Source of the DNA: Halorubrum sp. GN11_10-6_MGM | GTDB taxonomy: Archaea > Halobacteriota > Halobacteria > Halobacteriales > Haloferacaceae | Length of the DNA stretch: 50,312 bases | Reading direction: 5' to 3' | Assembly: GCF_005435165.1 (NCBI RefSeq) | Contig: NZ_SGUC01000022.1 | Coordinates: forward strand, 1-50,312 | Notes under the pieces: generated by a model | The model's input: only the letters and a program-made list of their open reading frames with translations | What the model was told of the DNA's origin: nothing | The model's database searches: none | Position numbers and translations under genes: made by a program | In this document: positions 1-50,312 of the stretch, piece after piece | How positions within the stretch are numbered: position 1 is the first letter of the stretch | How the letters are laid out: every line of letters begins with the position of its first letter

Positions 1-145
1 GTCCCACCCCGCACAGCCCCGCACCTCACGCCTCCCCAGCCTCGTCGGTCGGCCTCCGCGTTGCTCCGGCCGACCGACTCCCTCGCGCGTGCTGTCTCGC
101 GGTCGCCGGGGGCGACCGCTCACAGGCACGCGCCACCGCAGTTCG
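1..145 (+). repeat. Dispersed multi-hairpin element, copy A (left-truncated by window)
   Basis: The 3' half of a repeat seen seven times in this window. The conserved box CCTCACGCCTCCCCAGCCTC is at about 24-43. Stem 2 pairs 44-54 with 68-78 (11 bp, perfect). Stem 3 pairs 99-107 with 111-119 (9 bp, 3-nt loop). The conserved 3' end, with core CACGCGCCACCGC, is at about 127-139. The 5' half with stem 1 lies outside the window, or is missing. No protein-coding ORF in it is credible. A TATA-like CTTATG follows at about 147, ahead of mutL. Confidence 0.85.
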
Positions 146-239
146 GCTTATGAATCGTCGTCGCCCGATACGCGTTCCGTCCCGGTCGCCGCCGCCGACA
201 ACGCCTTGAAGTGCGCGCTCGTCGGACTGACGGTAACGC

Positions 240-2573
240 ATGGAGCCGCCAGACATCGAGCGGTTGGACGAGCGGACCGTCCAGCGGATCGCGGCGGGCG
301 AGGTCGTCGAGCGCCCCGCGAGCGTCGTGAAGGAGTTGGTCGAGAACAGCCTCGACGCGGGCGCGAGCCGCGTCGCCGTCTCGGTCGAGGCGGGCGGCAC
401 CGAGGGGATCCGCGTCCGCGACGACGGCGTCGGGGTCCCCGAAGACCAGTTGGAGGCGGCCGTCGCAGAGCACGCCACCTCGAAGATCGGCGACATCGAG
501 GACCTCGACCGCGGCGTCGGCACGCTCGGCTTCCGGGGCGAGGCGCTGTACACAGTCGGCGCCGTCTCGCGACTGACGGTGCGGTCGCGTCCGCCCGACG
601 CCGAGGCGGGCGCGGAGATCACCGTCGAGGGGGGCGACGTGGGCGAGGTCCGCCCCGCCGGCTGTCCGGCCGGGACGACCGTCGAGGTCGACGACCTCTT
701 CTATAATACGCCCGCGCGCAAGAAGTTCCTCAAGCGGACCGCCACGGAGTTCGACCACGTGAACACCGTCGTGACGGGGTACGCGCTGGCGAACCCCGAC
801 GTCGCGGTCTCGCTGGAACACGACGGCCGGGAGACGTTCGCGACCGAGGGGAACGGCGACCTCCGGTCGGCCGTCCTCGCCGTCTACGGCCGCGAGGTCG
901 CCGAGTCGATGATCGACGTGGCGTGGACGCCGGATGGGCGCGAGGGCGACGCGAGCGACGGCGCCGAGACCGACACCCCGGTCCACCGGGTTACGGGGCT
1001 CGTCTCGCACCCGGAGACGGCGCGCTCGACGCGCGATTACCTCTCGACGTACGTCAACGGGCGGTACGTCACCGCGAGCGCGCTCCGCGAGGCGACGCTC
1101 GACGCCTACGGCGGCCAGCTGGCGCCGGACCGCTACCCGTTCGCCGTCCTCTTCGTCGAGGTCCCGCCCGGCGACGTGGACGTGAACGTCCACCCGCGCA
1201 AGCTGGAGGTCCGCTTCGACGAGGAGCCGGCGGTCCGCGGCGCGGTCGAGACGGCCGTCGAGGAGGCGCTGCTCGACCACGGCCTGATACGCTCGACGGC
1301 GCCCCGCGGCCAGTCGGCCCCCGACGAGACCGCCGTCGACCCGGAGACGCCCGACGCCGAGGCCGTCGGCGGCGCGGACACCGACCACGAGCGCGCCGCG
1401 TTAGAGGGGCGCACGTCGGCGACATCGACCGAATCGGCGAACTCGACCGAGCCCGCGAGTTCCGAACGCTCCCGGGACACCGCGCTCGACGCCGAGACGA
1501 CGCGGACCGACGCCGAGACGACGCAGACTGACGCCGACGCCCGCGACCCCTCGACCCCGACCGAGCTGGACCCCTCCGACGACGCCGCGTGGGCGGTCGA
1601 CGGCCTCGGCGACCAAGACGGTGGATCGGACGGAGCGACCGAGCAGTCGACGGGTAGCGGGGGCGGCGACGCGACCGATGCCCGGCCTTCCCCGCGCAGC
1701 TGGCAGGAGGACTCCGCGGAGCGCGCGCCGAGTCCGTCGACGGGAGCGGACGGGTCGGCCCGCGACGAGGCGTCGGCCAGCGAGGCGTCGCTCGGCGGGG
1801 ACGACCCGGCCACGGACGAGACCGGTTCCGCCGACCGGGCGGCCGAGGGCGAGGAGCCAGCCGTCCGGTCGGCGGCGCGGTCGGCTCCCGGAGCCCGCCC
1901 GCCGACGCGACAGCGGACCCTCGACGGCGAGGCGACCGAGAGCGAGCGCGCGTTCGACTCGCTCCCCTCGCTGCGGGTGCTGGGACAGCTCCACGAGACG
2001 TACGTCGTCGCCGAGGCGCCCGACGGGCTCGTGCTGATCGACCAGCACGCCGCCGACGAGCGCGTGAACTACGAGCGGCTGAAGGCGACCTTCGCGGACG
2101 GCGCGGACGCGCAGGCGCTCGCGGAGCCGGTCCGGATCGAGCTGACGGCGCGCGAGGCGGCGCTGTTCGAGGAGTTCGTTGACGACCTCGCCGAGATCGG
2201 GTTCCGCGCGGAGCGCGCCGGGGACCGCGAGGTCGCGGTGACGGCGGTCCCGGCGGTCTTCGACGCCGCGCTCGATCCCGACCTCCTGCGGGACGCGCTG
2301 TCCGCGCTGGTCGACGACGCCGCCGCGGGCGACGAGCCGGTCGCGGACGTCGTCGACGAGCTGCTCGCCGACCTCGCCTGCTACCCCTCGGTGACGGGGA
2401 ACACCTCGCTGACCGAGGGCCGGGTCGTCGACCTCCTCGATCGGCTCGACGCCTGCGAGAACCCCTACGCCTGTCCGCACGGGCGCCCGGTCGTGATCCG
2501 ACTCGACCGCGACGAGGTCGGGTCGCGGTTCGAGCGCGACTACCCGGGCCACGGCGGTCGGCGCGCGGAGTAG
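240..2573 (+). CDS. mutL: DNA mismatch repair protein MutL
   Basis: MutL is the GHKL-ATPase matchmaker of methyl-independent mismatch repair, working with MutS. The N-terminal half (about 1-330) has the ATPase motifs: KELVENSLDAG near residue 31, with catalytic Glu32 and Asn36, and TLGFRGEAL. A long Asp/Ser/Thr/Glu-rich linker (about 345-560) joins it to the C-terminal dimerisation domain. That domain carries the endonuclease metal motif DQHAADERVNYE (from about residue 601) and CPHGRP near the end, so it should nick DNA itself, as MutL does in organisms lacking MutH. At 777 aa it is longer than bacterial MutL because of the acidic linker. mutS is not visible; it may lie to the left of the window. 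Confidence 0.97.
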   Translation: MEPPDIERLDERTVQRIAAGEVVERPASVVKELVENSLDAGASRVAVSVEAGGTEGIRVRDDGVGVPEDQLEAAVAEHATSKIGDIEDLDRGVGTLGFRGEALYTVGAVSRLTVRSRPPDAEAGAEITVEGGDVGEVRPAGCPAGTTVEVDDLFYNTPARKKFLKRTATEFDHVNTVVTGYALANPDVAVSLEHDGRETFATEGNGDLRSAVLAVYGREVAESMIDVAWTPDGREGDASDGAETDTPVHRVTGLVSHPETARSTRDYLSTYVNGRYVTASALREATLDAYGGQLAPDRYPFAVLFVEVPPGDVDVNVHPRKLEVRFDEEPAVRGAVETAVEEALLDHGLIRSTAPRGQSAPDETAVDPETPDAEAVGGADTDHERAALEGRTSATSTESANSTEPASSERSRDTALDAETTRTDAETTQTDADARDPSTPTELDPSDDAAWAVDGLGDQDGGSDGATEQSTGSGGGDATDARPSPRSWQEDSAERAPSPSTGADGSARDEASASEASLGGDDPATDETGSADRAAEGEEPAVRSAARSAPGARPPTRQRTLDGEATESERAFDSLPSLRVLGQLHETYVVAEAPDGLVLIDQHAADERVNYERLKATFADGADAQALAEPVRIELTAREAALFEEFVDDLAEIGFRAERAGDREVAVTAVPAVFDAALDPDLLRDALSALVDDAAAGDEPVADVVDELLADLACYPSVTGNTSLTEGRVVDLLDRLDACENPYACPHGRPVVIRLDRDEVGSRFERDYPGHGGRRAE

Positions 2574-2654
2574 CCGGCGGGGAGACCGGCCGTCGGCCGG
2601 TCCCCGCCGACCGCAGAGAGGTACGTTTTAGGTGACTGCGGTGGACCCACGCGT

Positions 2655-3815
2655 ATGGAACGCGTAGCGATCGTCGGCGCGTCGATGACCCGGTTCGGGC
2701 AGCGCGACGCCTGGGTTCGGGAGCTGCTGGCGGAGGCGGGCGCGGCCGCGCTCGACGACGCCGGCGTCGACGGCGACGACCTCGATCACCTGTACGTCTC
2801 GAACATGGCCAGCGGCGAGTTCGAGGGGCAGACCGGCGTCCCGAACGCCCTCGCACACGATCTGGCGGCCCAGCCGGCCTACACCGCGCGGATCGACCAG
2901 ACCTCCTCGTCGGGCGGCGCGGGCGTGTACGCCGCGTGGCAGTCGGTCGCCTCGGGCGCGAGCGACCTCACCATGCTCGTCGGCGGCGAGAAGATGACCC
3001 ACCGGACCACGTCCGAGGCGACCGACGTGATCGCGTCGCTCACGCATCCGGTCGAGTACAAACAGGGCGTCACGCTCCCGTCGTTCGCGGGGCTCACCGC
3101 TCGGCTCTACCTCGACACCTACGACGCGCCCCGAGAGAGCCTCGGGAAGGTCGCCGTGAAGAACCACAGGAACGGCGTGGACAACCCCCACGCGCAGTTC
3201 CGGAAGGAGGTCGACCTCGACACCGTTCTCGACTCGCCGATCGTCGCCGACCCCCTCCGGCTGTACGACTTCTGCCCGATCACGGACGGCTCCGCGGCGC
3301 TCGTGTTCTGTCCCGAGTCCGTCGCGGAGGAGTACGCGCCAGACGGCAGCTACGCCGTCGTCTCGGGGATCGGCGGCGCAACCGACACCCACGTCGTCCA
3401 CGAGCGCGCGGACACGACGACGATGGGCGGCGTCGTCGACTCCTCCGAGGTCGCCTACGAGATGGCCGGGATCGGCCCGGACGACGTCGACGTGGCCGAG
3501 CTCCACGACATGTTCACCATCCTCGAGTTCCTCCAGAGCGAGGACCTCGGCTTCTTCGAGAAAGGGGAGGGGTGGAAGGCCGTCGAGGAGGGCGTCACCG
3601 ACCGCGACGGCGACCTGCCGATCAACACCTCGGGCGGACTCAAGTCGAAGGGGCACCCGCTCGGGGCCAGCGGCGTCGCACAGGTGTACGAGATATTCAA
3701 GCAGGTCACGGGCGACGCCGGCCCGCGACAGGTCGAGGCCGACACTGGGCTCGCCTGCAACGTCGGCGGGTTCGGGAACTGCGTGACGACGACGATTCTG
3801 GAGGGAAGCCAATGA
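2655..3815 (+). CDS. Thiolase-family protein, haloarchaeal ketothiolase alpha-type subunit
   Basis: A 386-aa thiolase-fold protein that would condense or cleave acyl-CoA units. The thiolase motifs AELHDMF and KGHPLGASG supply the two catalytic histidines. Where the nucleophilic Cys is normally found (N-A-C-A-S-G type motif) the sequence reads QTSSSGG, with Ser84 aligned to Cys. From memory, Haloferax mediterranei BktB alpha uses a Ser-His-His triad and needs a small beta subunit; this pair fits that arrangement. A TATA-like box at 2623-2631 lies about 28 nt upstream of the ATG. The stop overlaps the next start (ATGA). The acyl substrate cannot be told from sequence; a role in HMG-CoA formation, beta-oxidation or PHA precursor supply is possible. 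Confidence 0.88.
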   Translation: MERVAIVGASMTRFGQRDAWVRELLAEAGAAALDDAGVDGDDLDHLYVSNMASGEFEGQTGVPNALAHDLAAQPAYTARIDQTSSSGGAGVYAAWQSVASGASDLTMLVGGEKMTHRTTSEATDVIASLTHPVEYKQGVTLPSFAGLTARLYLDTYDAPRESLGKVAVKNHRNGVDNPHAQFRKEVDLDTVLDSPIVADPLRLYDFCPITDGSAALVFCPESVAEEYAPDGSYAVVSGIGGATDTHVVHERADTTTMGGVVDSSEVAYEMAGIGPDDVDVAELHDMFTILEFLQSEDLGFFEKGEGWKAVEEGVTDRDGDLPINTSGGLKSKGHPLGASGVAQVYEIFKQVTGDAGPRQVEADTGLACNVGGFGNCVTTTILEGSQ

Positions 3816-4249
3816 GCGAGAACACCCAAACGGACGAACAGACCTTCGAGGCGGCGGAGTACGCGGACGGAACCGTCACCTACCCCCCTCACACCGTGAG
3901 CCCGAACGGCGCCGAGCGCGTCGGGACGATCGACCTCCGCGAACACGAGGGACGCGTCCTCACGTGGACGACCTCGACCGCGACGCCGCCGGGCGTCCGC
4001 GAGCCCAACACCCTCGCGATCGTCGAGTTCGACATGGGCGAGGGGTACGACGGGCCGCCGGTCCGCGCGCTCGGACAGATCGCGGAGCGCGAACCCACCG
4101 GAGAGACGTTCGACGTCGACATCGGCGACCGCGTCGAGCCGGTGTACGCCGACGAGCTGCGCGAGCCGGGCGCCGGCATCCGCGAGCCCGACAGCCAGGA
4201 GTGGGACGGGTTCCGGTTCCGGCCGGTCGAGGAGTCGGTCGAAGCGTAG
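3812..4249 (+). CDS. DUF35-type OB-fold partner of the thiolase
   Basis: A 145-aa acyl-CoA-associated OB-fold protein whose start overlaps the thiolase stop by 4 nt, implying translational coupling and probably a complex. The OB-fold part runs from about residue 30 to the end (NGAERVGTIDL ... RVLTWTTSTATPPGVREPNTLAIVEFDMGEGYDG... in outline). Many DUF35 proteins also carry an N-terminal CxxC zinc ribbon; none is present here, since the protein has no cysteine pair. In Haloferax-type ketothiolases such a protein is the beta subunit. A longer reading frame through the thiolase in another phase is a GC-rich shadow; the ATG at 3812 is the sensible start. Confidence 0.87.
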   Translation: MSENTQTDEQTFEAAEYADGTVTYPPHTVSPNGAERVGTIDLREHEGRVLTWTTSTATPPGVREPNTLAIVEFDMGEGYDGPPVRALGQIAEREPTGETFDVDIGDRVEPVYADELREPGAGIREPDSQEWDGFRFRPVEESVEA

Positions 4250-4269
4250 TCGACGTCCCTTTCCGCGGG

Positions 4270-5055
4270 TCAGACCCTCCGATAGTCGCCGAGCCGCGTC
4301 CCGTCGAGCAGGTACGCGTCCGCGGCGGGCAGCGCCGCGGGGAGGTACGGCGCGAGGAACGACTCTCCCTCCACGTTGACCCACGTGCCGCCGGACCGCT
4401 CGTTGAACGCGGGGAAGACGACGAGTTCGGGCGGGTCGGCGGGAGCGGTCTCCCCCGCATCGCTCTCCGCCCCGTCCTCGCAGAACGCGTCGGGGTCGAG
4501 TTCACCCCGGAGCCACGCGCGCTCGACGCGCGAGCCGCCGACCGCGTCCTCCAGCCGCACCTGCGGGTGTTCGTGGCCGGTACATATCACGTCGCCGTCG
4601 AGGAGGTTCGGGTTCGGCCACGTGTGGCCGTGACAGACCGCGACGTCCGACCCGGATCCGCCGCCGAGAAACCCGCCAGCGGGCCCGATCACGTCGAGGT
4701 CGTCGGCGAACGCCTCCGCGACGCCCGCGTCGTGGTTCCCCTCGACGAGCGTCATCGGCACGCGGTCGGTGACGGCGGCGATCAGCGTCTCCAGTTCCTC
4801 GCGCTCGTCGCCGTCGGGCGCGCCGATCCGGTGGGCGAGGTCGCCGAGGACGACGAGTCGGTCCGCGTCGGTCTCGGCGAGGAGAGTACAGAGCCGCTCG
4901 CGGCGCGAGTCGGCGCGGGAGTCGAGCTCGACGCCGCGCTCGTAGCGCAGGCCGACCTCGATGCCGGCGTGGACGTCCGCGACGAGCAGCGCGCGCTCAC
5001 CGCCGAGGTCGGCCACGGCCGCGGGCTCGCCGACGACCGGCTCGACCCGCGCCAT
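4270..5055 (-). CDS. rpe: Calcineurin-like phosphoesterase in the RPA operon
   Basis: A 261-aa metallophosphoesterase with the family metal motifs in order: LLVADVHAG (D-x-H), LVVLGDLAHR (GD), LVEGNHDAG (GNHD), VCHGHTW and ICTGHEHP (H...GHxH). It is the last gene of the RPA operon. Its ATG overlaps the stop of the upstream RPA-associated gene (TGATG at 5053-5057), so I start it at MARVEP rather than at an earlier in-frame codon. In Haloferax volcanii, as I recall it, the rpa1-rpap1 operon ends with a phosphoesterase named Rpe, and the layout here is the same. The substrate is unknown; a nuclease or phosphatase role in DNA repair is inferred from context. Confidence 0.88.
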   Translation of the reverse strand: MARVEPVVGEPAAVADLGGERALLVADVHAGIEVGLRYERGVELDSRADSRRERLCTLLAETDADRLVVLGDLAHRIGAPDGDEREELETLIAAVTDRVPMTLVEGNHDAGVAEAFADDLDVIGPAGGFLGGGSGSDVAVCHGHTWPNPNLLDGDVICTGHEHPQVRLEDAVGGSRVERAWLRGELDPDAFCEDGAESDAGETAPADPPELVVFPAFNERSGGTWVNVEGESFLAPYLPAALPAADAYLLDGTRLGDYRRV

Positions 5056-6713
5056 CAGATCGGCTTGAGCAGTCCGTCGCCGGGCTCGTAACACTGGCCG
5101 CTCATCAGGGCGTCCTGAATGGCGTCGTCGACCGCCCCCGGCTCGACGCCGTGGTCGGCGGCGACGCGCTCGACGACCGCCTCGCGGGGCGCCCCGTCGC
5201 CGTCGTCGAGGTCGTCCATCGCCGCGACCGCCGCGGCTTCGAGGTCGACGTCGTCAGCGTCGTCCCCCGACTCGTCATCCTCCGACTCGTCTCCGCCCTC
5301 AGGGGGTGCGGCGTCGGCCCCATCACTCTCGCCGGCGTCAGCGTCGTCCGGGGCGGAGGCGGGGTCGTCGACCGGCTCGTCGTCGAGGTCCTCCGGATCG
5401 GGGACGTCGATGTCGGCCTCGCCGGGCTCGTCGACCTCGGTCCCGGTCGCGAAGTCGGTGCCGAACTCGGACTCGATCTCCTCGCGCTCCTCGTCGTCGA
5501 GCTGGTACATGTCGTCCGCGTCCGCGTCCGGACCGACGTCGGCCGTCGCGTCCGGCTCCGAGTCGGCGTCCGCAGTCGCGTCTCCCCCGTCGCCGGCGTC
5601 GAAGTCACCGAGTCCGCCGTCGTCGGTCGCGGCATCGGGAGCGGACTCGTCGGCCGCGGCGTCGTCGCCCGCTGCGTCGCCGTCGGCGATCGTCTCGGCG
5701 GGAGTGGTCGCGTCGCCGACCGATTCGGGTTCGGCGTTCGAAGTCGACCCGGGATCGGACGCTTCGTTCGTCTCGGGTTCGGCGGGCTCGTCGGACGCCG
5801 TCTGGGTCGTCTCGTCGGCAGGCGACGAATCGGCGTCGGGAGGCGACGAATCGGCGTCGGCGGTCGGCTCCGAGTCAGCGATCGGTTCGGCGTCGCTCTC
5901 CCCGGCGGACGGTTCCGGCTCGGAATCGTCGCCCACGTCGACGGGGCGGTCGGTCTCGCCCGTCGCCGCCGGCTCCGCGACCGTCACGTCGGTCTCGGGG
6001 AGCGGTCCGATCGCGGTCTCGCCGCCCTCGTCGGGGGCGAGGTCGAGCGCGCGGACCTCGTCGCGGTCGCCCGCGATCATTTCGAGGGCGTCGACCGCGA
6101 GCCGACGGACCGCCTCCGCGTAGGCCGCGGTCGTGCCGTAGTGGTCGAGCGCCCGCGGGATTCCCGCGGCGAGCGGTGCCGGGGCGCCGCCCGCCTCCAG
6201 CGCCGCGCGGAGGTCGTCGCCGCGCAGGTCGGATTCGAGCGCCTTCGCGAACACCGCGAGGCGGTCGAGGGTGGCCTCGGCGGCGGAGACGACCCAGCGG
6301 TCGCGGGTGTCGGCGTCGACCTCGTTGAGGCTCTCCGGGCGGACCGAGGTGAACACGCGGTCGGAGTCCTCCGGCTCGAAGGTGCGCGCCTTCCCCGTCA
6401 AGGCGACGAACGCCGGCGGTTCGGCGCGCTCCAAGAAGGTCTGCGCCTCCGGCTGGTACTGGCCCGCGTACGTGACGAAGGCGCCGGAGGGGTCGACGAC
6501 GCGGCCGCGGCGCGTCTCGTCGTTGACGCGCTCGACCTCCGTGAGCACGCCGGCCGTGAACAGCCGGTTCACCCGCGCGCCGGTCGGGGTGACGACGTAG
6601 TTCGGGGCGCGCTCCTCGTCGCTCTCGGAGTACGACAGCGAGGCGTCGTCGAACTCGGCGGCGAACAGCCGGTAGGCGACCTCCCGCGTTCCGGGACCGT
6701 CGTCGCCGCTCAT
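5055..6713 (-). CDS. rpap1: RPA-associated protein (COG3390, RPAP1-like)
   Basis: A 552-aa partner of replication protein A. The N-terminal part (about 1-215) is a conserved OB-fold-containing region (REVAYRLFAAEFDDA, RAPNYVVTPTGARVNRLF, VDPSGAFVTYAGQYQPEA). A very long, almost purely Asp/Glu/Ala/Ser/Thr/Pro linker follows (about 230-480). A short C-terminal helical, winged-helix-like segment ends it (PREAVVERVAADHGVEPGAVDDAIQDAL). It overlaps both neighbours by about 4 nt, pointing to coupled translation with RPA and the phosphoesterase. Haloferax RPAPs are reported to act in the same pathway as their RPA. The linker is low-complexity and expected to be disordered. Confidence 0.9.
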   Translation of the reverse strand: MSGDDGPGTREVAYRLFAAEFDDASLSYSESDEERAPNYVVTPTGARVNRLFTAGVLTEVERVNDETRRGRVVDPSGAFVTYAGQYQPEAQTFLERAEPPAFVALTGKARTFEPEDSDRVFTSVRPESLNEVDADTRDRWVVSAAEATLDRLAVFAKALESDLRGDDLRAALEAGGAPAPLAAGIPRALDHYGTTAAYAEAVRRLAVDALEMIAGDRDEVRALDLAPDEGGETAIGPLPETDVTVAEPAATGETDRPVDVGDDSEPEPSAGESDAEPIADSEPTADADSSPPDADSSPADETTQTASDEPAEPETNEASDPGSTSNAEPESVGDATTPAETIADGDAAGDDAAADESAPDAATDDGGLGDFDAGDGGDATADADSEPDATADVGPDADADDMYQLDDEEREEIESEFGTDFATGTEVDEPGEADIDVPDPEDLDDEPVDDPASAPDDADAGESDGADAAPPEGGDESEDDESGDDADDVDLEAAAVAAMDDLDDGDGAPREAVVERVAADHGVEPGAVDDAIQDALMSGQCYEPGDGLLKPI

Positions 6714-7984
6714 TCGCCCACCTCCGCGAGCGCGGCGCGAGCGTGTGCGGCCGGGTCGTCGGCGGCGAGCTCGAACTCGGCCGCGTCGAGGGTGGCGCCG
6801 TAGTCGTCGACCGAGAGGTTCCCGCGGACGCGGTAGGCGCGCCCGACGAGGGTGTCCGCGATGGCGTCGGCGACGACCTGCTTGTCCATCGCGTCCTTCG
6901 CCGCGTCGAGGGCGTCGTCGAGGCCGCCGCCGTACACCTCGGCGGTGAGCTCGTCGTCGAGGACGACCGTCACCGTGTCGGTACCGTCGTCGAGGATGGC
7001 CTTCACGCGGAGGTCATCCTCGCCCTCGACGTCCCCGTGGCTCCGGCACTGGCCGTTCTGGACGACGCGGCCGCACTCGGGACAGCGCTCGATGAGCCCG
7101 GAGCCGTCGCGGACTTCGAGGACGTTCCCGACGACCTCGACGTCGAACATCCCGCCGGAGCCGACCGCGTCGGCGACCGAGAGCCGGGGCGCGTCCTCCG
7201 CGACCTCGACGGGGTCTGGCAGCGGCGTCACCGACGAGAACTCGGTGAGGTTGATCGAGGGGACGCCGCGGAACTCCCGGACGTACACGTCCTCGATCCG
7301 GAGGTCCGCGCCCGCCTCGATCTCGGGCCGGGGCTGCCAGTCGGTGAACGGGAGCTTCGCCGTCTCGTCGCCGACGACCCCTTCGAGGATCTCCGTCTCG
7401 CCGTCGCGGCCGGAGATGGTCTTCTCGTCGACCTCCAGCACGCGGACCTCGACGTTGCGCCCGCGGTCGCCGGCGGCGATGTCGACGAGGCTCCGGTCGC
7501 CGCCGACCTCGCGATCGACCTCGACCGGCTCGTCGGCGATGGCGACCGTCGTCGAGTCGTTGAGGTTGAGCTCCGGCGCGCCCTCCCACTCGCGGACGCC
7601 GGCGTTGCCGATCGTCAGCGAGTCGCCCGGCTCGAAGCCGAAGTCCTGCCACGCGGTGTAGGAGATGACGCCCGTCTCGTCGGCGACCTCCCCCTCGCGG
7701 ATCGTGAGGTCGTCGCCCTGGTAGCGGATGGTGCGCGTCCCCTGCGTCAGCACGCGGACGGTGACCGTCACGCCGTCGTGGTCGGTGGTTATCTCGCCGA
7801 CGTCGACCGCGTCTGGCGTCGGGGTCGAGCCGCCGCCACCGCCGCCGTGCTTCCGGCGGACGCTCTGTTTCGCCTCGTCGATCGGCACGCTGTACTCCAG
7901 TAGGTTCTGTAGGTCGGCCTTGACCTCCTCTTTGTCGACGCCGAGGTCGGAGGCGAGCTCCTCGGCATGGCTGTTGACGTCCAT
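6710..7984 (-). CDS. rpa1: Replication protein A, multi-OB-fold ssDNA-binding protein (RPA1-like)
   Basis: A 424-aa single-stranded DNA-binding protein for replication and repair. A short N-terminal helical region (MDVNSHAEELASDLGVDK) and a Gly-rich spacer precede serial OB folds between about 65 and 390. A zinc finger CPECGRVVQNGQCRSHGD (C-x2-C ... C-x2-H) sits near residue 300. The length is close to that of Haloferax RPA1. The reading frame is open far upstream, but similarity begins at the ATG at 7984, which I take as the start. It heads an operon with rpap1 and the phosphoesterase; the stop overlaps the next ATG. Confidence 0.93.
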   Translation of the reverse strand: MDVNSHAEELASDLGVDKEEVKADLQNLLEYSVPIDEAKQSVRRKHGGGGGGSTPTPDAVDVGEITTDHDGVTVTVRVLTQGTRTIRYQGDDLTIREGEVADETGVISYTAWQDFGFEPGDSLTIGNAGVREWEGAPELNLNDSTTVAIADEPVEVDREVGGDRSLVDIAAGDRGRNVEVRVLEVDEKTISGRDGETEILEGVVGDETAKLPFTDWQPRPEIEAGADLRIEDVYVREFRGVPSINLTEFSSVTPLPDPVEVAEDAPRLSVADAVGSGGMFDVEVVGNVLEVRDGSGLIERCPECGRVVQNGQCRSHGDVEGEDDLRVKAILDDGTDTVTVVLDDELTAEVYGGGLDDALDAAKDAMDKQVVADAIADTLVGRAYRVRGNLSVDDYGATLDAAEFELAADDPAAHARAALAEVGE

Positions 7985-8122
7985 CGGAGCGAGGTTCGGC
8001 GCGGCCGCACAAAAGGATTCACCACCCGAGGCCGCCTTCACCACCCAGCGCCGCCGGACCGGGCCTCGACGCCCGCGGGGACGGCCGGTAGCGATAAACC
8101 GCCCCCGTCCGCAGTGTGGGGC

Positions 8123-8437
8123 ATGGACGAGATCGATATCGACGCGCGCGTCACGGACGACCGCACAGTGATCGACGTGAGCGGCACGCGAGACGTCGCG
8201 GTCGTCGTGCGCTCCGGCGGCGGCGAGCGGATCTACCTCCCGCCGGAGGGGTTCGACGACCCGATCGACGGCTCGCCGTACACCTCGCCGTATCAGGGCG
8301 CCGGCGCGGGCGGCGAGGAGAGCCCGTACGGCGGCGGGAGCAGCAGCACGCGCGGCGTGATAGACACCGCGGACGGGTTCCGGATCACGCACCCGGAGCC
8401 GGCGACCGAGTTCGACGTGTTCCGAGGCGACAAGTAG
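8123..8437 (+). CDS. Small haloarchaeal protein of unknown function
   Basis: A 104-aa acidic protein without membrane segments or cysteines. The first half (DRTVIDVSGTRDVAVVVRSGGGERIYLPPE) looks like a small beta-rich domain. The middle is Gly/Ser/Tyr/Pro-rich (YTSPYQGAGAGGEESPYGGG), and the end (TADGFRITHPEPATEFDVFR) resembles a conserved tail. A TATA-like CGATAAAC at about 8091-8098 is 28 nt upstream of the ATG, supporting a leaderless start and a real gene. It is divergent from rpa1. I believe similar proteins are common in Halobacteria as a DUF family, but I cannot name a function. Confidence 0.75.
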   Translation: MDEIDIDARVTDDRTVIDVSGTRDVAVVVRSGGGERIYLPPEGFDDPIDGSPYTSPYQGAGAGGEESPYGGGSSSTRGVIDTADGFRITHPEPATEFDVFRGDK

Positions 8438-8466
8438 GCAGCGATCGGGGATACCACGATCGACAC

Positions 8467-8730
8467 GAACACCGCCGAAGCCCCAGTCGCGAGGCGGGCA
8501 GACGCTTGCTGCGCTCCTCGCTCGCGTTGCTCGCTGCGGTGCTTACAGCGCCTCTGCCCGCCTCGCGACTGCCCCTTCGAGTCCCGCACCGCCCGGCACC
8601 ACACCTCACGCCTCCCCAACCTCGTCGGCTAGCCTCCGCTTCGCTCCGGCTAGCCGACTCCCTCGCGCGACGCTCCTCGCGGTCGCCGGAGGCGACCGCT
8701 CGGAGGCGCGCGCCGTCTGTACTAGTTCGG
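8467..8730 (+). repeat. Dispersed multi-hairpin element, copy B
   Basis: A full-length copy between two convergent genes. The start box reads GAACACCGCCGAAGCCCCAG. Stem 1 pairs 8484-8502 with 8553-8571 (19 bp, perfect) around a loop containing GCGGTGCTTAC. Stem 2 pairs 8624-8634 with 8648-8658 (11 bp). Stem 3 pairs 8679-8687 with 8691-8699 (9 bp). The conserved CCTCACGCCTCCCCA box lies between stems 1 and 2. The 3' end is more diverged than in other copies (GCGCGCCGTCTG). No clear TATA box is seen 26 nt upstream of the start box, unlike copies C, D and F. Confidence 0.9.
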
Positions 8731-8760
8731 TTCAGCGATGTTGGAAGCGTCCGACAGCGA

Positions 8761-9807
8761 TTACGCCACGTCTTCGTACACGGCGAGCGTGTCCTCGGCC
8801 ACGTCGAGCCACTCGCGGCGCTCGTACTCCGGCGGCTCCTCGCGGTCGAGCGCCTCGATGAGCCCCTCGACGATCGACTCCGAGTCCGTCTGGACCTCGA
8901 CGAGGCAGTCGTCGGGGAGCACCTCGGCGACGCCCGAGGGCGTCGCGACGACCTGCGTCCCCGCCTCCAACGCCTCCGTGATCGTGATCCCGAACGGCTC
9001 CGCGTACGAGGGGGAGACGAACGCGTCCGCGGCGGCGTAGTAGTCGCCAAGCTCCGCCTCCGGGACGTAGCCGACGAACTCGACGCGGTCGTCGATGCCG
9101 AGCAGCTCGGCGAACCGCTTCAGCTGCTCCGTCTGGTGGCCCGACCCGCCGACGACGAGGGTCACGTCGCGGCCGCGGAGCTTCTTCGCGGCGTACAGGA
9201 GGTGAGAGATCCCCTTCTGGTCGGTGTGGCGGCCGACGAAGAACAGCATCTCGCCGTCGATGCCGAGGTCAGCGCGCACGTCCTTCCCGGAGAACGTCGG
9301 CGTCGAGAACCCGTTGTACACGACCCGCGAGTCCGCGCCGTACAGCTCTCGGATGTCGCCGCGGACGATCTCGCTGACCGCGATGTTCGTGTCGGCGGCG
9401 TTCGCGAGCCGACGCTCGGTCTCGACCTCGCGGCTCGGCGGGTCGATGTTGCGGTCGCTCGCCAGCGAGTGGAACGAGGAGATCCACGTGGCGTCGGACT
9501 CGCGGGCTGCGGCGCGGCCGGGCCCGTAGCCGAACCAGTCGTGCGTGTGGATCACGTCGTGGTCGGGCGCCAGCTCGGCGAATCGGTCGGAGAGTCGGCC
9601 CACGCGCGCGGCGACGTCGCCCTCGCCGGTCTCGACCGGTTCGAGGCCGGATACGTCGTCCGGCGCGAACTCCGCCGGCAACACCAGCGTGACGTCGACG
9701 CCGAGCTCGTCGCGGAGCCCGGTGAACAGTTCTCCCACGTGGACGTCGAGCCCGCCGGTGATGTTCGGCGGGAACCCCCACCCCAGCATGAGTACGCTCG
9801 GCGGCAT
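8761..9807 (-). CDS. Glycosyltransferase family 4 protein
   Basis: A 348-aa GT-B fold, GT4-like sugar-nucleotide glycosyltransferase. The N-terminal acceptor-side domain has the usual start (MLGWGFPPNITGGLDVHVGEL) and IHTHDWFGYG. The C-terminal donor domain has VVYNGF, LFFVGRHTDQKGI and the E-x7-E-type motif SPSYAEPFGITITEALE near residue 285. The opening resembles the starch/glycogen-synthase-like branch of GT4, so alpha-glucan or glycan synthesis is possible; the acceptor is unknown. A TATA-like element on the minus strand at about 9830-9838 supports the start. It stands alone between copy B and rpo11. Confidence 0.9.
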   Translation of the reverse strand: MPPSVLMLGWGFPPNITGGLDVHVGELFTGLRDELGVDVTLVLPAEFAPDDVSGLEPVETGEGDVAARVGRLSDRFAELAPDHDVIHTHDWFGYGPGRAAARESDATWISSFHSLASDRNIDPPSREVETERRLANAADTNIAVSEIVRGDIRELYGADSRVVYNGFSTPTFSGKDVRADLGIDGEMLFFVGRHTDQKGISHLLYAAKKLRGRDVTLVVGGSGHQTEQLKRFAELLGIDDRVEFVGYVPEAELGDYYAAADAFVSPSYAEPFGITITEALEAGTQVVATPSGVAEVLPDDCLVEVQTDSESIVEGLIEALDREEPPEYERREWLDVAEDTLAVYEDVA

Positions 9808-9920
9808 ACCCTCCCGTTTCGGGAGTCACCACTTAGGTATGCCCCTCGGAGGGCACGGAGCGGAACGGCAACGAGACGAAGCGAACGGAGCGTCGGGCGG
9901 AAAAGAACGTCCGACGGCGA

Positions 9921-10199
9921 TCAGGCCGCGCGGACCGCGTCGCGCAGCGCGTCGGTGCGCTCGGTGAGAGACCCGGCGGCGTCCGCGAGCACGTCGAGCG
10001 GGTCCCCCTCCTCGGCCTTGACGGTGAGGACGGGTTCGGTCTGGCCCCCCGACTGCTCGGGGTTCATGTCGTAGGTCGCGGCCGCGACGTCGTCCGACTC
10101 CAGCAGGGCGCCCTTCAGCACGTTCATGAACGTGTGGTCCTCGCCCGCGATCTCGATGTGGAGTTCCGTGTCGGTCTTCTCGATGACCCGCAGTTCCAT
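9921..10199 (-). CDS. rpo11: DNA-directed RNA polymerase subunit Rpo11 (RpoL)
   Basis: A 92-aa subunit L of archaeal RNA polymerase, the counterpart of eukaryotic Rpb11 and the bacterial alpha N-terminal region; it pairs with Rpo3 to start enzyme assembly. The family signature is clear: [20 protein letters not shown], then [18 protein letters not shown], and a predicted C-terminal helix. I start it at the ATG at 10199, not at the in-frame codon 24 residues upstream, because similarity starts there and a TATA-like element lies about 27-30 nt upstream on the minus strand (10226-10233). Confidence 0.96.
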
Positions 10200-10395
10200 A
10201 CCTGTGAGGTCGGGCGAGCGGCGTTTCAAGCTTTCGTCTCCCGGAGATCGCCGGATGCGGACGAGTCGCATGCGAAGGCGGCTTAGGGGAATCGCGTCAC
10301 CAGACGGTGGCCTCGATCGCGGCGGCCTGCGCCGGCGCGGCCGCTACGCGGTTGATAAACGCAAAACGAGTCGCGTCGGTCCGCGCGGCGAGGCG

Positions 10396-11043
10396 TTACT
10401 CGTCGGCGTCGACCGCCACTTCGTCGGCGTCGACGTCGACGGCGGCCTCCTCCTCGGCTGCGACCTCGCTCGGGCGCGCTTCGAGGGTCAGCTTCTGGAC
10501 CTCGACGCGGCGGAGCGGGTAGATCTCCTTGGCGTCGCCGTAGATGGCCGACGAGAGGTTCCCGTCGACGATGGCGTCGACGAACGCCTCGAAGGTGCGC
10601 TCCTCGGCGGCGGCGTGGACCTTGTCGATCATCACGCGGCGGATCGCCTTCTCCTGCGAGCGGTCCGCCTTCTTCGTCGTCAGCGCGACGGGCTGGACGC
10701 GGATGCGGTAGTCGTCCGTCGTCAGCACCGTGATCGACGCCTCGACTTTCGAGGCGCCGCGGCGGACGAGCGAGCGCAGGTAGTCGCGCGTCAGCTCGTA
10801 CTTGATGAACTCGGTGTACGCCGAGTCGCTGCCGACGTCGGTGATCTTGAACGTCAGCTTCGTGTTGTTCGCGTTGGAGTCGCCCGTCAGCTCGTCGAGC
10901 GTCGTCGTGATCGTGCGGCCGACGACCTGCTGGGGCTCCTCGGCGAGGGTCTCGCCGAGCTCCTGCCGGTCGAACTGTTCGGGCGCCAGCACGGTGTACC
11001 AGCGCTTCTGTTCTCTGCTCTTGGATACGGATCGTTCGCTCAT
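10396..11043 (-). CDS. rps3ae: 30S ribosomal protein eS1 (S3Ae)
   Basis: A 215-aa archaeal/eukaryotic-specific small-subunit protein. Conserved segments include KRWYTVLAPEQFDRQELGET, GRTITTTLDELTGD and VRRGASKVEASITVLTTDDYR. The C-terminus is an acidic haloarchaeal tail (AAEEEAAVDVDADEVAVDADE). It is the last gene of the uS15 / RecJ-like / Pcc1 / eS1 operon, and its ATG overlaps the Pcc1 stop by 4 nt, so it is probably co-transcribed and coupled. Confidence 0.97.
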   Translation of the reverse strand: MSERSVSKSREQKRWYTVLAPEQFDRQELGETLAEEPQQVVGRTITTTLDELTGDSNANNTKLTFKITDVGSDSAYTEFIKYELTRDYLRSLVRRGASKVEASITVLTTDDYRIRVQPVALTTKKADRSQEKAIRRVMIDKVHAAAEERTFEAFVDAIVDGNLSSAIYGDAKEIYPLRRVEVQKLTLEARPSEVAAEEEAAVDVDADEVAVDADE

Positions 11044-11447
11044 GTGTCGGGTTGTGTGTCGGTGTCGGTCGTCTGCGGTTCGTCTGTGGAGTCGAGTGCG
11101 TCTGTGGAGCCGAGTGCGTCTGCGGCGTCCGTGGAGCCGGGTGCGTCTTCGGCGTTCGCGGAGTCGTCCGCGGCGTCCGGGGCGGAACCGGTGCGATGCG
11201 TCCGAGCGCGCTCGACGACGCGGTCGGCGACGCGCAGGTTCACGAGGTGGTCGTCCAGCGTCGACTGGAGCCCGCCCGCGGTCGGCCGCGAAACGGTACA
11301 GGCGACCACGTCGCCGTCGACGCGCGTGCGCATCGAGTCGGTCTCGTCCGGGCCGAGCGCGGCCGCGACCGTCGCGGCGTCGGCGTGTTCGGTCCGGACC
11401 GTCGCGGTCCGGTCGGCGGCTGTCGGCGGGGAGTCGTCGCCCGCCAT
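11040..11447 (-). CDS. pcc1: KEOPS complex subunit Pcc1
   Basis: A 135-aa protein whose N-terminal 85 residues match the small Pcc1 fold (RTATVRTEHADAATVAAALGPD ... MRTRVDGDVVACTVSRPTAGGLQSTLDDHLVNLRVADRVV). Pcc1 is the dimerisation subunit of KEOPS, which makes the tRNA t6A37 modification with Kae1, Bud32 and Cgi121. The last 45 residues are a low-complexity Asp/Ser/Thr/Ala tail with imperfect DALGSTDALDSTDE-type repeats, unusual for so small a protein and probably disordered. The start at 11447 lies just after the RecJ-like gene; the stop overlaps eS1. Confidence 0.85.
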   Translation of the reverse strand: MAGDDSPPTAADRTATVRTEHADAATVAAALGPDETDSMRTRVDGDVVACTVSRPTAGGLQSTLDDHLVNLRVADRVVERARTHRTGSAPDAADDSANAEDAPGSTDAADALGSTDALDSTDEPQTTDTDTQPDT

Positions 11448-11448
11448 C

Positions 11449-12657
11449 TCAGATCGCCTCCCGGAGCGCGGCCAGCGCCGCGGTGACGTCGGTACCGTCG
11501 GCCTCGGTCGCGTCCGTTGTGACCGCGATCCCGCCGCGGTCGGGGGTCCCCCAGCCGTCGCCGCCGACCTCGCCGGCGGCGGTCCGGCAGGCGTCGCCGA
11601 GCCCGATCGAGTCGGTCGCGGCGGCCGCGAGCCGACCCGCCGTCTCGTCGACCGCGACCGCGACGGGCTCCGGCGACCGGAAGTCCCGGACGAGCCGGGC
11701 GACCGTCGGCAGGACCGCCTCCGAGGCGTCCATCCGGGCGACGACGCAGCCGTCGTACCGGCCGACCGTCGCGTCGGCGAGCGCGCGGTGGGCCGCCAGT
11801 CCGTGGCGGCGCCACGCGTCGAGCGCGGCCGTCCTGAGCGACGGGGTCGGGTCGCTCGCGAGCGCGAGCGCGACGCCGGTCCCGGGCGCCTCCCGGGCGA
11901 GCGCGCCGAGGACGTCGGCGTAGCCGCCGACCGTCTCGAACGGTCCGTCCGTCGCGTACGGGCGGAGCGCGCGCTCGACCGCCGAGGCCGCGCGCTCGCT
12001 CGCGTCGTCGCCGTCGACCGCGTCGACCGCGACCAGCGACGCGAAGCGCCGTCGGTCGTCGTCGTCGAGGTCGCCCGGCAGCGCCAGCGGGGCGAGCGCG
12101 TCGCGCGCCGCCTCGGGGTCGCCGGAGTACCGCGTCGAGACGAGCGTCGAGGCCGCGAGGGCCTCGGCCCGCGAGGGTGCGTCCGCGGTCCCGTCGTCCG
12201 CGCGGTCGCCCGAGACCGGGAGCGCGACGCCGGGGCGCCGCTCGACGCGACCAGCCCGCTCCGCGGCGTCGAGCGCGTCACTCGAGCCGTCGGCGCCGGG
12301 GATCGACCCGGCCGCGACGACGCCGGCGAGCGCGACCACGGGGTCGGGCTCGACGCCGAGCGCTCGGGCGACCGCGAAGGCCGCCGCGCTGGCCGGTCGC
12401 CCGTCGCCGTGGATCGCGTGCGGGCCGCGGTCGACGCCGACGGCCACCGCGACCCCGTCGTCGATGTCGCCGGGCACCGGGTCGGGGTCGACGCGCGCCT
12501 GGAACGGCGTGCCCGTCGCTCGGAGCGCTCGCGCGAGCAGCCCCGCGGCTGCCAGCGCGTCGCCGTCGTCGGTCGCGACGAGCCGGACGAACGGCGCGTC
12601 TGCGAGGACGCCGGCGAGCGCGTCGGGGGCGGGCGTGGCGGACGTGGCTTCGGTCAT
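11449..12657 (-). CDS. RecJ-like protein, probably catalytically degenerate
   Basis: A 402-aa protein between uS15 and Pcc1, the position where Haloferax and other haloarchaea encode a DHH/RecJ-family exonuclease-like protein. The opening FVRLVATDDGDALAAAGLLARAL matches the first DHH motif region (D-x-D-G type), and the tail TATDSIGLGDACRTAAGEVGGDGWG... resembles the DHHA1 glycine-rich GGGH region with altered residues. I cannot find the DHH triplet; the expected place reads VGVDRGPHAIHGDG. Archaeal RecJ/Cdc45-like proteins can be inactive scaffolds that bind GINS, so this could be a structural replisome factor. The family call rests partly on gene order. Confidence 0.72.
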   Translation of the reverse strand: MTEATSATPAPDALAGVLADAPFVRLVATDDGDALAAAGLLARALRATGTPFQARVDPDPVPGDIDDGVAVAVGVDRGPHAIHGDGRPASAAAFAVARALGVEPDPVVALAGVVAAGSIPGADGSSDALDAAERAGRVERRPGVALPVSGDRADDGTADAPSRAEALAASTLVSTRYSGDPEAARDALAPLALPGDLDDDDRRRFASLVAVDAVDGDDASERAASAVERALRPYATDGPFETVGGYADVLGALAREAPGTGVALALASDPTPSLRTAALDAWRRHGLAAHRALADATVGRYDGCVVARMDASEAVLPTVARLVRDFRSPEPVAVAVDETAGRLAAAATDSIGLGDACRTAAGEVGGDGWGTPDRGGIAVTTDATEADGTDVTAALAALREAI

Positions 12658-12709
12658 TGGGTGTGTGTCGGTCGAGAGTCGCCTCCTCGGCGATCGCCGC
12701 GTGAGACGC

Positions 12710-13177
12710 TTACTCCTCGAGGAGTTCGACGGCGTTCTCGTAGGTGTACGTGAACTCCTCGTCGATCTCGTCGCCGCGGTAGTAGTTCGCGAGGCGGCGG
12801 ATCTTCGACTCCGTGTTCTGGAGCGCGCGCTTGTTCTGGTGGTCCTGCCCGTTCTCCTCCATGTGCTCGCGCAGGCGGATCGCCTGCGACATGAGGTTAC
12901 GGAGGTCCTCGGGGATGTCGGCGTCGGCGTCGTGTTCCTCGAGAATCTCGGTGACCTTCTTGCCGGTCGCCAGCTTCACGTCGGGGACTGGGACGCCCTT
13001 GACGCCCTCGTCGCGCAGCTTGAGGCCGATGACGCTGGGGTCGTGGCCCTGCTCCGCCAGTTCGACGACGCGGGACTCGATGTCCTCGGCGTCGACGTCG
13101 CTCCACTCCGGGGTCTCGTCCGTCGCCGGCTTGTCCGAACCGGACGAACCGCGACGGCGCGTGTGCATTCGTGCCAT
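12710..13177 (-). CDS. rps15: 30S ribosomal protein uS15
   Basis: A 155-aa small-subunit protein of the archaeal S13/S15 type. The N-terminus is MARMHTRRRGSSGSDKP. An archaeal-specific N-terminal domain (SRVVELAEQGHDPSVIGLKLRDEGVKGVPVPDVK in outline) precedes the 16S-rRNA-binding S15 helices (EDLRNLMSQAIRLREHMEEN, HQNKRALQNTESKIRRLANYYR). It is the first gene of the operon that continues to the RecJ-like protein, Pcc1 and eS1. The upstream space (13178-13559) is shared with the divergent antiporter gene. Confidence 0.97.
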   Translation of the reverse strand: MARMHTRRRGSSGSDKPATDETPEWSDVDAEDIESRVVELAEQGHDPSVIGLKLRDEGVKGVPVPDVKLATGKKVTEILEEHDADADIPEDLRNLMSQAIRLREHMEENGQDHQNKRALQNTESKIRRLANYYRGDEIDEEFTYTYENAVELLEE

Positions 13178-13433
13178 TGTCTGTCTGGTTGGAACGGCAC
13201 AACCGCAACGTGACCGCGACTCCGCGCGGCGCGGCTACGGACCGCTCGCGGACCGAGCGATCCGACCGGACGGCCCGCGCGAGCGGGCCGCCCGACCGCG
13301 ACGCCGGAGGCGTCGGCGCACTGCTACATTCCCAAGCCGCGGGCGAAAGAGGCCCGGGCGAGTCGGATCTGCAGCTGTGCTGTTCCCGTACGATGAGTCG
13401 CCGGCGGGGTTCTTAAGCGTGTTCTTGTCGCGC

Positions 13434-13507
13434 GACGGCGTCGAGCGCGTCCGCGGAGCCGACGGCGTTGAGCGCGTCCCCGAAGCCGACCGCGTCCGGC
13501 GAAGCGG
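13434..13507. repeat. Imperfect 27-nt tandem repeat upstream of nhaC
   Basis: Two consecutive 27-nt units at 13434-13460 and 13461-13487, both of the form GACGGCGT(C/T)GAGCGCGTCC, differ at only a few positions. A third, shortened unit follows. They lie in the 382-nt space between divergent uS15 and nhaC (13178-13559). The rest of that space shows no gene I can support. A TATA-like GATTTAC at about 13517 lies about 40 nt before the nhaC ATG. Confidence 0.7.
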
Positions 13508-13559
13508 ACACACGGGGATTTACGTGGGTCGTCGGCCTGCGGAGGGGTGTGAGACTCAG

Positions 13560-15134
13560 ATGACCGACGCAGCAGACGGCGACCAGACCGCGACGGACGG
13601 CGGAGAGCCACCGGACGGCAGCGAGTTCGGCGTCGGCGAGGGAGACGGCGACGGCACCGACGGCCCGCGGATCGAGTTCCGCGGGGGGAAGTGGGCGAGC
13701 ACGGTGCCGCTCGTCTTCTTCATCGGGTGGGCGATCCTCCAGAGCGGGGTCCTCGGGATCGGCGACACCAACGGGCTCGTCGTCGGCGCGCTGATCGGGA
13801 CGACGCTCGGGATGTTCCTCGTTCGCGGCGACTGGAAGGCGTACGCCGACACCATCTTCGAGGGGATGACCCAGCGCGTGGCCGCGACCGCGATCGTCGC
13901 GTGGCTGTGGGCCGGGATGTTCGCCGAGACGCTCCAAGTCGGCGGCTTCGTCGAAGGGCTCATCTTCGCGGCCGACGCCCTGAACGTCGGCGCGTCGACG
14001 TTCCCGGCGGCCGCGTTCGTCCTCTGTGGCCTCCTCGCGACCGGCATCGGGACGGGGTACGGCGCGACCGTCGCGTTCGTCACCCTCTTTTTCCCGGCCG
14101 GCGTCCTCATCGGCGCGAACCCCGTCCTCCTGTTCGCCGCCATCCTGTCCGGAGCGGTCTTCGGCGACAACCTCGCGCCCGTCAGCGACACGACGATCGT
14201 GAGCGCGGTGACGCAGGACGCGGACATCGGCGGGGTCGTCGCCTCGCGGTTCAAGTACGCGATCGCGGCGGCGGTCCCGGCGTTCGTCGCGTACCTGATC
14301 GCCGGCTCGGTCATGTCCGGCGTGGAACTCGAAGGCGCCGTCGCGCTCCGCGAGTCCGCGAACGCGCTCGGCTTGGTCCACCTGCTCTCGATGGGGATAG
14401 TCATCCTCACGGCGGTCGCCGGCCGCCACATCGTCGAGGCGATCTCGTGGGGCCTGATCGTCGCGGTCGCGTTCAACCTCCTGTTCGGGCTGTCAAGCGC
14501 GAGCGACATCGTCGCGTTCACCGTCACCGAGGCCGGGTCGCTCTCGGGACTCCCGGTCGTCGAGGTCGGCGAGACCGCCGGCGTCGGCGGGAGCCTCTAC
14601 GCCGGCGCGGTCGGCTTCTTCCCGCTCATCGTCCTCACGCTGCTCATCGTCGCGATGGCGCAGATCATGATCCGCGGCGGCGGCTTCGAGGCGATCCAGA
14701 CGTTCCTCCTCGACCGCGTCGCGACGACCGTCCGCCGGGCTGAGCTGACGATGGTCCTCGGCACCGCGACGATCAACGGGATGATCACGATCAACACCGC
14801 GGCGGAGATCGCGATCGCCCCGTACGTCGCCCGCATCGGCGAGAAGTTCAACATCAACGGCTACCGCCGCGCGAACATCCTCGACGCCAACACCTCCGCG
14901 CTCGGCTACATCTTCCCGTGGGCGGGCGGCGTGCTGGTGGGGTACCAGGTGATGGTCGGGCCGAACGGCCTCGGCGCCGAGTACGGCTCGGCGATGGTCG
15001 TCAACCCGATCGACGTCGTGCCGTACGTGTTCCACGGCTGGTTCCTCGTGGCGATCTTCGTCTTCGCCGCGGTCACCGGCTTCGGACGGGAGTACATCCC
15101 CGACCGCGTCTCAGAGGAGGTGTCGCGCGCATGA
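13560..15134 (+). CDS. nhaC: NhaC-family Na+/H+ antiporter
   Basis: A 524-aa polytopic membrane protein. An acidic cytoplasmic N-terminus of about 50 residues precedes roughly 11-12 hydrophobic segments (for example ASTVPLVFFIGWAILQSGV and AVFGDNLAPVSDTTIVSA). The GDNLAPVSDTT stretch is the hallmark of NhaC-type antiporters and contains likely ion-binding polar residues. Such carriers exchange Na+ for H+ across the cytoplasmic membrane, consistent with life in brine. I place the start at the ATG at 13560; the open frame upstream contains the tandem repeat and looks non-coding. The stop overlaps the next gene's ATG (GCATGA). Confidence 0.92.
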   Translation: MTDAADGDQTATDGGEPPDGSEFGVGEGDGDGTDGPRIEFRGGKWASTVPLVFFIGWAILQSGVLGIGDTNGLVVGALIGTTLGMFLVRGDWKAYADTIFEGMTQRVAATAIVAWLWAGMFAETLQVGGFVEGLIFAADALNVGASTFPAAAFVLCGLLATGIGTGYGATVAFVTLFFPAGVLIGANPVLLFAAILSGAVFGDNLAPVSDTTIVSAVTQDADIGGVVASRFKYAIAAAVPAFVAYLIAGSVMSGVELEGAVALRESANALGLVHLLSMGIVILTAVAGRHIVEAISWGLIVAVAFNLLFGLSSASDIVAFTVTEAGSLSGLPVVEVGETAGVGGSLYAGAVGFFPLIVLTLLIVAMAQIMIRGGGFEAIQTFLLDRVATTVRRAELTMVLGTATINGMITINTAAEIAIAPYVARIGEKFNINGYRRANILDANTSALGYIFPWAGGVLVGYQVMVGPNGLGAEYGSAMVVNPIDVVPYVFHGWFLVAIFVFAAVTGFGREYIPDRVSEEVSRA

Positions 15135-15397
15135 GCGTCTTCGACAAGTTCCTCGCCGGCTGGTCGTTCCGCGGGTCGAGGCCGGACTACGACGCCGGCG
15201 ACGTCCTCGAAGTGATGGTGACGGGCGAGGACGACGGAGGGCACGTCGCTCGCATCGGCGACTCGACGCTCCGGATCGAGGGCGCGCCGGACGACGCGAT
15301 CAACACTCGCGTGATCGTCGACGTGGAGTCGTGGGACGACGCGACCCACAGCGGGCGGGCGACCTACCGGAAGACGGTGGGCGAGAGCGCGTTCTGA
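15131..15397 (+). CDS. Small TRAM-like protein coupled to nhaC
   Basis: An 88-aa protein whose ATG overlaps the antiporter stop by 4 nt. Residues about 22-80 (DAGDVLEVMVTGEDDGGHVARIGDSTLRIEGAPDDAINTRVIVDVESWD) have the layout of a TRAM-like small beta-barrel: glycine-bounded strands, and 'VGD/RV.V.V' spacing. Stand-alone TRAM proteins bind RNA and are numerous in Halobacteria. Here the coupling to an ion transporter could be incidental or regulatory. The family call is by pattern only, and function is unknown. Confidence 0.72.
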   Translation: MSVFDKFLAGWSFRGSRPDYDAGDVLEVMVTGEDDGGHVARIGDSTLRIEGAPDDAINTRVIVDVESWDDATHSGRATYRKTVGESAF

Positions 15398-15444
15398 TCG
15401 GCGGTCGGCGGTTCGGTCCCCGTTTTTGTCGATTCCGTCGTTCA

Positions 15445-15515
15445 TTTAGAAACAATTGCTGGCGGGTTGACGGCAAACACCTCCAAAGCTCCAGTCGGCT
15501 ACTTATAAATAGTCC
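15445..15515 (+). promoter_or_regulatory. Box-plus-TATA module in front of element copy C
   Basis: A degenerate start box, CAAACACCTCCAAAGCTCCAG-like, begins at 15474. It sits 26 nt after a TATA-like TTTAGA (15445-15450) and runs into TCGGCT-acttataaatag, a strong TATA box at 15503-15511. That second TATA is centred 26 nt before the true start box of copy C at 15532. The module thus seems to be a duplicated promoter/start region of the element. Confidence 0.65.
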
Positions 15516-15531
15516 ACTGCGGATCGACGAC

Positions 15532-15806
15532 GAACACCGCCAAAGCCCCAGCCGCGAGGACTCGATGCGCTCGCTGCGCGCCTCACTCGGTCACTCCGTT
15601 CCCTCGTTGCGGTGCTTACATCGCGCGTCTTCGTCCTCGCGGCTGCCCCTTTGAATCCCACCCCGTACCGCACGGCCCCGCACCTCACGCCTCCCCAGCC
15701 TCGTCGCTGGCGGTCTTCGCTTCGCTCGACCGCCAGCGACTCCCTCGCGCGTGCTGGCTCACGGTCGCCGATGGCGACCGCTCGCAGGCACGCGCCACCG
15801 CAGTTG
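15532..15806 (+). repeat. Dispersed multi-hairpin element, copy C, with its own promoter
   Basis: A full-length copy. The start box GAACACCGCCAAAGCCCCAG is at 15532-15551. Stem 1 pairs 15549-15561 with 15633-15645 (13 bp, perfect), and its loop carries GCGGTGCTTAC. The box CCTCACGCCTCCCCAGCCTC comes next. Stem 2 pairs 15703-15715 with 15728-15740 (13 bp). Stem 3 pairs 15762-15769 with 15773-15780 (8 bp). The 3' box CACGCGCCACCGCAGTTGG runs to about 15806. The TATA box at 15503-15511 predicts a transcript beginning at the start box. It fills most of the 511-nt space between the TRAM-like and PHP genes. Confidence 0.92.
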
Positions 15807-15908
15807 GTTTAAATAGTGTATCTCCAAATCGGGGTTCAGCCGCCGGGAATCGACCGGGAGCCGGCGCGGACCGGGGCGCTTTTTATCACCACGGCCGAAG
15901 CGACGGAC

Positions 15909-16592
15909 GTGCTATCGGTCGAGCTTCACGCGCACTCCGCGCTGTCGTACGACGGGCGCGACCCGGTCGACCTCCTCTTGGAGCAGGCGGCCGCGGTCGG
16001 GCTCGACGCGCTCGCCGTCACCGACCACGACGAGATCGACGCCAGCATCGAGGCGGCCGAGAGGGCCCCCGACTACGGCCTCGTCGGCATCGTCGGCATG
16101 GAGGTGACCTCGGCGGTCGGCCACGTCCTCGCGTTCGGCATCGAGGAGCGCGTCGAGAGCGGCCTCCCCTTCGACGAGACGCTCGACCGCATCCGCGATC
16201 AGGGCGGGATCGCGGTCGTCCCCCACCCGTTCCAGAAGTCCCGCCACGGCGTCGCCGCCCACATCACCGACGAGCAGCTCGCGAGCGCCGACGCCCTCGA
16301 AGTGTACAACTCCCGGCTGTTCACCGGGCGCTCGAACCGACAGGCCGAGAAGTTCGCCGTCCGCAACGGCCTGCCGATGACCGCCGGCAGCGACGCCCAC
16401 ATCTCCGAGATGGTCGGGCAGGCGGTGACGGAGGTGGGCGCGGACGAGCGCTCCGCGGCCGCGATCCTCGACGGCATCGCCGACGGCCGGACGAGCGTCG
16501 TCGGCAAGCGCACCCCGTGGCGCGTCTCGCTCAAGCAGTTCGGCGGCGGGGCCAAGCGCCGCGCCCTCCGCGCGCTCGACGCCCTCCGGTGA
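15909..16592 (+). CDS. PHP-domain phosphoesterase
   Basis: A 227-aa polymerase-and-histidinol-phosphatase (PHP) fold protein with metal ligands in order: VELHAHSALSYDG (H-x-H), AVTDHDEI (D-H), GMEVT, VPHPFQ, and TAGSDAHI (D-x-H). Members are phosphoesterases for small molecules or nucleic acids; 5'-3' phosphodiesterase or nucleotidase activity is possible. I choose the GTG at 15909: it directly precedes LSVELHAHS, and a TATA-like CTTTTTATC at about 15879-15886 sits 27 nt upstream. The longer ATG reading would begin at the tail of repeat copy C. Four bases separate it from the next gene. Confidence 0.88.
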   Translation: MLSVELHAHSALSYDGRDPVDLLLEQAAAVGLDALAVTDHDEIDASIEAAERAPDYGLVGIVGMEVTSAVGHVLAFGIEERVESGLPFDETLDRIRDQGGIAVVPHPFQKSRHGVAAHITDEQLASADALEVYNSRLFTGRSNRQAEKFAVRNGLPMTAGSDAHISEMVGQAVTEVGADERSAAAILDGIADGRTSVVGKRTPWRVSLKQFGGGAKRRALRALDALR

Positions 16593-16596
16593 GCGC

Positions 16597-17859
16597 ATGA
16601 CGGTACCCTCATCGTCCGATCTGCGCGGCGCCCCCGCGGACCGCGTCAGAACCGCGCTCCGCGACGGCGACCCCCTCCCCGGCGGGCGCGGTTTCGCCGG
16701 GCTGTTGGCCGACCCCCTGAGCCGGGGCTCGGGGGGGCGAGACCCGCCGGACCGCGAGGGGTCGGTCCTCGTCCGCGACGTCCTCGGCCGCCAGCCCCTG
16801 TTCGTCGAGGCCGAGGCGCTCGACGCCGAGACGGGGGCCGACCCGACCGCTCCCGCCGCGTGGAGCTTCGACCGCACCGACCTCGACGAGCCCGAGTCGG
16901 TCCCGGCCGGGACCGTCGTCGGAGCCGGCGGTGACGACCGAGTCTGGGAGCTTCCCGACCCGGGGCCGACCGCGGACCGCGAGGCCGCGCTGGCGGCGGT
17001 CGACGACGCGGTCGGCGCCGCCCTCGACGACCTCGCGGTCTCGGCTCCCGCCGCGAACGCCGACGGGCGCGACGCGACCGGCGACGACGGCGGCCTCGCG
17101 GTCGCCTTCTCCGGCGGGGTCGACTCCGGGCTCGTCGCCGCGGCGGTCCTCAATGCCCCTTGCTACGTCGCCGGCTTCGAGGGGAGCCACGACGTCGCCG
17201 CGGCGCGCGAGGCCGCGACCGCGATGGGCCGCGAGCTTCGGGTCGTCGAGATCACTCACGACGACCTCAGGCGCGCCGTGCGCGCGGTCGCGGCCGCGAC
17301 CGGCCGCCGGAACCCGATGGACGTCGCCATCGCGGTGCCGCTGTTCCTGACCGCGGAGGCGGCCGCGGCCGACGGATTCGACCGGCTCGCGGTCGGGCAG
17401 GGGGCCGACGAGCTGTTCGGCGGCTACAGCAAGGTCGTCGACCCCGCCGAGGACCCCCGCGTCGAGGCCGACACCGTCCGCGGGGCGCGGACCGAGACCG
17501 TCCGCACGCTCCCCGACCAGTTGGAGCGAGACGTCCTCGCGCTCCGCGCCGCCGGCGTCGAGCCCGCGACGCCGCTGCTCGACGACCGGGTCGTCGCCGC
17601 CGCGCTGGCGCTCCCCGACGACCTGCTCGTCGACGGCGACGAGCGGAAGGTCGCGCTCCGGCGGACCGCGGCCGGACGCGTACCGGAATCGGTCGCCGCC
17701 GCGGACAAGAAGGCGGTCCAGTACGGCACGTACGTCTCCCGCGAACTCGACCGGCTCGCGCGGCGCGCCGGCTACAAGCGGCGGATGGACGACCACGTCG
17801 GGAAGTACGTCGAGGCGCTGTGCGCCGAGGAAAAACCGGCCGGTGAGGGCCGGGACTGA
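16597..17859 (+). CDS. Asparagine synthase-like ATP pyrophosphatase
   Basis: A 420-aa protein. The C-terminal half has the PP-loop AVAFSGGVDSGLVAAAVL (near residue 169) and the AsnB-type region RLAVGQGADELFGGYSKV. The N-terminal part is where AsnB carries a glutaminase domain, but here there is no Cys at position 2 and the region is shortened and divergent, so glutamine hydrolysis looks unlikely. It could use free ammonia, or act on a different carboxylate as other AsnB-like adenylating enzymes do. It begins 4 nt after the PHP gene, so the two are probably co-transcribed. The late segment DERKVALRRTAAGRVPESVAAADKKA, in outline, also fits archaeal asparagine synthases. Confidence 0.82.
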   Translation: MTVPSSSDLRGAPADRVRTALRDGDPLPGGRGFAGLLADPLSRGSGGRDPPDREGSVLVRDVLGRQPLFVEAEALDAETGADPTAPAAWSFDRTDLDEPESVPAGTVVGAGGDDRVWELPDPGPTADREAALAAVDDAVGAALDDLAVSAPAANADGRDATGDDGGLAVAFSGGVDSGLVAAAVLNAPCYVAGFEGSHDVAAAREAATAMGRELRVVEITHDDLRRAVRAVAAATGRRNPMDVAIAVPLFLTAEAAAADGFDRLAVGQGADELFGGYSKVVDPAEDPRVEADTVRGARTETVRTLPDQLERDVLALRAAGVEPATPLLDDRVVAAALALPDDLLVDGDERKVALRRTAAGRVPESVAAADKKAVQYGTYVSRELDRLARRAGYKRRMDDHVGKYVEALCAEEKPAGEGRD

Positions 17860-17893
17860 CCAAGTCGCCGCGCGGAGTACCAGTCCTGCGGCC

Positions 17894-17915
17894 GACGCCC
17901 TATCGAACGGGCGTC
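17894..17915. terminator. Hairpin after the asparagine synthase-like gene
   Basis: Perfect 7-bp inverted repeat GACGCCC / GGGCGTC with an 8-nt loop, 35 nt downstream of the stop. No long T-run follows, so a terminator role is only a suggestion. Confidence 0.35.
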
Positions 17916-17936
17916 TACGTACAGATCGACAGGACA

Positions 17937-17946
17937 GATATAAAAT
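17937..17946 (+). promoter_or_regulatory. Strong TATA box ahead of a 23-codon ORF
   Basis: The sequence GATATAAAAT is among the best TATA matches in the window. Its centre is 26 nt before the ATG at 17966, the spacing seen for leaderless genes here. No annotated gene on the plus strand follows. Confidence 0.6.
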
Positions 17947-17965
17947 CCGGGCAGTAGCGACAAAT

Positions 17966-18037
17966 ATGACACCTTCGCGGCCGAGTAGAAAACGATCGTC
18001 CGTGGACCCGGGGTATTACTGCCGTATCACCTCATGA
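17966..18037 (+). CDS. Possible leaderless microprotein (23 aa)
   Basis: ATG to TGA, giving MTPSRPSRKRSSVDPGYY followed by CRITS. It is basic, unlike the acidic proteome around it. The only support is the strong TATA box exactly at leaderless distance. It lies in the gap between the asparagine synthase-like gene and the convergent UDG gene. It might instead mark the 5' end of a non-coding RNA. I know of no homologue. Confidence 0.35.
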   Translation: MTPSRPSRKRSSVDPGYYCRITS

Positions 18038-18137
18038 GCCGACCGCTTTGCCGGAGAAAGCGCACGTCCATCCGGTCGAAAACCGAACGGGTCGGAGGTT
18101 CGACGAACGGGTCGCGGGCTCGGTTGGCGGCGCCGCG

Positions 18138-18818
18138 TCAGCGGACCATGTACGGGTCGCTGCCGGCGATGAAGCGACCGAGGTCGCTCTCCCGGCGGAA
18201 ATCCGTCGACCGGAGTTCCCTGAGCGAGTCGACGAACCGGTCGGCGTCACCGTCGGTCCAGTCGGCGGGGTCTTTGATCGGGACGACGAGCCAGCCGGCG
18301 CCGAGCAGCTCCTCGCCGTGGAGCGCGTCCATGTCGATCTCGGTCTTCCAGGCCCGCGCGGTGTACGTTTCGAGGACGTGTTCGGTCGCCCGCGCGCCCA
18401 CCGGGAGCAGCACGTGGGCCGCGATGGCGCGGAGCTCGGCGTCGAAGAACCGCTCCATGTCGTCGTAGGCCGCGTCGTCCGGGGGGTCCTCGCTCGCGCA
18501 CATGTGGAGGTACGAGAGGAAGGTTCGGTCGGTCCGAACGGGGTCGACCGCCGTCGGGTCGCCGTCTCGCGCGACGCCGTCGGGGGCGACCCCGTCGGCG
18601 AGCCCCGCGATCAGTCCGGCTTCCGACAGCGCCGACAGGAACGCGGGCGACCACGGCTCCCCGGTGAAGGGGACGCCCGCTGCGGTCCCGCCGTGAACGC
18701 CGGGGTAGTCGCCGACGACGTGGAAGTCGGCGTTGGCGTCGCCGTAGCCGGGCACGAACGAGGGGCAGTCGGGGCGCATCCCGAAGGGGTTCCGGATCCG
18801 GTCGGTGACGTTCTGCAC
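18138..18818 (-). CDS. Uracil-DNA glycosylase superfamily protein
   Basis: A 226-aa protein with the UDG-fold motif ADFHVVGDYPGVHGGTAAGVPFTG, comparable to GEAPG...GxPFxG of family 4/5 enzymes but with Asp for Glu. The later segment LLPVGARATEHVLETY corresponds to the VxLGxxA strand. The end, where active families have an HPS/HPS-like motif, reads LVVPIKDPADW, so the catalytic loop is altered. The four iron-sulfur cysteines of family 4 are not evident. It could be a divergent glycosylase or a non-catalytic relative. A TATA-like box on the minus strand (18841-18849) sits 27 nt upstream of the ATG. Confidence 0.75.
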   Translation of the reverse strand: MQNVTDRIRNPFGMRPDCPSFVPGYGDANADFHVVGDYPGVHGGTAAGVPFTGEPWSPAFLSALSEAGLIAGLADGVAPDGVARDGDPTAVDPVRTDRTFLSYLHMCASEDPPDDAAYDDMERFFDAELRAIAAHVLLPVGARATEHVLETYTARAWKTEIDMDALHGEELLGAGWLVVPIKDPADWTDGDADRFVDSLRELRSTDFRRESDLGRFIAGSDPYMVR

Positions 18819-19127
18819 GCGACTCGCTAGGCGCGGGCGCGGTTAAATCCGATTCGGTCCGACCCGAACGGTCCGGGCGCGTCCCGACGGAGCGACGGGC
18901 GAGTCGAGCGGGCCGATGCGAGGCGCACGAGGCGGCGAGGATTCTCATAAGTTATGACGATAAACGAGGTCAAACCGGGCTGGGATACGCGTCGATCGGC
19001 TGGACCGGCGGGATGTTTCAGGATCGTTAATTTACGACCGGAAAACGCAAGACAGCGTCGGGGTAACTTCGGCGACAACCGCGGAAGATATTTATACTAT
19101 CACCCGTTCGGGTCGGGCAGAAGTCCA
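18819..19127. other. Divergent promoter region between UDG and small membrane protein
   Basis: A 309-nt gene-free space. It holds the UDG TATA box (18841-18849, minus strand) and, near its right end, a clear plus-strand TATTTATACTA at 19089-19099, 29-39 nt before the ATG at 19128. AT content rises between 18940 and 19100. An ATG at 18954 is in frame with the small gene, but it would span the TATA box, so I do not use it. Confidence 0.6.
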
Positions 19128-19304
19128 ATGTTCGACCGCATCCGAACGGCGGCCCTCTTCGGGCTCCACCAAGCGACCGTCGCCGCCGGGATCGCGCTGT
19201 TCCCGGTGGCCGTCTTCGCGCGCCGGCGCCTCGGCGTCAACGTCCCCGTCGGCCGACTCGTCGAGACCAGCACCGAGGCGATCGAGACCGCCGCCGAGGA
19301 GTGA
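19128..19304 (+). CDS. Small single-pass membrane protein
   Basis: A 58-aa protein: MFDRIRTAALFG, then a hydrophobic span of about 20 residues (LHQATVAAGIALFPVAVFA), then RRRLGVNVPVGRLVETSTEAIETAAEE. The positively charged segment after the span suggests the C-terminus faces the cytoplasm. A strong TATA box (TATTTATACTA) precedes the start. It lies directly upstream of proteasome beta with about 200 nt between, and has its own promoter. I do not know the family or function. Confidence 0.72.
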   Translation: MFDRIRTAALFGLHQATVAAGIALFPVAVFARRRLGVNVPVGRLVETSTEAIETAAEE

Positions 19305-19468
19305 TCGTCCGGTCGTAGCCGCTCGTTTCGCGTCGCCGACCTCGAACCGAACCGTCCCGAGCGGTTGCGCCGCCCGTCGCTCGGAGCCCTCCACCGCTTC
19401 GCAGTCGGCCGGTCTCGACCCGTGACGGATAGGCCCGTCGGAACCGGTCGGCGGCCCCCGAAGGGTTG

Positions 19469-19475
19469 CCTTTAT
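19469..19475 (+). promoter_or_regulatory. TATA-like box of psmB
   Basis: CTTTATC, centred about 30 nt before the psmB ATG at 19502; fits a leaderless or near-leaderless transcript. Confidence 0.55.
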
Positions 19476-19501
19476 CAGCGCGCCGGGCGAACGTGGGCGT
19501 A

Positions 19502-20233
19502 ATGCGAACACCGACTGGCGACCTCTCAGACGGGCCGGCTGCCGACTTGGGCCGCGACCAGCCCGTCTTCGGACCGGAGCTCGGCGAGTTCGAACACAGC
19601 GAGCGCCGCGCCGCGAAAGCGGAGGGCGACGGCGAGATGAAGACGGGCACCACGACCGTCGGCATCAAGGCCGAAGACGGCGTCGTGATGGCGACCGACA
19701 TGCGCGCCTCGCTCGGCGGCATGGTCTCCTCGAAGGACGTCCAGAAGGTCGAGGAGATCCACCCGCGCGGCGCCCTGACGATCGCCGGCTCCGTCTCGGC
19801 GGCGCAGAACCTCATCTCGACGCTCCGCGCCGAGACGAGCCTCTACGAGGCCCGCCGCAGCAAGGACATGTCGATGGAGGCGCTGTCGACCCTGACGGGG
19901 AACCTCCTCCGCTCCGGGGCGTTCTTCGTCGTCCAGCCGATCCTAGGCGGCGTCGACGACGAGGGCGCGCACATCTACTCCATCGACGCCCTCGGCGGCA
20001 CCACCGAGGAGGAGTACACCGTCACGGGCTCCGGGTCGCAGTACGCGCTCGGTGTCTTAGAGCAGGAGTACGACGACGACGTCACCATCGACGAGGCGAA
20101 GACCATCGCCGCGAAGGCGATCCAGTCCGCCGTCGAGCGTGACCTCGCCTCCGGGAACGGGATCAACGTCGCGGTCGTCACCGACGACGGCGTCGACATC
20201 ACTCGGTACAAGGAGTTCGACGAGCTGCTGTAG
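19502..20233 (+). CDS. psmB: 20S proteasome beta subunit
   Basis: A 243-aa precursor of the proteolytic subunit of the 20S core. The propeptide of 49 residues ends at MKTG; autocleavage would expose Thr50 of the TTTVGIK motif as the N-terminal nucleophile, matching the processing site known for Haloferax beta. Conserved features follow: the catalytic-site Asp in MATDMRASLGG, Lys, and the SGSGSQYALG / GNGINVAVVTDDG region. It forms the inner rings with alpha rings encoded elsewhere. I start at 19502, 12 codons after an earlier in-frame codon, because of the TATA box position and the conserved propeptide. Confidence 0.97.
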   Translation: MRTPTGDLSDGPAADLGRDQPVFGPELGEFEHSERRAAKAEGDGEMKTGTTTVGIKAEDGVVMATDMRASLGGMVSSKDVQKVEEIHPRGALTIAGSVSAAQNLISTLRAETSLYEARRSKDMSMEALSTLTGNLLRSGAFFVVQPILGGVDDEGAHIYSIDALGGTTEEEYTVTGSGSQYALGVLEQEYDDDVTIDEAKTIAAKAIQSAVERDLASGNGINVAVVTDDGVDITRYKEFDELL

Positions 20234-20318
20234 TCGGCGCGTCGACGCCGCACCACCTCCCCCGCTTTCTCCCGACCGCTCGCGCGTGAGCGGTGACTCC
20301 GGCGCTGCGGTTCTTCCG

Positions 20319-21059
20319 TCAGCGACGCAGCCCCGGCGGCGCACGAATGCCGTCGCCCCAGTAGAAGCGTGGGCCGAGCAGGAGGTAGCCACAGGAGAGG
20401 AACAGCAGCGCGAACGCGAACCCCTCGCCGATCCACGCCGGGAGCGCGTTCGTCGCCATGTGACCGGCGGGGGTGAGGATCACGGCGACCTGAACGACCC
20501 CCATCACGAGCGCGTCCTGCGCGTGGAGGTCGGGGTACGTCACCGTCGACCCCATCAGCAGCGCGAACGTCACCGTCGCCGCGACGAGGAGGAGCGGAGC
20601 TGTGTAGCCCGCGATGACCGCGGCCGCGAGCACCGTCGCGGCCAACGTGGTCGGGACGCCCACCGTCTCCCGCGCCCCGTCCTCGTCGGCGGTGTAGAGC
20701 CCGAGCCGAGCGACCGCGGCAGCGACGAACAGGGCGCCGGCGCCGACGCCGACCGCGACGAGGACCGGGTCGGTCGCAAGCGAGCGCCCGTCGCGGACGA
20801 CCGCGGCCACGAGTGCGGCCGGCGCCACGCCGAAGGAGGCGACGTCGGCCAGCGAGTCGAGGTACGGGCCGGCCGCGGTCGAGCCGCGGTGGCGGGCGAC
20901 GACGCCGTCGAGCCCGTCCGCGACCGCGGCGAGGAGGACGAGGCGGGCCGCGAGCGCGACGTCGACCGTCGCGGCGACGACGGCGAGGAAGCCGACGGCG
21001 GCGTTGGCCACGGTCACCGCGTCCGCGAGCCCGAGCCGCCGAGCGAACCGCAGAGGCAT
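20319..21059 (-). CDS. pssA: CDP-alcohol phosphatidyltransferase, PssA-type archaetidylserine synthase
   Basis: A 246-aa integral membrane enzyme with about six to seven hydrophobic spans. The family motif is present near residue 45: ADGLDGVVARHRGST, then AAGPYLDSLAD, i.e. D-x2-D-G-x2-A-R-x7-G-x3-D-x3-D, which binds Mg2+ and the CDP-lipid. In Halobacteria this type supplies archaetidylserine, and with PssD archaetidylethanolamine, used for ArtA-dependent C-terminal lipid anchoring of surface proteins. That assignment is from family knowledge; another headgroup is possible. A TATA-like CCCTAAAAC on the minus strand (about 21081-21090) supports the start. Confidence 0.87.
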   Translation of the reverse strand: MPLRFARRLGLADAVTVANAAVGFLAVVAATVDVALAARLVLLAAVADGLDGVVARHRGSTAAGPYLDSLADVASFGVAPAALVAAVVRDGRSLATDPVLVAVGVGAGALFVAAAVARLGLYTADEDGARETVGVPTTLAATVLAAAVIAGYTAPLLLVAATVTFALLMGSTVTYPDLHAQDALVMGVVQVAVILTPAGHMATNALPAWIGEGFAFALLFLSCGYLLLGPRFYWGDGIRAPPGLRR

Positions 21060-21158
21060 ACCGTATCGGTCGACGAGCCGGGTTTTAGGGCTTGTTATCT
21101 CGTCGACCGCGGGCGGTTCGCGTCGCGAGCGCGGTCTCGCCGACGCGATCCGTCGCGG

Positions 21159-22211
21159 TCAGGGCACGTACCAGATGCCGCGCCCGAAGTCGAGCCACTC
21201 GCCGACGACGACGTGCGGCATCGCGATGACGCAGACGAAGATGGTGTAGAAGGCGACGGCGCCCGAGAGCAGCGAGCCGCCCGCCATCGGGTTCGGTGCG
21301 ACGACCCACAGGGCGGTCGCGACGGTCGCCGTGACCAGCGCGCCGACGACGAGGACGCCCCACGCGACGACGAGCGAGACGCCCTCCGTCCGGTCGGGCT
21401 GTTCGCGCTCGACGACCACGCTCCGCGCCGACTGCCGGAGCGAGTACCACAGCGGGAAGTAGAGCCCGATGGCGACGACGACCGGCACCAAGGCGAAGTA
21501 CGCGACGAGCAGCAGCGTCTCCGCGGCGTCGAGGAGCCACGACCGGCCGACGCCGTCGGTCGAGCGCAGGCTGGTCGCGAGGCCGCCGCCGAGGTGCGCG
21601 AGCACCGCCAGCCCGAACGCCCCGCCGAGCGCCGTCGTGAACGCCTCCGGGTTCGACGCGGCCGGACCCGCCAACCGACCGTCGAAGACGCCGAGCATGA
21701 TCCCGGTGAAGCCGTAGAAGGTCTCCGTCGAGAAGACGGCCGGGACGACCATCACGGCCCCGCCGCGGACCAGCGCGGCGAGCGCCCGCTGCGGCCGGGT
21801 CGGGAGGTGGTCGGTGCCGACCAGCGCGTCCATCACGCGGAGGTCGCCGTGACCGCCCTTCGCGACCGCCGTCCCGAAGGCGAGCGCGAGCGCGGGCAGC
21901 GGCGCGACGACGAACAGCGCCACGAACGAGGCGACGAAGCCGAGGTACAGCGCCACGTACCGCGCGCCGAACGGGAGGCCGCGCCGCCGGAGGTTCGAGA
22001 AGTGTTCGTACCCCCCGTGCGGGAGGTTCAACGCGACCATCCCCACGAGGTACGCGATCATCTGGGTCCGGAGCGACACGTCGGTGCCGGCCGCGGACAG
22101 CGCGCCGAATCCGAGGGCGAGCAGGAGCAACGCCGCGCGAGAGGCACCGATGGCCGTCCGTTCCGGTTCGCCGAGGAGCCGCCGCGCCGGACTCGCCGTC
22201 GACGTCGACAT
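21159..22211 (-). CDS. brp: Brp/Blh beta-carotene 15,15'-dioxygenase
   Basis: A 350-aa membrane oxygenase with about eight to nine hydrophobic segments. It would cleave beta-carotene to two retinals, the chromophore of bacteriorhodopsin. Typical iron-ligand and family stretches are visible: ALNLPHGGYEHF, AFGTAVAKGGHGDLR, and FYTIFVCVIAMPHVVVGEWLDF, with the His residues expected of Brp/Blh. I use the ATG at 22211; a TTG three codons upstream is less likely. A TATA-like box on the minus strand lies at 22265-22273. It sits about 1.3 kb from bop, so retinal supply and opsin are encoded together, as in Halobacterium. Confidence 0.93.
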   Translation of the reverse strand: MSTSTASPARRLLGEPERTAIGASRAALLLLALGFGALSAAGTDVSLRTQMIAYLVGMVALNLPHGGYEHFSNLRRRGLPFGARYVALYLGFVASFVALFVVAPLPALALAFGTAVAKGGHGDLRVMDALVGTDHLPTRPQRALAALVRGGAVMVVPAVFSTETFYGFTGIMLGVFDGRLAGPAASNPEAFTTALGGAFGLAVLAHLGGGLATSLRSTDGVGRSWLLDAAETLLLVAYFALVPVVVAIGLYFPLWYSLRQSARSVVVEREQPDRTEGVSLVVAWGVLVVGALVTATVATALWVVAPNPMAGGSLLSGAVAFYTIFVCVIAMPHVVVGEWLDFGRGIWYVP

Positions 22212-22264
22212 GGGTGACAATACGGGCGTTACGGGGTTAGGGCCTCGTCGCCATTATTCGGTCT

Positions 22265-22273
22265 TTTATATCC
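22265..22273 (-). promoter_or_regulatory. TATA box of brp
   Basis: Minus-strand GATATAAAA at 22265-22273, centred about 56 nt before the brp ATG, so the leader would be roughly 30 nt. A perfect inverted repeat TTTCAGA / TCTGAAA lies just beyond, at about 22297-22319. No sequence like the bop activating element is evident here. Confidence 0.5.
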
Positions 22274-22440
22274 CCGGCTCCGTCGGAACCCCCTCTTTTC
22301 AGATGAATCTCGTCTGAAACGGTCGGTCGCTGAGGAGTGTTCCCTGGTCGGTTTCGGGAGTGGGTATCGCAGATCGACGCTGACGGTCTTAGTATGTTTG
22401 AGTAGAGGTGAACGACGGCAGCTGTTGTATATAAAAAGCG

Positions 22441-22696
22441 GTGCGGTGGCGCGTGCCTGTGAGGCCGCGTCGCGGCCGAACAGCACCGCGCGAGGGAGTC
22501 GCGAACGTAGTGAGCGACGAGGTTGGGGAGGCGAGAGGTGCGGTCGCGGTGCTGTACGGGTGGGACTCAAAGGGGCAGTCGCTGCGACCGCGCAGGCGAC
22601 GCAAGCACCGCAACGAGGGAACGAACGGAGTGAGTGACCGAGAGAGGCGCGCAGCGAGCGTGCGCGGTCGCAGCGACTGGGGCTTTGGACGTGTTC
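22441..22696 (-). repeat. Dispersed multi-hairpin element, copy F, with its own promoter
   Basis: A full-length minus-strand copy. Its start box GAACACGTCCAAAGCCCCAG begins at 22696 and reads leftwards. Stem 1 pairs 22661-22679 with 22576-22594 (19 bp, perfect) and its stem sequence is unrelated to those of copies C and D. Stem 2 is short here: GTCGC / GCGAC, 22499-22503 with 22515-22519. Stem 3 pairs 22463-22469 with 22471-22477. The 3' box ends near 22441. A minus-strand TATA (TTTATAAAC, about 22719-22727) is centred 26 nt before the start box. A plus-strand TATATAAAAAG at about 22428 points into the element from the other side. Confidence 0.92.
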
Positions 22697-22718
22697 ACCG
22701 CCAATCCGTCGTCAGCCG

Positions 22719-22766
22719 TTTATAAACAACCAGCGGCAAGGCCACTCGATCAGTTATAAACAACCA
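22719..22766 (-). promoter_or_regulatory. Double TATA upstream of element copy F
   Basis: On the minus strand, GTTGTTTATAAAC (about 22719-22731) and GTTGTTTATAACTG (about 22751-22764) form two similar TATA modules about 32 nt apart. The proximal one is at the 26-nt spacing from the copy F start box. The rest of 22766-22920 shows no gene I can support. Confidence 0.6.
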
Positions 22767-22920
22767 CCGAGTCATCGTAATTCACTCACTCCCGAAATCG
22801 CTCGCCGCTACCTCTGTACTGACCAGCGACAGTTCAGAACGCGTCACCTGTGAGGGTTCAACGGAGCCGCGTGTCTGTTCGGCGACGCGCTGAGTGGAGA
22901 GCGAGGGGTTCGGAACGGGC

Positions 22921-23301
22921 TCAGTACGTGTGGATCACTTCGCCGCAGCGCGTACACTCGATCGTGTCCGAGCGGAACAGCCGCTCCTTCTTCTCGGTGG
23001 GGCCGTTACACTCGGGGCAGACGCCGAGGTTCCGGCCGTCGGCCACGCGCGCGGAGAGGTCGAGGAACTGGTTTTCGAGCCGGTCGATCTGTTCGGACTG
23101 CGCTTCGACGACCGACCGGAGCTCTTCGATCGTCTCCTCGCGCTCCTCGACCGCGGCCGACAGCTCCTCGATGCGCTGCTCGTACGAGTCTATCGCCTCG
23201 ACGTCGATGGTGACGTCGTCGGTGGCGTCCGCCTCGGCGTCCCGTTCGGTGGCGGTCTCGGTGGTCGATTCCTTTTCCGCCTCGGTGTCGTCGTCGGCCA
23301 T
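22921..23301 (-). CDS. Coiled-coil zinc-ribbon protein divergent from bop
   Basis: A 126-aa acidic protein. Residues about 1-35 are low-complexity Glu/Asp/Thr. Residues 38-88 form a strongly predicted coiled coil with heptads (SYEQRIEELSAAVEEREET, then IEELRSVVEAQSEQIDRLEN). The C-terminus is a zinc ribbon CPECNGPTEKK ... IECTRCGEVIH (C-x2-C / C-x2-C). A TATA-like AAGTAATG on the minus strand (23323-23330) sits 26 nt upstream. It is divergent from bop and shares its control region. It differs in length from the small regulator Brz of Halobacterium. The layout also resembles other archaeal coiled-coil plus zinc-ribbon proteins; a regulator or adaptor role is a guess. Confidence 0.8.
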   Translation of the reverse strand: MADDDTEAEKESTTETATERDAEADATDDVTIDVEAIDSYEQRIEELSAAVEEREETIEELRSVVEAQSEQIDRLENQFLDLSARVADGRNLGVCPECNGPTEKKERLFRSDTIECTRCGEVIHTY

Positions 23302-23423
23302 GTATCACCCGTGGTTCCCCACGGTCATTACTTTCGGGGCGACGACGTCACCCTCGACCGGTGGTTCGTCAGCGGTGCGGAGCGTCGATCACCCGGTCGG
23401 ATCGCCGACCGTCCGCTCGCGGT

Positions 23424-23438
23424 ACCTGACTGGGTTGG
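23424..23438 (+). promoter_or_regulatory. Putative bop upstream activator sequence
   Basis: ACCTGACTGGGTTGG, located about 20 nt upstream of the bop TATA box. From memory, the Halobacterium bop regulon UAS bound through Bat has an ACC ... TTnGG pattern of the same length and position, and this site matches with about one mismatch in the defined positions. Confidence 0.65.
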
Positions 23439-23452
23439 CATCGATCTGAATA

Positions 23453-23462
23453 GCATATATAC
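23453..23462 (+). promoter_or_regulatory. TATA box of bop
   Basis: GCATATATAC, centred about 22 nt before the bop ATG at 23480, which predicts a start point within a few nucleotides of the ATG, as in Halobacterium bop. Confidence 0.75.
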
Positions 23463-23479
23463 TGTATCACGATGTGGGT

Positions 23480-24259
23480 ATGGACCCGATAGCGCTACAG
23501 GCGGGATACGACCTGCTCGGGGACGGTCGCCCCGAGACGCTCTGGTTGGGAATCGGCACGATACTAATGCTCATTGGGACCTTCTACTTCATCGCCCGCG
23601 GATGGGGCGTGACTGACAAGGAGGCCCGTGAGTACTACGCGATCACGATACTCGTACCGGGGATCGCGTCGGCCGCGTACCTAGCGATGTTCTTCGGCAT
23701 CGGCGTGACGGAGGTCGAGCTCGTGAGCGGAGAGGTGCTCGACATCTACTACGCCCGGTACGCCGACTGGCTGTTCACCACGCCGCTGCTGCTGCTCGAC
23801 CTCGCGCTGCTGGCGAAGGTCGACCGCGTCACCATCGGGACGCTGATCGGCGTCGACGCGCTGATGATCGTCACCGGCCTCATCGGCGCGCTCTCGCACA
23901 CGCCGCTCGCGCGGTACTCCTGGTGGCTGTTCAGCACGATCGCGTTCCTGTTCGTGCTCTACTACCTCCTGACGAGCCTCCGCAGCGCCGCCGCGGAGCG
24001 CTCCGAGGACGTACAGAGCACGTTCAACACGCTGACCGCACTGGTCGCCGTCCTCTGGACGGCGTACCCGATCCTGTGGATCGTCGGGACCGAGGGCGCC
24101 GGCGTCGTCGGCCTCGGCGTCGAGACGCTCGCGTTCATGGTCCTCGACGTGACCGCGAAGGTCGGGTTCGGCTTCGTCCTGCTCCGCAGCCGCGCCATCC
24201 TCGGCGAGACCGAGGCGCCCGAGCCGTCGGCCGGTGCCGACGCGCAGGCGGCGGACTGA
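23480..24259 (+). CDS. bop: Bacteriorhodopsin, light-driven proton pump
   Basis: A 259-aa seven-helix retinal protein. Helix C reads [20 protein letters not shown], with Arg93, Asp96, Thr100 and Asp107 corresponding to R82, D85, T89 and D96 of Halobacterium bacteriorhodopsin: the proton acceptor/donor pair of an outward pump, not a halorhodopsin (TSA) or sensory type. Helix G has DVTAKVGFG with Asp223 and the Schiff-base Lys227. The proton-release glutamates (Glu205 and Glu215, equal to E194 and E204) are also present. I start at ATG 23480, although a GTG lies two codons upstream, because of the TATA and UAS positions. The first residues ([11 protein letters not shown]) form a short precursor-type N-terminus. 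Confidence 0.98.
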
Positions 24260-24323
24260 TCGCGGAGTCGACCCGACGCGACCGAACAGCACGGTTCAAC
24301 CCCATTCACCGTTCATTTTTCAC

Positions 24324-24545
24324 ATGGCTCACACCGACACCGAACAGCCGCCGGCGCTGCGGACGCGCTCCGTCGTCGGGCTCGCTGTCTGCCTCGTGAC
24401 CGCCCTCGCCGGGATATTCGTGATCCCGACGCTGGAGGGGCGCGCGGGGTTCGGCCCGACGTTCTGGGGAATGGCGGCGATGGAACTGCTCGCGATGGTC
24501 GGCGTCGCGTACTTCGTCCTCAACCTCCACGAGGAGCCGACGTGA
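24324..24545 (+). CDS. Small two-helix membrane protein downstream of bop
   Basis: A 73-aa protein: hydrophilic MAHTDTEQPPALRTR, a first membrane span SVVGLAVCLVTALAGIFVIP, a short loop LEGRAGFGPTFWG, a second span MAAMELLAMVGVAYFVLNL, and the tail HEEPT. It begins 65 nt after bop on the same strand and may be co-transcribed; no convincing TATA box separates them. I know no function. It might assist or accompany the pump, but that is inferred from position alone. The next gene is convergent. Confidence 0.75.
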   Translation: MAHTDTEQPPALRTRSVVGLAVCLVTALAGIFVIPTLEGRAGFGPTFWGMAAMELLAMVGVAYFVLNLHEEPT

Positions 24546-24570
24546 GGCGGGCAGAGAGGCCGGCAGCCCG

Positions 24571-26637
24571 CTACTCGCCGGAGCGCTCGGCGTCGCCGCG
24601 CCCGTCGCGGGTCGACGGAGCGGTCTCGGCCAGCGCGCGGTCGAAGTGGTCGCGGCCGACCGTCGGCTCGGCCGCCGGTCCGTCGTCGACGATGGCGTCC
24701 TCGATCGCGAGCAGCCCGGCCTCGCGGACCAGCGCCGCGAGGTCGCCGCCGCTGTAGCCGCCGGTGCGCGCGGCGAGGGCGTCGAGGTCCACGTCGGCGG
24801 CGACGGGCGTCTCTCGCGCGTGTATCTCCAGGATCTCGCGGCGCGCGTCTCGGTCGGGGAGCGGCGTCTCGACCGCCTTCTCGATCCGGCCCGGCCGGAG
24901 CAGCGCCTCGTCGATGCTCTCCGGCCGGTTCGTCGCCGCGATGACGGCGACGTCGGTCAGCGGCTCCAACCCGTCGAGTTCGGTGAGGAGCTGCGAGACG
25001 ACGCGCTCGCCGGCGCCCGTGTCGTCGCCGCTGCGCCTCGGCGAGACCGCGTCGACCTCGTCGAAGAAGATCACCGCCGGGGCGTTCTCGCGCGCGGTGG
25101 CGAACAGGTCCCGGACCGCCTTCTCGGACTCGCCGACGTACTTGTCGAGCAGCTCGGGGCCGTTCACGGGGATGAAGTTCGCGTCGCTGAGGCTCGCCGC
25201 CGCCCGCGCGAGCAGCGTCTTCCCGGTCCCCGGCGGGCCGTACAGCAGCACGCCCGAGGGGGGGTCGATCCCCAGCTCCGCGAAGCGGTCGGCGTACTCC
25301 AGCGGCCAGTACACCGCGCGCACCAGCTCGCGCTTGGCGTCGTCGAGCCCCCCGACCTCGTCCCAGCCGACCGCCGGGAACTCGACCGTGACCTCCCGGA
25401 GCCCGCCGGGTTCGACGTCGTCGAGCGCGGCCTCGAAGTCGGCCAGCCGGATCGCGGTCCGCCCCTCGCGGCGGACCGCCCGCTCCAGCGCCGCGTCCGC
25501 GAGGGCGGTCAGGTCGGCGAACACGTAGCCGTCGAGCCGCGCGGCGATCGCCTCGAAGTCGACGTCCATCGCGAGCGGCGCGCCCTCGCAGAGCGCTTCG
25601 AGCGCCGCGGCGCGCTCGCCGGTCGTCAGCGGCGCGACCGCCAGTTCGCGGTCGAACCGCCCGCCGCGGCGCAGCGCCGACGGGACGCCGTCCGGGTCGG
25701 TCGTCGCGCCGATCACGACCGTCCGGTCGCCCGCGCGGAGCTCGTCGACCGTCGACCGGAGGCGGTCTGCGAGCGCGGAGTCGCCGCCGTCGGTTCCGAG
25801 CGCTTCGAGGTCGTCGAGGAGGACCACGGTCGGCTCGCCGGTCGGGACGGCCTCGACCAGCCGATCGAGCCGCTCGGACCGGTCCCCCGCGCGCTCGCCT
25901 CGGAGCCGGGCCGCCGAGACGCGGACGAGCGCGGCGTCGGTCGCGGCCGCGACGGCCTCGACGAGCGTCGTCTTCCCCGACCCGCGCGGCCCGTGGAGGA
26001 GCAGTCCCAGCGTCGGGTACCCCGCGGCCTCGAACGTCTCGGCCGCGTCGAACCGGGTCACGGCCGCGTCGCGGAGGCGCTCGAACGTCGCCGTGGGGAC
26101 GAACTCGTCGCCCGTGCCGGTGCCGCCCGAGCGCTCCGTGACGACCGACGGCTCGCTCTCGTCGGCCGCGACGGTGATCTCGGTCTCGTCGGTGACGACC
26201 GCCGGCGACGCGGGAGTCACGTCCCGCACGTCGAACCGGAGCGTGAGCGCGCCGCCGAGGCGGGTGACCTCGACCGCGTCGCCGACGGCGACCACCCGCC
26301 GATCGAGCCGGCGACGGACAGCGTCCTCGCTCCGCTCCACGTCGATCGACTGGCGGAGGCGCAGGGCGACCGACGACGCGACCGGGAGGGTCGACGGCGT
26401 CACGGTCGCGGTCTCGCCCGCGTCGAGTCCGGCGGTCCGGCGGAGCCCCTCGGGGAGGAAGACGCCCGGCGAATCGACGTCGACGCGGACGACCGGGGCG
26501 ACGACGCGGTGGACGCCCTCGACGACCGCCGCGTCGCCGGGACCGATCCTGACGTCGGCGAGGACCGCCTCGGGGAGCCCGACGCGGTCCTCCGGAACCG
26601 ACGTGGAGGGAGCCCTGACGGGGACCCGCACGCTCAT
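24571..26637 (-). CDS. CDC48-like AAA+ ATPase with degenerate first ring
   Basis: A 688-aa protein laid out as CDC48/VAT: an N-terminal substrate-binding domain (about 1-140), then two AAA domains. D1 has a non-standard Walker A, HGPRGSGKTTL (216-223 core), and Walker B TVVLLDDLEAL with Asp for the catalytic Glu. D2 is canonical: LLYGPPGTGKTLLARAAA, VIFFDEVDAVSPRR, and AATNRPESIDEALLRPGR. So D2 probably hydrolyses ATP, while D1 may only bind it. The family unfolds proteins for degradation. I start at the ATG 26637 (MSVRVPVRAP); the frame stays open far upstream but overlaps bat. It sits between bop and bat, divergent from bat. Confidence 0.9.
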   Translation of the reverse strand: MSVRVPVRAPSTSVPEDRVGLPEAVLADVRIGPGDAAVVEGVHRVVAPVVRVDVDSPGVFLPEGLRRTAGLDAGETATVTPSTLPVASSVALRLRQSIDVERSEDAVRRRLDRRVVAVGDAVEVTRLGGALTLRFDVRDVTPASPAVVTDETEITVAADESEPSVVTERSGGTGTGDEFVPTATFERLRDAAVTRFDAAETFEAAGYPTLGLLLHGPRGSGKTTLVEAVAAATDAALVRVSAARLRGERAGDRSERLDRLVEAVPTGEPTVVLLDDLEALGTDGGDSALADRLRSTVDELRAGDRTVVIGATTDPDGVPSALRRGGRFDRELAVAPLTTGERAAALEALCEGAPLAMDVDFEAIAARLDGYVFADLTALADAALERAVRREGRTAIRLADFEAALDDVEPGGLREVTVEFPAVGWDEVGGLDDAKRELVRAVYWPLEYADRFAELGIDPPSGVLLYGPPGTGKTLLARAAASLSDANFIPVNGPELLDKYVGESEKAVRDLFATARENAPAVIFFDEVDAVSPRRSGDDTGAGERVVSQLLTELDGLEPLTDVAVIAATNRPESIDEALLRPGRIEKAVETPLPDRDARREILEIHARETPVAADVDLDALAARTGGYSGGDLAALVREAGLLAIEDAIVDDGPAAEPTVGRDHFDRALAETAPSTRDGRGDAERSGE

Positions 26638-26807
26638 GCTCCGCGGGCTCGGCCGAAGGGGTGCTCGTCGGTGGCAACGGTCGGCGCCATGACTCGACCG
26701 TGGCTCGGCGAGCCAAAAGGGACTCGGCCTAACTGGACAGTCGCTGCCCGGCGCTCGGTCGCTCGGCCGATCGGGCGACGGCTCAGGTCCTCGGAACACG
26801 GGCGACC

Positions 26808-26814
26808 GTTTAAC
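26808..26814 (+). promoter_or_regulatory. TATA-like box of bat
   Basis: GTTTAAC centred 28 nt before the bat ATG; suggests a leaderless bat transcript from the 201-nt space shared with the divergent ATPase gene. Confidence 0.55.
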
Positions 26815-26838
26815 TCGACCCGGCGCGAAGGATCGCTC

Positions 26839-28842
26839 ATGGCGAACGCACGAGCGCTCCTTGTCCACCCAGAAGCGGGGAGCGATCGGATCGAGACGGC
26901 GCTCGGCGCCGCGGGGTTCGACGTGACCCGCACGGACACCGCGGCGTCCGCGGTCGCGAAGGCGACGACCGGCGAGTACGACTGCGTCGTCAGCGAGTAC
27001 GCGCTGGCCGGCGACGACGGGGTCGCCCTCGCGAGCGCGATAGAGGAGTCCGACGCCGGCGTGCCCGTCGTGATGTTCACGGCGACGGACGAGGAGGGCG
27101 TTCCGGAGGCCGCCTTCGAGAGCGGCGTCGACAGGTTCCTCCAGAAGAACGGGTCGGCGTCGATCGAACGGCTCGTCTCCGACGTCTCGACGGTCTGTTC
27201 TGCGGTCCCGACCTCGGAGCCGCGACAGGACGTCTCCGACCACGAACCGACGGCGTCGGAGGTGCGGCGGGCCGTCGAGGACGCCCCGATCGGGATCAGC
27301 ATCAGCGATCCCGACCTCCCGGACTACCCCCTCGTGTACGTCAACGGCGCGTGGGAGGACCACACCGGCTACCCGGTCGAGGAGGCGCTCGGACGCAACC
27401 CCCGGTTCCTCCAAGGGCCGGGGACGGACCCGGAGACCGTCGCGGAGATCGCGGAGGCGCTCGGGAACGAGGAGCAGGTGACCGTCGAGATCCGGAACTA
27501 CCGGCGCGACGGCACGCCGTTCTGGAACGAACTGACGGTCGCACCGGTGTACGACGAAGACGGCGAGCTGGCCCACTACGTCGGCTTCCAGAACGATATC
27601 AGCGACCGGAAGGAGGCGGAGCGGCTCGCCGAGGAGCGCGCCGAGAAGCTCGCGACGGAACGCCGCTCGCTCGACAGGGTCCTCGGCCGGGTGAACGGGC
27701 TGTTCGCCGACATCAGCCGTATCCTCGTCGAGAACCGTGACTCGGGCGTCATCTCGGAGCGCGTGTGCGAGGTCGTCGCCGGAGAGCCGGGGTACGCCGG
27801 CGGGTGGATCGGCGAGGTGTCGTCGGCGACCGGTCGGCTCGAGATACGCGCCGCGAGCGGCGTGTCGGTCGAGCCCGGCGCGACGTACGAGATCGACGAG
27901 ACGCCGAGCGAGGTGCGGGAGGCCATCGAGACCGAAACGAGCCACAGCGGGTCGATAGAACGCGTCGCCGACGGACCGCTCGAACCGGAGTCCGCCGGCG
28001 GGCGGCGGCTCCTCGTCGTGCCCCTCACCTACGGGGAGCGGCGGTACGGGCTGTTGGGGATCTACGGCAGCGGCGCGGACGTGCTCGACCGCCGGGAGCG
28101 GCGGGTGTGCGAGTCGGTCGGGAAGATGATCGCGAACGGGCTCCACTCAATCGAGACGACGGAGATGCTCACGACCGACCGCGTCGTGGAACTCGTGGTC
28201 GAGATCCGAGACCCGGCGGCGGCGCTCGCGCGGATCGCCGACGCGGTCGGCGGAGAGGTGGAGCACCTCGGGACGACGCGGCTCGACGACGACGCCTGCG
28301 AGCTGTACTTCCGCGCGGACGGCGAGGACCCGGACCTCGACGAGCTCGCCGCCCTGCCGCTGGTCGAGTCGATGCGGACCGTCTCCGAGACGAGCGACGG
28401 CGTCAGCTTCGCCGTCACCGTCACCGAGTCGCCGCCGCTCACGCAGCTGGCCGACCACGGCGGCGTCGTCGCCGAGGCGACCGCGACGCCGGAGGGAGCG
28501 ACCCTGACGATCGAGGCGCCGCCGGAGCACGACGTCCGGTCGATCCTCGACGTGCTCCGCGACGAGTACGCGGGCGTCGAGCTCCGGTCGCGCGTCGAGC
28601 GCGAGAGCCGTGACCGCACCGTCGCGGAGTTCGCGGCGGCCGTCGACGAGCGACTCACCGAGCGACAGCGCGCCGCGCTGAAGACCGCCGAGCTGAACGG
28701 CTACTTCGAGTGGCCGCGACCGGTCGACGGCTCGGAGATCGCGGCGCAGATGGGGATCACGCGACAGACGTACCACCAGCACCTCCGCGCGGCCGAGCGG
28801 AAGCTGGTCGAGGCGTACGTCGACCCCCGATCGAGCGAATGA
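26839..28842 (+). CDS. bat: Bacterio-opsin activator Bat
   Basis: A 667-aa transcription regulator of the bop regulon. Order: an N-terminal receiver-like domain (about 1-120) in which the phospho-acceptor Asp is replaced by Glu53 (VVSEYALAGDDG); a PAS/LOV-like domain (about 140-270) with GRNPRFLQG, Pro188 standing where LOV domains have the flavin-adduct Cys; a coiled linker; a GAF domain (about 295-450); and the BAT-associated domain plus HTH_10 (LTERQRAALKTAELNGYFEW, then SEIAAQMGITRQTYHQHL). The length is near that of Halobacterium Bat. It probably binds the UAS upstream of bop. Input may be redox or phosphorylation-independent, given the altered residues. The stop overlaps the next ATG. 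Confidence 0.95.
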   Translation: MANARALLVHPEAGSDRIETALGAAGFDVTRTDTAASAVAKATTGEYDCVVSEYALAGDDGVALASAIEESDAGVPVVMFTATDEEGVPEAAFESGVDRFLQKNGSASIERLVSDVSTVCSAVPTSEPRQDVSDHEPTASEVRRAVEDAPIGISISDPDLPDYPLVYVNGAWEDHTGYPVEEALGRNPRFLQGPGTDPETVAEIAEALGNEEQVTVEIRNYRRDGTPFWNELTVAPVYDEDGELAHYVGFQNDISDRKEAERLAEERAEKLATERRSLDRVLGRVNGLFADISRILVENRDSGVISERVCEVVAGEPGYAGGWIGEVSSATGRLEIRAASGVSVEPGATYEIDETPSEVREAIETETSHSGSIERVADGPLEPESAGGRRLLVVPLTYGERRYGLLGIYGSGADVLDRRERRVCESVGKMIANGLHSIETTEMLTTDRVVELVVEIRDPAAALARIADAVGGEVEHLGTTRLDDDACELYFRADGEDPDLDELAALPLVESMRTVSETSDGVSFAVTVTESPPLTQLADHGGVVAEATATPEGATLTIEAPPEHDVRSILDVLRDEYAGVELRSRVERESRDRTVAEFAAAVDERLTERQRAALKTAELNGYFEWPRPVDGSEIAAQMGITRQTYHQHLRAAERKLVEAYVDPRSSE

Positions 28843-29297
28843 GCCCGACGGCGGGCGACGACCCCTTCGCCGCGAGCGACGCGATCGTCGTCGCGGCCGA
28901 CCCGGAGGCCGTGTTCGCGTTCCTCGACGACCCCGAGAACCACGCGACTATCACGCCCGGTCTCGGCGACGTGCGAGACGTCGAACCGCTCGCGAACGGC
29001 GGGAAGCGCCTCTCGTACACCTACCGGACGGCGGGGATCGGGATCGACGGCGAGATCGTCCAGACCGTCCACGAACCCCCGAAGCGCCACGTCTTCGAGC
29101 TCCGCGGCCGGCTCACTGGGACCATCGACCTCGAACTCGAACCCGTCGACGGGGGGACGGAGTTGACGTACGCCGCGACGTACGACCTGCCGGAGAGCGC
29201 GCTCACGAGGGTCGGCGCGCCGATCGTCCGCCGGTTCAACGAGCGGCAGCTCCGGGCCGCGCTGGAGAACGTCGCTGCGGCGTTCGACGCGGAGTAG
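28839..29297 (+). CDS. SRPBCC (START-like) family protein
   Basis: A 152-aa protein with the polyketide cyclase/START-like layout: beta strand AIVVAADPEAVFAFLDDPENHATITPG, a series of amphipathic strands, and a long C-terminal helix (GAPIVRRFNERQLRAALENVAAAF). Such proteins bind hydrophobic ligands in a deep cavity. The ATG overlaps the bat stop by 4 nt, so it is translationally coupled to bat. This hints at a role in carotenoid, retinal or lipid handling linked to purple-membrane formation, but that is inference from position only. Confidence 0.85.
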   Translation: MSPTAGDDPFAASDAIVVAADPEAVFAFLDDPENHATITPGLGDVRDVEPLANGGKRLSYTYRTAGIGIDGEIVQTVHEPPKRHVFELRGRLTGTIDLELEPVDGGTELTYAATYDLPESALTRVGAPIVRRFNERQLRAALENVAAAFDAE

Positions 29298-29375
29298 CGG
29301 AGACGACCGAGAGACGGCGAGCCGATCGCCTTCGGCGTGCGAACTATTAAGCGTGCGATGGCCTAAGCGGAAGGC

Positions 29376-30512
29376 ATGGATCCGATCACCCTCCAATCCG
29401 GCCTCGGCTTCGGGCTCGTGAGCGTCGGCCTGCTCGCGCTTTTGCTCGTGGTCGTCACGCTCTGGCAGTCGTTCGAGATCGTCGACGCCTACGAGAAGAA
29501 GACGCTCACCGTCTTCGGCGAGTACCGGAAGCTGCTCGAACCGGGTATCAACCTCATCCCGCCGTTCGTCTCCCGAACGTACCCGTTCGACATGCGGACC
29601 CAGACGCTCGACGTCCCCCGTCAGGAGGCGATCACGCGGGACAACTCCCCGGTGACCGCCGACGCGGTCGTCTACATCAAGGTGATGGACGCCAAGAAGG
29701 CGTTCCTCGAAGTGGACGACTACAAGAAGGCCGTCTCGAACCTCGCGCAGACCACCCTCCGCGCCGTCCTCGGCGACATGGAGCTCGACGACACGCTGAA
29801 CAAGCGCCAAGAGATCAACGCGAAGATCCGCAAGGAGCTCGACGAGCCAACCGACGAGTGGGGGATCCGCGTCGAGAGCGTCGAGGTCCGCGAGGTCAAC
29901 CCCTCGAAGGACGTCCAGCAGGCGATGGAGCAGCAGACCTCCGCGGAGCGCCGTCGGCGCGCGATGATCCTCGAAGCGCAGGGGGAACGCCGCTCCGCCG
30001 TCGAGCAGGCGGAGGGTGACAAGCAGTCCAACATCATCCGCGCGCAGGGTGAAAAGCAGAGCCAGATCCTCGAAGCGCAGGGGGACGCGATCTCGACCGT
30101 CCTCCGCGCCCGCTCCGCGGAATCGATGGGCGAACGCGCCATCATCGAGCGCGGCATGGAGACCCTCGAAGAGATCGGCAAGGGCGAGTCCACCACCTTC
30201 GTCCTCCCGCAGGAGCTCACGAGTCTGGTGGGCCGCTACGGCAAGGCGCTCTCCGGCTCCGACGTCCAGCAGATGGAGGGGCTCGACGGGAAGGAGTTCG
30301 ACGACGACACCCGGAAGATGCTCGGGCTCGACGACATCGACGAGATCCTCGGCCAGATCGAGCAGTCCGCGGAGATGGACGTCGAGGAGTTGGAGAAGGA
30401 GGCGGAGGCGGTGAAGTCGGGCGACGCCGGCGCGAACATCAAGTCCGCGGACGAGGTCATCCAGGAGATGGACGACGAGGAGGCGGCCGCGGAAGTCGAG
30501 AAAGAAGAATAG
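29376..30512 (+). CDS. SPFH/Band 7 (stomatin-prohibitin-like) membrane protein
   Basis: A 378-aa protein anchored by an N-terminal span (GLVSVGLLALLLVVVTLW). The SPFH domain (about 40-200) reads VFGEYRKLLEPGINLIPPFV, then QTLDVPRQEAITRDNSPVTADAVVYIKV in outline. A coiled coil rich in EAQGERRSAVEQAEGDKQSN repeats (about 205-265) and an acidic tail follow. SPFH proteins form large membrane rings or microdomains and often control membrane proteases. The TATA-like TATTAA at 29345-29350 is 28 nt upstream. The usual NfeD partner is not adjacent. The acidic tail of about 60 residues after the coiled coil is longer than in bacterial stomatins. Confidence 0.93.
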   Translation: MDPITLQSGLGFGLVSVGLLALLLVVVTLWQSFEIVDAYEKKTLTVFGEYRKLLEPGINLIPPFVSRTYPFDMRTQTLDVPRQEAITRDNSPVTADAVVYIKVMDAKKAFLEVDDYKKAVSNLAQTTLRAVLGDMELDDTLNKRQEINAKIRKELDEPTDEWGIRVESVEVREVNPSKDVQQAMEQQTSAERRRRAMILEAQGERRSAVEQAEGDKQSNIIRAQGEKQSQILEAQGDAISTVLRARSAESMGERAIIERGMETLEEIGKGESTTFVLPQELTSLVGRYGKALSGSDVQQMEGLDGKEFDDDTRKMLGLDDIDEILGQIEQSAEMDVEELEKEAEAVKSGDAGANIKSADEVIQEMDDEEAAAEVEKEE

Positions 30513-30600
30513 ATCCGCGCGAAGCGAGGCGGTAACCGCGTTTTTCGCCGCTCACCGTCACGAGCGAAGTGCTTTTGTCGAGGCGTCGGCTACTACGGCC

Positions 30601-31212
30601 GTGACAGAGGGGTTCGACGGGCAGAAGCGCGAGACGCTCCGGCGGTTCGCCGCGGTCGGAGCCGCGGCGCCGTTCGTCGGAACCGCGAGAGCGGACGACG
30701 GCGTCGACGACACCAACGAGACGCGGGAGGCGATCCGCGGCTACGTGCCGACGACCCCCGGCGCGCACTTCTCGAAGCTCCGCGACGACCTCCGTCTCGG
30801 CACCGGCGAGGCGCAGTACCACCTCCGGAAGCTGGAGGCGGCGGGCGCGATCGAGTCGGAGAAGGACGCCGACTACCGCCGCTTCTTCCCCGCCGGACGG
30901 TTCGACGAGACCGACAAGCGGGCGCTCGGCTACCTCCGCCGGGAGACGCCGCGCGGGATGGTCCTCGCGCTGTTGCGCGACCCCGACGCGACCGGCGCCG
31001 ACCTCGCGAGCGCCCTCGGCGTCTCGCGCCCGACCATAAGCGCCGCGGCCGCCGACTTGGAGCGCGCGGGCCTGCTCGACCGGACCGACGGCTACGCGCT
31101 GACCGAGCCGGAGCGGCTGCTCACGCTCGTCGTTCGCTACGCCGACTCCTTCGGCGCCGAGGCGGTCGCGTTCGCCGACGACGCGGCGTCGCTGGTCGCG
31201 TACGACCCGTGA
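30601..31212 (+). CDS. Winged-helix transcription regulator with a Tat-like N-terminus
   Basis: A 203-aa protein with two winged-helix regions: about 42-100 (TTPGAHFSKLRDDLRLGTGE, QYHLRKLEAAGAIES) and about 108-180 (GMVLALLRDPDATGADLASAL, then GVSRPTISAAAADLERAGLL). The N-terminus TLRRFAAVGAAAPFVGTARA looks like a twin-arginine-type signal or signal-anchor, odd for a DNA-binding protein. The GTG start at 30601 is supported by GCTTTTGT at 30571-30578, 27 nt upstream; no ATG is available nearby. A membrane-associated one-component regulator is one reading. It stands alone downstream of the SPFH gene. Confidence 0.78.
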   Translation: MTEGFDGQKRETLRRFAAVGAAAPFVGTARADDGVDDTNETREAIRGYVPTTPGAHFSKLRDDLRLGTGEAQYHLRKLEAAGAIESEKDADYRRFFPAGRFDETDKRALGYLRRETPRGMVLALLRDPDATGADLASALGVSRPTISAAAADLERAGLLDRTDGYALTEPERLLTLVVRYADSFGAEAVAFADDAASLVAYDP

Positions 31213-31240
31213 GACGCGCCCCGTCGCGGGCGGTCCCCGT

Positions 31241-31513
31241 TCAGGCCGTGACCATCCACGTCGTGCCCGACGAGTAGCCCCACTTCTCGACGTCGACGTC
31301 GGTGGCGGCCTCGGCGACCGCGCCCATGTTCGCGCCGACCTCCTTCGCGGAGAGTCCGAGGTCGTCGGCGATCAGCCGCGACTTGAAGTACGTCCGGTCG
31401 GCGGCGTTCTCCCGGAGGTATCCCAGGATGCGCGCCTGCTTCGCGGAGAGTCCGTCGGATTCGACCGAGACGACGCCCTGTTCCGCGACCGCGTCCGAGT
31501 GGACCGTGCTCAT
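31241..31513 (-). CDS. Small winged-helix-like haloarchaeal protein
   Basis: A 90-aa protein. Residues about 22-88 (LSAKQARILGYLRENAADRTYFKSRLIADDLGLSAKEVGANMGAVAEA in outline) form a helix-turn-helix-like unit ending in a short wing (KWGYSSGTTWMVT). I believe it belongs to a haloarchaeal DUF family with this conserved ending. It may bind DNA and regulate transcription; no target is evident. I start at ATG 31513; the frame is open further upstream, but similarity to the fold begins within the short form. Confidence 0.8.
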   Translation of the reverse strand: MSTVHSDAVAEQGVVSVESDGLSAKQARILGYLRENAADRTYFKSRLIADDLGLSAKEVGANMGAVAEAATDVDVEKWGYSSGTTWMVTA

Positions 31514-31736
31514 ACAGACACCACGTCGGGATCCCGCATAAGGCGGTTGGTACGTCAGGTTAACGCGCCGCAGTCGTGCGGTCTTACGCGCTGGAGGGGT
31601 CGAGACGGCCGGTCGATCGCCGCGTTTGGGTACGGCCTTCGAACCGCTTCGCACCCGGAGACCGGGACGGTCCGGCGGCGCGACACCCGCCGGAGAACCG
31701 GGAGAGTACGGCGGCGCGACACCCGCCGGAGAAGCG

Positions 31737-32321
31737 TCAGTACAGCCCGGACACGAACAGGCCGAGCGCGCCGCTCACCGCGGTCGCGAGCGCCTCGGAC
31801 CGATCGACGCGACCGTTCGTGAGCGCGCCGGCGGCGCCGCCGCGCTTCGCGATTCCCTCGGTGTCGAGGAGGTCGTCCATCACCGGACCGAGTTCGCTCC
31901 CGTCGTCGATGCGGGCGGCGACGTCGGCCGGGAGTGCGAGGGACGGGCCGGCGCCGCGGCCGACACGGTCGCCGTCGGTCACCGCCGCCCACATGATCAG
32001 GTAGCGATCGTCGGCGCCGTCGAACTCCGCGACACCGCCCTCGATCCCGACGCCGAGGTCGTAGGCTGCGGCGCGGTCGGCTCCCGCACCGTCGATCGGG
32101 TCCGGGTCGAGAACCGCCGCGGCGCGGTTCTCCGCGCCTGCGATCGTCTCCGCGTGGCCGGTCGGCTGTTCGCTCACGCCGGAGTCGACGGGGACCGACT
32201 CGACCGCGACACCCGTCGGGTCGCCCGGAAGGTCGGCGTCCGCCGCCGCACCGAGCGCCAGTTCGACCGCGCGCCGCTTCACCGGGTTGCCGCTGCCGAC
32301 GCCGACTCGCAGGGTGGTCAT
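31737..32321 (-). CDS. Inosine/xanthosine triphosphatase (DUF84 / YjjX-like)
   Basis: A 194-aa nucleotide-pool cleaner that hydrolyses non-canonical purine NTPs (ITP, XTP). Family features: LRVGVGSGNPVKRRAVELAL at the start, VPVDSGVSEQPTGHAETIAGAENRA, DLGVGIEGGV, and PADVAARIDDGSELGPVMDDL. Its ATG overlaps the end of the upstream BtuF-like gene by 4 nt, so they are co-translated though functionally unrelated at first sight. A 220-nt space to the previous gene contains no supported feature except short direct repeats GGCGCGACACCCGCCGGAGA at about 31677 and 31713. Confidence 0.9.
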   Translation of the reverse strand: MTTLRVGVGSGNPVKRRAVELALGAAADADLPGDPTGVAVESVPVDSGVSEQPTGHAETIAGAENRAAAVLDPDPIDGAGADRAAAYDLGVGIEGGVAEFDGADDRYLIMWAAVTDGDRVGRGAGPSLALPADVAARIDDGSELGPVMDDLLDTEGIAKRGGAAGALTNGRVDRSEALATAVSGALGLFVSGLY

Positions 32322-33118
32322 GCCTCGGCGTCGTCGCCCGCGGCCGAAAACGCCTCGGGATGGAGCAAGCGCGCCAGTCGCTCGACGCCGTCGAGGAGCG
32401 CGGGGCTCGGCTGGTTGAGGAGGGAGTCGTCGAGGACGTGGACCGGCGCGTCGACGGCCCAGTCGCGTTCGGCGACGGTCGCGGGGTCGACGCGGTCGCC
32501 GTGCCCGCAGACGTGGACGACCACGTGGTCGGGGTCGGCCCGCTCGACCGCGGCGGGGTCGACCTCGCGGGAGCGCTCGCCGGGGTCAGCGAAGGGGTAC
32601 CGCCCGCCCGCGGCGCGGACGGCGTCGGGGACCCAGTTGCCGGCCGCCATCGGCGGGTCGGACCACTCCTCGCAGTAGACGGTGGGGCGGGGGCGGCCGG
32701 CGACGGCGTCGGCGATCCGGTCGAGCCGGTCGCGCGCGTCGGTCGCGAGTCGCTCGCCGGCCTCGGGGCGGCCGACGTCGGCACCGCGGGCCGCGAACGC
32801 CTCGACCGCGTCGTCGAGGGTCTCCGGCTCGCGGTGTGCGACGGCGAGGCCGCGCTCGCGGCAGTCGTCCGCGAGGTCGGACTGGAGGCCGTCGCTCGTG
32901 AGGACGACGTCGGGGTCGAGGGCGGCGACGCGGTCGAGGTCGGGGTTCAGCCAGCCGCCGACGGCGTCGGGAGCCCCGGTGCGGTGCGCGGAGCCGGCGT
33001 CCGCGTCGGACGGGAGGTCGCAGTGGTGCGTGACGCCGACGAGGCGGTCGACCGCCCCGAGCGCGGCGACCGTCGCGGTCGCGCTCGGGGCGAGGGAGAC
33101 GACGCGGGGCTCAGTCAT
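32318..33118 (-). CDS. BtuF/TroA-like metal-chelate or cobalamin-binding protein without signal peptide
   Basis: A 266-aa class III substrate-binding fold: VVSLAPSATATVAALGAVDRLVG, then LNPDLDRVAALDPDVVLTSDG, and PTVYCEEWSDPPMAAGNWVPD. Such proteins normally feed an ABC importer for vitamin B12 or iron chelates from outside the membrane. This one starts directly at MTEPRVVSLAP, with no secretion signal or lipobox, and has no ABC transporter nearby, so a cytoplasmic cobalamin or cofactor-binding role is more likely. It is translationally coupled (4-nt overlap) to the XTPase gene downstream. Confidence 0.85.
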   Translation of the reverse strand: MTEPRVVSLAPSATATVAALGAVDRLVGVTHHCDLPSDADAGSAHRTGAPDAVGGWLNPDLDRVAALDPDVVLTSDGLQSDLADDCRERGLAVAHREPETLDDAVEAFAARGADVGRPEAGERLATDARDRLDRIADAVAGRPRPTVYCEEWSDPPMAAGNWVPDAVRAAGGRYPFADPGERSREVDPAAVERADPDHVVVHVCGHGDRVDPATVAERDWAVDAPVHVLDDSLLNQPSPALLDGVERLARLLHPEAFSAAGDDAEA

Positions 33119-33247
33119 AGCCCGTGGTCGGGGCGCGAACGGCGCAAGCGTTTCGGTCGGATGCTTTGAAACGAGCGACGGAAGGGGTCATCGAGAGACT
33201 CTGAGACACAAAACATGAATATGTAGGCGCGACGGAAAACAGACGAT

Positions 33248-33583
33248 ATGGCCGGAAAGTCGTGCGTAGTCTGCGGATCGGCCACTAGCTCCGACGGAAT
33301 GCTGTATCGGTGCGCCTACTGCGGCGATCCAGTCTGTCCGGATCATCGTCTCCCCGAAAACCACGGCTGTACCGGCGAACACCTCGATGAAGACGAAACA
33401 CCAGAAGATCGGGGACCGCAGCCGATGGACCCGGAAGAAGTGACGACGATGGGAACAACACCGGAAGACATCGGACAATCGTCACCGGATGTTGCTCTCG
33501 ACGGCTCGATCGCGGGCGAACAGTCGACAGATTCCGACGAGGAAGGATCGGAATCGTGGTGGCGAAAACTGCTTCCGTGGTGA
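33248..33583 (+). CDS. AN1-type zinc finger protein
   Basis: A 111-aa protein. The N-terminal AN1 finger (residues 5-43) has CVVCGS ... YRCAYCGDPVCPDHRLPENHGC, i.e. the C/H pattern of AN1 domains. The rest is acidic and probably disordered, ending in a short WWRKLLPW motif that may be a membrane or protein contact. AN1 fingers are linked to ubiquitin-like or stress pathways in eukaryotes; in Halobacteria the role is unknown. Base composition is lower in GC than the surroundings, with more A-rich codons, which may indicate a different history. The TATA-like GAATATG is 28 nt upstream. Compare the AN1-rhomboid gene at 35903. Confidence 0.85.
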   Translation: MAGKSCVVCGSATSSDGMLYRCAYCGDPVCPDHRLPENHGCTGEHLDEDETPEDRGPQPMDPEEVTTMGTTPEDIGQSSPDVALDGSIAGEQSTDSDEEGSESWWRKLLPW

Positions 33584-33769
33584 GTTCACGGCGTCCGAAC
33601 CGCGAAGCCAACGGTCCGGACGACGACCGGAGATCGGTGAAAACACGTGATAGATCGTGTCCTTTCGTCGGGATTCGAGCGACACGTTCCGGTCGTTTTA
33701 AGTTGTGTTCCGTCGACGGTAACGTAAGATCGCTCTCGGGCAGTTTCAGTTTCCGGGGGCAACCGAGCT

Positions 33770-34744
33770 ATGAGTGAACGACTACACACACGGGGGAGTC
33801 GCACCCGAACGGAGACGAACGAGGAGGAATCGGAGAGCACCGACGAAACGCTGAGCTGCCCGGAGTGCGGCGGGCACGTCGTCAACGACGAGGAACACGG
33901 CGAGACGGTCTGTAGCGACTGCGGGCTCGTCGTCGAGGCGGACTCGGTCGACCGCGGTCCGGAGTGGCGCGCGTTCGACTCGCGCGAGAAGGACGAGAAG
34001 AGCCGCGTCGGCGCCCCGACCACGAACACGATGCACGACAAGGGGCTCTCGACGAACATCGACTGGCGCGACAAGGACGCGTACGGTCGGTCGCTCGGCG
34101 CGCGCCAGCGCCAGAAGATGCAACGGCTCCGCAAGTGGAACGAGCGGTTCCGCACCCGCGACTCGAAGGAGCGCAACCTCAAGCAGGCGCTCGGCGAGAT
34201 CGACCGCATGGCCTCGGCACAGGGCCTGCCGGACAACGTCCGCGAGACCGCCTCCGTCATCTACCGCCGCGCGCTCGACGAGGACCTCCTCCCCGGTCGC
34301 TCCATCGAGGGCGTCTCCACCTCCTGCGTGTACGCCGCCGCCCGGATGGCCGGCGTCCCGCGCAGCCTCGACGAGATCGCCGACGTGTCGCGCGTCGAGA
34401 AGGCCGAGATCGCGCGGACGTACCGCTACGTCGTCCGCGAGCTCAAGCTCGAAGTGAAGCCGGCCGACCCCGAGCAGTACGTCCCGCGGTTCGCCTCCGA
34501 CCTCGAACTGAGCGAGGAGTCGGAGATGCGCGCGAAGAGCCTCCTCCGCAACGCCAAGGAGAAGGGCGTCCACTCGGGCAAATCGCCGGTGGGTCTCGCC
34601 GCGGCCGCCGTCTACGCCGCCGCGCTCCTGACGAACGAGAAGACGACGCAGGCCGCGGTGTCGGAGGTCGCCGACATCTCCGAGGTCACCATCCGGAACC
34701 GGTACCACGAGCTGCTCGAAGCGGAAGACGGCCTCGTCGCCTGA
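33770..34744 (+). CDS. tfb: Transcription initiation factor IIB (TFB)
   Basis: A 324-aa basal transcription factor that bridges TBP-TATA complexes and RNA polymerase and contacts BRE. An acidic N-terminus comes first, then a zinc ribbon LSCPECGGHVVNDEEHGE-TVCSDCG (about 28-55). The B-finger region (GPEWRAFDSREKDEKSRVG) follows, then two cyclin folds (about 130-320), the second ending ADISEVTIRNRYHELLE, the recognition helix. Haloarchaea carry several TFBs that divide the promoters among them; which paralogue this is cannot be told here. A TATA-like GTTTTAAG at 33695-33702 implies a leader of about 45 nt. Confidence 0.97.
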   Translation: MSERLHTRGSRTRTETNEEESESTDETLSCPECGGHVVNDEEHGETVCSDCGLVVEADSVDRGPEWRAFDSREKDEKSRVGAPTTNTMHDKGLSTNIDWRDKDAYGRSLGARQRQKMQRLRKWNERFRTRDSKERNLKQALGEIDRMASAQGLPDNVRETASVIYRRALDEDLLPGRSIEGVSTSCVYAAARMAGVPRSLDEIADVSRVEKAEIARTYRYVVRELKLEVKPADPEQYVPRFASDLELSEESEMRAKSLLRNAKEKGVHSGKSPVGLAAAAVYAAALLTNEKTTQAAVSEVADISEVTIRNRYHELLEAEDGLVA

Positions 34745-34824
34745 CCGGCTTCTCGCCGACCCCGTTCTCCGCGTCCGCTCGGCGGACGCACACACCTAAG
34801 TCCCCGCCCGCGGAACGCCCGCGT

Positions 34825-35544
34825 ATGTTCGAGGAGTTCGTTCTCGCCGCGAGCACGGCCGACCTCTCCGAGGAGCCGGCGGCTCGCGAGCACGCGGACG
34901 CGGTGGAGTTCCGGCTGGACCTCGCGAGCGACCCGCTCGACCAGCTGGCGGGCTACGACGGCGAGCTCCCGCTGCTCGTCACGAACCGGGCGTCGTGGGA
35001 GGGCGGCGAGGCCGAGGGGCTCGGCCGCTACGACGCGCTCTCGACGGCGATCGGCCACGACGCGGTCGCCGCGGTCGACGTCGAACTCGCGGCGCTGCGC
35101 GGGACGCACCCCGACGCCGCGGAGGAGTCGCACGCCGCGGCCCTGCGCGACGCGGCCCGCGAGGCCGGCGTCGAGGTCGTCGCGTCCGTCCACGACTTCG
35201 AGTCCACCCCGGAGCCCGCCGCGATCGTCGACCTCCTCGCCGACGCCGCGAGCGAGGGCGACGTGGGGAAGCTGGCGACGACCGCCACCGCGCCGGCGGA
35301 CGCGCTCGCGATGATCGAGGCGACCCACGAGGCGACCGCCGCCGGGCACCGCGTCGCGACGATGTGCATGGGTGAGCCGGGGCGGCACACCCGCGCGGTC
35401 ACCCCGATTTACGGCTCGAAGATCGGCTACGCGCCCGTCGACCCCGCGAACGCGACCGCGCCCGGGCAGTACCCCCTCGCGACGCTCCGCCGGCTCGTGG
35501 ACGACCTGAGAGACGGCGATTCGGAGACGCCGAGCGACGACTGA
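34825..35544 (+). CDS. aroD: 3-dehydroquinate dehydratase, type I
   Basis: A 239-aa shikimate-pathway enzyme (3-dehydroquinate to 3-dehydroshikimate) of the Schiff-base type. Family marks: EFRLDLA at about 30, LLVTNRASWEGG, VVASVHDFEST (catalytic His), GDVGKLATTA (Schiff-base Lys), CMGEPGRHTRAVTPIYGSKI, and PGQYPLATLR at the end. A TATA-like CCTAAG at 34795-34800 supports the start, 80 nt after tfb. It is immediately followed by repeat copy E, about 10 nt after the stop. Confidence 0.95.
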   Translation: MFEEFVLAASTADLSEEPAAREHADAVEFRLDLASDPLDQLAGYDGELPLLVTNRASWEGGEAEGLGRYDALSTAIGHDAVAAVDVELAALRGTHPDAAEESHAAALRDAAREAGVEVVASVHDFESTPEPAAIVDLLADAASEGDVGKLATTATAPADALAMIEATHEATAAGHRVATMCMGEPGRHTRAVTPIYGSKIGYAPVDPANATAPGQYPLATLRRLVDDLRDGDSETPSDD

Positions 35545-35553
35545 ACCGACTTC

Positions 35554-35801
35554 CGCGGTGGCGCGTGCCTGCGAGCGCCCGAAGGGCGTGAGACAGCACG
35601 CGCGCGGGAGTCGCTGGCGGTCGAGCGAAGCGAAGACCGCCAGCGACGAGGTTGGGGAGGCGCGAGGCGGTCGCGGCCGGGCGGGACTCGAAGGGGCAGC
35701 CGGGAGGACGCCGCAGATGACGTAAGCACCGCAGCGAGCAGCGCGCGCGAGGAGCGCAGCGAGTGTGCGGCGTCCTCCCGGCTGGGGCTTCGGCAGTGTT
35801 C
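35554..35801 (-). repeat. Dispersed multi-hairpin element, copy E
   Basis: A full-length minus-strand copy filling most of the 358-nt space between aroD and the rhomboid gene. The start box GAACACTGCCGAAGCCCCAG begins at 35801. Stem 1 pairs 35766-35784 with 35697-35715 (19 bp, perfect), with a stem sequence different from the other copies. Stem 2 pairs 35610-35622 with 35635-35647 (13 bp, same as copy C). Stem 3 is GCGCCC / GGGCGT around 35574-35588. The 3' box (CACGCGCCACCGC) ends near 35554. No strong TATA is seen 26 nt upstream. Confidence 0.9.
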
Positions 35802-35902
35802 ACCCACGTGATAGTGAATCCAGCACGTGAACCACCGACCGCCTCATACGAAGCCACCTAAAGAGCCAAACCGCTTTACGACCGCCCCCGTAAGTGCCGC
35901 CA

Positions 35903-36883
35903 ATGGCGACGTGCGACGAGTGCGGGGAGTACGAGAACCTCCCCTACCAGTGTAAGCGGTGCGGCCAGACGTTCTGCGCCGAACACCGACTGCCGGAGAA
36001 CCACGACTGCCCGGGGCTCGCCGGGTGGGACGACCCCGGCGGCGTCTTCGACAGCGGGTTCGACGAGAGCGTCGAGGGCGGGGCCGCGGACGGCACCGGC
36101 GGGGGCGGGGGCGCCTCCGCGGGGGCCGGCGGCGTCGTCGACCGCGTCAAGCGCCGAATCGACCGCGAGACCGGCACCGGCGGACTGGTGAGCTACTTCC
36201 GGAACAACGCGACGTACGCCATCCTGCTGGCGATGTGGGTGACGTTCGTCGCGCAGTGGATCGCGCTGTTCGTCGGCGGCCAGTCGCTCCACAACACCCT
36301 GTTCGTGCTCCAGTCGGAGGCGATCACGAACGTCTGGACGTGGGTGACGTCGGTGTTCTCGCACGCCCCCGGACAGCTGTTCCACATCATCGGGAACAGC
36401 GTCGTGATCCTGTTCTTCGGTCCGCTCGTCGAGCGCGCCGTCGGCTCGAAGAAGTTCGTGGCGTTCTTCTTCGGCGCGGGGATCGCCGCCGGGCTCGGCC
36501 ACGTCCTGTTCGCGATCGCGACGAACGCCCCGCCGACCGGTGTTCTCGGCGCCAGCGGCGCCGGCTTCGCGATCCTCGGCGTGCTCACCGTCTGGCGGCC
36601 GAACATGCAGGTCCTCCTCTTCTTCGTCATCCCGATGAAGATCAAGTACCTCACGTGGGGGATCGCTGCCGTCTCCGCGCTGCTGGTCGTCACGAGCGGC
36701 ACCGGCGGCGTCGGTGGCATCGCGCACCTCGCGCACCTGATCGGCTTCGCCATCGGGCTCGCGTTCGGGAAGCGCAACGAGGGGCTGGCGCGCTCCGCGG
36801 GCGGCGCGGGCGGCGTCTCGATGGGCGGCGCGCGCGGCCCGGGCGGCCCGGGCGGGCCGGGCGGCCCCGGCGGACGGCTCTGA
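35903..36883 (+). CDS. Rhomboid intramembrane serine protease with N-terminal AN1 zinc finger
   Basis: A 326-aa fusion. Residues 4-40 form an AN1-type finger (CDECGEYENLPYQCKRCGQ, then FCAEHRLPENHDC). A Gly/Ala-rich linker leads to a rhomboid core of about six spans (about 95-295). Catalytic Ser lies in GASGAGFAILG and the partner His in GIAHLAHLIGF; HIIGNSVVILFFGPLVER is the usual GN-x-H-like region. The tail is Gly/Pro/Arg-rich (GGPGGPGGPGG). Rhomboids cut within membrane helices; in Haloferax a rhomboid affects glycosylation and surface proteins. The start at ATG 35903 follows TTTACG at about 35874. Its stop shares one base with the next ATG. Confidence 0.93.
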   Translation: MATCDECGEYENLPYQCKRCGQTFCAEHRLPENHDCPGLAGWDDPGGVFDSGFDESVEGGAADGTGGGGGASAGAGGVVDRVKRRIDRETGTGGLVSYFRNNATYAILLAMWVTFVAQWIALFVGGQSLHNTLFVLQSEAITNVWTWVTSVFSHAPGQLFHIIGNSVVILFFGPLVERAVGSKKFVAFFFGAGIAAGLGHVLFAIATNAPPTGVLGASGAGFAILGVLTVWRPNMQVLLFFVIPMKIKYLTWGIAAVSALLVVTSGTGGVGGIAHLAHLIGFAIGLAFGKRNEGLARSAGGAGGVSMGGARGPGGPGGPGGPGGRL

Positions 36884-37767
36884 TGGACCTCGCGCGGCCC
36901 GACCTCCGACCCGATCCGTCGCTGTCGCGCGCGGAGATGGAGGCGCTCCAACGCGAGATCGCGGCGGCCGCGACGTTCGCCGACGACGGCACGCCCGACC
37001 CCGCCGCCGTCGCGGTCGAGGAGGGCGTCTCGCTCGCGGACGGGCTCCCGCCCGCGTGCGACGGCGCACAGGAGCGACTGAACGCGGGCGGCGAGTCGAG
37101 CGTGAACGCGAGCGCCGATTCGGGCGACGACCGCGACGCAGGCGCCCCGACCGTCGTCGGCGTCGATCAGGCGTTCCGCACCGACCGCGGCGATCGGCCC
37201 GACGCCGCCGTCTCAGCCGCGGTCGCGTTCCGGAACGGCCGCGTCGTCGAGTACGCGAGCGCGACGACGCCGCTCGCGATTCCGTACATCCCGGGCCTGC
37301 TCGCGTTCCGCGAGGGGGAGCCGATACTGGCCGCGCTCGACGCGCTCGACGCCGATCCCGACCTGCTGGTCTGCGACGGCTCCGGCCGAATCCACTACCG
37401 GGAGGCCGGCCTCGCGACGCACGTCGGCGTCCTCCGCGACGTGCCCAGCGTCGGCGTCGCGAAGAGCCTCCTCTGCGGCGAACCCGACGAGCCGACGGCC
37501 GAGCGCCCCGCGGGCTGGCGGACGCCGGTCCGCGCCGACGACGCGGTGACGACCGCCGAGCCGGGAACCGTCATCGGCCACGCGTTCCAGTCGCGTCAGT
37601 ACCCCAACAGCAGGCGGGTGAACCCCCTGTACGTCAGTCCCGGCCACCGCGTGTCGGCGGACGGCGCGGTCGACCTCGTCGCGGCGCTGTGTGGGGGGTA
37701 CAAACTCCCCGAACCGACGCGGCTCGCGGACGCCCACGCCGAGCGCGCGAAGCGAGACGGCGAGTGA
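36883..37767 (+). CDS. nfi: Endonuclease V
   Basis: A 294-aa deoxyinosine repair nuclease. Conserved EndoV stretches: VVGVDQAFRTD (metal-binding Asp), IPYIPGLLAFREGEP, LVCDGSGRIHYREAGLATHVGV (second Asp), DVPSVGVAKSLLCG, and NPLYVSPGHRVS. It cuts one nucleotide 3' of deaminated adenine. The N-terminus has an extra acidic insertion of about 40 residues (GGESSVNASADSGDDRDAGA) before the catalytic core, common in haloarchaea. The ATG overlaps the rhomboid stop (TGATG). Confidence 0.95.
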   Translation: MDLARPDLRPDPSLSRAEMEALQREIAAAATFADDGTPDPAAVAVEEGVSLADGLPPACDGAQERLNAGGESSVNASADSGDDRDAGAPTVVGVDQAFRTDRGDRPDAAVSAAVAFRNGRVVEYASATTPLAIPYIPGLLAFREGEPILAALDALDADPDLLVCDGSGRIHYREAGLATHVGVLRDVPSVGVAKSLLCGEPDEPTAERPAGWRTPVRADDAVTTAEPGTVIGHAFQSRQYPNSRRVNPLYVSPGHRVSADGAVDLVAALCGGYKLPEPTRLADAHAERAKRDGE

Positions 37768-37859
37768 ACGCGGAGTCCCGGCGGCCGCCGCTGCCCGAAA
37801 CGTGCCAGCAGTTGTCACTGGCAGGCGGTTTTTAGACGGGCGCCCGCGAACGTACGCTC

Positions 37860-38132
37860 ATGGGAGACGACGACGTCGAGAGTCCGATGTCCGCCGAGGA
37901 GTTCCGGTCGCTGACCGACGGGCTGGTGCGCCAGAGTTCGGGCGGCGGCACGACCGTCTACAAGAACGCGGCAGGGGTCGGCTGCCCGAACCCCGACTGC
38001 GACCGCGGCGTGTTCCAGACGCTGTTCGTCAGCGACCACGGCTGGCAGCAGATCGGCGCGACCCGAGACGGGATCGACCTCTGTCTGGTGAACACGGAGT
38101 CGAAGCGGCTCGTCTTCATCCACGACGAGTAG
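37860..38132 (+). CDS. Small haloarchaeal protein of unknown function
   Basis: A 90-aa protein. It contains a CPNPDCDRG motif (C-x4-C) at about 42-50 and conserved-looking aromatic residues (FQTLFVSDHGWQQI). The end is KRLVFIHDE. The two cysteines alone would make only half a zinc site, perhaps completed by His or by dimerisation. The GTTTTTA box at 37828-37834 is 28 nt upstream of the ATG, supporting a leaderless gene. I recall haloarchaeal DUF proteins of this size and ending but cannot assign a role. Confidence 0.75.
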   Translation: MGDDDVESPMSAEEFRSLTDGLVRQSSGGGTTVYKNAAGVGCPNPDCDRGVFQTLFVSDHGWQQIGATRDGIDLCLVNTESKRLVFIHDE

Positions 38133-38186
38133 GCCGGTCGCTCCGCGGGGACTGACGCCTCGGCGGCGCCTCGGCGACCCCGTTCC

Positions 38187-39515
38187 TCAGTCGTCGTCCG
38201 CGACGGAGTCGGCGCCCGGCTCGGCCGCGCAGCGGTTCGGCCCGAGTTCGAGTTCGATGGCGGCCGTCTCGTCCGCCGGCGACTCGACGCCGCGGTTGGC
38301 CGCGATCACCGACTCGTAGTTCGGCGGCTTCTCCGGGAGCGTCCGCGTGATCCGGTCGACGAAGTCGCTCGCGTCGAGGCCGAGTATCTCGATCTCCCGG
38401 CGCGCGTCCCCGACCGTCGTGGAGACGGGGGCGCCGGGCTCGACGTCGCCGGTCGTCCCGTCGTTCGCGACCGCGAAGTGCCCGGGGCAGACGACGACGC
38501 CGTCCGGCTCGGCGAGGAGGGTGCCGTGGAGCGAGTCGTACAAGCGGCGGGCCGCGTCGGCGGCGCCCGTCTGTGATCCGGCTTCATCACCGCCGCCCGC
38601 CGAGAACTGGAGCTCCGTCCGCCCGACGCCCTCGGTGAACAGCGTGTCGCCCGTGAGGACCGCCGCGTCGCCGACGAGGTAGCTCGCGCCGTCGTCGGTG
38701 TGTCCGGGCGTCGCGAGCGCCTTCAGGTCGACGCCGCCGACGTCGAGCGTCTCGTTGCGCCCGATCGGCTCGAAGTCGTACGCCACGTCGCGCTCGGCGG
38801 CCGCGGCCGGGAGGACGTACGGGACGCCGAGCTCGTCCGCGAGCGCGCGACCCCCCGAGAGGTGGTCGGCGTGGACGTGCGTGTCGAGGACGGCTGCGAT
38901 CGACGCGTCGAGTTCGGCGGCCGCCTCGACCCACTCCTCGCCGTGTCTGGAGACGTCGACGGCGACGGCGATACGAGGCGAGCCGCCGGAGTCGGCGACG
39001 GCGACGCGGTCGGAGCCGTCGGAATCGCCCGCGGAACCGTCAGCGGGGACGTGGTCCGCCTCGCCCGACTCGCGCCCGCCGACGACGAGGTAGCCCAGAC
39101 ACCCCTTCGCGCGGCGCTGTATCTGGACGACGTCGAGCGGCGGGGCGTCGTCGGGCGCGTCGGGTAGCGGCACCGGGGTCCGGTCGTACACCGCGGACCA
39201 GCCGCGCATGCCGTCAGCGACGACGACCACGTCCTCGTAGCCCGCCGCGTCGAGTTCGACGGCGAAGGCGTCCGAGGCCTTCCCCTTCGCGCACAGCGTG
39301 ATCACGCTGTCGTCGGCCGAGAGACCGGTCTCGCGCTCGAAGTCGTCGACGTCGAACTCGTGGAACGGCTTGTAGAAGTAGTGGACGGCGTCCGCGACGC
39401 GCCACCCCTCGAAGCTCTCCTCCGGTCGCGTGTCGACCACGGCGAACGAGCGCTCGCCGCGCCGTCGCTCGTCGAGCCTGTCGCGGAACTCGTCGGCGGA
39501 GATCGTTTCGACCAT
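38187..39515 (-). CDS. Rhodanese / metallo-beta-lactamase fusion, persulfide dioxygenase-like
   Basis: A 442-aa protein combining a rhodanese domain at the N-terminus (about 1-115; SFAVVDTRPEESFEGW, and active loop TLCAKGKASD with the sulfur-accepting Cys) and an MBL domain (about 130-390; DTHVHADHLSGG, LATPGHTDDG, AVLTGDTLFTEGVGR, CPGHF). MBL enzymes of this ETHE1/GloB-like group oxidise persulfide to sulfite or hydrolyse glutathione-like thioesters; fusion to rhodanese favours sulfur handling. Most fusions have the domains in the opposite order (MBL then rhodanese). An acidic insert (about 155-180) separates the domains. It stands alone. Confidence 0.88.
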   Translation of the reverse strand: MVETISADEFRDRLDERRRGERSFAVVDTRPEESFEGWRVADAVHYFYKPFHEFDVDDFERETGLSADDSVITLCAKGKASDAFAVELDAAGYEDVVVVADGMRGWSAVYDRTPVPLPDAPDDAPPLDVVQIQRRAKGCLGYLVVGGRESGEADHVPADGSAGDSDGSDRVAVADSGGSPRIAVAVDVSRHGEEWVEAAAELDASIAAVLDTHVHADHLSGGRALADELGVPYVLPAAAAERDVAYDFEPIGRNETLDVGGVDLKALATPGHTDDGASYLVGDAAVLTGDTLFTEGVGRTELQFSAGGGDEAGSQTGAADAARRLYDSLHGTLLAEPDGVVVCPGHFAVANDGTTGDVEPGAPVSTTVGDARREIEILGLDASDFVDRITRTLPEKPPNYESVIAANRGVESPADETAAIELELGPNRCAAEPGADSVADDD

Positions 39516-39618
39516 ACCGGAGTCTTGTTCCGCGTGATCAAAAGCGCTCGGACGAGAAGTAGGGGTGGATCAGCGGCGGCGAGATAGCGCTGCGTGCTGG
39601 TGCTCTCCAACGGCTCGC

Positions 39619-39682
39619 TGATAAATGAACGATGACGCTGCGGTGAAGACCGCCAAAGTCCCAGCCGCTCGATTATAAATAG
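39619..39682 (+). promoter_or_regulatory. Box-plus-TATA module in front of element copy D
   Basis: A degenerate start box GAAGACCGCCAAAGTCCCAG begins at 39645 and is followed by CCGCTCGA and the TATA box TTATAAATAG (from 39673). That TATA is centred 26 nt before the copy D start box. A weaker TATA-like TGATAAAT lies at 39619-39626. The layout parallels the module before copy C. Confidence 0.65.
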
Positions 39683-39701
39683 CAAACGGCAGATCAACCG
39701 C

Positions 39702-39960
39702 GAACACCGCCAAAGCCCCAGCCGCGAGGACTCGCGCGGTTGGCTGCGCTCCTCGTCACTCACTTCGCTCGTTCCTGTGGTGCTCACGTCGCCGAGCTTC
39801 GTCCTCGCGGCTGCCCCTTTGAGTCCCACCCCGCACCGCACAGCAACCGCACCTCACACCTCCCCAGCCTCGTCGACCTCCCTCTGCTTCGCTCCGGTCG
39901 GCCGACTCCCTCGCGCGTGCTGCTCGCGGCCAAGGGCCGCTCGCAGGCACGCGCCACCGC
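39702..39960 (+). repeat. Dispersed multi-hairpin element, copy D, with its own promoter
   Basis: A full-length copy in the 517-nt space before the MinD-like gene. The start box GAACACCGCCAAAGCCCCAG begins at 39702. Stem 1 pairs 39719-39731 with 39801-39813 (13 bp, perfect). Stem 2 is imperfect here: the left arm appears to have lost about 4 nt (around 39872-39878 versus 39896-39906). Stem 3 pairs 39926-39931 with 39935-39940. The 3' box ends at 39960. TATA TTATAAAT at 39673-39680 gives the 26-nt promoter spacing. Confidence 0.92.
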
Positions 39961-40032
39961 GATCCGCAGCAGGTGAGCATCACCGCGACCGCGATGGATA
40001 GCTTTTATTCGGACCGCCCGGAGAGCGGGCGT

Positions 40033-40800
40033 ATGGTCGAGGCGTTCGCGGTCGCCAGCGGGAAGGGCGGCACGGGGAAGACGACGAGCACGCTCGCGCT
40101 CGGGATGGCGCTCGCGGCCGACCACGACGTGACGGTCGTGGACGCCGACACCGGGATGGCGAACCTCCTCTTTCACGCCGGGCTCGACGACGCGGCGGTC
40201 ACCCTCCACGACCTCCTCGTCGAGGGCACCGCGACCGACGTGAACGAGGCGGTCTACGAGCGGTTCGGGCTCTCGGTCGTCCCCTGCGGCACCTCGCTCG
40301 CCGGCTTCGAGGCCGCGGAACCGGAACGGCTCCGCGACGTGGTGGCCGAGCTCGCGCGCGACACCGACGTGCTCCTACTCGACTCGCCCGCCGCGCTGGG
40401 CTCGAAGTCAGCCGTGTTACCGGTCGTACTCGCGGACCGCGTCGTGGTCGTCGTCGAGCCGACGATCCCCGCGCTCTCGGACGGGCTGAAGGTCCAGGAG
40501 TACGCGCGATCGTACGGCACGGAGACCGCGGGCGTCCTCTTCAACAAGGTCCGGAGCGAGGCCGACGACGTGGCCGCGCAGGCAGAGCGCCACTTCGGCG
40601 GCCCCGTCCTCGCGAACGTCCCCGAGAGCGACGCGGTCCGAGCCGCCCGGCGAGCCGGCGAGCCCCTGCTCGCGCACGCCCCGGAGAGCGAGGCCGCCGC
40701 GCGCTACCGGCTGGCGGCCGACCGGCTCGACGTGCGCGACGGCGACGGCGACGCGGTCGCCGACCGGTTCCGCAGCGCGGTCGTCCCCGACACGCCATGA
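40033..40800 (+). CDS. MinD/ParA-like deviant Walker ATPase
   Basis: A 255-aa ATPase of the SIMIBI class: ASGKGGTGKTTSTLALGMAL (deviant Walker A with signature Lys), VTVVDADTGMANLLFH (A'), and DVLLLDSPAALGSKS (Walker B region). MinD/ParA proteins form ATP-dependent dimers on membranes or DNA to place cell components. A C-terminal amphipathic membrane-targeting helix typical of MinD is not evident. I start at ATG 40033, since the GCTTTTATT box (40001-40009) is 27 nt upstream; the longer form would cover the promoter. It overlaps the next gene by 4 nt, suggesting a functional pair. Confidence 0.9.
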   Translation: MVEAFAVASGKGGTGKTTSTLALGMALAADHDVTVVDADTGMANLLFHAGLDDAAVTLHDLLVEGTATDVNEAVYERFGLSVVPCGTSLAGFEAAEPERLRDVVAELARDTDVLLLDSPAALGSKSAVLPVVLADRVVVVVEPTIPALSDGLKVQEYARSYGTETAGVLFNKVRSEADDVAAQAERHFGGPVLANVPESDAVRAARRAGEPLLAHAPESEAAARYRLAADRLDVRDGDGDAVADRFRSAVVPDTP

Positions 40801-41396
40801 GCGGACGCACGGAAGGCGACGGCGCGGGCTCGCCGACGCTCACCATCCCGCGGGGGACCCTCCTGCGCTCGCGGGTCGTCTCCGACGTCGGCACGACGCT
40901 GTCGCGCGCGCTCGACCGCGGGCTCACCGGCTACGCGACGCTCGTCCCGCAGGAGACGCTGCTCCTGTCCGGCGAGGCCCGGGGCGTCATCACGTTCGAC
41001 GACGGCGTGCCCGTGCTGGCGTACAACACCGTGACCGACAGCGGCGGCCCGGGCGCCCTCGCGGAGCTGGCGGTCCCCGGCCCCTACCGCGTCGAGCTGT
41101 ACGCCGTCGACGCCGACGGACTGGCGGCGGCCCACGAGGAGGAGGCGTTACGGGTCGCGCCCGACGCGGCCGCGACGGAGCTGGCCGACGACGCCGACCT
41201 CGCCGACCGGACCCGCGAGGCGGCGCCCGACGAGCGGCTGCGAGACGCCGCTGACGAGGACGACGCCGTCGCCGCCTTCCTCGCGGACGACGACCGGATC
41301 GACGCGATCCGCGAGCAGGCGCGGTCGGAGGCGCGCGACCGCGCCGCCGAGTGGGGACTCGACGACGCGCTCGACGGACCGACCGAGTCCGAGTGA
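40797..41396 (+). CDS. Unknown protein coupled to the MinD-like ATPase
   Basis: A 199-aa protein. The first 110 residues look like a compact alpha/beta domain (GTLLRSRVVSDVGTTLSRAL, GYATLVPQETLLLSGEARGV, FDDGVPVLAYNTV). The rest (about 120-199) is highly acidic and helical (DDADLADRTREAAPDERLRD...). There is no membrane segment. The ATG overlaps the ATPase stop by 4 nt, so it is a probable partner or cargo adaptor. I do not recognise the family. Confidence 0.78.
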   Translation: MSGRTEGDGAGSPTLTIPRGTLLRSRVVSDVGTTLSRALDRGLTGYATLVPQETLLLSGEARGVITFDDGVPVLAYNTVTDSGGPGALAELAVPGPYRVELYAVDADGLAAAHEEEALRVAPDAAATELADDADLADRTREAAPDERLRDAADEDDAVAAFLADDDRIDAIREQARSEARDRAAEWGLDDALDGPTESE

Positions 41397-41483
41397 CCGA
41401 GCGGACGTGTTCCGGCTCGGTCCGACCCCCGACCCGGCGCGCCGGGGCCGAACGGTTATCTCCGTCCGGTCCCTCCGATCGGT

Positions 41484-42209
41484 ATCACAGTCCTCCGCCT
41501 CCTGCGACTGACGACGCCCGCCGACTTCGCGGCCTGGTACGAGGCCGGTCGCGCCTACACGACCGGCGTCGCCGAGGGGATGGGATTCGACGGCGTCGAC
41601 GCGCTCGACGACGACCGGACCGTCCGTCGGCTCCGGACGGCGCCCGACGAGCTGACGCCGGGCGAGGCGCGCTCGGTCGCGGCGACGCTGCTCGCGGACG
41701 GCGCGTTCTCCGAGCCGTACTGCGAGTGGCTGCCGACGTGGTACGAGCTCGCGCTGATCGCGCCGGTCCGGTACGCCGACTGGCGGCTGCGCCGCGTCGC
41801 CGGGGCGGTCGCCGAGCGCGCGTCCGTCACGGCGACCGCGCCCCGGTTCTCGCGCCCGACGGACGTCCGGATCGACGGCGCACCGGCGCTGTCCCGGGTC
41901 TCCGGCTTCCGGGAGCGGTTCCTCCTCGCCGACTCGCTGCTCCACCTGGAGTGGTTCGACCACGTCGCGGCCGCCGACGGGATCGACGTGCCCGACGCCC
42001 TCGTCGCGCGGACCCGCGAGGAGTCGCTGTCGTACTACGGCGGCGAGCGCGACCGCCTCTCGCCGGACGTGCGGCGGTTCCAGCGCCACCTGTTCGCCGA
42101 CGACCGCTGGGTGCGGTGCGTGGACGAGGCGTACGGCCTCGACAGCGCGCTGTTCGGGCTCTGGGAACGGCTGCTGCGCGACGAGCGACGGCGGCTCGAC
42201 GAGGACTGA
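41484..42209 (+). CDS. Unknown haloarchaeal protein, start codon unclear
   Basis: A helical protein of 209 aa from the first ATG (41580), but coding character extends upstream in frame: LTTPADFAAWYEAGRAY and TTGVAEGMGFDGVDAL read as one continuous protein. No in-frame ATG, GTG or TTG exists between about 41407 and 41580. A TATA-like GTTATC at 41455-41460 would place the transcript start near 41484, where the codon is ATC, so an unusual start or a local sequence error is possible. The body includes WLPTWYELALIAPVRYADWRL and FRERFLLADSLLHLEWFDH. It follows the MinD pair and may belong to the same locus; function unknown. Confidence 0.65.
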   Translation: MTVLRLLRLTTPADFAAWYEAGRAYTTGVAEGMGFDGVDALDDDRTVRRLRTAPDELTPGEARSVAATLLADGAFSEPYCEWLPTWYELALIAPVRYADWRLRRVAGAVAERASVTATAPRFSRPTDVRIDGAPALSRVSGFRERFLLADSLLHLEWFDHVAAADGIDVPDALVARTREESLSYYGGERDRLSPDVRRFQRHLFADDRWVRCVDEAYGLDSALFGLWERLLRDERRRLDED

Positions 42210-42247
42210 CCCGGAGTGCGAACCGCCTCCCGGGTCGCCCGGGATCT

Positions 42248-42273
42248 GTTACAGGACCTGTAACTCGTTACAG
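42248..42273. promoter_or_regulatory. Palindromic operator-like site GTTACAGG-A-CCTGTAAC
   Basis: A perfect 8-bp inverted repeat around a single A (42248-42264), followed 2 nt later by a third half-site GTTACAG (42267-42273). It lies in the 378-nt space between the unknown gene and ppsA, 39 nt after the preceding stop. The spacing suggests a dimeric regulator. I do not recognise the motif; it does not match the TrmB-type TACT...GAGTA sequence. Confidence 0.55.
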
Positions 42274-42419
42274 TGTCTGATCGCAGAACGGCAGGTAAGT
42301 ATAGGACTGCCGGTCTATTACGGAGTGGTACGAACCGCGACTCGGTTCGCTGTCCTCGACGCTTCGGCCCTCGTTTTCCGGACCTGACGCGCTCCGCGCT
42401 CGCTCGTGTCGCACCTGAC

Positions 42420-42499
42420 GCTCTGCCATCCGTGCTACCGCTCCGCGATCCGTTCTACAGCTCCGCGATCCGCTCTGACGCTCCGCGATCCGCACCGGG
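42420..42499. repeat. Four tandem 20-nt units upstream of ppsA
   Basis: Units at 42420, 42440, 42460 and 42480, of the form GCTCCGCGATCCGTTCTACA. The first 13 bases (GCTCCGCGATCCG) are identical in the last three units and near-identical in the first. No ORF of interest runs through them. They end just before the inverted repeat at 42502. Confidence 0.8.
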
Positions 42500-42501
42500 A
42501 C

Positions 42502-42529
42502 ACAACTCGGTCCCGAGTTGTCTTTTATT
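42502..42529. promoter_or_regulatory. Inverted repeat and TATA-like box upstream of ppsA
   Basis: A perfect 9-bp inverted repeat, ACAACTCGG / CCGAGTTGT with a 2-nt centre (42502-42521), is followed at once by CTTTTATT. The latter could be a promoter element (leader of about 36 nt to the ATG at 42588), with the palindrome as operator. Alternatively, the hairpin plus T-run could be a terminator for upstream transcription. Confidence 0.5.
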
Positions 42530-42587
42530 CACCATTGCGCGTGCCGGAAGCTTCATAGGTCGGCTCGCGGATCCTCCGGGTACACGA

Positions 42588-44942
42588 ATGGCAGTACTCT
42601 TGCTGGAGGACGTCGACGCCGACGACGTCGGGACCGTCGGCGGGAAGGCCGCGTCGCTCGGCGAACTCATCGGTGCGGGGCTCCCGGTGCCGCCGGGGTT
42701 CGCCGTCACCGCGGGGACGTATCGGACCTTCATCGAGGAGGCCGGGATCGACGACGAGCTGTTCGAGGCGGTCGACGTCGACCCCGAGGACTCCGCGGCG
42801 CTCCGGGAGGCCGAGGCGCGAGCGGAGGAACTCATCCTCGACGCGCCGTTCCCCGAGGACGTGCGCGAGGAGATCCTCGAAGAGTACCGGGCGATGGGCG
42901 AGGACGGCGAGGAGGCGTTCGTCGCCGTCCGCTCCTCGGCCACGGCCGAGGACCTCCCCGACTCCTCGTTCGCTGGCCAGCAGGAGACGTTCCTCAACGT
43001 CCGCGAGGACGACCTCCTCCGGCGCGTGAAGGAGTGTTGGGCCTCGCTTTTCACCCAGCGCGCGATCTACTACCGACAGCAGCGCGGCTTTCCCCACGAG
43101 GACGTCGACATCGCGGTCGTCGTCCAGCGGATGGTCGACGCCGACAAGTCCGGCGTGATGTTCACCAGCCACCCCTCGACGGGCGAGCCGCAGGTCACCA
43201 TCGAGGCCGCGTGGGGCCTCGGCGAGGCGGTCGTCTCCGGCACGGTCTCCCCCGACAACTACGTGTACGACCGCGGGCGCGGCGCGGTCGACGAGGTCAC
43301 CGTCGCGGACAAGAAGGTGGAGATGGTGAAAGACGACGAGACCGGCGAGACGGTCCAGCTCGACGTCGGCGAGGACCGGCGGAACGCGCGGGTGCTCTCC
43401 GACGCCGAGATCGGTGACCTCGTCGAGCTCGGCGAGCGCGTCGAGGACCACTACGGAACGCCGCAGGACGTCGAGTGGGCGATCTACGACGGCGAGATAT
43501 ACATGCTCCAGTCGCGCCCGATCACGACGATCCGGGAAGACGAGGGGGAGGAGGAAGCGGACGCGTCCGGCACCGGCGGCGAGACCCCGCGGAAGTCGAC
43601 CGCCGGCGACGCGTCGTCCGGCCAGCCGGGCGCCGCCAGCGTCTCGAACGGCGGCGAAGAGGAGGACGTCCTCGTCGACGGGCTCGGCGCGAGCCCCGGC
43701 GTCGTCTCCGGGGCCGTCCGGATCGTCCACAAGCTCGACCACCTCGACCAGGTCCAGGAGGGCGACGTGATGGTGACGGAGATGACGATGCCAGACATGG
43801 TGCCCGCGATGAAACGCGCCGCCGGCATCGTCACCGACGAGGGCGGGATGACGAGCCACGCGGCGATCATCTCGCGCGAACTCGGCGTCCCCGCGGTCGT
43901 CGGCACCGGCAACGGGACCCGCGTCCTCGAAGACGGCCAGCAGGTCACCCTCGACGGCGACAAGGGGACGATCCGGGCGGGGCAGTCCGAGTCCGCCGAG
44001 TCCGGCGAGGAGTTCGAGCCGGTGGAGGCGGCGCGCCCCGAGACGCCCGTCAAGCCGATGACGGCGACGGAGGTGAAGGTGAACGTCTCGATCCCGGAGG
44101 CGGCCGAGCGCGCCGCGGCGACGGGCGCCGACGGCGTCGGGCTGCTCCGGATCGAGCACATGGTGCTGTCGCTCGGGAAGACGCCCGAGAAGTACATCGC
44201 CGACCACGGCGCCCGCGCCTATCAGGACGAGCTCATCGAGGGCGTCCGGCGCGTCGCCGACGAGTTCTATCCGCGACCGGTCCGGGTGCGGACCATCGAC
44301 GCGCCGACCGACGAGTTCCGCGAGCTGGAGGGCGGCGAGGGCGAACCCGCCGAGCACAACCCGATGCTCGGCTGGCGCGGGATCCGCCGGAGCCTCGACA
44401 AGCCGGAGCCGTTCCGGCAGGAGCTGGCCGCGTTCGCGCGCCTCTACGACATGGGGTACGACAACCTAGAGGTGATGTTCCCCCTAGTCAACGACGCGAG
44501 CGACGTCGAGGGGGTCAAACGGCACATGCGCGAGGCCGGGATCGACCCCGAGACGCACCGCTGGGGCGTGATGATCGAGACGCCCGCCAGCGCGCTCCAG
44601 ATCGAGGAGCTGGCGGCCGCCGGCATCGACTTCGCCTCCTTCGGCACCAACGACCTCACGCAGTATACGCTCGCGGTCGACCGCAACAACGAGCACGTCG
44701 CCGACCGGTTCGACGAGCTCCACCCCGCCGTGTTGCGGCTCATCGGCGACACGATCGAGACGTGCCGCGAGCTGGGCGTCGACACCAGCATCTGCGGGCA
44801 GGCCGGCTCGAAGCCCGAGATGGTCGAGTTCCTCGTCGAGAAGGGGGTCTCCTCCATCTCCGCGAACATCGACGCGGTCCGCGACGTCCAACACGAGGTG
44901 AAGCGGACCGAACAGCGCCTGCTGCTCGATTCGGTCCGCTGA
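42588..44942 (+). CDS. ppsA: Phosphoenolpyruvate synthase
   Basis: A 784-aa enzyme making PEP from pyruvate and ATP (AMP + Pi) for gluconeogenesis. The N-terminal ATP-grasp domain begins GKAASLGELIGAGLPVPPGFAVT and has VRSSATAEDLPDSSFAGQQETFLNV. A low-complexity acidic/Ser insert (about 320-360) is followed by the swivelling phosphohistidine domain (GGMTSHAAIISRELG, catalytic His). The C-terminal TIM barrel binds pyruvate (NPMLGWRGIRRSL, FGTNDLTQYTLAVDR, SICGQAGSKPEMVEFLVEKG). I start at ATG 42588; the open frame upstream runs through tandem repeats. The upstream space is rich in possible control sites, fitting regulated carbon flow. Confidence 0.97.
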   Translation: MAVLLLEDVDADDVGTVGGKAASLGELIGAGLPVPPGFAVTAGTYRTFIEEAGIDDELFEAVDVDPEDSAALREAEARAEELILDAPFPEDVREEILEEYRAMGEDGEEAFVAVRSSATAEDLPDSSFAGQQETFLNVREDDLLRRVKECWASLFTQRAIYYRQQRGFPHEDVDIAVVVQRMVDADKSGVMFTSHPSTGEPQVTIEAAWGLGEAVVSGTVSPDNYVYDRGRGAVDEVTVADKKVEMVKDDETGETVQLDVGEDRRNARVLSDAEIGDLVELGERVEDHYGTPQDVEWAIYDGEIYMLQSRPITTIREDEGEEEADASGTGGETPRKSTAGDASSGQPGAASVSNGGEEEDVLVDGLGASPGVVSGAVRIVHKLDHLDQVQEGDVMVTEMTMPDMVPAMKRAAGIVTDEGGMTSHAAIISRELGVPAVVGTGNGTRVLEDGQQVTLDGDKGTIRAGQSESAESGEEFEPVEAARPETPVKPMTATEVKVNVSIPEAAERAAATGADGVGLLRIEHMVLSLGKTPEKYIADHGARAYQDELIEGVRRVADEFYPRPVRVRTIDAPTDEFRELEGGEGEPAEHNPMLGWRGIRRSLDKPEPFRQELAAFARLYDMGYDNLEVMFPLVNDASDVEGVKRHMREAGIDPETHRWGVMIETPASALQIEELAAAGIDFASFGTNDLTQYTLAVDRNNEHVADRFDELHPAVLRLIGDTIETCRELGVDTSICGQAGSKPEMVEFLVEKGVSSISANIDAVRDVQHEVKRTEQRLLLDSVR

Positions 44943-45019
44943 GACCGTCCGAGCCGACCTTTCACGCTCAGAGCCGAGAGCGGAACGAGTAAGAGCCGCG
45001 CCCGGTAACGGGAAGTCGA

Positions 45020-46129
45020 ATGCAACGGCCGGAACCGGAGCCGCGGTCGTTCGACCGGGTGCTCTCCTCGATGTGCACGGAGCCGCATCCGGACGCCCGC
45101 GCGGCCGCCGAGCGGTTCCTCGCGACGAACCCGGGCGACCCCGCCACCTACGACGCGGTCGCGGATTTGGAGGCGCGCGCGGTCGAGGGGCTCGCGACGC
45201 TGGCCGACCACCCGAGCCCGGGCGACGCCGCGGGGTACGTCACCTCCGGCGGCACCGAGGCGAACGTCCAGGCGGTGCGGTCGGCGCGGAACCGACACGA
45301 CGGCGGACGTGGCGCGAGCGACGGGAGCGGCGGCGGCGGACGCGCCCTCAACGTCGTCGCCCCTGCGAGCGCGCACTTCTCGTTCCACAAGGCGGCGGCG
45401 GTGCTGGGCGTCGAACTGCGGACGGTCCCCCTCGACGGCGACTACCGGGCCGACACCGACGCGGTCGCGGCCGCGGTCGACGACGCGACCGCGCTCGTCG
45501 TCGGCGTCGCCGGGAGCACGGAGTACGGGCGGGTGGACCCGATCGGAGAGCTGGCGGCGATCGCCGACGAGGCGGGCGCGCGGTTCCACGTCGACGCCGC
45601 GTGGGGCGGGTTCGTCCTCCCCTTTACCGACCACGCGTGGTCGTTCGACGACGCGCCGGTCGACACGCTGACCATCGATCCCCACAAGTTCGGGCAGGCG
45701 CCGGTGCCGGCGGGCGGGCTGTTAGCGCGCGAGGACGCCGCGCTCGACGCGCTCGCGGTCGACACCCCCTATCTGGAGACGCGGTCGCAGGCGACGCTCA
45801 CCGGGACCCGGAGCGGCGCCGGCGTCGCGGGCGCGGTCGCGGCGATGGACGCGCTGTGGCCCGACGGCTACCGCGAGGCGGCCGAACGCGCGGCCGACAA
45901 CGCCGACTGGCTCGCCGAGGGGCTCGCCGACCGCGGGTACGACGTCGTCGAGCCCGAACTCCCGCTCGTCGCGGCCGACGTGCCCGAACCCGAGTTCGCC
46001 GCGCTGCGGGACGCCGGCTGGAAGGTGTCCCGGACCGGCGCGGGCGAGCTCCGCGTCGTGTGTATGCCGCACGTGACGCGGTCGGCGCTGCGGGCGTTCC
46101 TCGACGACCTCGATCGGATTCGGCGATAG
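45020..46129 (+). CDS. mfnA: Tyrosine/aspartate decarboxylase, MfnA-type (PLP-dependent)
   Basis: A 369-aa group II PLP decarboxylase. Motifs: [18 protein letters not shown] (phosphate-binding region), [34 protein letters not shown] (Asp binding the PLP ring nitrogen), and [18 protein letters not shown] with the Schiff-base Lys. Methanogens use MfnA for tyramine (methanofuran); in organisms without methanofuran, such as Halobacteria, the likely product is beta-alanine from aspartate for coenzyme A, in place of PanD. That is family inference. It stands alone, 77 nt after ppsA. Confidence 0.93.
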
Positions 46130-46179
46130 CCCGCGTTTAAACACCGACCACCGCGGCGACGTCTGTTGATGGTTCGAGG

Positions 46180-46330
46180 AGCGGTGGCGCGTGCCCGCGA
46201 TCGGCCGCTCGTGGCGGCCGTGAGCGGCACCGCGCGAGGGAGTCGGGCGCGACAAGGGCGACCGAAGGGAGCCCGCGGGACGCGCCCGACGAGGCTGGGG
46301 AGGCGTGAGGGGCCGTGCGGGGCGGTCGAT
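46180..46330 (-). repeat. Dispersed multi-hairpin element, copy G (5' half missing)
   Basis: A minus-strand partial copy between mfnA and the copper protein. The 3' box, stem 3 (46202-46208 with 46214-46220, 7 bp), stem 2 (46242-46251 with 46281-46290, 10 bp) and the CCTCACGCCTCCCCAGCCTC box are present. The stem 1 region and start box are absent. Stem sequences again differ from all other copies but pair perfectly. A TATA-like GTTTAAAC lies at about 46135-46142 beyond its 3' end. Confidence 0.85.
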
Positions 46331-46392
46331 CGCGGCGGCGGTGCCACGTCCGGATCAACATATTCACTACGGGGCACCACGAACCGGGCTGT

Positions 46393-47031
46393 ATGAGTTC
46401 GGACGACGTCTCTCGGCGCGCGTTCATGCGGACGGCCGGCGGTGCGGCGGCCGCCGCCGGCGCGGCGACGGCGACGGCGGGGACGGCGGCGGCACAGGAA
46501 GTGGCACCCGACTGGCCGAGCGGGGCCGAAGGGAACGTCGGGTCGTACACCGACGCCCGCGGCCAGGACTCGGTGACCATCTCGGTCGGCGCCGGCGACC
46601 AGGGCCTCGCGTTCGACCCGACGCTGGTGTGGGTCGACGAGGGGACGACGATCGTCTGGGAGTGGACGGGCAACGGCGGCGACCACAACGTCCAGACCGT
46701 CGACGGCGGCGGGCCGGCCAGCCTCGACAGCGGCAGTCCGGTCGGCGAGGAGGGGAACACCTACGAGTACGAGACGTCGGGCGAGGACGCCGGCATCACC
46801 CACTACCACTGCGTCCCCCACACCGCGGTCGGCATGCACGGCGGCATCGCCGTCGGCGGGGACGTCGCCACCGTCGAGACCGGCGGGGGCGGAGGGTCGA
46901 ACGCGGTGTTCGTCCCGGACGCCGCCCGCGCGCTCGGCATCGCGACGTTCATCGCGATGGTGAGCACGCTGGGGCTGGCGTTCGTCTTCATGAAGTACGG
47001 CGGTTCGATCACCGGCCGCGAGCAGGCGTAG
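46393..47031 (+). CDS. Halocyanin-like blue copper protein, Tat-exported and membrane-anchored
   Basis: A 212-aa precursor. A twin-arginine signal (SRRAFMRTAGGAAAAAGAAT) targets it out in folded form. The cupredoxin domain (about 50-158) has all four type-1 copper ligands: His in GDHNVQ, then Cys, His and Met in HYHCVPHTAVGMHGG. A Gly-rich linker and one C-terminal membrane span (ALGIATFIAMVSTLGLAFVF) anchor it facing outside. Halocyanins carry electrons between membrane complexes such as cytochrome bc-type and terminal oxidases. Most haloarchaeal relatives have an N-terminal lipobox; this one uses a C-terminal anchor. The ACATATTCA box (about 46358) precedes the start. Confidence 0.92.
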   Translation: MSSDDVSRRAFMRTAGGAAAAAGAATATAGTAAAQEVAPDWPSGAEGNVGSYTDARGQDSVTISVGAGDQGLAFDPTLVWVDEGTTIVWEWTGNGGDHNVQTVDGGGPASLDSGSPVGEEGNTYEYETSGEDAGITHYHCVPHTAVGMHGGIAVGGDVATVETGGGGGSNAVFVPDAARALGIATFIAMVSTLGLAFVFMKYGGSITGREQA

Positions 47032-47082
47032 CGGACGGCGATCGGTCCCTTTTCACAGTCGTCGCCGGCCGGCTGCCCGGTC

Positions 47083-48132
47083 TCACTCCCCGTCGAGGAG
47101 CTCCTCGTACAGCGCGACGTAGCGGTCGACCACCGCCTCGTGGTCGTACGAGGCGAACTCGCAGTCGACCGATCGCCGGTCGAGATCGCCGACCGCGACG
47201 AACTCGTCCGCCAGCTCCGCCGGGCTCGTCACGAGCCGTCCGCGCTCGCGGCCCTCGACGAGCTCGTGAGCGCTGGAGTCCGCCTGGTACTCGACGAGGG
47301 CGACGCAGCCGCAGGCGACCGCCCACAGCAGGTCGGTCGCGAACGTCTCCCACGTCGCGGTCGCGACGGCGACGTGCGTCCCCTTGAGTATCGGGAGCCG
47401 CTCCTCGACCGGCAGGTCGCCGAGGAACGCGACCCGGTCGTCGATCCGGAGGTCCGCGGCGGTCGACTCGATCCGGCCGCGCTCCGGGCCGTCGCCGATC
47501 ACCGCCGCGGTCCAGTCGCGGCCCCGAAGCTCGGCCAGTCCGAGGAGGAACGTCTCGACGTTGGCGTGGCGGTCGAGCCGTCGCGAGTACACCGCGTCGA
47601 ACCGGTCGTCGACGCCCGCGGTCTCGACGGCGTCGAAGTCGATGCTCTCGGGGAGGACGCGGACGTCGTCGCCGTCGGCGCCGTGTTCGCGGACGCGCGT
47701 CTTGGTGGTCCGCGAGGGGGTCGCGACCGCGTCCGCGCGCCGCGCGAGCGGCCGGTACCAGCGACGGGCGTCGGCGGGATGGTCGCGCCACCAGTCGACG
47801 ACGACCGGGGCCCGTGAGAGCGACCCCCCGACCGTGGCGGCCAGCGCGGGCGTCGGCGGGCTGTTGACCGCGTGGACGACGTCGGGGGCGACGCGGCGGA
47901 GGGCGGTCGGCAGCCGCGCGACGAAGGCGGCGGGCGCGGGCTCGACGGTGACCGATCGATACTCGATGCCGTCCTCGTCGAAGACGTCGTGGTCGCCGCC
48001 CCACCAGCGGGCGCAGAGCCAGACGACGTCGTGGCCGCGGTCGGCGAGGGCGCGAGCGGTCCGCAGGGTTCGCGTTCGCGCCGGGGTCTCCCCGTGTCCG
48101 GGGGCGAAAAGCGAGACGAACGCGACGCGCAT
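47083..48132 (-). CDS. Glycosyltransferase, GT4-like
   Basis: A 349-aa GT-B glycosyltransferase. N-domain: MRVAFVSLFAPGHGETPART, DRGHDVVWLCARWWGG, PDVVHAVNSPPTPALA. C-domain: AVYSRRLDRHANVETFLLGLAEL, AAVIGDGPERGRIES, VAFLGDLPVEERLPIL, and THVAVATATWETFATDLLWAVACGCV, in the place of the E-x7-E donor motif but lacking the usual first Glu. The role could be N-glycan or exopolysaccharide assembly; no cluster of such genes is nearby. I use the ATG at 48132, which begins the Rossmann strand. It is divergent from the S9 peptidase. Confidence 0.87.
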   Translation of the reverse strand: MRVAFVSLFAPGHGETPARTRTLRTARALADRGHDVVWLCARWWGGDHDVFDEDGIEYRSVTVEPAPAAFVARLPTALRRVAPDVVHAVNSPPTPALAATVGGSLSRAPVVVDWWRDHPADARRWYRPLARRADAVATPSRTTKTRVREHGADGDDVRVLPESIDFDAVETAGVDDRFDAVYSRRLDRHANVETFLLGLAELRGRDWTAAVIGDGPERGRIESTAADLRIDDRVAFLGDLPVEERLPILKGTHVAVATATWETFATDLLWAVACGCVALVEYQADSSAHELVEGRERGRLVTSPAELADEFVAVGDLDRRSVDCEFASYDHEAVVDRYVALYEELLDGE

Positions 48133-48253
48133 ACGCCGACCGCACGGGGGGCGCCGGTAAAAAGACACGGCATCCGGACGGGAGATGGCGCGGCGACCGC
48201 GTCCGAGGTCCGCCACCCGAAACGGTTTCACGACACGCGCGGAACCGAGTGGC

Positions 48254-50059
48254 ATGCGACAGTACGACATCGAGCGCTACCTCAACGTGCGGAGCGCGGG
48301 CGGCGCCGACCTCGGTCCCGACGGCCGGCTCTCCTTCCTGCTCGACACGACCGGGACCGGGCAGGTGTGGTCGGTCCGCGAGCCCGAGTCGTGGCCCGAA
48401 CAGCACACCTTCTTCGAGGAGTCGGTCTCCTTCGTCGACTCCTCCCCGGAGCGCTCCGAGGCCGTCTTCGGCATGGACGAGGGCGGCAACGAGCGCGCGC
48501 AGCTCTACCGGCTCGACTTCGAGTCGGGGGCGATCACGGACCTGACGGCCGAACCGGAGTCGAAACACCGGTGGGGCGGCTGGGACTCGGCCGGCGACCG
48601 GTTCGCGTTCGCGTCGAACCGCCGCGACGAGGCCGTCTTCGACGTGTACGTTCAGGGCCGCGAGGAGACCGGCAACGACGCCGAACTCGTCTACGAGGGG
48701 GACGGCTGGCTCTCGGTCGCCGGGTGGTCGCCGAGCGACGACCGCCTGATCGTCCACGAGGCGCACTCCTCGTTCGACCACGACCTGTACACCCTCGACC
48801 TGTCGAGCGGCGATCTGACTCACCACACGCCACACGACGGCGACGTCCGGTACGCCAGCCCGGAGTGGGGCCCCGACGGCGAGGGAGTGTACCTCGTCAC
48901 CGACCGCGAGAGCGACACGCTCCGCTTAGAGCGGCTCGACTTGGCGACCGACGAGTTCGACGTCGTCGCCGACGGCGACGAGTGGAACGTCGACGGCGTC
49001 GCGATAGACGAGGACTCCCGGCGGATCGTCTACTCCCGGAACGTCGACGGCTACACTGAGATCACCGCGGGCGAGCTCGTCGCGCCCGACCGGATCGACG
49101 AGTTCCCGACGCCGGACCTGCCGCGGGGCGTCGCCGGCGGCGTGAGCTTCGGCCCCGAGGGCGACCGGTTCGCGGTGACGACGACGGGCAGCACGCACAA
49201 CGCGAACGTCTACGTCGTCGACGCGACCAGTGGCGAGGCGGAGCGCTGGACCCGGGCCTCGACCGCGGGCGTCCCCGCGGACACGTTCGTCGAGCGCGAA
49301 CTGGTCCACTACCCCACGTTCGACGGCCGCGAGATCCCCGCGTTCTTCTCCGTGCCCGAGACGGAGCCGCCGGAGTCGGGCTACCCGGTCGTCGTCGACA
49401 TCCACGGCGGGCCGGAGTCCCAGCGTCGCCCCTCGTTCGCGTCGGTCACGCAGTACCTGCTGAACAACGGGTACGCCGTCTTCGAGCCGAACGTCCGCGG
49501 TTCATCGGGGTACGGGAAGGCGTACTCCGCGCTCGACGACGTCGAGAACCGGATGGACTCGGTGAAAGACATCCGGGAGGGCGTCGGCTGGCTCCACGAC
49601 CACCCCGAGGTCGACCCGGACCGCGTCGTCGCGATGGGCGGTTCGTACGGCGGGTTCATGGTGCTGGCGTCGCTGACGGAGTACCCGGAGCTGTGGGCCG
49701 CCGGCGTCGACATCGTCGGCATCGCGAACTTCGTCACCTTCTTAGAGAACACCGGCGACTGGCGGCGCTCGCTGCGCGAGGCCGAGTACGGCTCGCTGGC
49801 GGCGGACCGCGAGTTCCTGGAGTCCGTCTCGCCGATCAACAACATCGAGCGGATCGAGGCCCCCCTCTTCGTCCTCCACGGGGAGAACGACCCGCGGGTG
49901 CCGGTCGGCGAGGCCGAACAGATCGTCGAGGAGGCCCGCAAGCAGGGCGTCCCGGTCCGGAAGCTGATCTTCGATGACGAGGGGCACGGGTTCGCGAAGC
50001 TCGACAACCGGATCGAGGCGTACCGCGAGATCGTCGACTTCCTCGCCGAACACGTCTGA
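48254..50059 (+). CDS. S9 family serine peptidase (prolyl oligopeptidase-like)
   Basis: A 601-aa cytoplasmic peptidase without signal sequence. The N-terminal two-thirds (about 1-345) is a beta-propeller with WD-like DPP-type repeats (LSFLLDTTGTGQVWSV, DRFAFASNRRDEAVFDVYV, YLVTDRESDTLRLERLDL). The C-terminal alpha/beta hydrolase (about 360-601) has VVDIHGGPESQ, the nucleophile elbow VAMGGSYGGFM, the Asp in LHGENDPRVPVGE and the His in DDEGHGFAKL. Acylaminoacyl- or dipeptidyl-peptidase activity on short peptides is likely, possibly finishing proteasome products. Confidence 0.94.
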   Translation: MRQYDIERYLNVRSAGGADLGPDGRLSFLLDTTGTGQVWSVREPESWPEQHTFFEESVSFVDSSPERSEAVFGMDEGGNERAQLYRLDFESGAITDLTAEPESKHRWGGWDSAGDRFAFASNRRDEAVFDVYVQGREETGNDAELVYEGDGWLSVAGWSPSDDRLIVHEAHSSFDHDLYTLDLSSGDLTHHTPHDGDVRYASPEWGPDGEGVYLVTDRESDTLRLERLDLATDEFDVVADGDEWNVDGVAIDEDSRRIVYSRNVDGYTEITAGELVAPDRIDEFPTPDLPRGVAGGVSFGPEGDRFAVTTTGSTHNANVYVVDATSGEAERWTRASTAGVPADTFVERELVHYPTFDGREIPAFFSVPETEPPESGYPVVVDIHGGPESQRRPSFASVTQYLLNNGYAVFEPNVRGSSGYGKAYSALDDVENRMDSVKDIREGVGWLHDHPEVDPDRVVAMGGSYGGFMVLASLTEYPELWAAGVDIVGIANFVTFLENTGDWRRSLREAEYGSLAADREFLESVSPINNIERIEAPLFVLHGENDPRVPVGEAEQIVEEARKQGVPVRKLIFDDEGHGFAKLDNRIEAYREIVDFLAEHV

Positions 50060-50108
50060 GAGGACGATTCCTGTCGAATTTTTGGATAGGTTCGGATGGT
50101 CGCAGTTC

Positions 50109-50182
50109 TTTATTTATAACTGAGAGAGCGCAGTGCGGCGGCGGATATCTTCAAAGCCTCACTCAGCCGTTTGTAAATACAT
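50109..50182 (+). promoter_or_regulatory. Box-plus-TATA module at the right edge
   Basis: TATTTATAAC (about 50111-50120), then after about 26 nt GATATCTTCAAAGCCTCAC, then TCAGCCG and TTTGTAAATA. This is the same order as the modules before copies C and D (TATA, degenerate start box, second TATA), but no hairpin element follows before the partial gene on the minus strand. It lies in the 154-nt space after the peptidase gene. Confidence 0.5.
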
Positions 50183-50213
50183 GACCGCTCTTGTGGCGGA
50201 GATTGTTGGTGAG

Positions 50214-50312
50214 TCATAGCGCAGTTTCGAGGATGGTTTTGAGCGCTTCTTTCCCCGGTTTTCGGAACACTTCACGACGGAGCTGAAACGCTCGGAGATA
50301 TGGTGTGAGTCT
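50214..50312 (-). CDS. C-terminal end of a gene cut by the window edge, possible transposase
   Basis: Minus strand, 32 codons plus stop, running off the window: RLTPYLRAFQLRREVFRKPG then KEALKTILETAL. It is basic and much lower in GC than the neighbours, unlike chromosomal haloarchaeal genes, which suits an insertion-sequence transposase or other transferred gene. The fragment is too short to identify the family. Confidence 0.4.
   Translation of the reverse strand, partial: RLTPYLRAFQLRREVFRKPGKEALKTILETAL

Follow-up and report, generated by a model that had tools for sequence, protein, structure and literature searches.

A class-wide family of modular, covarying intergenic repeats in haloarchaea

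What are the multi-hairpin elements that recur between the genes of this Halorubrum contig, and why does their pairing persist while their sequence is rewritten? The window, meaning the whole 50,312-nt stretch analysed, is a contig from a draft genome of 3.32 Mb (the host genome). A sequence-only reading of it had listed seven copies, A–G, with three stems that differ between copies yet stay paired, and had proposed either selection on structure, as RNA or cruciform DNA, or an element that exchanges or copies its arms. All seven copies lie where that reading placed them, and in copies B, E and F the paired stem-1 arms that it quoted are exact reverse complements. The copies belong to a real, class-wide, covarying and polymorphic repeat family, a conclusion that is well supported.

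Modular organization of the repeat

The element consists of two modules, an organization overlooked at first: alpha (~125 nt) contains stem 1, and beta (~115 nt) contains stems 2 and 3. On the G-rich strand, opposite to the orientation originally used, the order is beta, linker, alpha. Read on that strand, beta opens with GGTGGCGCGYGCC, passes through stem 3 and then stem 2, and ends with GAGGCTGGGGAGGCGTGAGG, and alpha runs from GGGYGGGACTCAAAGGGGCAG through stem 1 to CTGGGGCTTTGG and on to GTGTTC. The Halorubrum arrangement is a ~260-nt beta-alpha composite. Modules were located with covariance models R1, built from alpha and used for genome searches, and R2, a beta model with an imperfect stem-3 alignment that was used only for locating beta (Table 1). 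Five copies (B, C, D, E and F) are complete, with both modules; copy A (1–145) is truncated by the contig start, with beta alone visible, and copy G (46180–46330) is a solitary beta module without alpha, an arrangement also found at loci L050 and L066. Copies E, F and G are oriented opposite to the others. The 38-nt stem-2 hairpin of copy E is identical to that of copy C.

Table 1. Repeat modules and flanking boxes in the window
Copy	Feature	Position	Strand	Remarks
A	beta	24..139	-	R2 match E=2.4e-18; alpha would fall past the contig start
B	alpha (stem 1)	8467..8591	- (RNA-sense strand)	R1 127.5 bits, E=1.7e-22
B	beta (stems 2, 3)	8604..8720	-	R2 E=1.6e-15
C	degenerate second alpha end box ACACCTCCAAAGCTCCAG	15478..15495	+	outside the element
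C	AT box TTATAAAT	15503..15510	+	29 nt ahead of GAACACC, TATA-like position
C	alpha	15532..15665	-	R1 E=1.5e-24; + strand start GAACACCGCCAAAGCCCCAG
C	beta	15683..15801	-	R2 E=6.8e-17
F	beta, short 21-nt stem-2 hairpin	22443..22538	+	R2 E=1.8e-7
F	alpha	22556..22696	+	R1 E=6.6e-22
F	two AT boxes TTTATAA, 34 nt apart	22719..22760	+	alpha side
E	beta	35555..35667	+	R2 E=1.5e-13
E	alpha	35677..35801	+	R1 E=2.5e-21
D	AT box TTATAAA	39673..39679	+	29 nt ahead of GAACACC
D	alpha	39702..39833	-	R1 E=1.6e-20
D	beta	39852..39960	-	R2 E=3.4e-14
G	solitary beta	46181..46310	+	R2 E=1.8e-9; no adjoining R1 match

Distant genomes combine the modules in other ways: as single alpha modules (L176, L179–L181 and others), as head-to-head alpha pairs ~25 nt apart (L182, L190, L193, L201, L204 and L205), or as a beta-alpha composite facing a second alpha (L177 and L188). 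Outside the element lie AT boxes, and the alpha side often carries tandem 58–70-nt units that repeat the alpha end box; other copies carry such units at the place of copy C’s extra end box, and the 34-nt AT-box spacing of copy F recurs elsewhere. At the alpha-end flanks of L007, L033, L078, L109, L115 and L120, these units, each an AT box plus an alpha end box, are near-identical within a locus and differ between loci, and they look recently amplified.

Additional hairpins are found at some loci. An extra ~80-nt hairpin cassette (CGGAAGACGNTCCTGCTCGC...GCGGGCTGCGACTTCCG) lies between alpha and beta in some species (L096 and L124). In some Halorubrum copies, L110 and, around locus C in the relative G415, L257, several short perfect hairpins (~20–25 nt, e.g. 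AAAGGCGCGAAGCGCCTTT) are nested in both arms of alpha, like small mobile palindromes that target palindromes.

A covarying fold on the G-rich strand

Folding energies lie well below those of dinucleotide shuffles, with z-scores of -5.9 and -5.3 for the two strands of copy C and -5.2 for copy F. In an alignment of 54 Halorubrum alpha copies, the RNAalifold consensus contains 38 pairs, 26 of which have changes on both sides. Paired cells make up 97.1% of this alignment compared with 81.7% in shuffles, falling to about 28–44% when the partners are slid, and the covariation score is 0.436 versus 0.157 when shuffled. The Halorubrum-derived structure was also imposed on 40 copies that come from other genera (12 genomes), where 92.8% of cells are paired (67.5% shuffled) and the covariation score is 0.629 (0.175 shuffled), values biased toward the structure because this alignment was fitted to it. 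Covariation above controls, as expected of a structured RNA, is thus present in independent taxa as well.

In the apical arm, 2-bp helices alternate with GA/GA internal loops. In both alignments the GA letters are 94–100% invariant, most of them in all copies, while the 2-bp helices covary. An unpaired GGG/GGG beside CAAAG/CUUUG is invariant in 54/54 Halorubrum copies, and two more GGG tracts precede this loop, the four-tract set being present in 47/54 and 30/40 copies of the two alignments; from this arrangement we infer that the tracts and the helix form a candidate quadruplex-duplex junction. Because the pairs covary while the GA/GA loops and the unpaired GGG stay invariant, structure is under selection in alpha, on one strand, the G-rich one. 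Selection on structure, as first proposed, is thus borne out by the 26 covarying pairs and the invariant loops, and the covariation extends to other families.

The identity of the folded strand follows from its asymmetries. A GA/GA loop reads TC/TC on the complementary strand. In the 40 distant copies, 15 pairs have more G·U than A·C and 2 have the reverse (43:9 cells; p=0.002). The corresponding Halorubrum cells number 109:21, with 51 of the G·U contributed by one basal pair, and counted by pairs alone the Halorubrum excess rests on few pairs (9 versus 4, p=0.27). Across 88 stem-1 copies, from loci that overlap those of the Halorubrum alignment, the strand read originally shows 30 A·C versus 8 G·T; stem 2 alone is neutral (10 versus 9). 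The G·U excess and the strand-asymmetric GA/GA mismatches favor a single-stranded form of the G-rich strand, as RNA or ssDNA, over a cruciform. Strand-biased cytosine deamination may account for part of the G·U excess, though not for the GA/GA loops. It is thus the other strand, not the one originally read, whose structure is preserved, and the cruciform DNA then offered as an option is contradicted by the strand asymmetry of the mismatches. The strand of the loops is not absolute, since in a few copies (L070, L113, L115 and L092) the apical arm is inverted with respect to the stem base. On host contigs C119, C131 and C156, R1 matches both strands at the same place, and these are probably further copies with an inverted apical arm.

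Abundance and taxonomic distribution

The covariance-model search that had been suggested identified 106 alpha matches in the host genome; 91 have E <= 2.1e-10, and E-values of the element reach 1e-28. A complete Halorubrum congener contains at least 150, and copy number ranges from 0 to at least 150 among relatives. Within the host’s family, 90/119 genomes have matches, and across the haloarchaeal class the repeat occurs in 178/242 genomes and 61/74 genera, a spread that went unnoticed in the window alone. Distant genomes can be equally rich, with 81, 76 and 52 copies. In a phylum sample of 148 genomes, R1 found no match outside the class, and all 18 matches fell within the host’s order. Among named genomes, the beta box occurs mostly in Halorubrum and additionally in Halobellus captivus and Halorussus litoreus.

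Carriage as virus or plasmid cargo was considered and rejected: the beta box is absent from IMG/VR viruses in an exact-box search and from a phage collection, and the plasmid search returned a single weak match. No Rfam family matches any element tested, for one element up to E=10, in agreement with the earlier impression of a repeat outside known families. The open-access literature on haloarchaeal repeats, archaeal REPs, archaeal G-quadruplexes and vesicle RNAs contains no description of the family. The repeat would thus be among the most abundant non-coding features of haloarchaea, apparently undescribed, with up to at least 150 copies and a presence in 61 of the 74 sampled genera.

Turnover of copies and hairpin cassettes

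Comparisons of orthologous loci provide evidence for turnover at two levels. First, copies are present or absent between relatives. The copy B site of Halorubrum xinjiangense lacks the element, with 119 rather than 400 nt between the anchors, and copy B is also missing from G416, G248, G415 and G262, which makes five relatives, although one of these last four may be the same species as H. xinjiangense. Copy C, together with its flanking AT boxes, is missing from one relative (G248), and G415 has a hairpin-laden copy in the same position. Copies thus come and go between relatives, five of which lack B and one of which lacks C. No target-site duplication is definable at the empty sites, where the surrounding intergenic DNA is too diverged for exact boundaries.

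Second, the hairpins turn over as whole units. At 12 orthologous loci where both species carry the element, the flanks are 85–92% identical, whereas stem similarity is close to that of random pairs of copies: 0.51 versus 0.47 for stem 2, 0.49 versus 0.59 for stem 3, and a marginally closer 0.70 versus 0.64 for stem 1 (p=0.07). Stems at orthologous loci are thus no more alike than those of random copies, which argues for wholesale replacement. Similarities of the different modules are nearly uncorrelated (Mantel r 0.03–0.11), and the same 35-nt stem-2 hairpin recurs without change in 10 copies from 6 genomes. From such sequence patterns we infer cassette exchange between copies, with occasional arm recombination. 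The earlier suggestion that the element exchanges or copies its arms agrees with the 12 loci and with the inverted apical arms described above; posed as an alternative to selection on structure, it appears instead to operate alongside it. With a sequence that changes and a pairing that persists, the repeat offers a natural experiment on hairpin-cassette exchange.

Genomic context

Genes were called with a codon-usage script, and by these calls no copy overlaps a gene. Compared with 330 other intergenic gaps, the 92 copies placed in this way are enriched in convergent gaps (38/92 versus 77/330, p=9e-4) and depleted from divergent gaps (11/92 versus 109/330, p=4e-5). A gene 3’ end lies on the alpha-end side in about 70% of cases, and likewise in two further sets. 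AT boxes accompany 61% of copies on one side and 59% on the other versus 3% of background windows and are commonest in convergent gaps, and they therefore belong to the element. On the alpha side, TTATAA starts 29 nt before GAACACC in 33/102 copies and 26 nt before it in 11/102, a putative archaeal TATA-box position for a transcript of the C-rich strand. Such a box would drive transcription of the C-rich strand, whereas the conserved fold belongs to the G-rich one, and the two observations conflict. The beta-side AT box, at -14/-15, is too near for a start at the beta boundary.

Two further possibilities were considered and rejected. A guide RNA or an associated gene finds no counterpart among the neighboring proteins, which include no recurring family and scatter over 156 clusters, the largest with 4 members. 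A replication-strand or segregation signal is at odds with the lack of strand skew in a complete genome (71 versus 79, p=0.31) and with near-random spacing.

Relationship to known repeats

The family was compared with several known classes of dispersed repeats. bcr1 of the Bacillus cereus group and BOX of pneumococcus are dispersed intergenic repeats that fold with conserved structure; unlike these, the haloarchaeal repeat belongs to another domain of life, has no sequence in common with them, and has its own two-module architecture of GA rod and G tracts. Bacterial REP/BIME/REPIN elements, which are associated with RAYT, share more features with it: intergenic position, more than 100 copies, palindromes, singles and head-to-head pairs, mosaic composites and a strand-specific hairpin. 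Differences lie in its ~115–130-nt units with internal-loop architecture, the lack of a noticeable constant foot tag of the GTAG or CGTC type, its class-wide occurrence in archaea, the wholesale replacement of stems, and its independence from a Y1 transposase. A REP is a 20–40 bp unit with a GTAG or CGTC tag at its foot (PMC3733652). The haloarchaeal palindromes are high-copy, intergenic and often in inverted pairs, as REPs are, but alpha is ~125 nt long, its flank reads GGG[TC]GGGACT(C/G)AAAG with no tag on that strand, and some genomes rich in copies lack the Y1 transposase.

This last point rests on searches for PF01797, the Y1 domain. It is absent from genomes with 76 (G045), 81 (G207) and 15 (G118) copies, and the copy-free genomes tested have 4–10 matches, except one with none. 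Within ~1.5 kb of ten Y1 loci the element boxes are essentially absent (one 8-mer match). Dependence on a Y1 transposase of the IS200/REP kind was rejected, copy number not being tracked by Y1 presence. No mobilizing enzyme was found by seeking recurrence among neighbor proteins or Y1 through PF01797, and the element itself encodes no transposase, as noted from the outset.

The regional comparison is with the PATE, MITE and SMR elements of Haloquadratum, of which PATEs are haloarchaeal and have near-terminal palindromes (PMC3119063). These resemble the repeat in being haloarchaeal, non-coding, mobile and palindromic, without a recognized target duplication, and the mini-hairpins inserted into the palindromes of the repeat recall the SMR habit. 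PATEs derive from IS605 ends; no such relation is seen for the repeat, and its covarying strand-specific fold is a feature not described for PATEs in the passages of PMC3119063 considered. Judged from the boxes near the ten Y1 loci and from the neighbor proteins, neither IS605-type ends nor a Y1 or TnpB partner accompanies the repeat. MITEs are defined by terminal inverted repeats and a target duplication; here AT boxes flank both sides and no duplication is definable. The closest kind is the bacterial REP/BIME, and the regional analogue is the haloarchaeal PATE/MITE/SMR group (PMC3119063). The family fails the defining REP tests and, as far as tested, those for PATEs, and its fold is new.

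Possible nature of the family

The family probably represents class-wide haloarchaeal non-coding intergenic repeats of modular build, BIME-like in layout and dynamics, not in sequence or machinery, that are selected for a fold of the G-rich strand, spread non-autonomously and have their cassettes refreshed. Spread would proceed through an enzyme that is probably not a Y1/IS200-type transposase, and ectopic gene conversion with occasional arm recombination among ~100 copies would refresh the hairpin cassettes. The folded strand may be recognized by a protein, somewhat more plausibly as RNA than as ssDNA, and the preference for convergent gene ends would fit a tolerated or useful site between transcription units. 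A bolder version, which we consider improbable, would make alpha (with beta) a mobile RNA of archaea comparable to SINEs. Its transcript, ~260 nt long, would combine a GA-paired rod with a G-quadruplex core of four tracts; a haloarchaeal protein would bind it, and new copies would be made from it in intergenic DNA. The element would keep 100–150 copies per genome in the richest lineages and occur in most genera of the class, with its cassettes shuffled between copies.

Several alternatives bear on the same observations. The copies may be host-domesticated RNAs, either small RNA genes or 3’-region elements for processing, pausing or termination that bind a conserved haloarchaeal protein, with dispersal old and incidental. 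The RNA-like internal loops, the G·U excess, class-wide conservation, the preference for convergent ends and the fixed-spacing AT boxes belonging to the element would all suit such a role, as would a Haloferax hairpin with 59% termination (PMC7237163). A copy number of 0 to at least 150 among relatives, presence that is polymorphic between close species and the lack of a recurring neighbor gene family speak against it, and we regard it as doubtful while worth weighing. It is unlikely that the repeats are REP/BIME or PATE elements proper, in which the hairpins would be ssDNA substrates of a Y1 HUH transposase (RAYT or IS200/IS605 TnpA) and the fold an enzyme-recognized ssDNA. Apical GCGAAGC-type loops and tandem GA pairs are very stable in DNA too, and high copy number, intergenic location, convergent-end preference and head-to-head pairs point the same way, as does the existence of haloarchaeal PATEs with near-terminal palindromes (PMC3119063). 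Set against this are the PF01797 distribution, with the domain missing where copies number 76, 81 and 15 and present in all but one of the copy-free genomes, the near absence of boxes around Y1 loci, and the length of alpha compared with 20–40 bp REPs (PMC3733652).

The remaining two alternatives dispense with a selected fold. Template switching or inter-arm conversion might keep correcting the palindromes, which would account for near-perfect arms that change wholesale, for apical arms sometimes inverted between stems and for the short perfect hairpins inserted into alpha in some copies. Such correction would erase the GA/GA mismatches, yet these are strand-asymmetric and kept in practically all copies of two alignments while neighboring 2-bp helices covary; the invariant loops contradict this explanation, and we give it very little credence. 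Ordinary GC-rich intergenic hairpins, whether chance palindromes, which are many in a 71% GC genome, or terminators, are refuted: the copies have boxes in common along ~260 nt, match with E-values down to 1e-28, fold with z-scores of -5 to -6 and have homologues in 61 genera.

The repeats allow a test of non-autonomous spread without a Y1 transposase, for which genetically tractable haloarchaea could be used. They would also add a new fold, of RNA or ssDNA, that is marked by invariant motifs of GA/GA and G tracts.

Additional observations

The window contains another structured haloarchaeal RNA, an S15-Halobacteria ribosomal-protein leader (RF03143, 66.4 bits) at 13318–13389 on the minus strand, upstream of the minus-strand gene at 12710–13168; it differs from the repeat in having an Rfam family. 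The ends of draft contigs C116, C130, C129, C169, C131 and C156 lie inside or beside a repeat copy. As several draft contigs start or stop in this way, the family probably breaks assemblies and would explain such interruptions.
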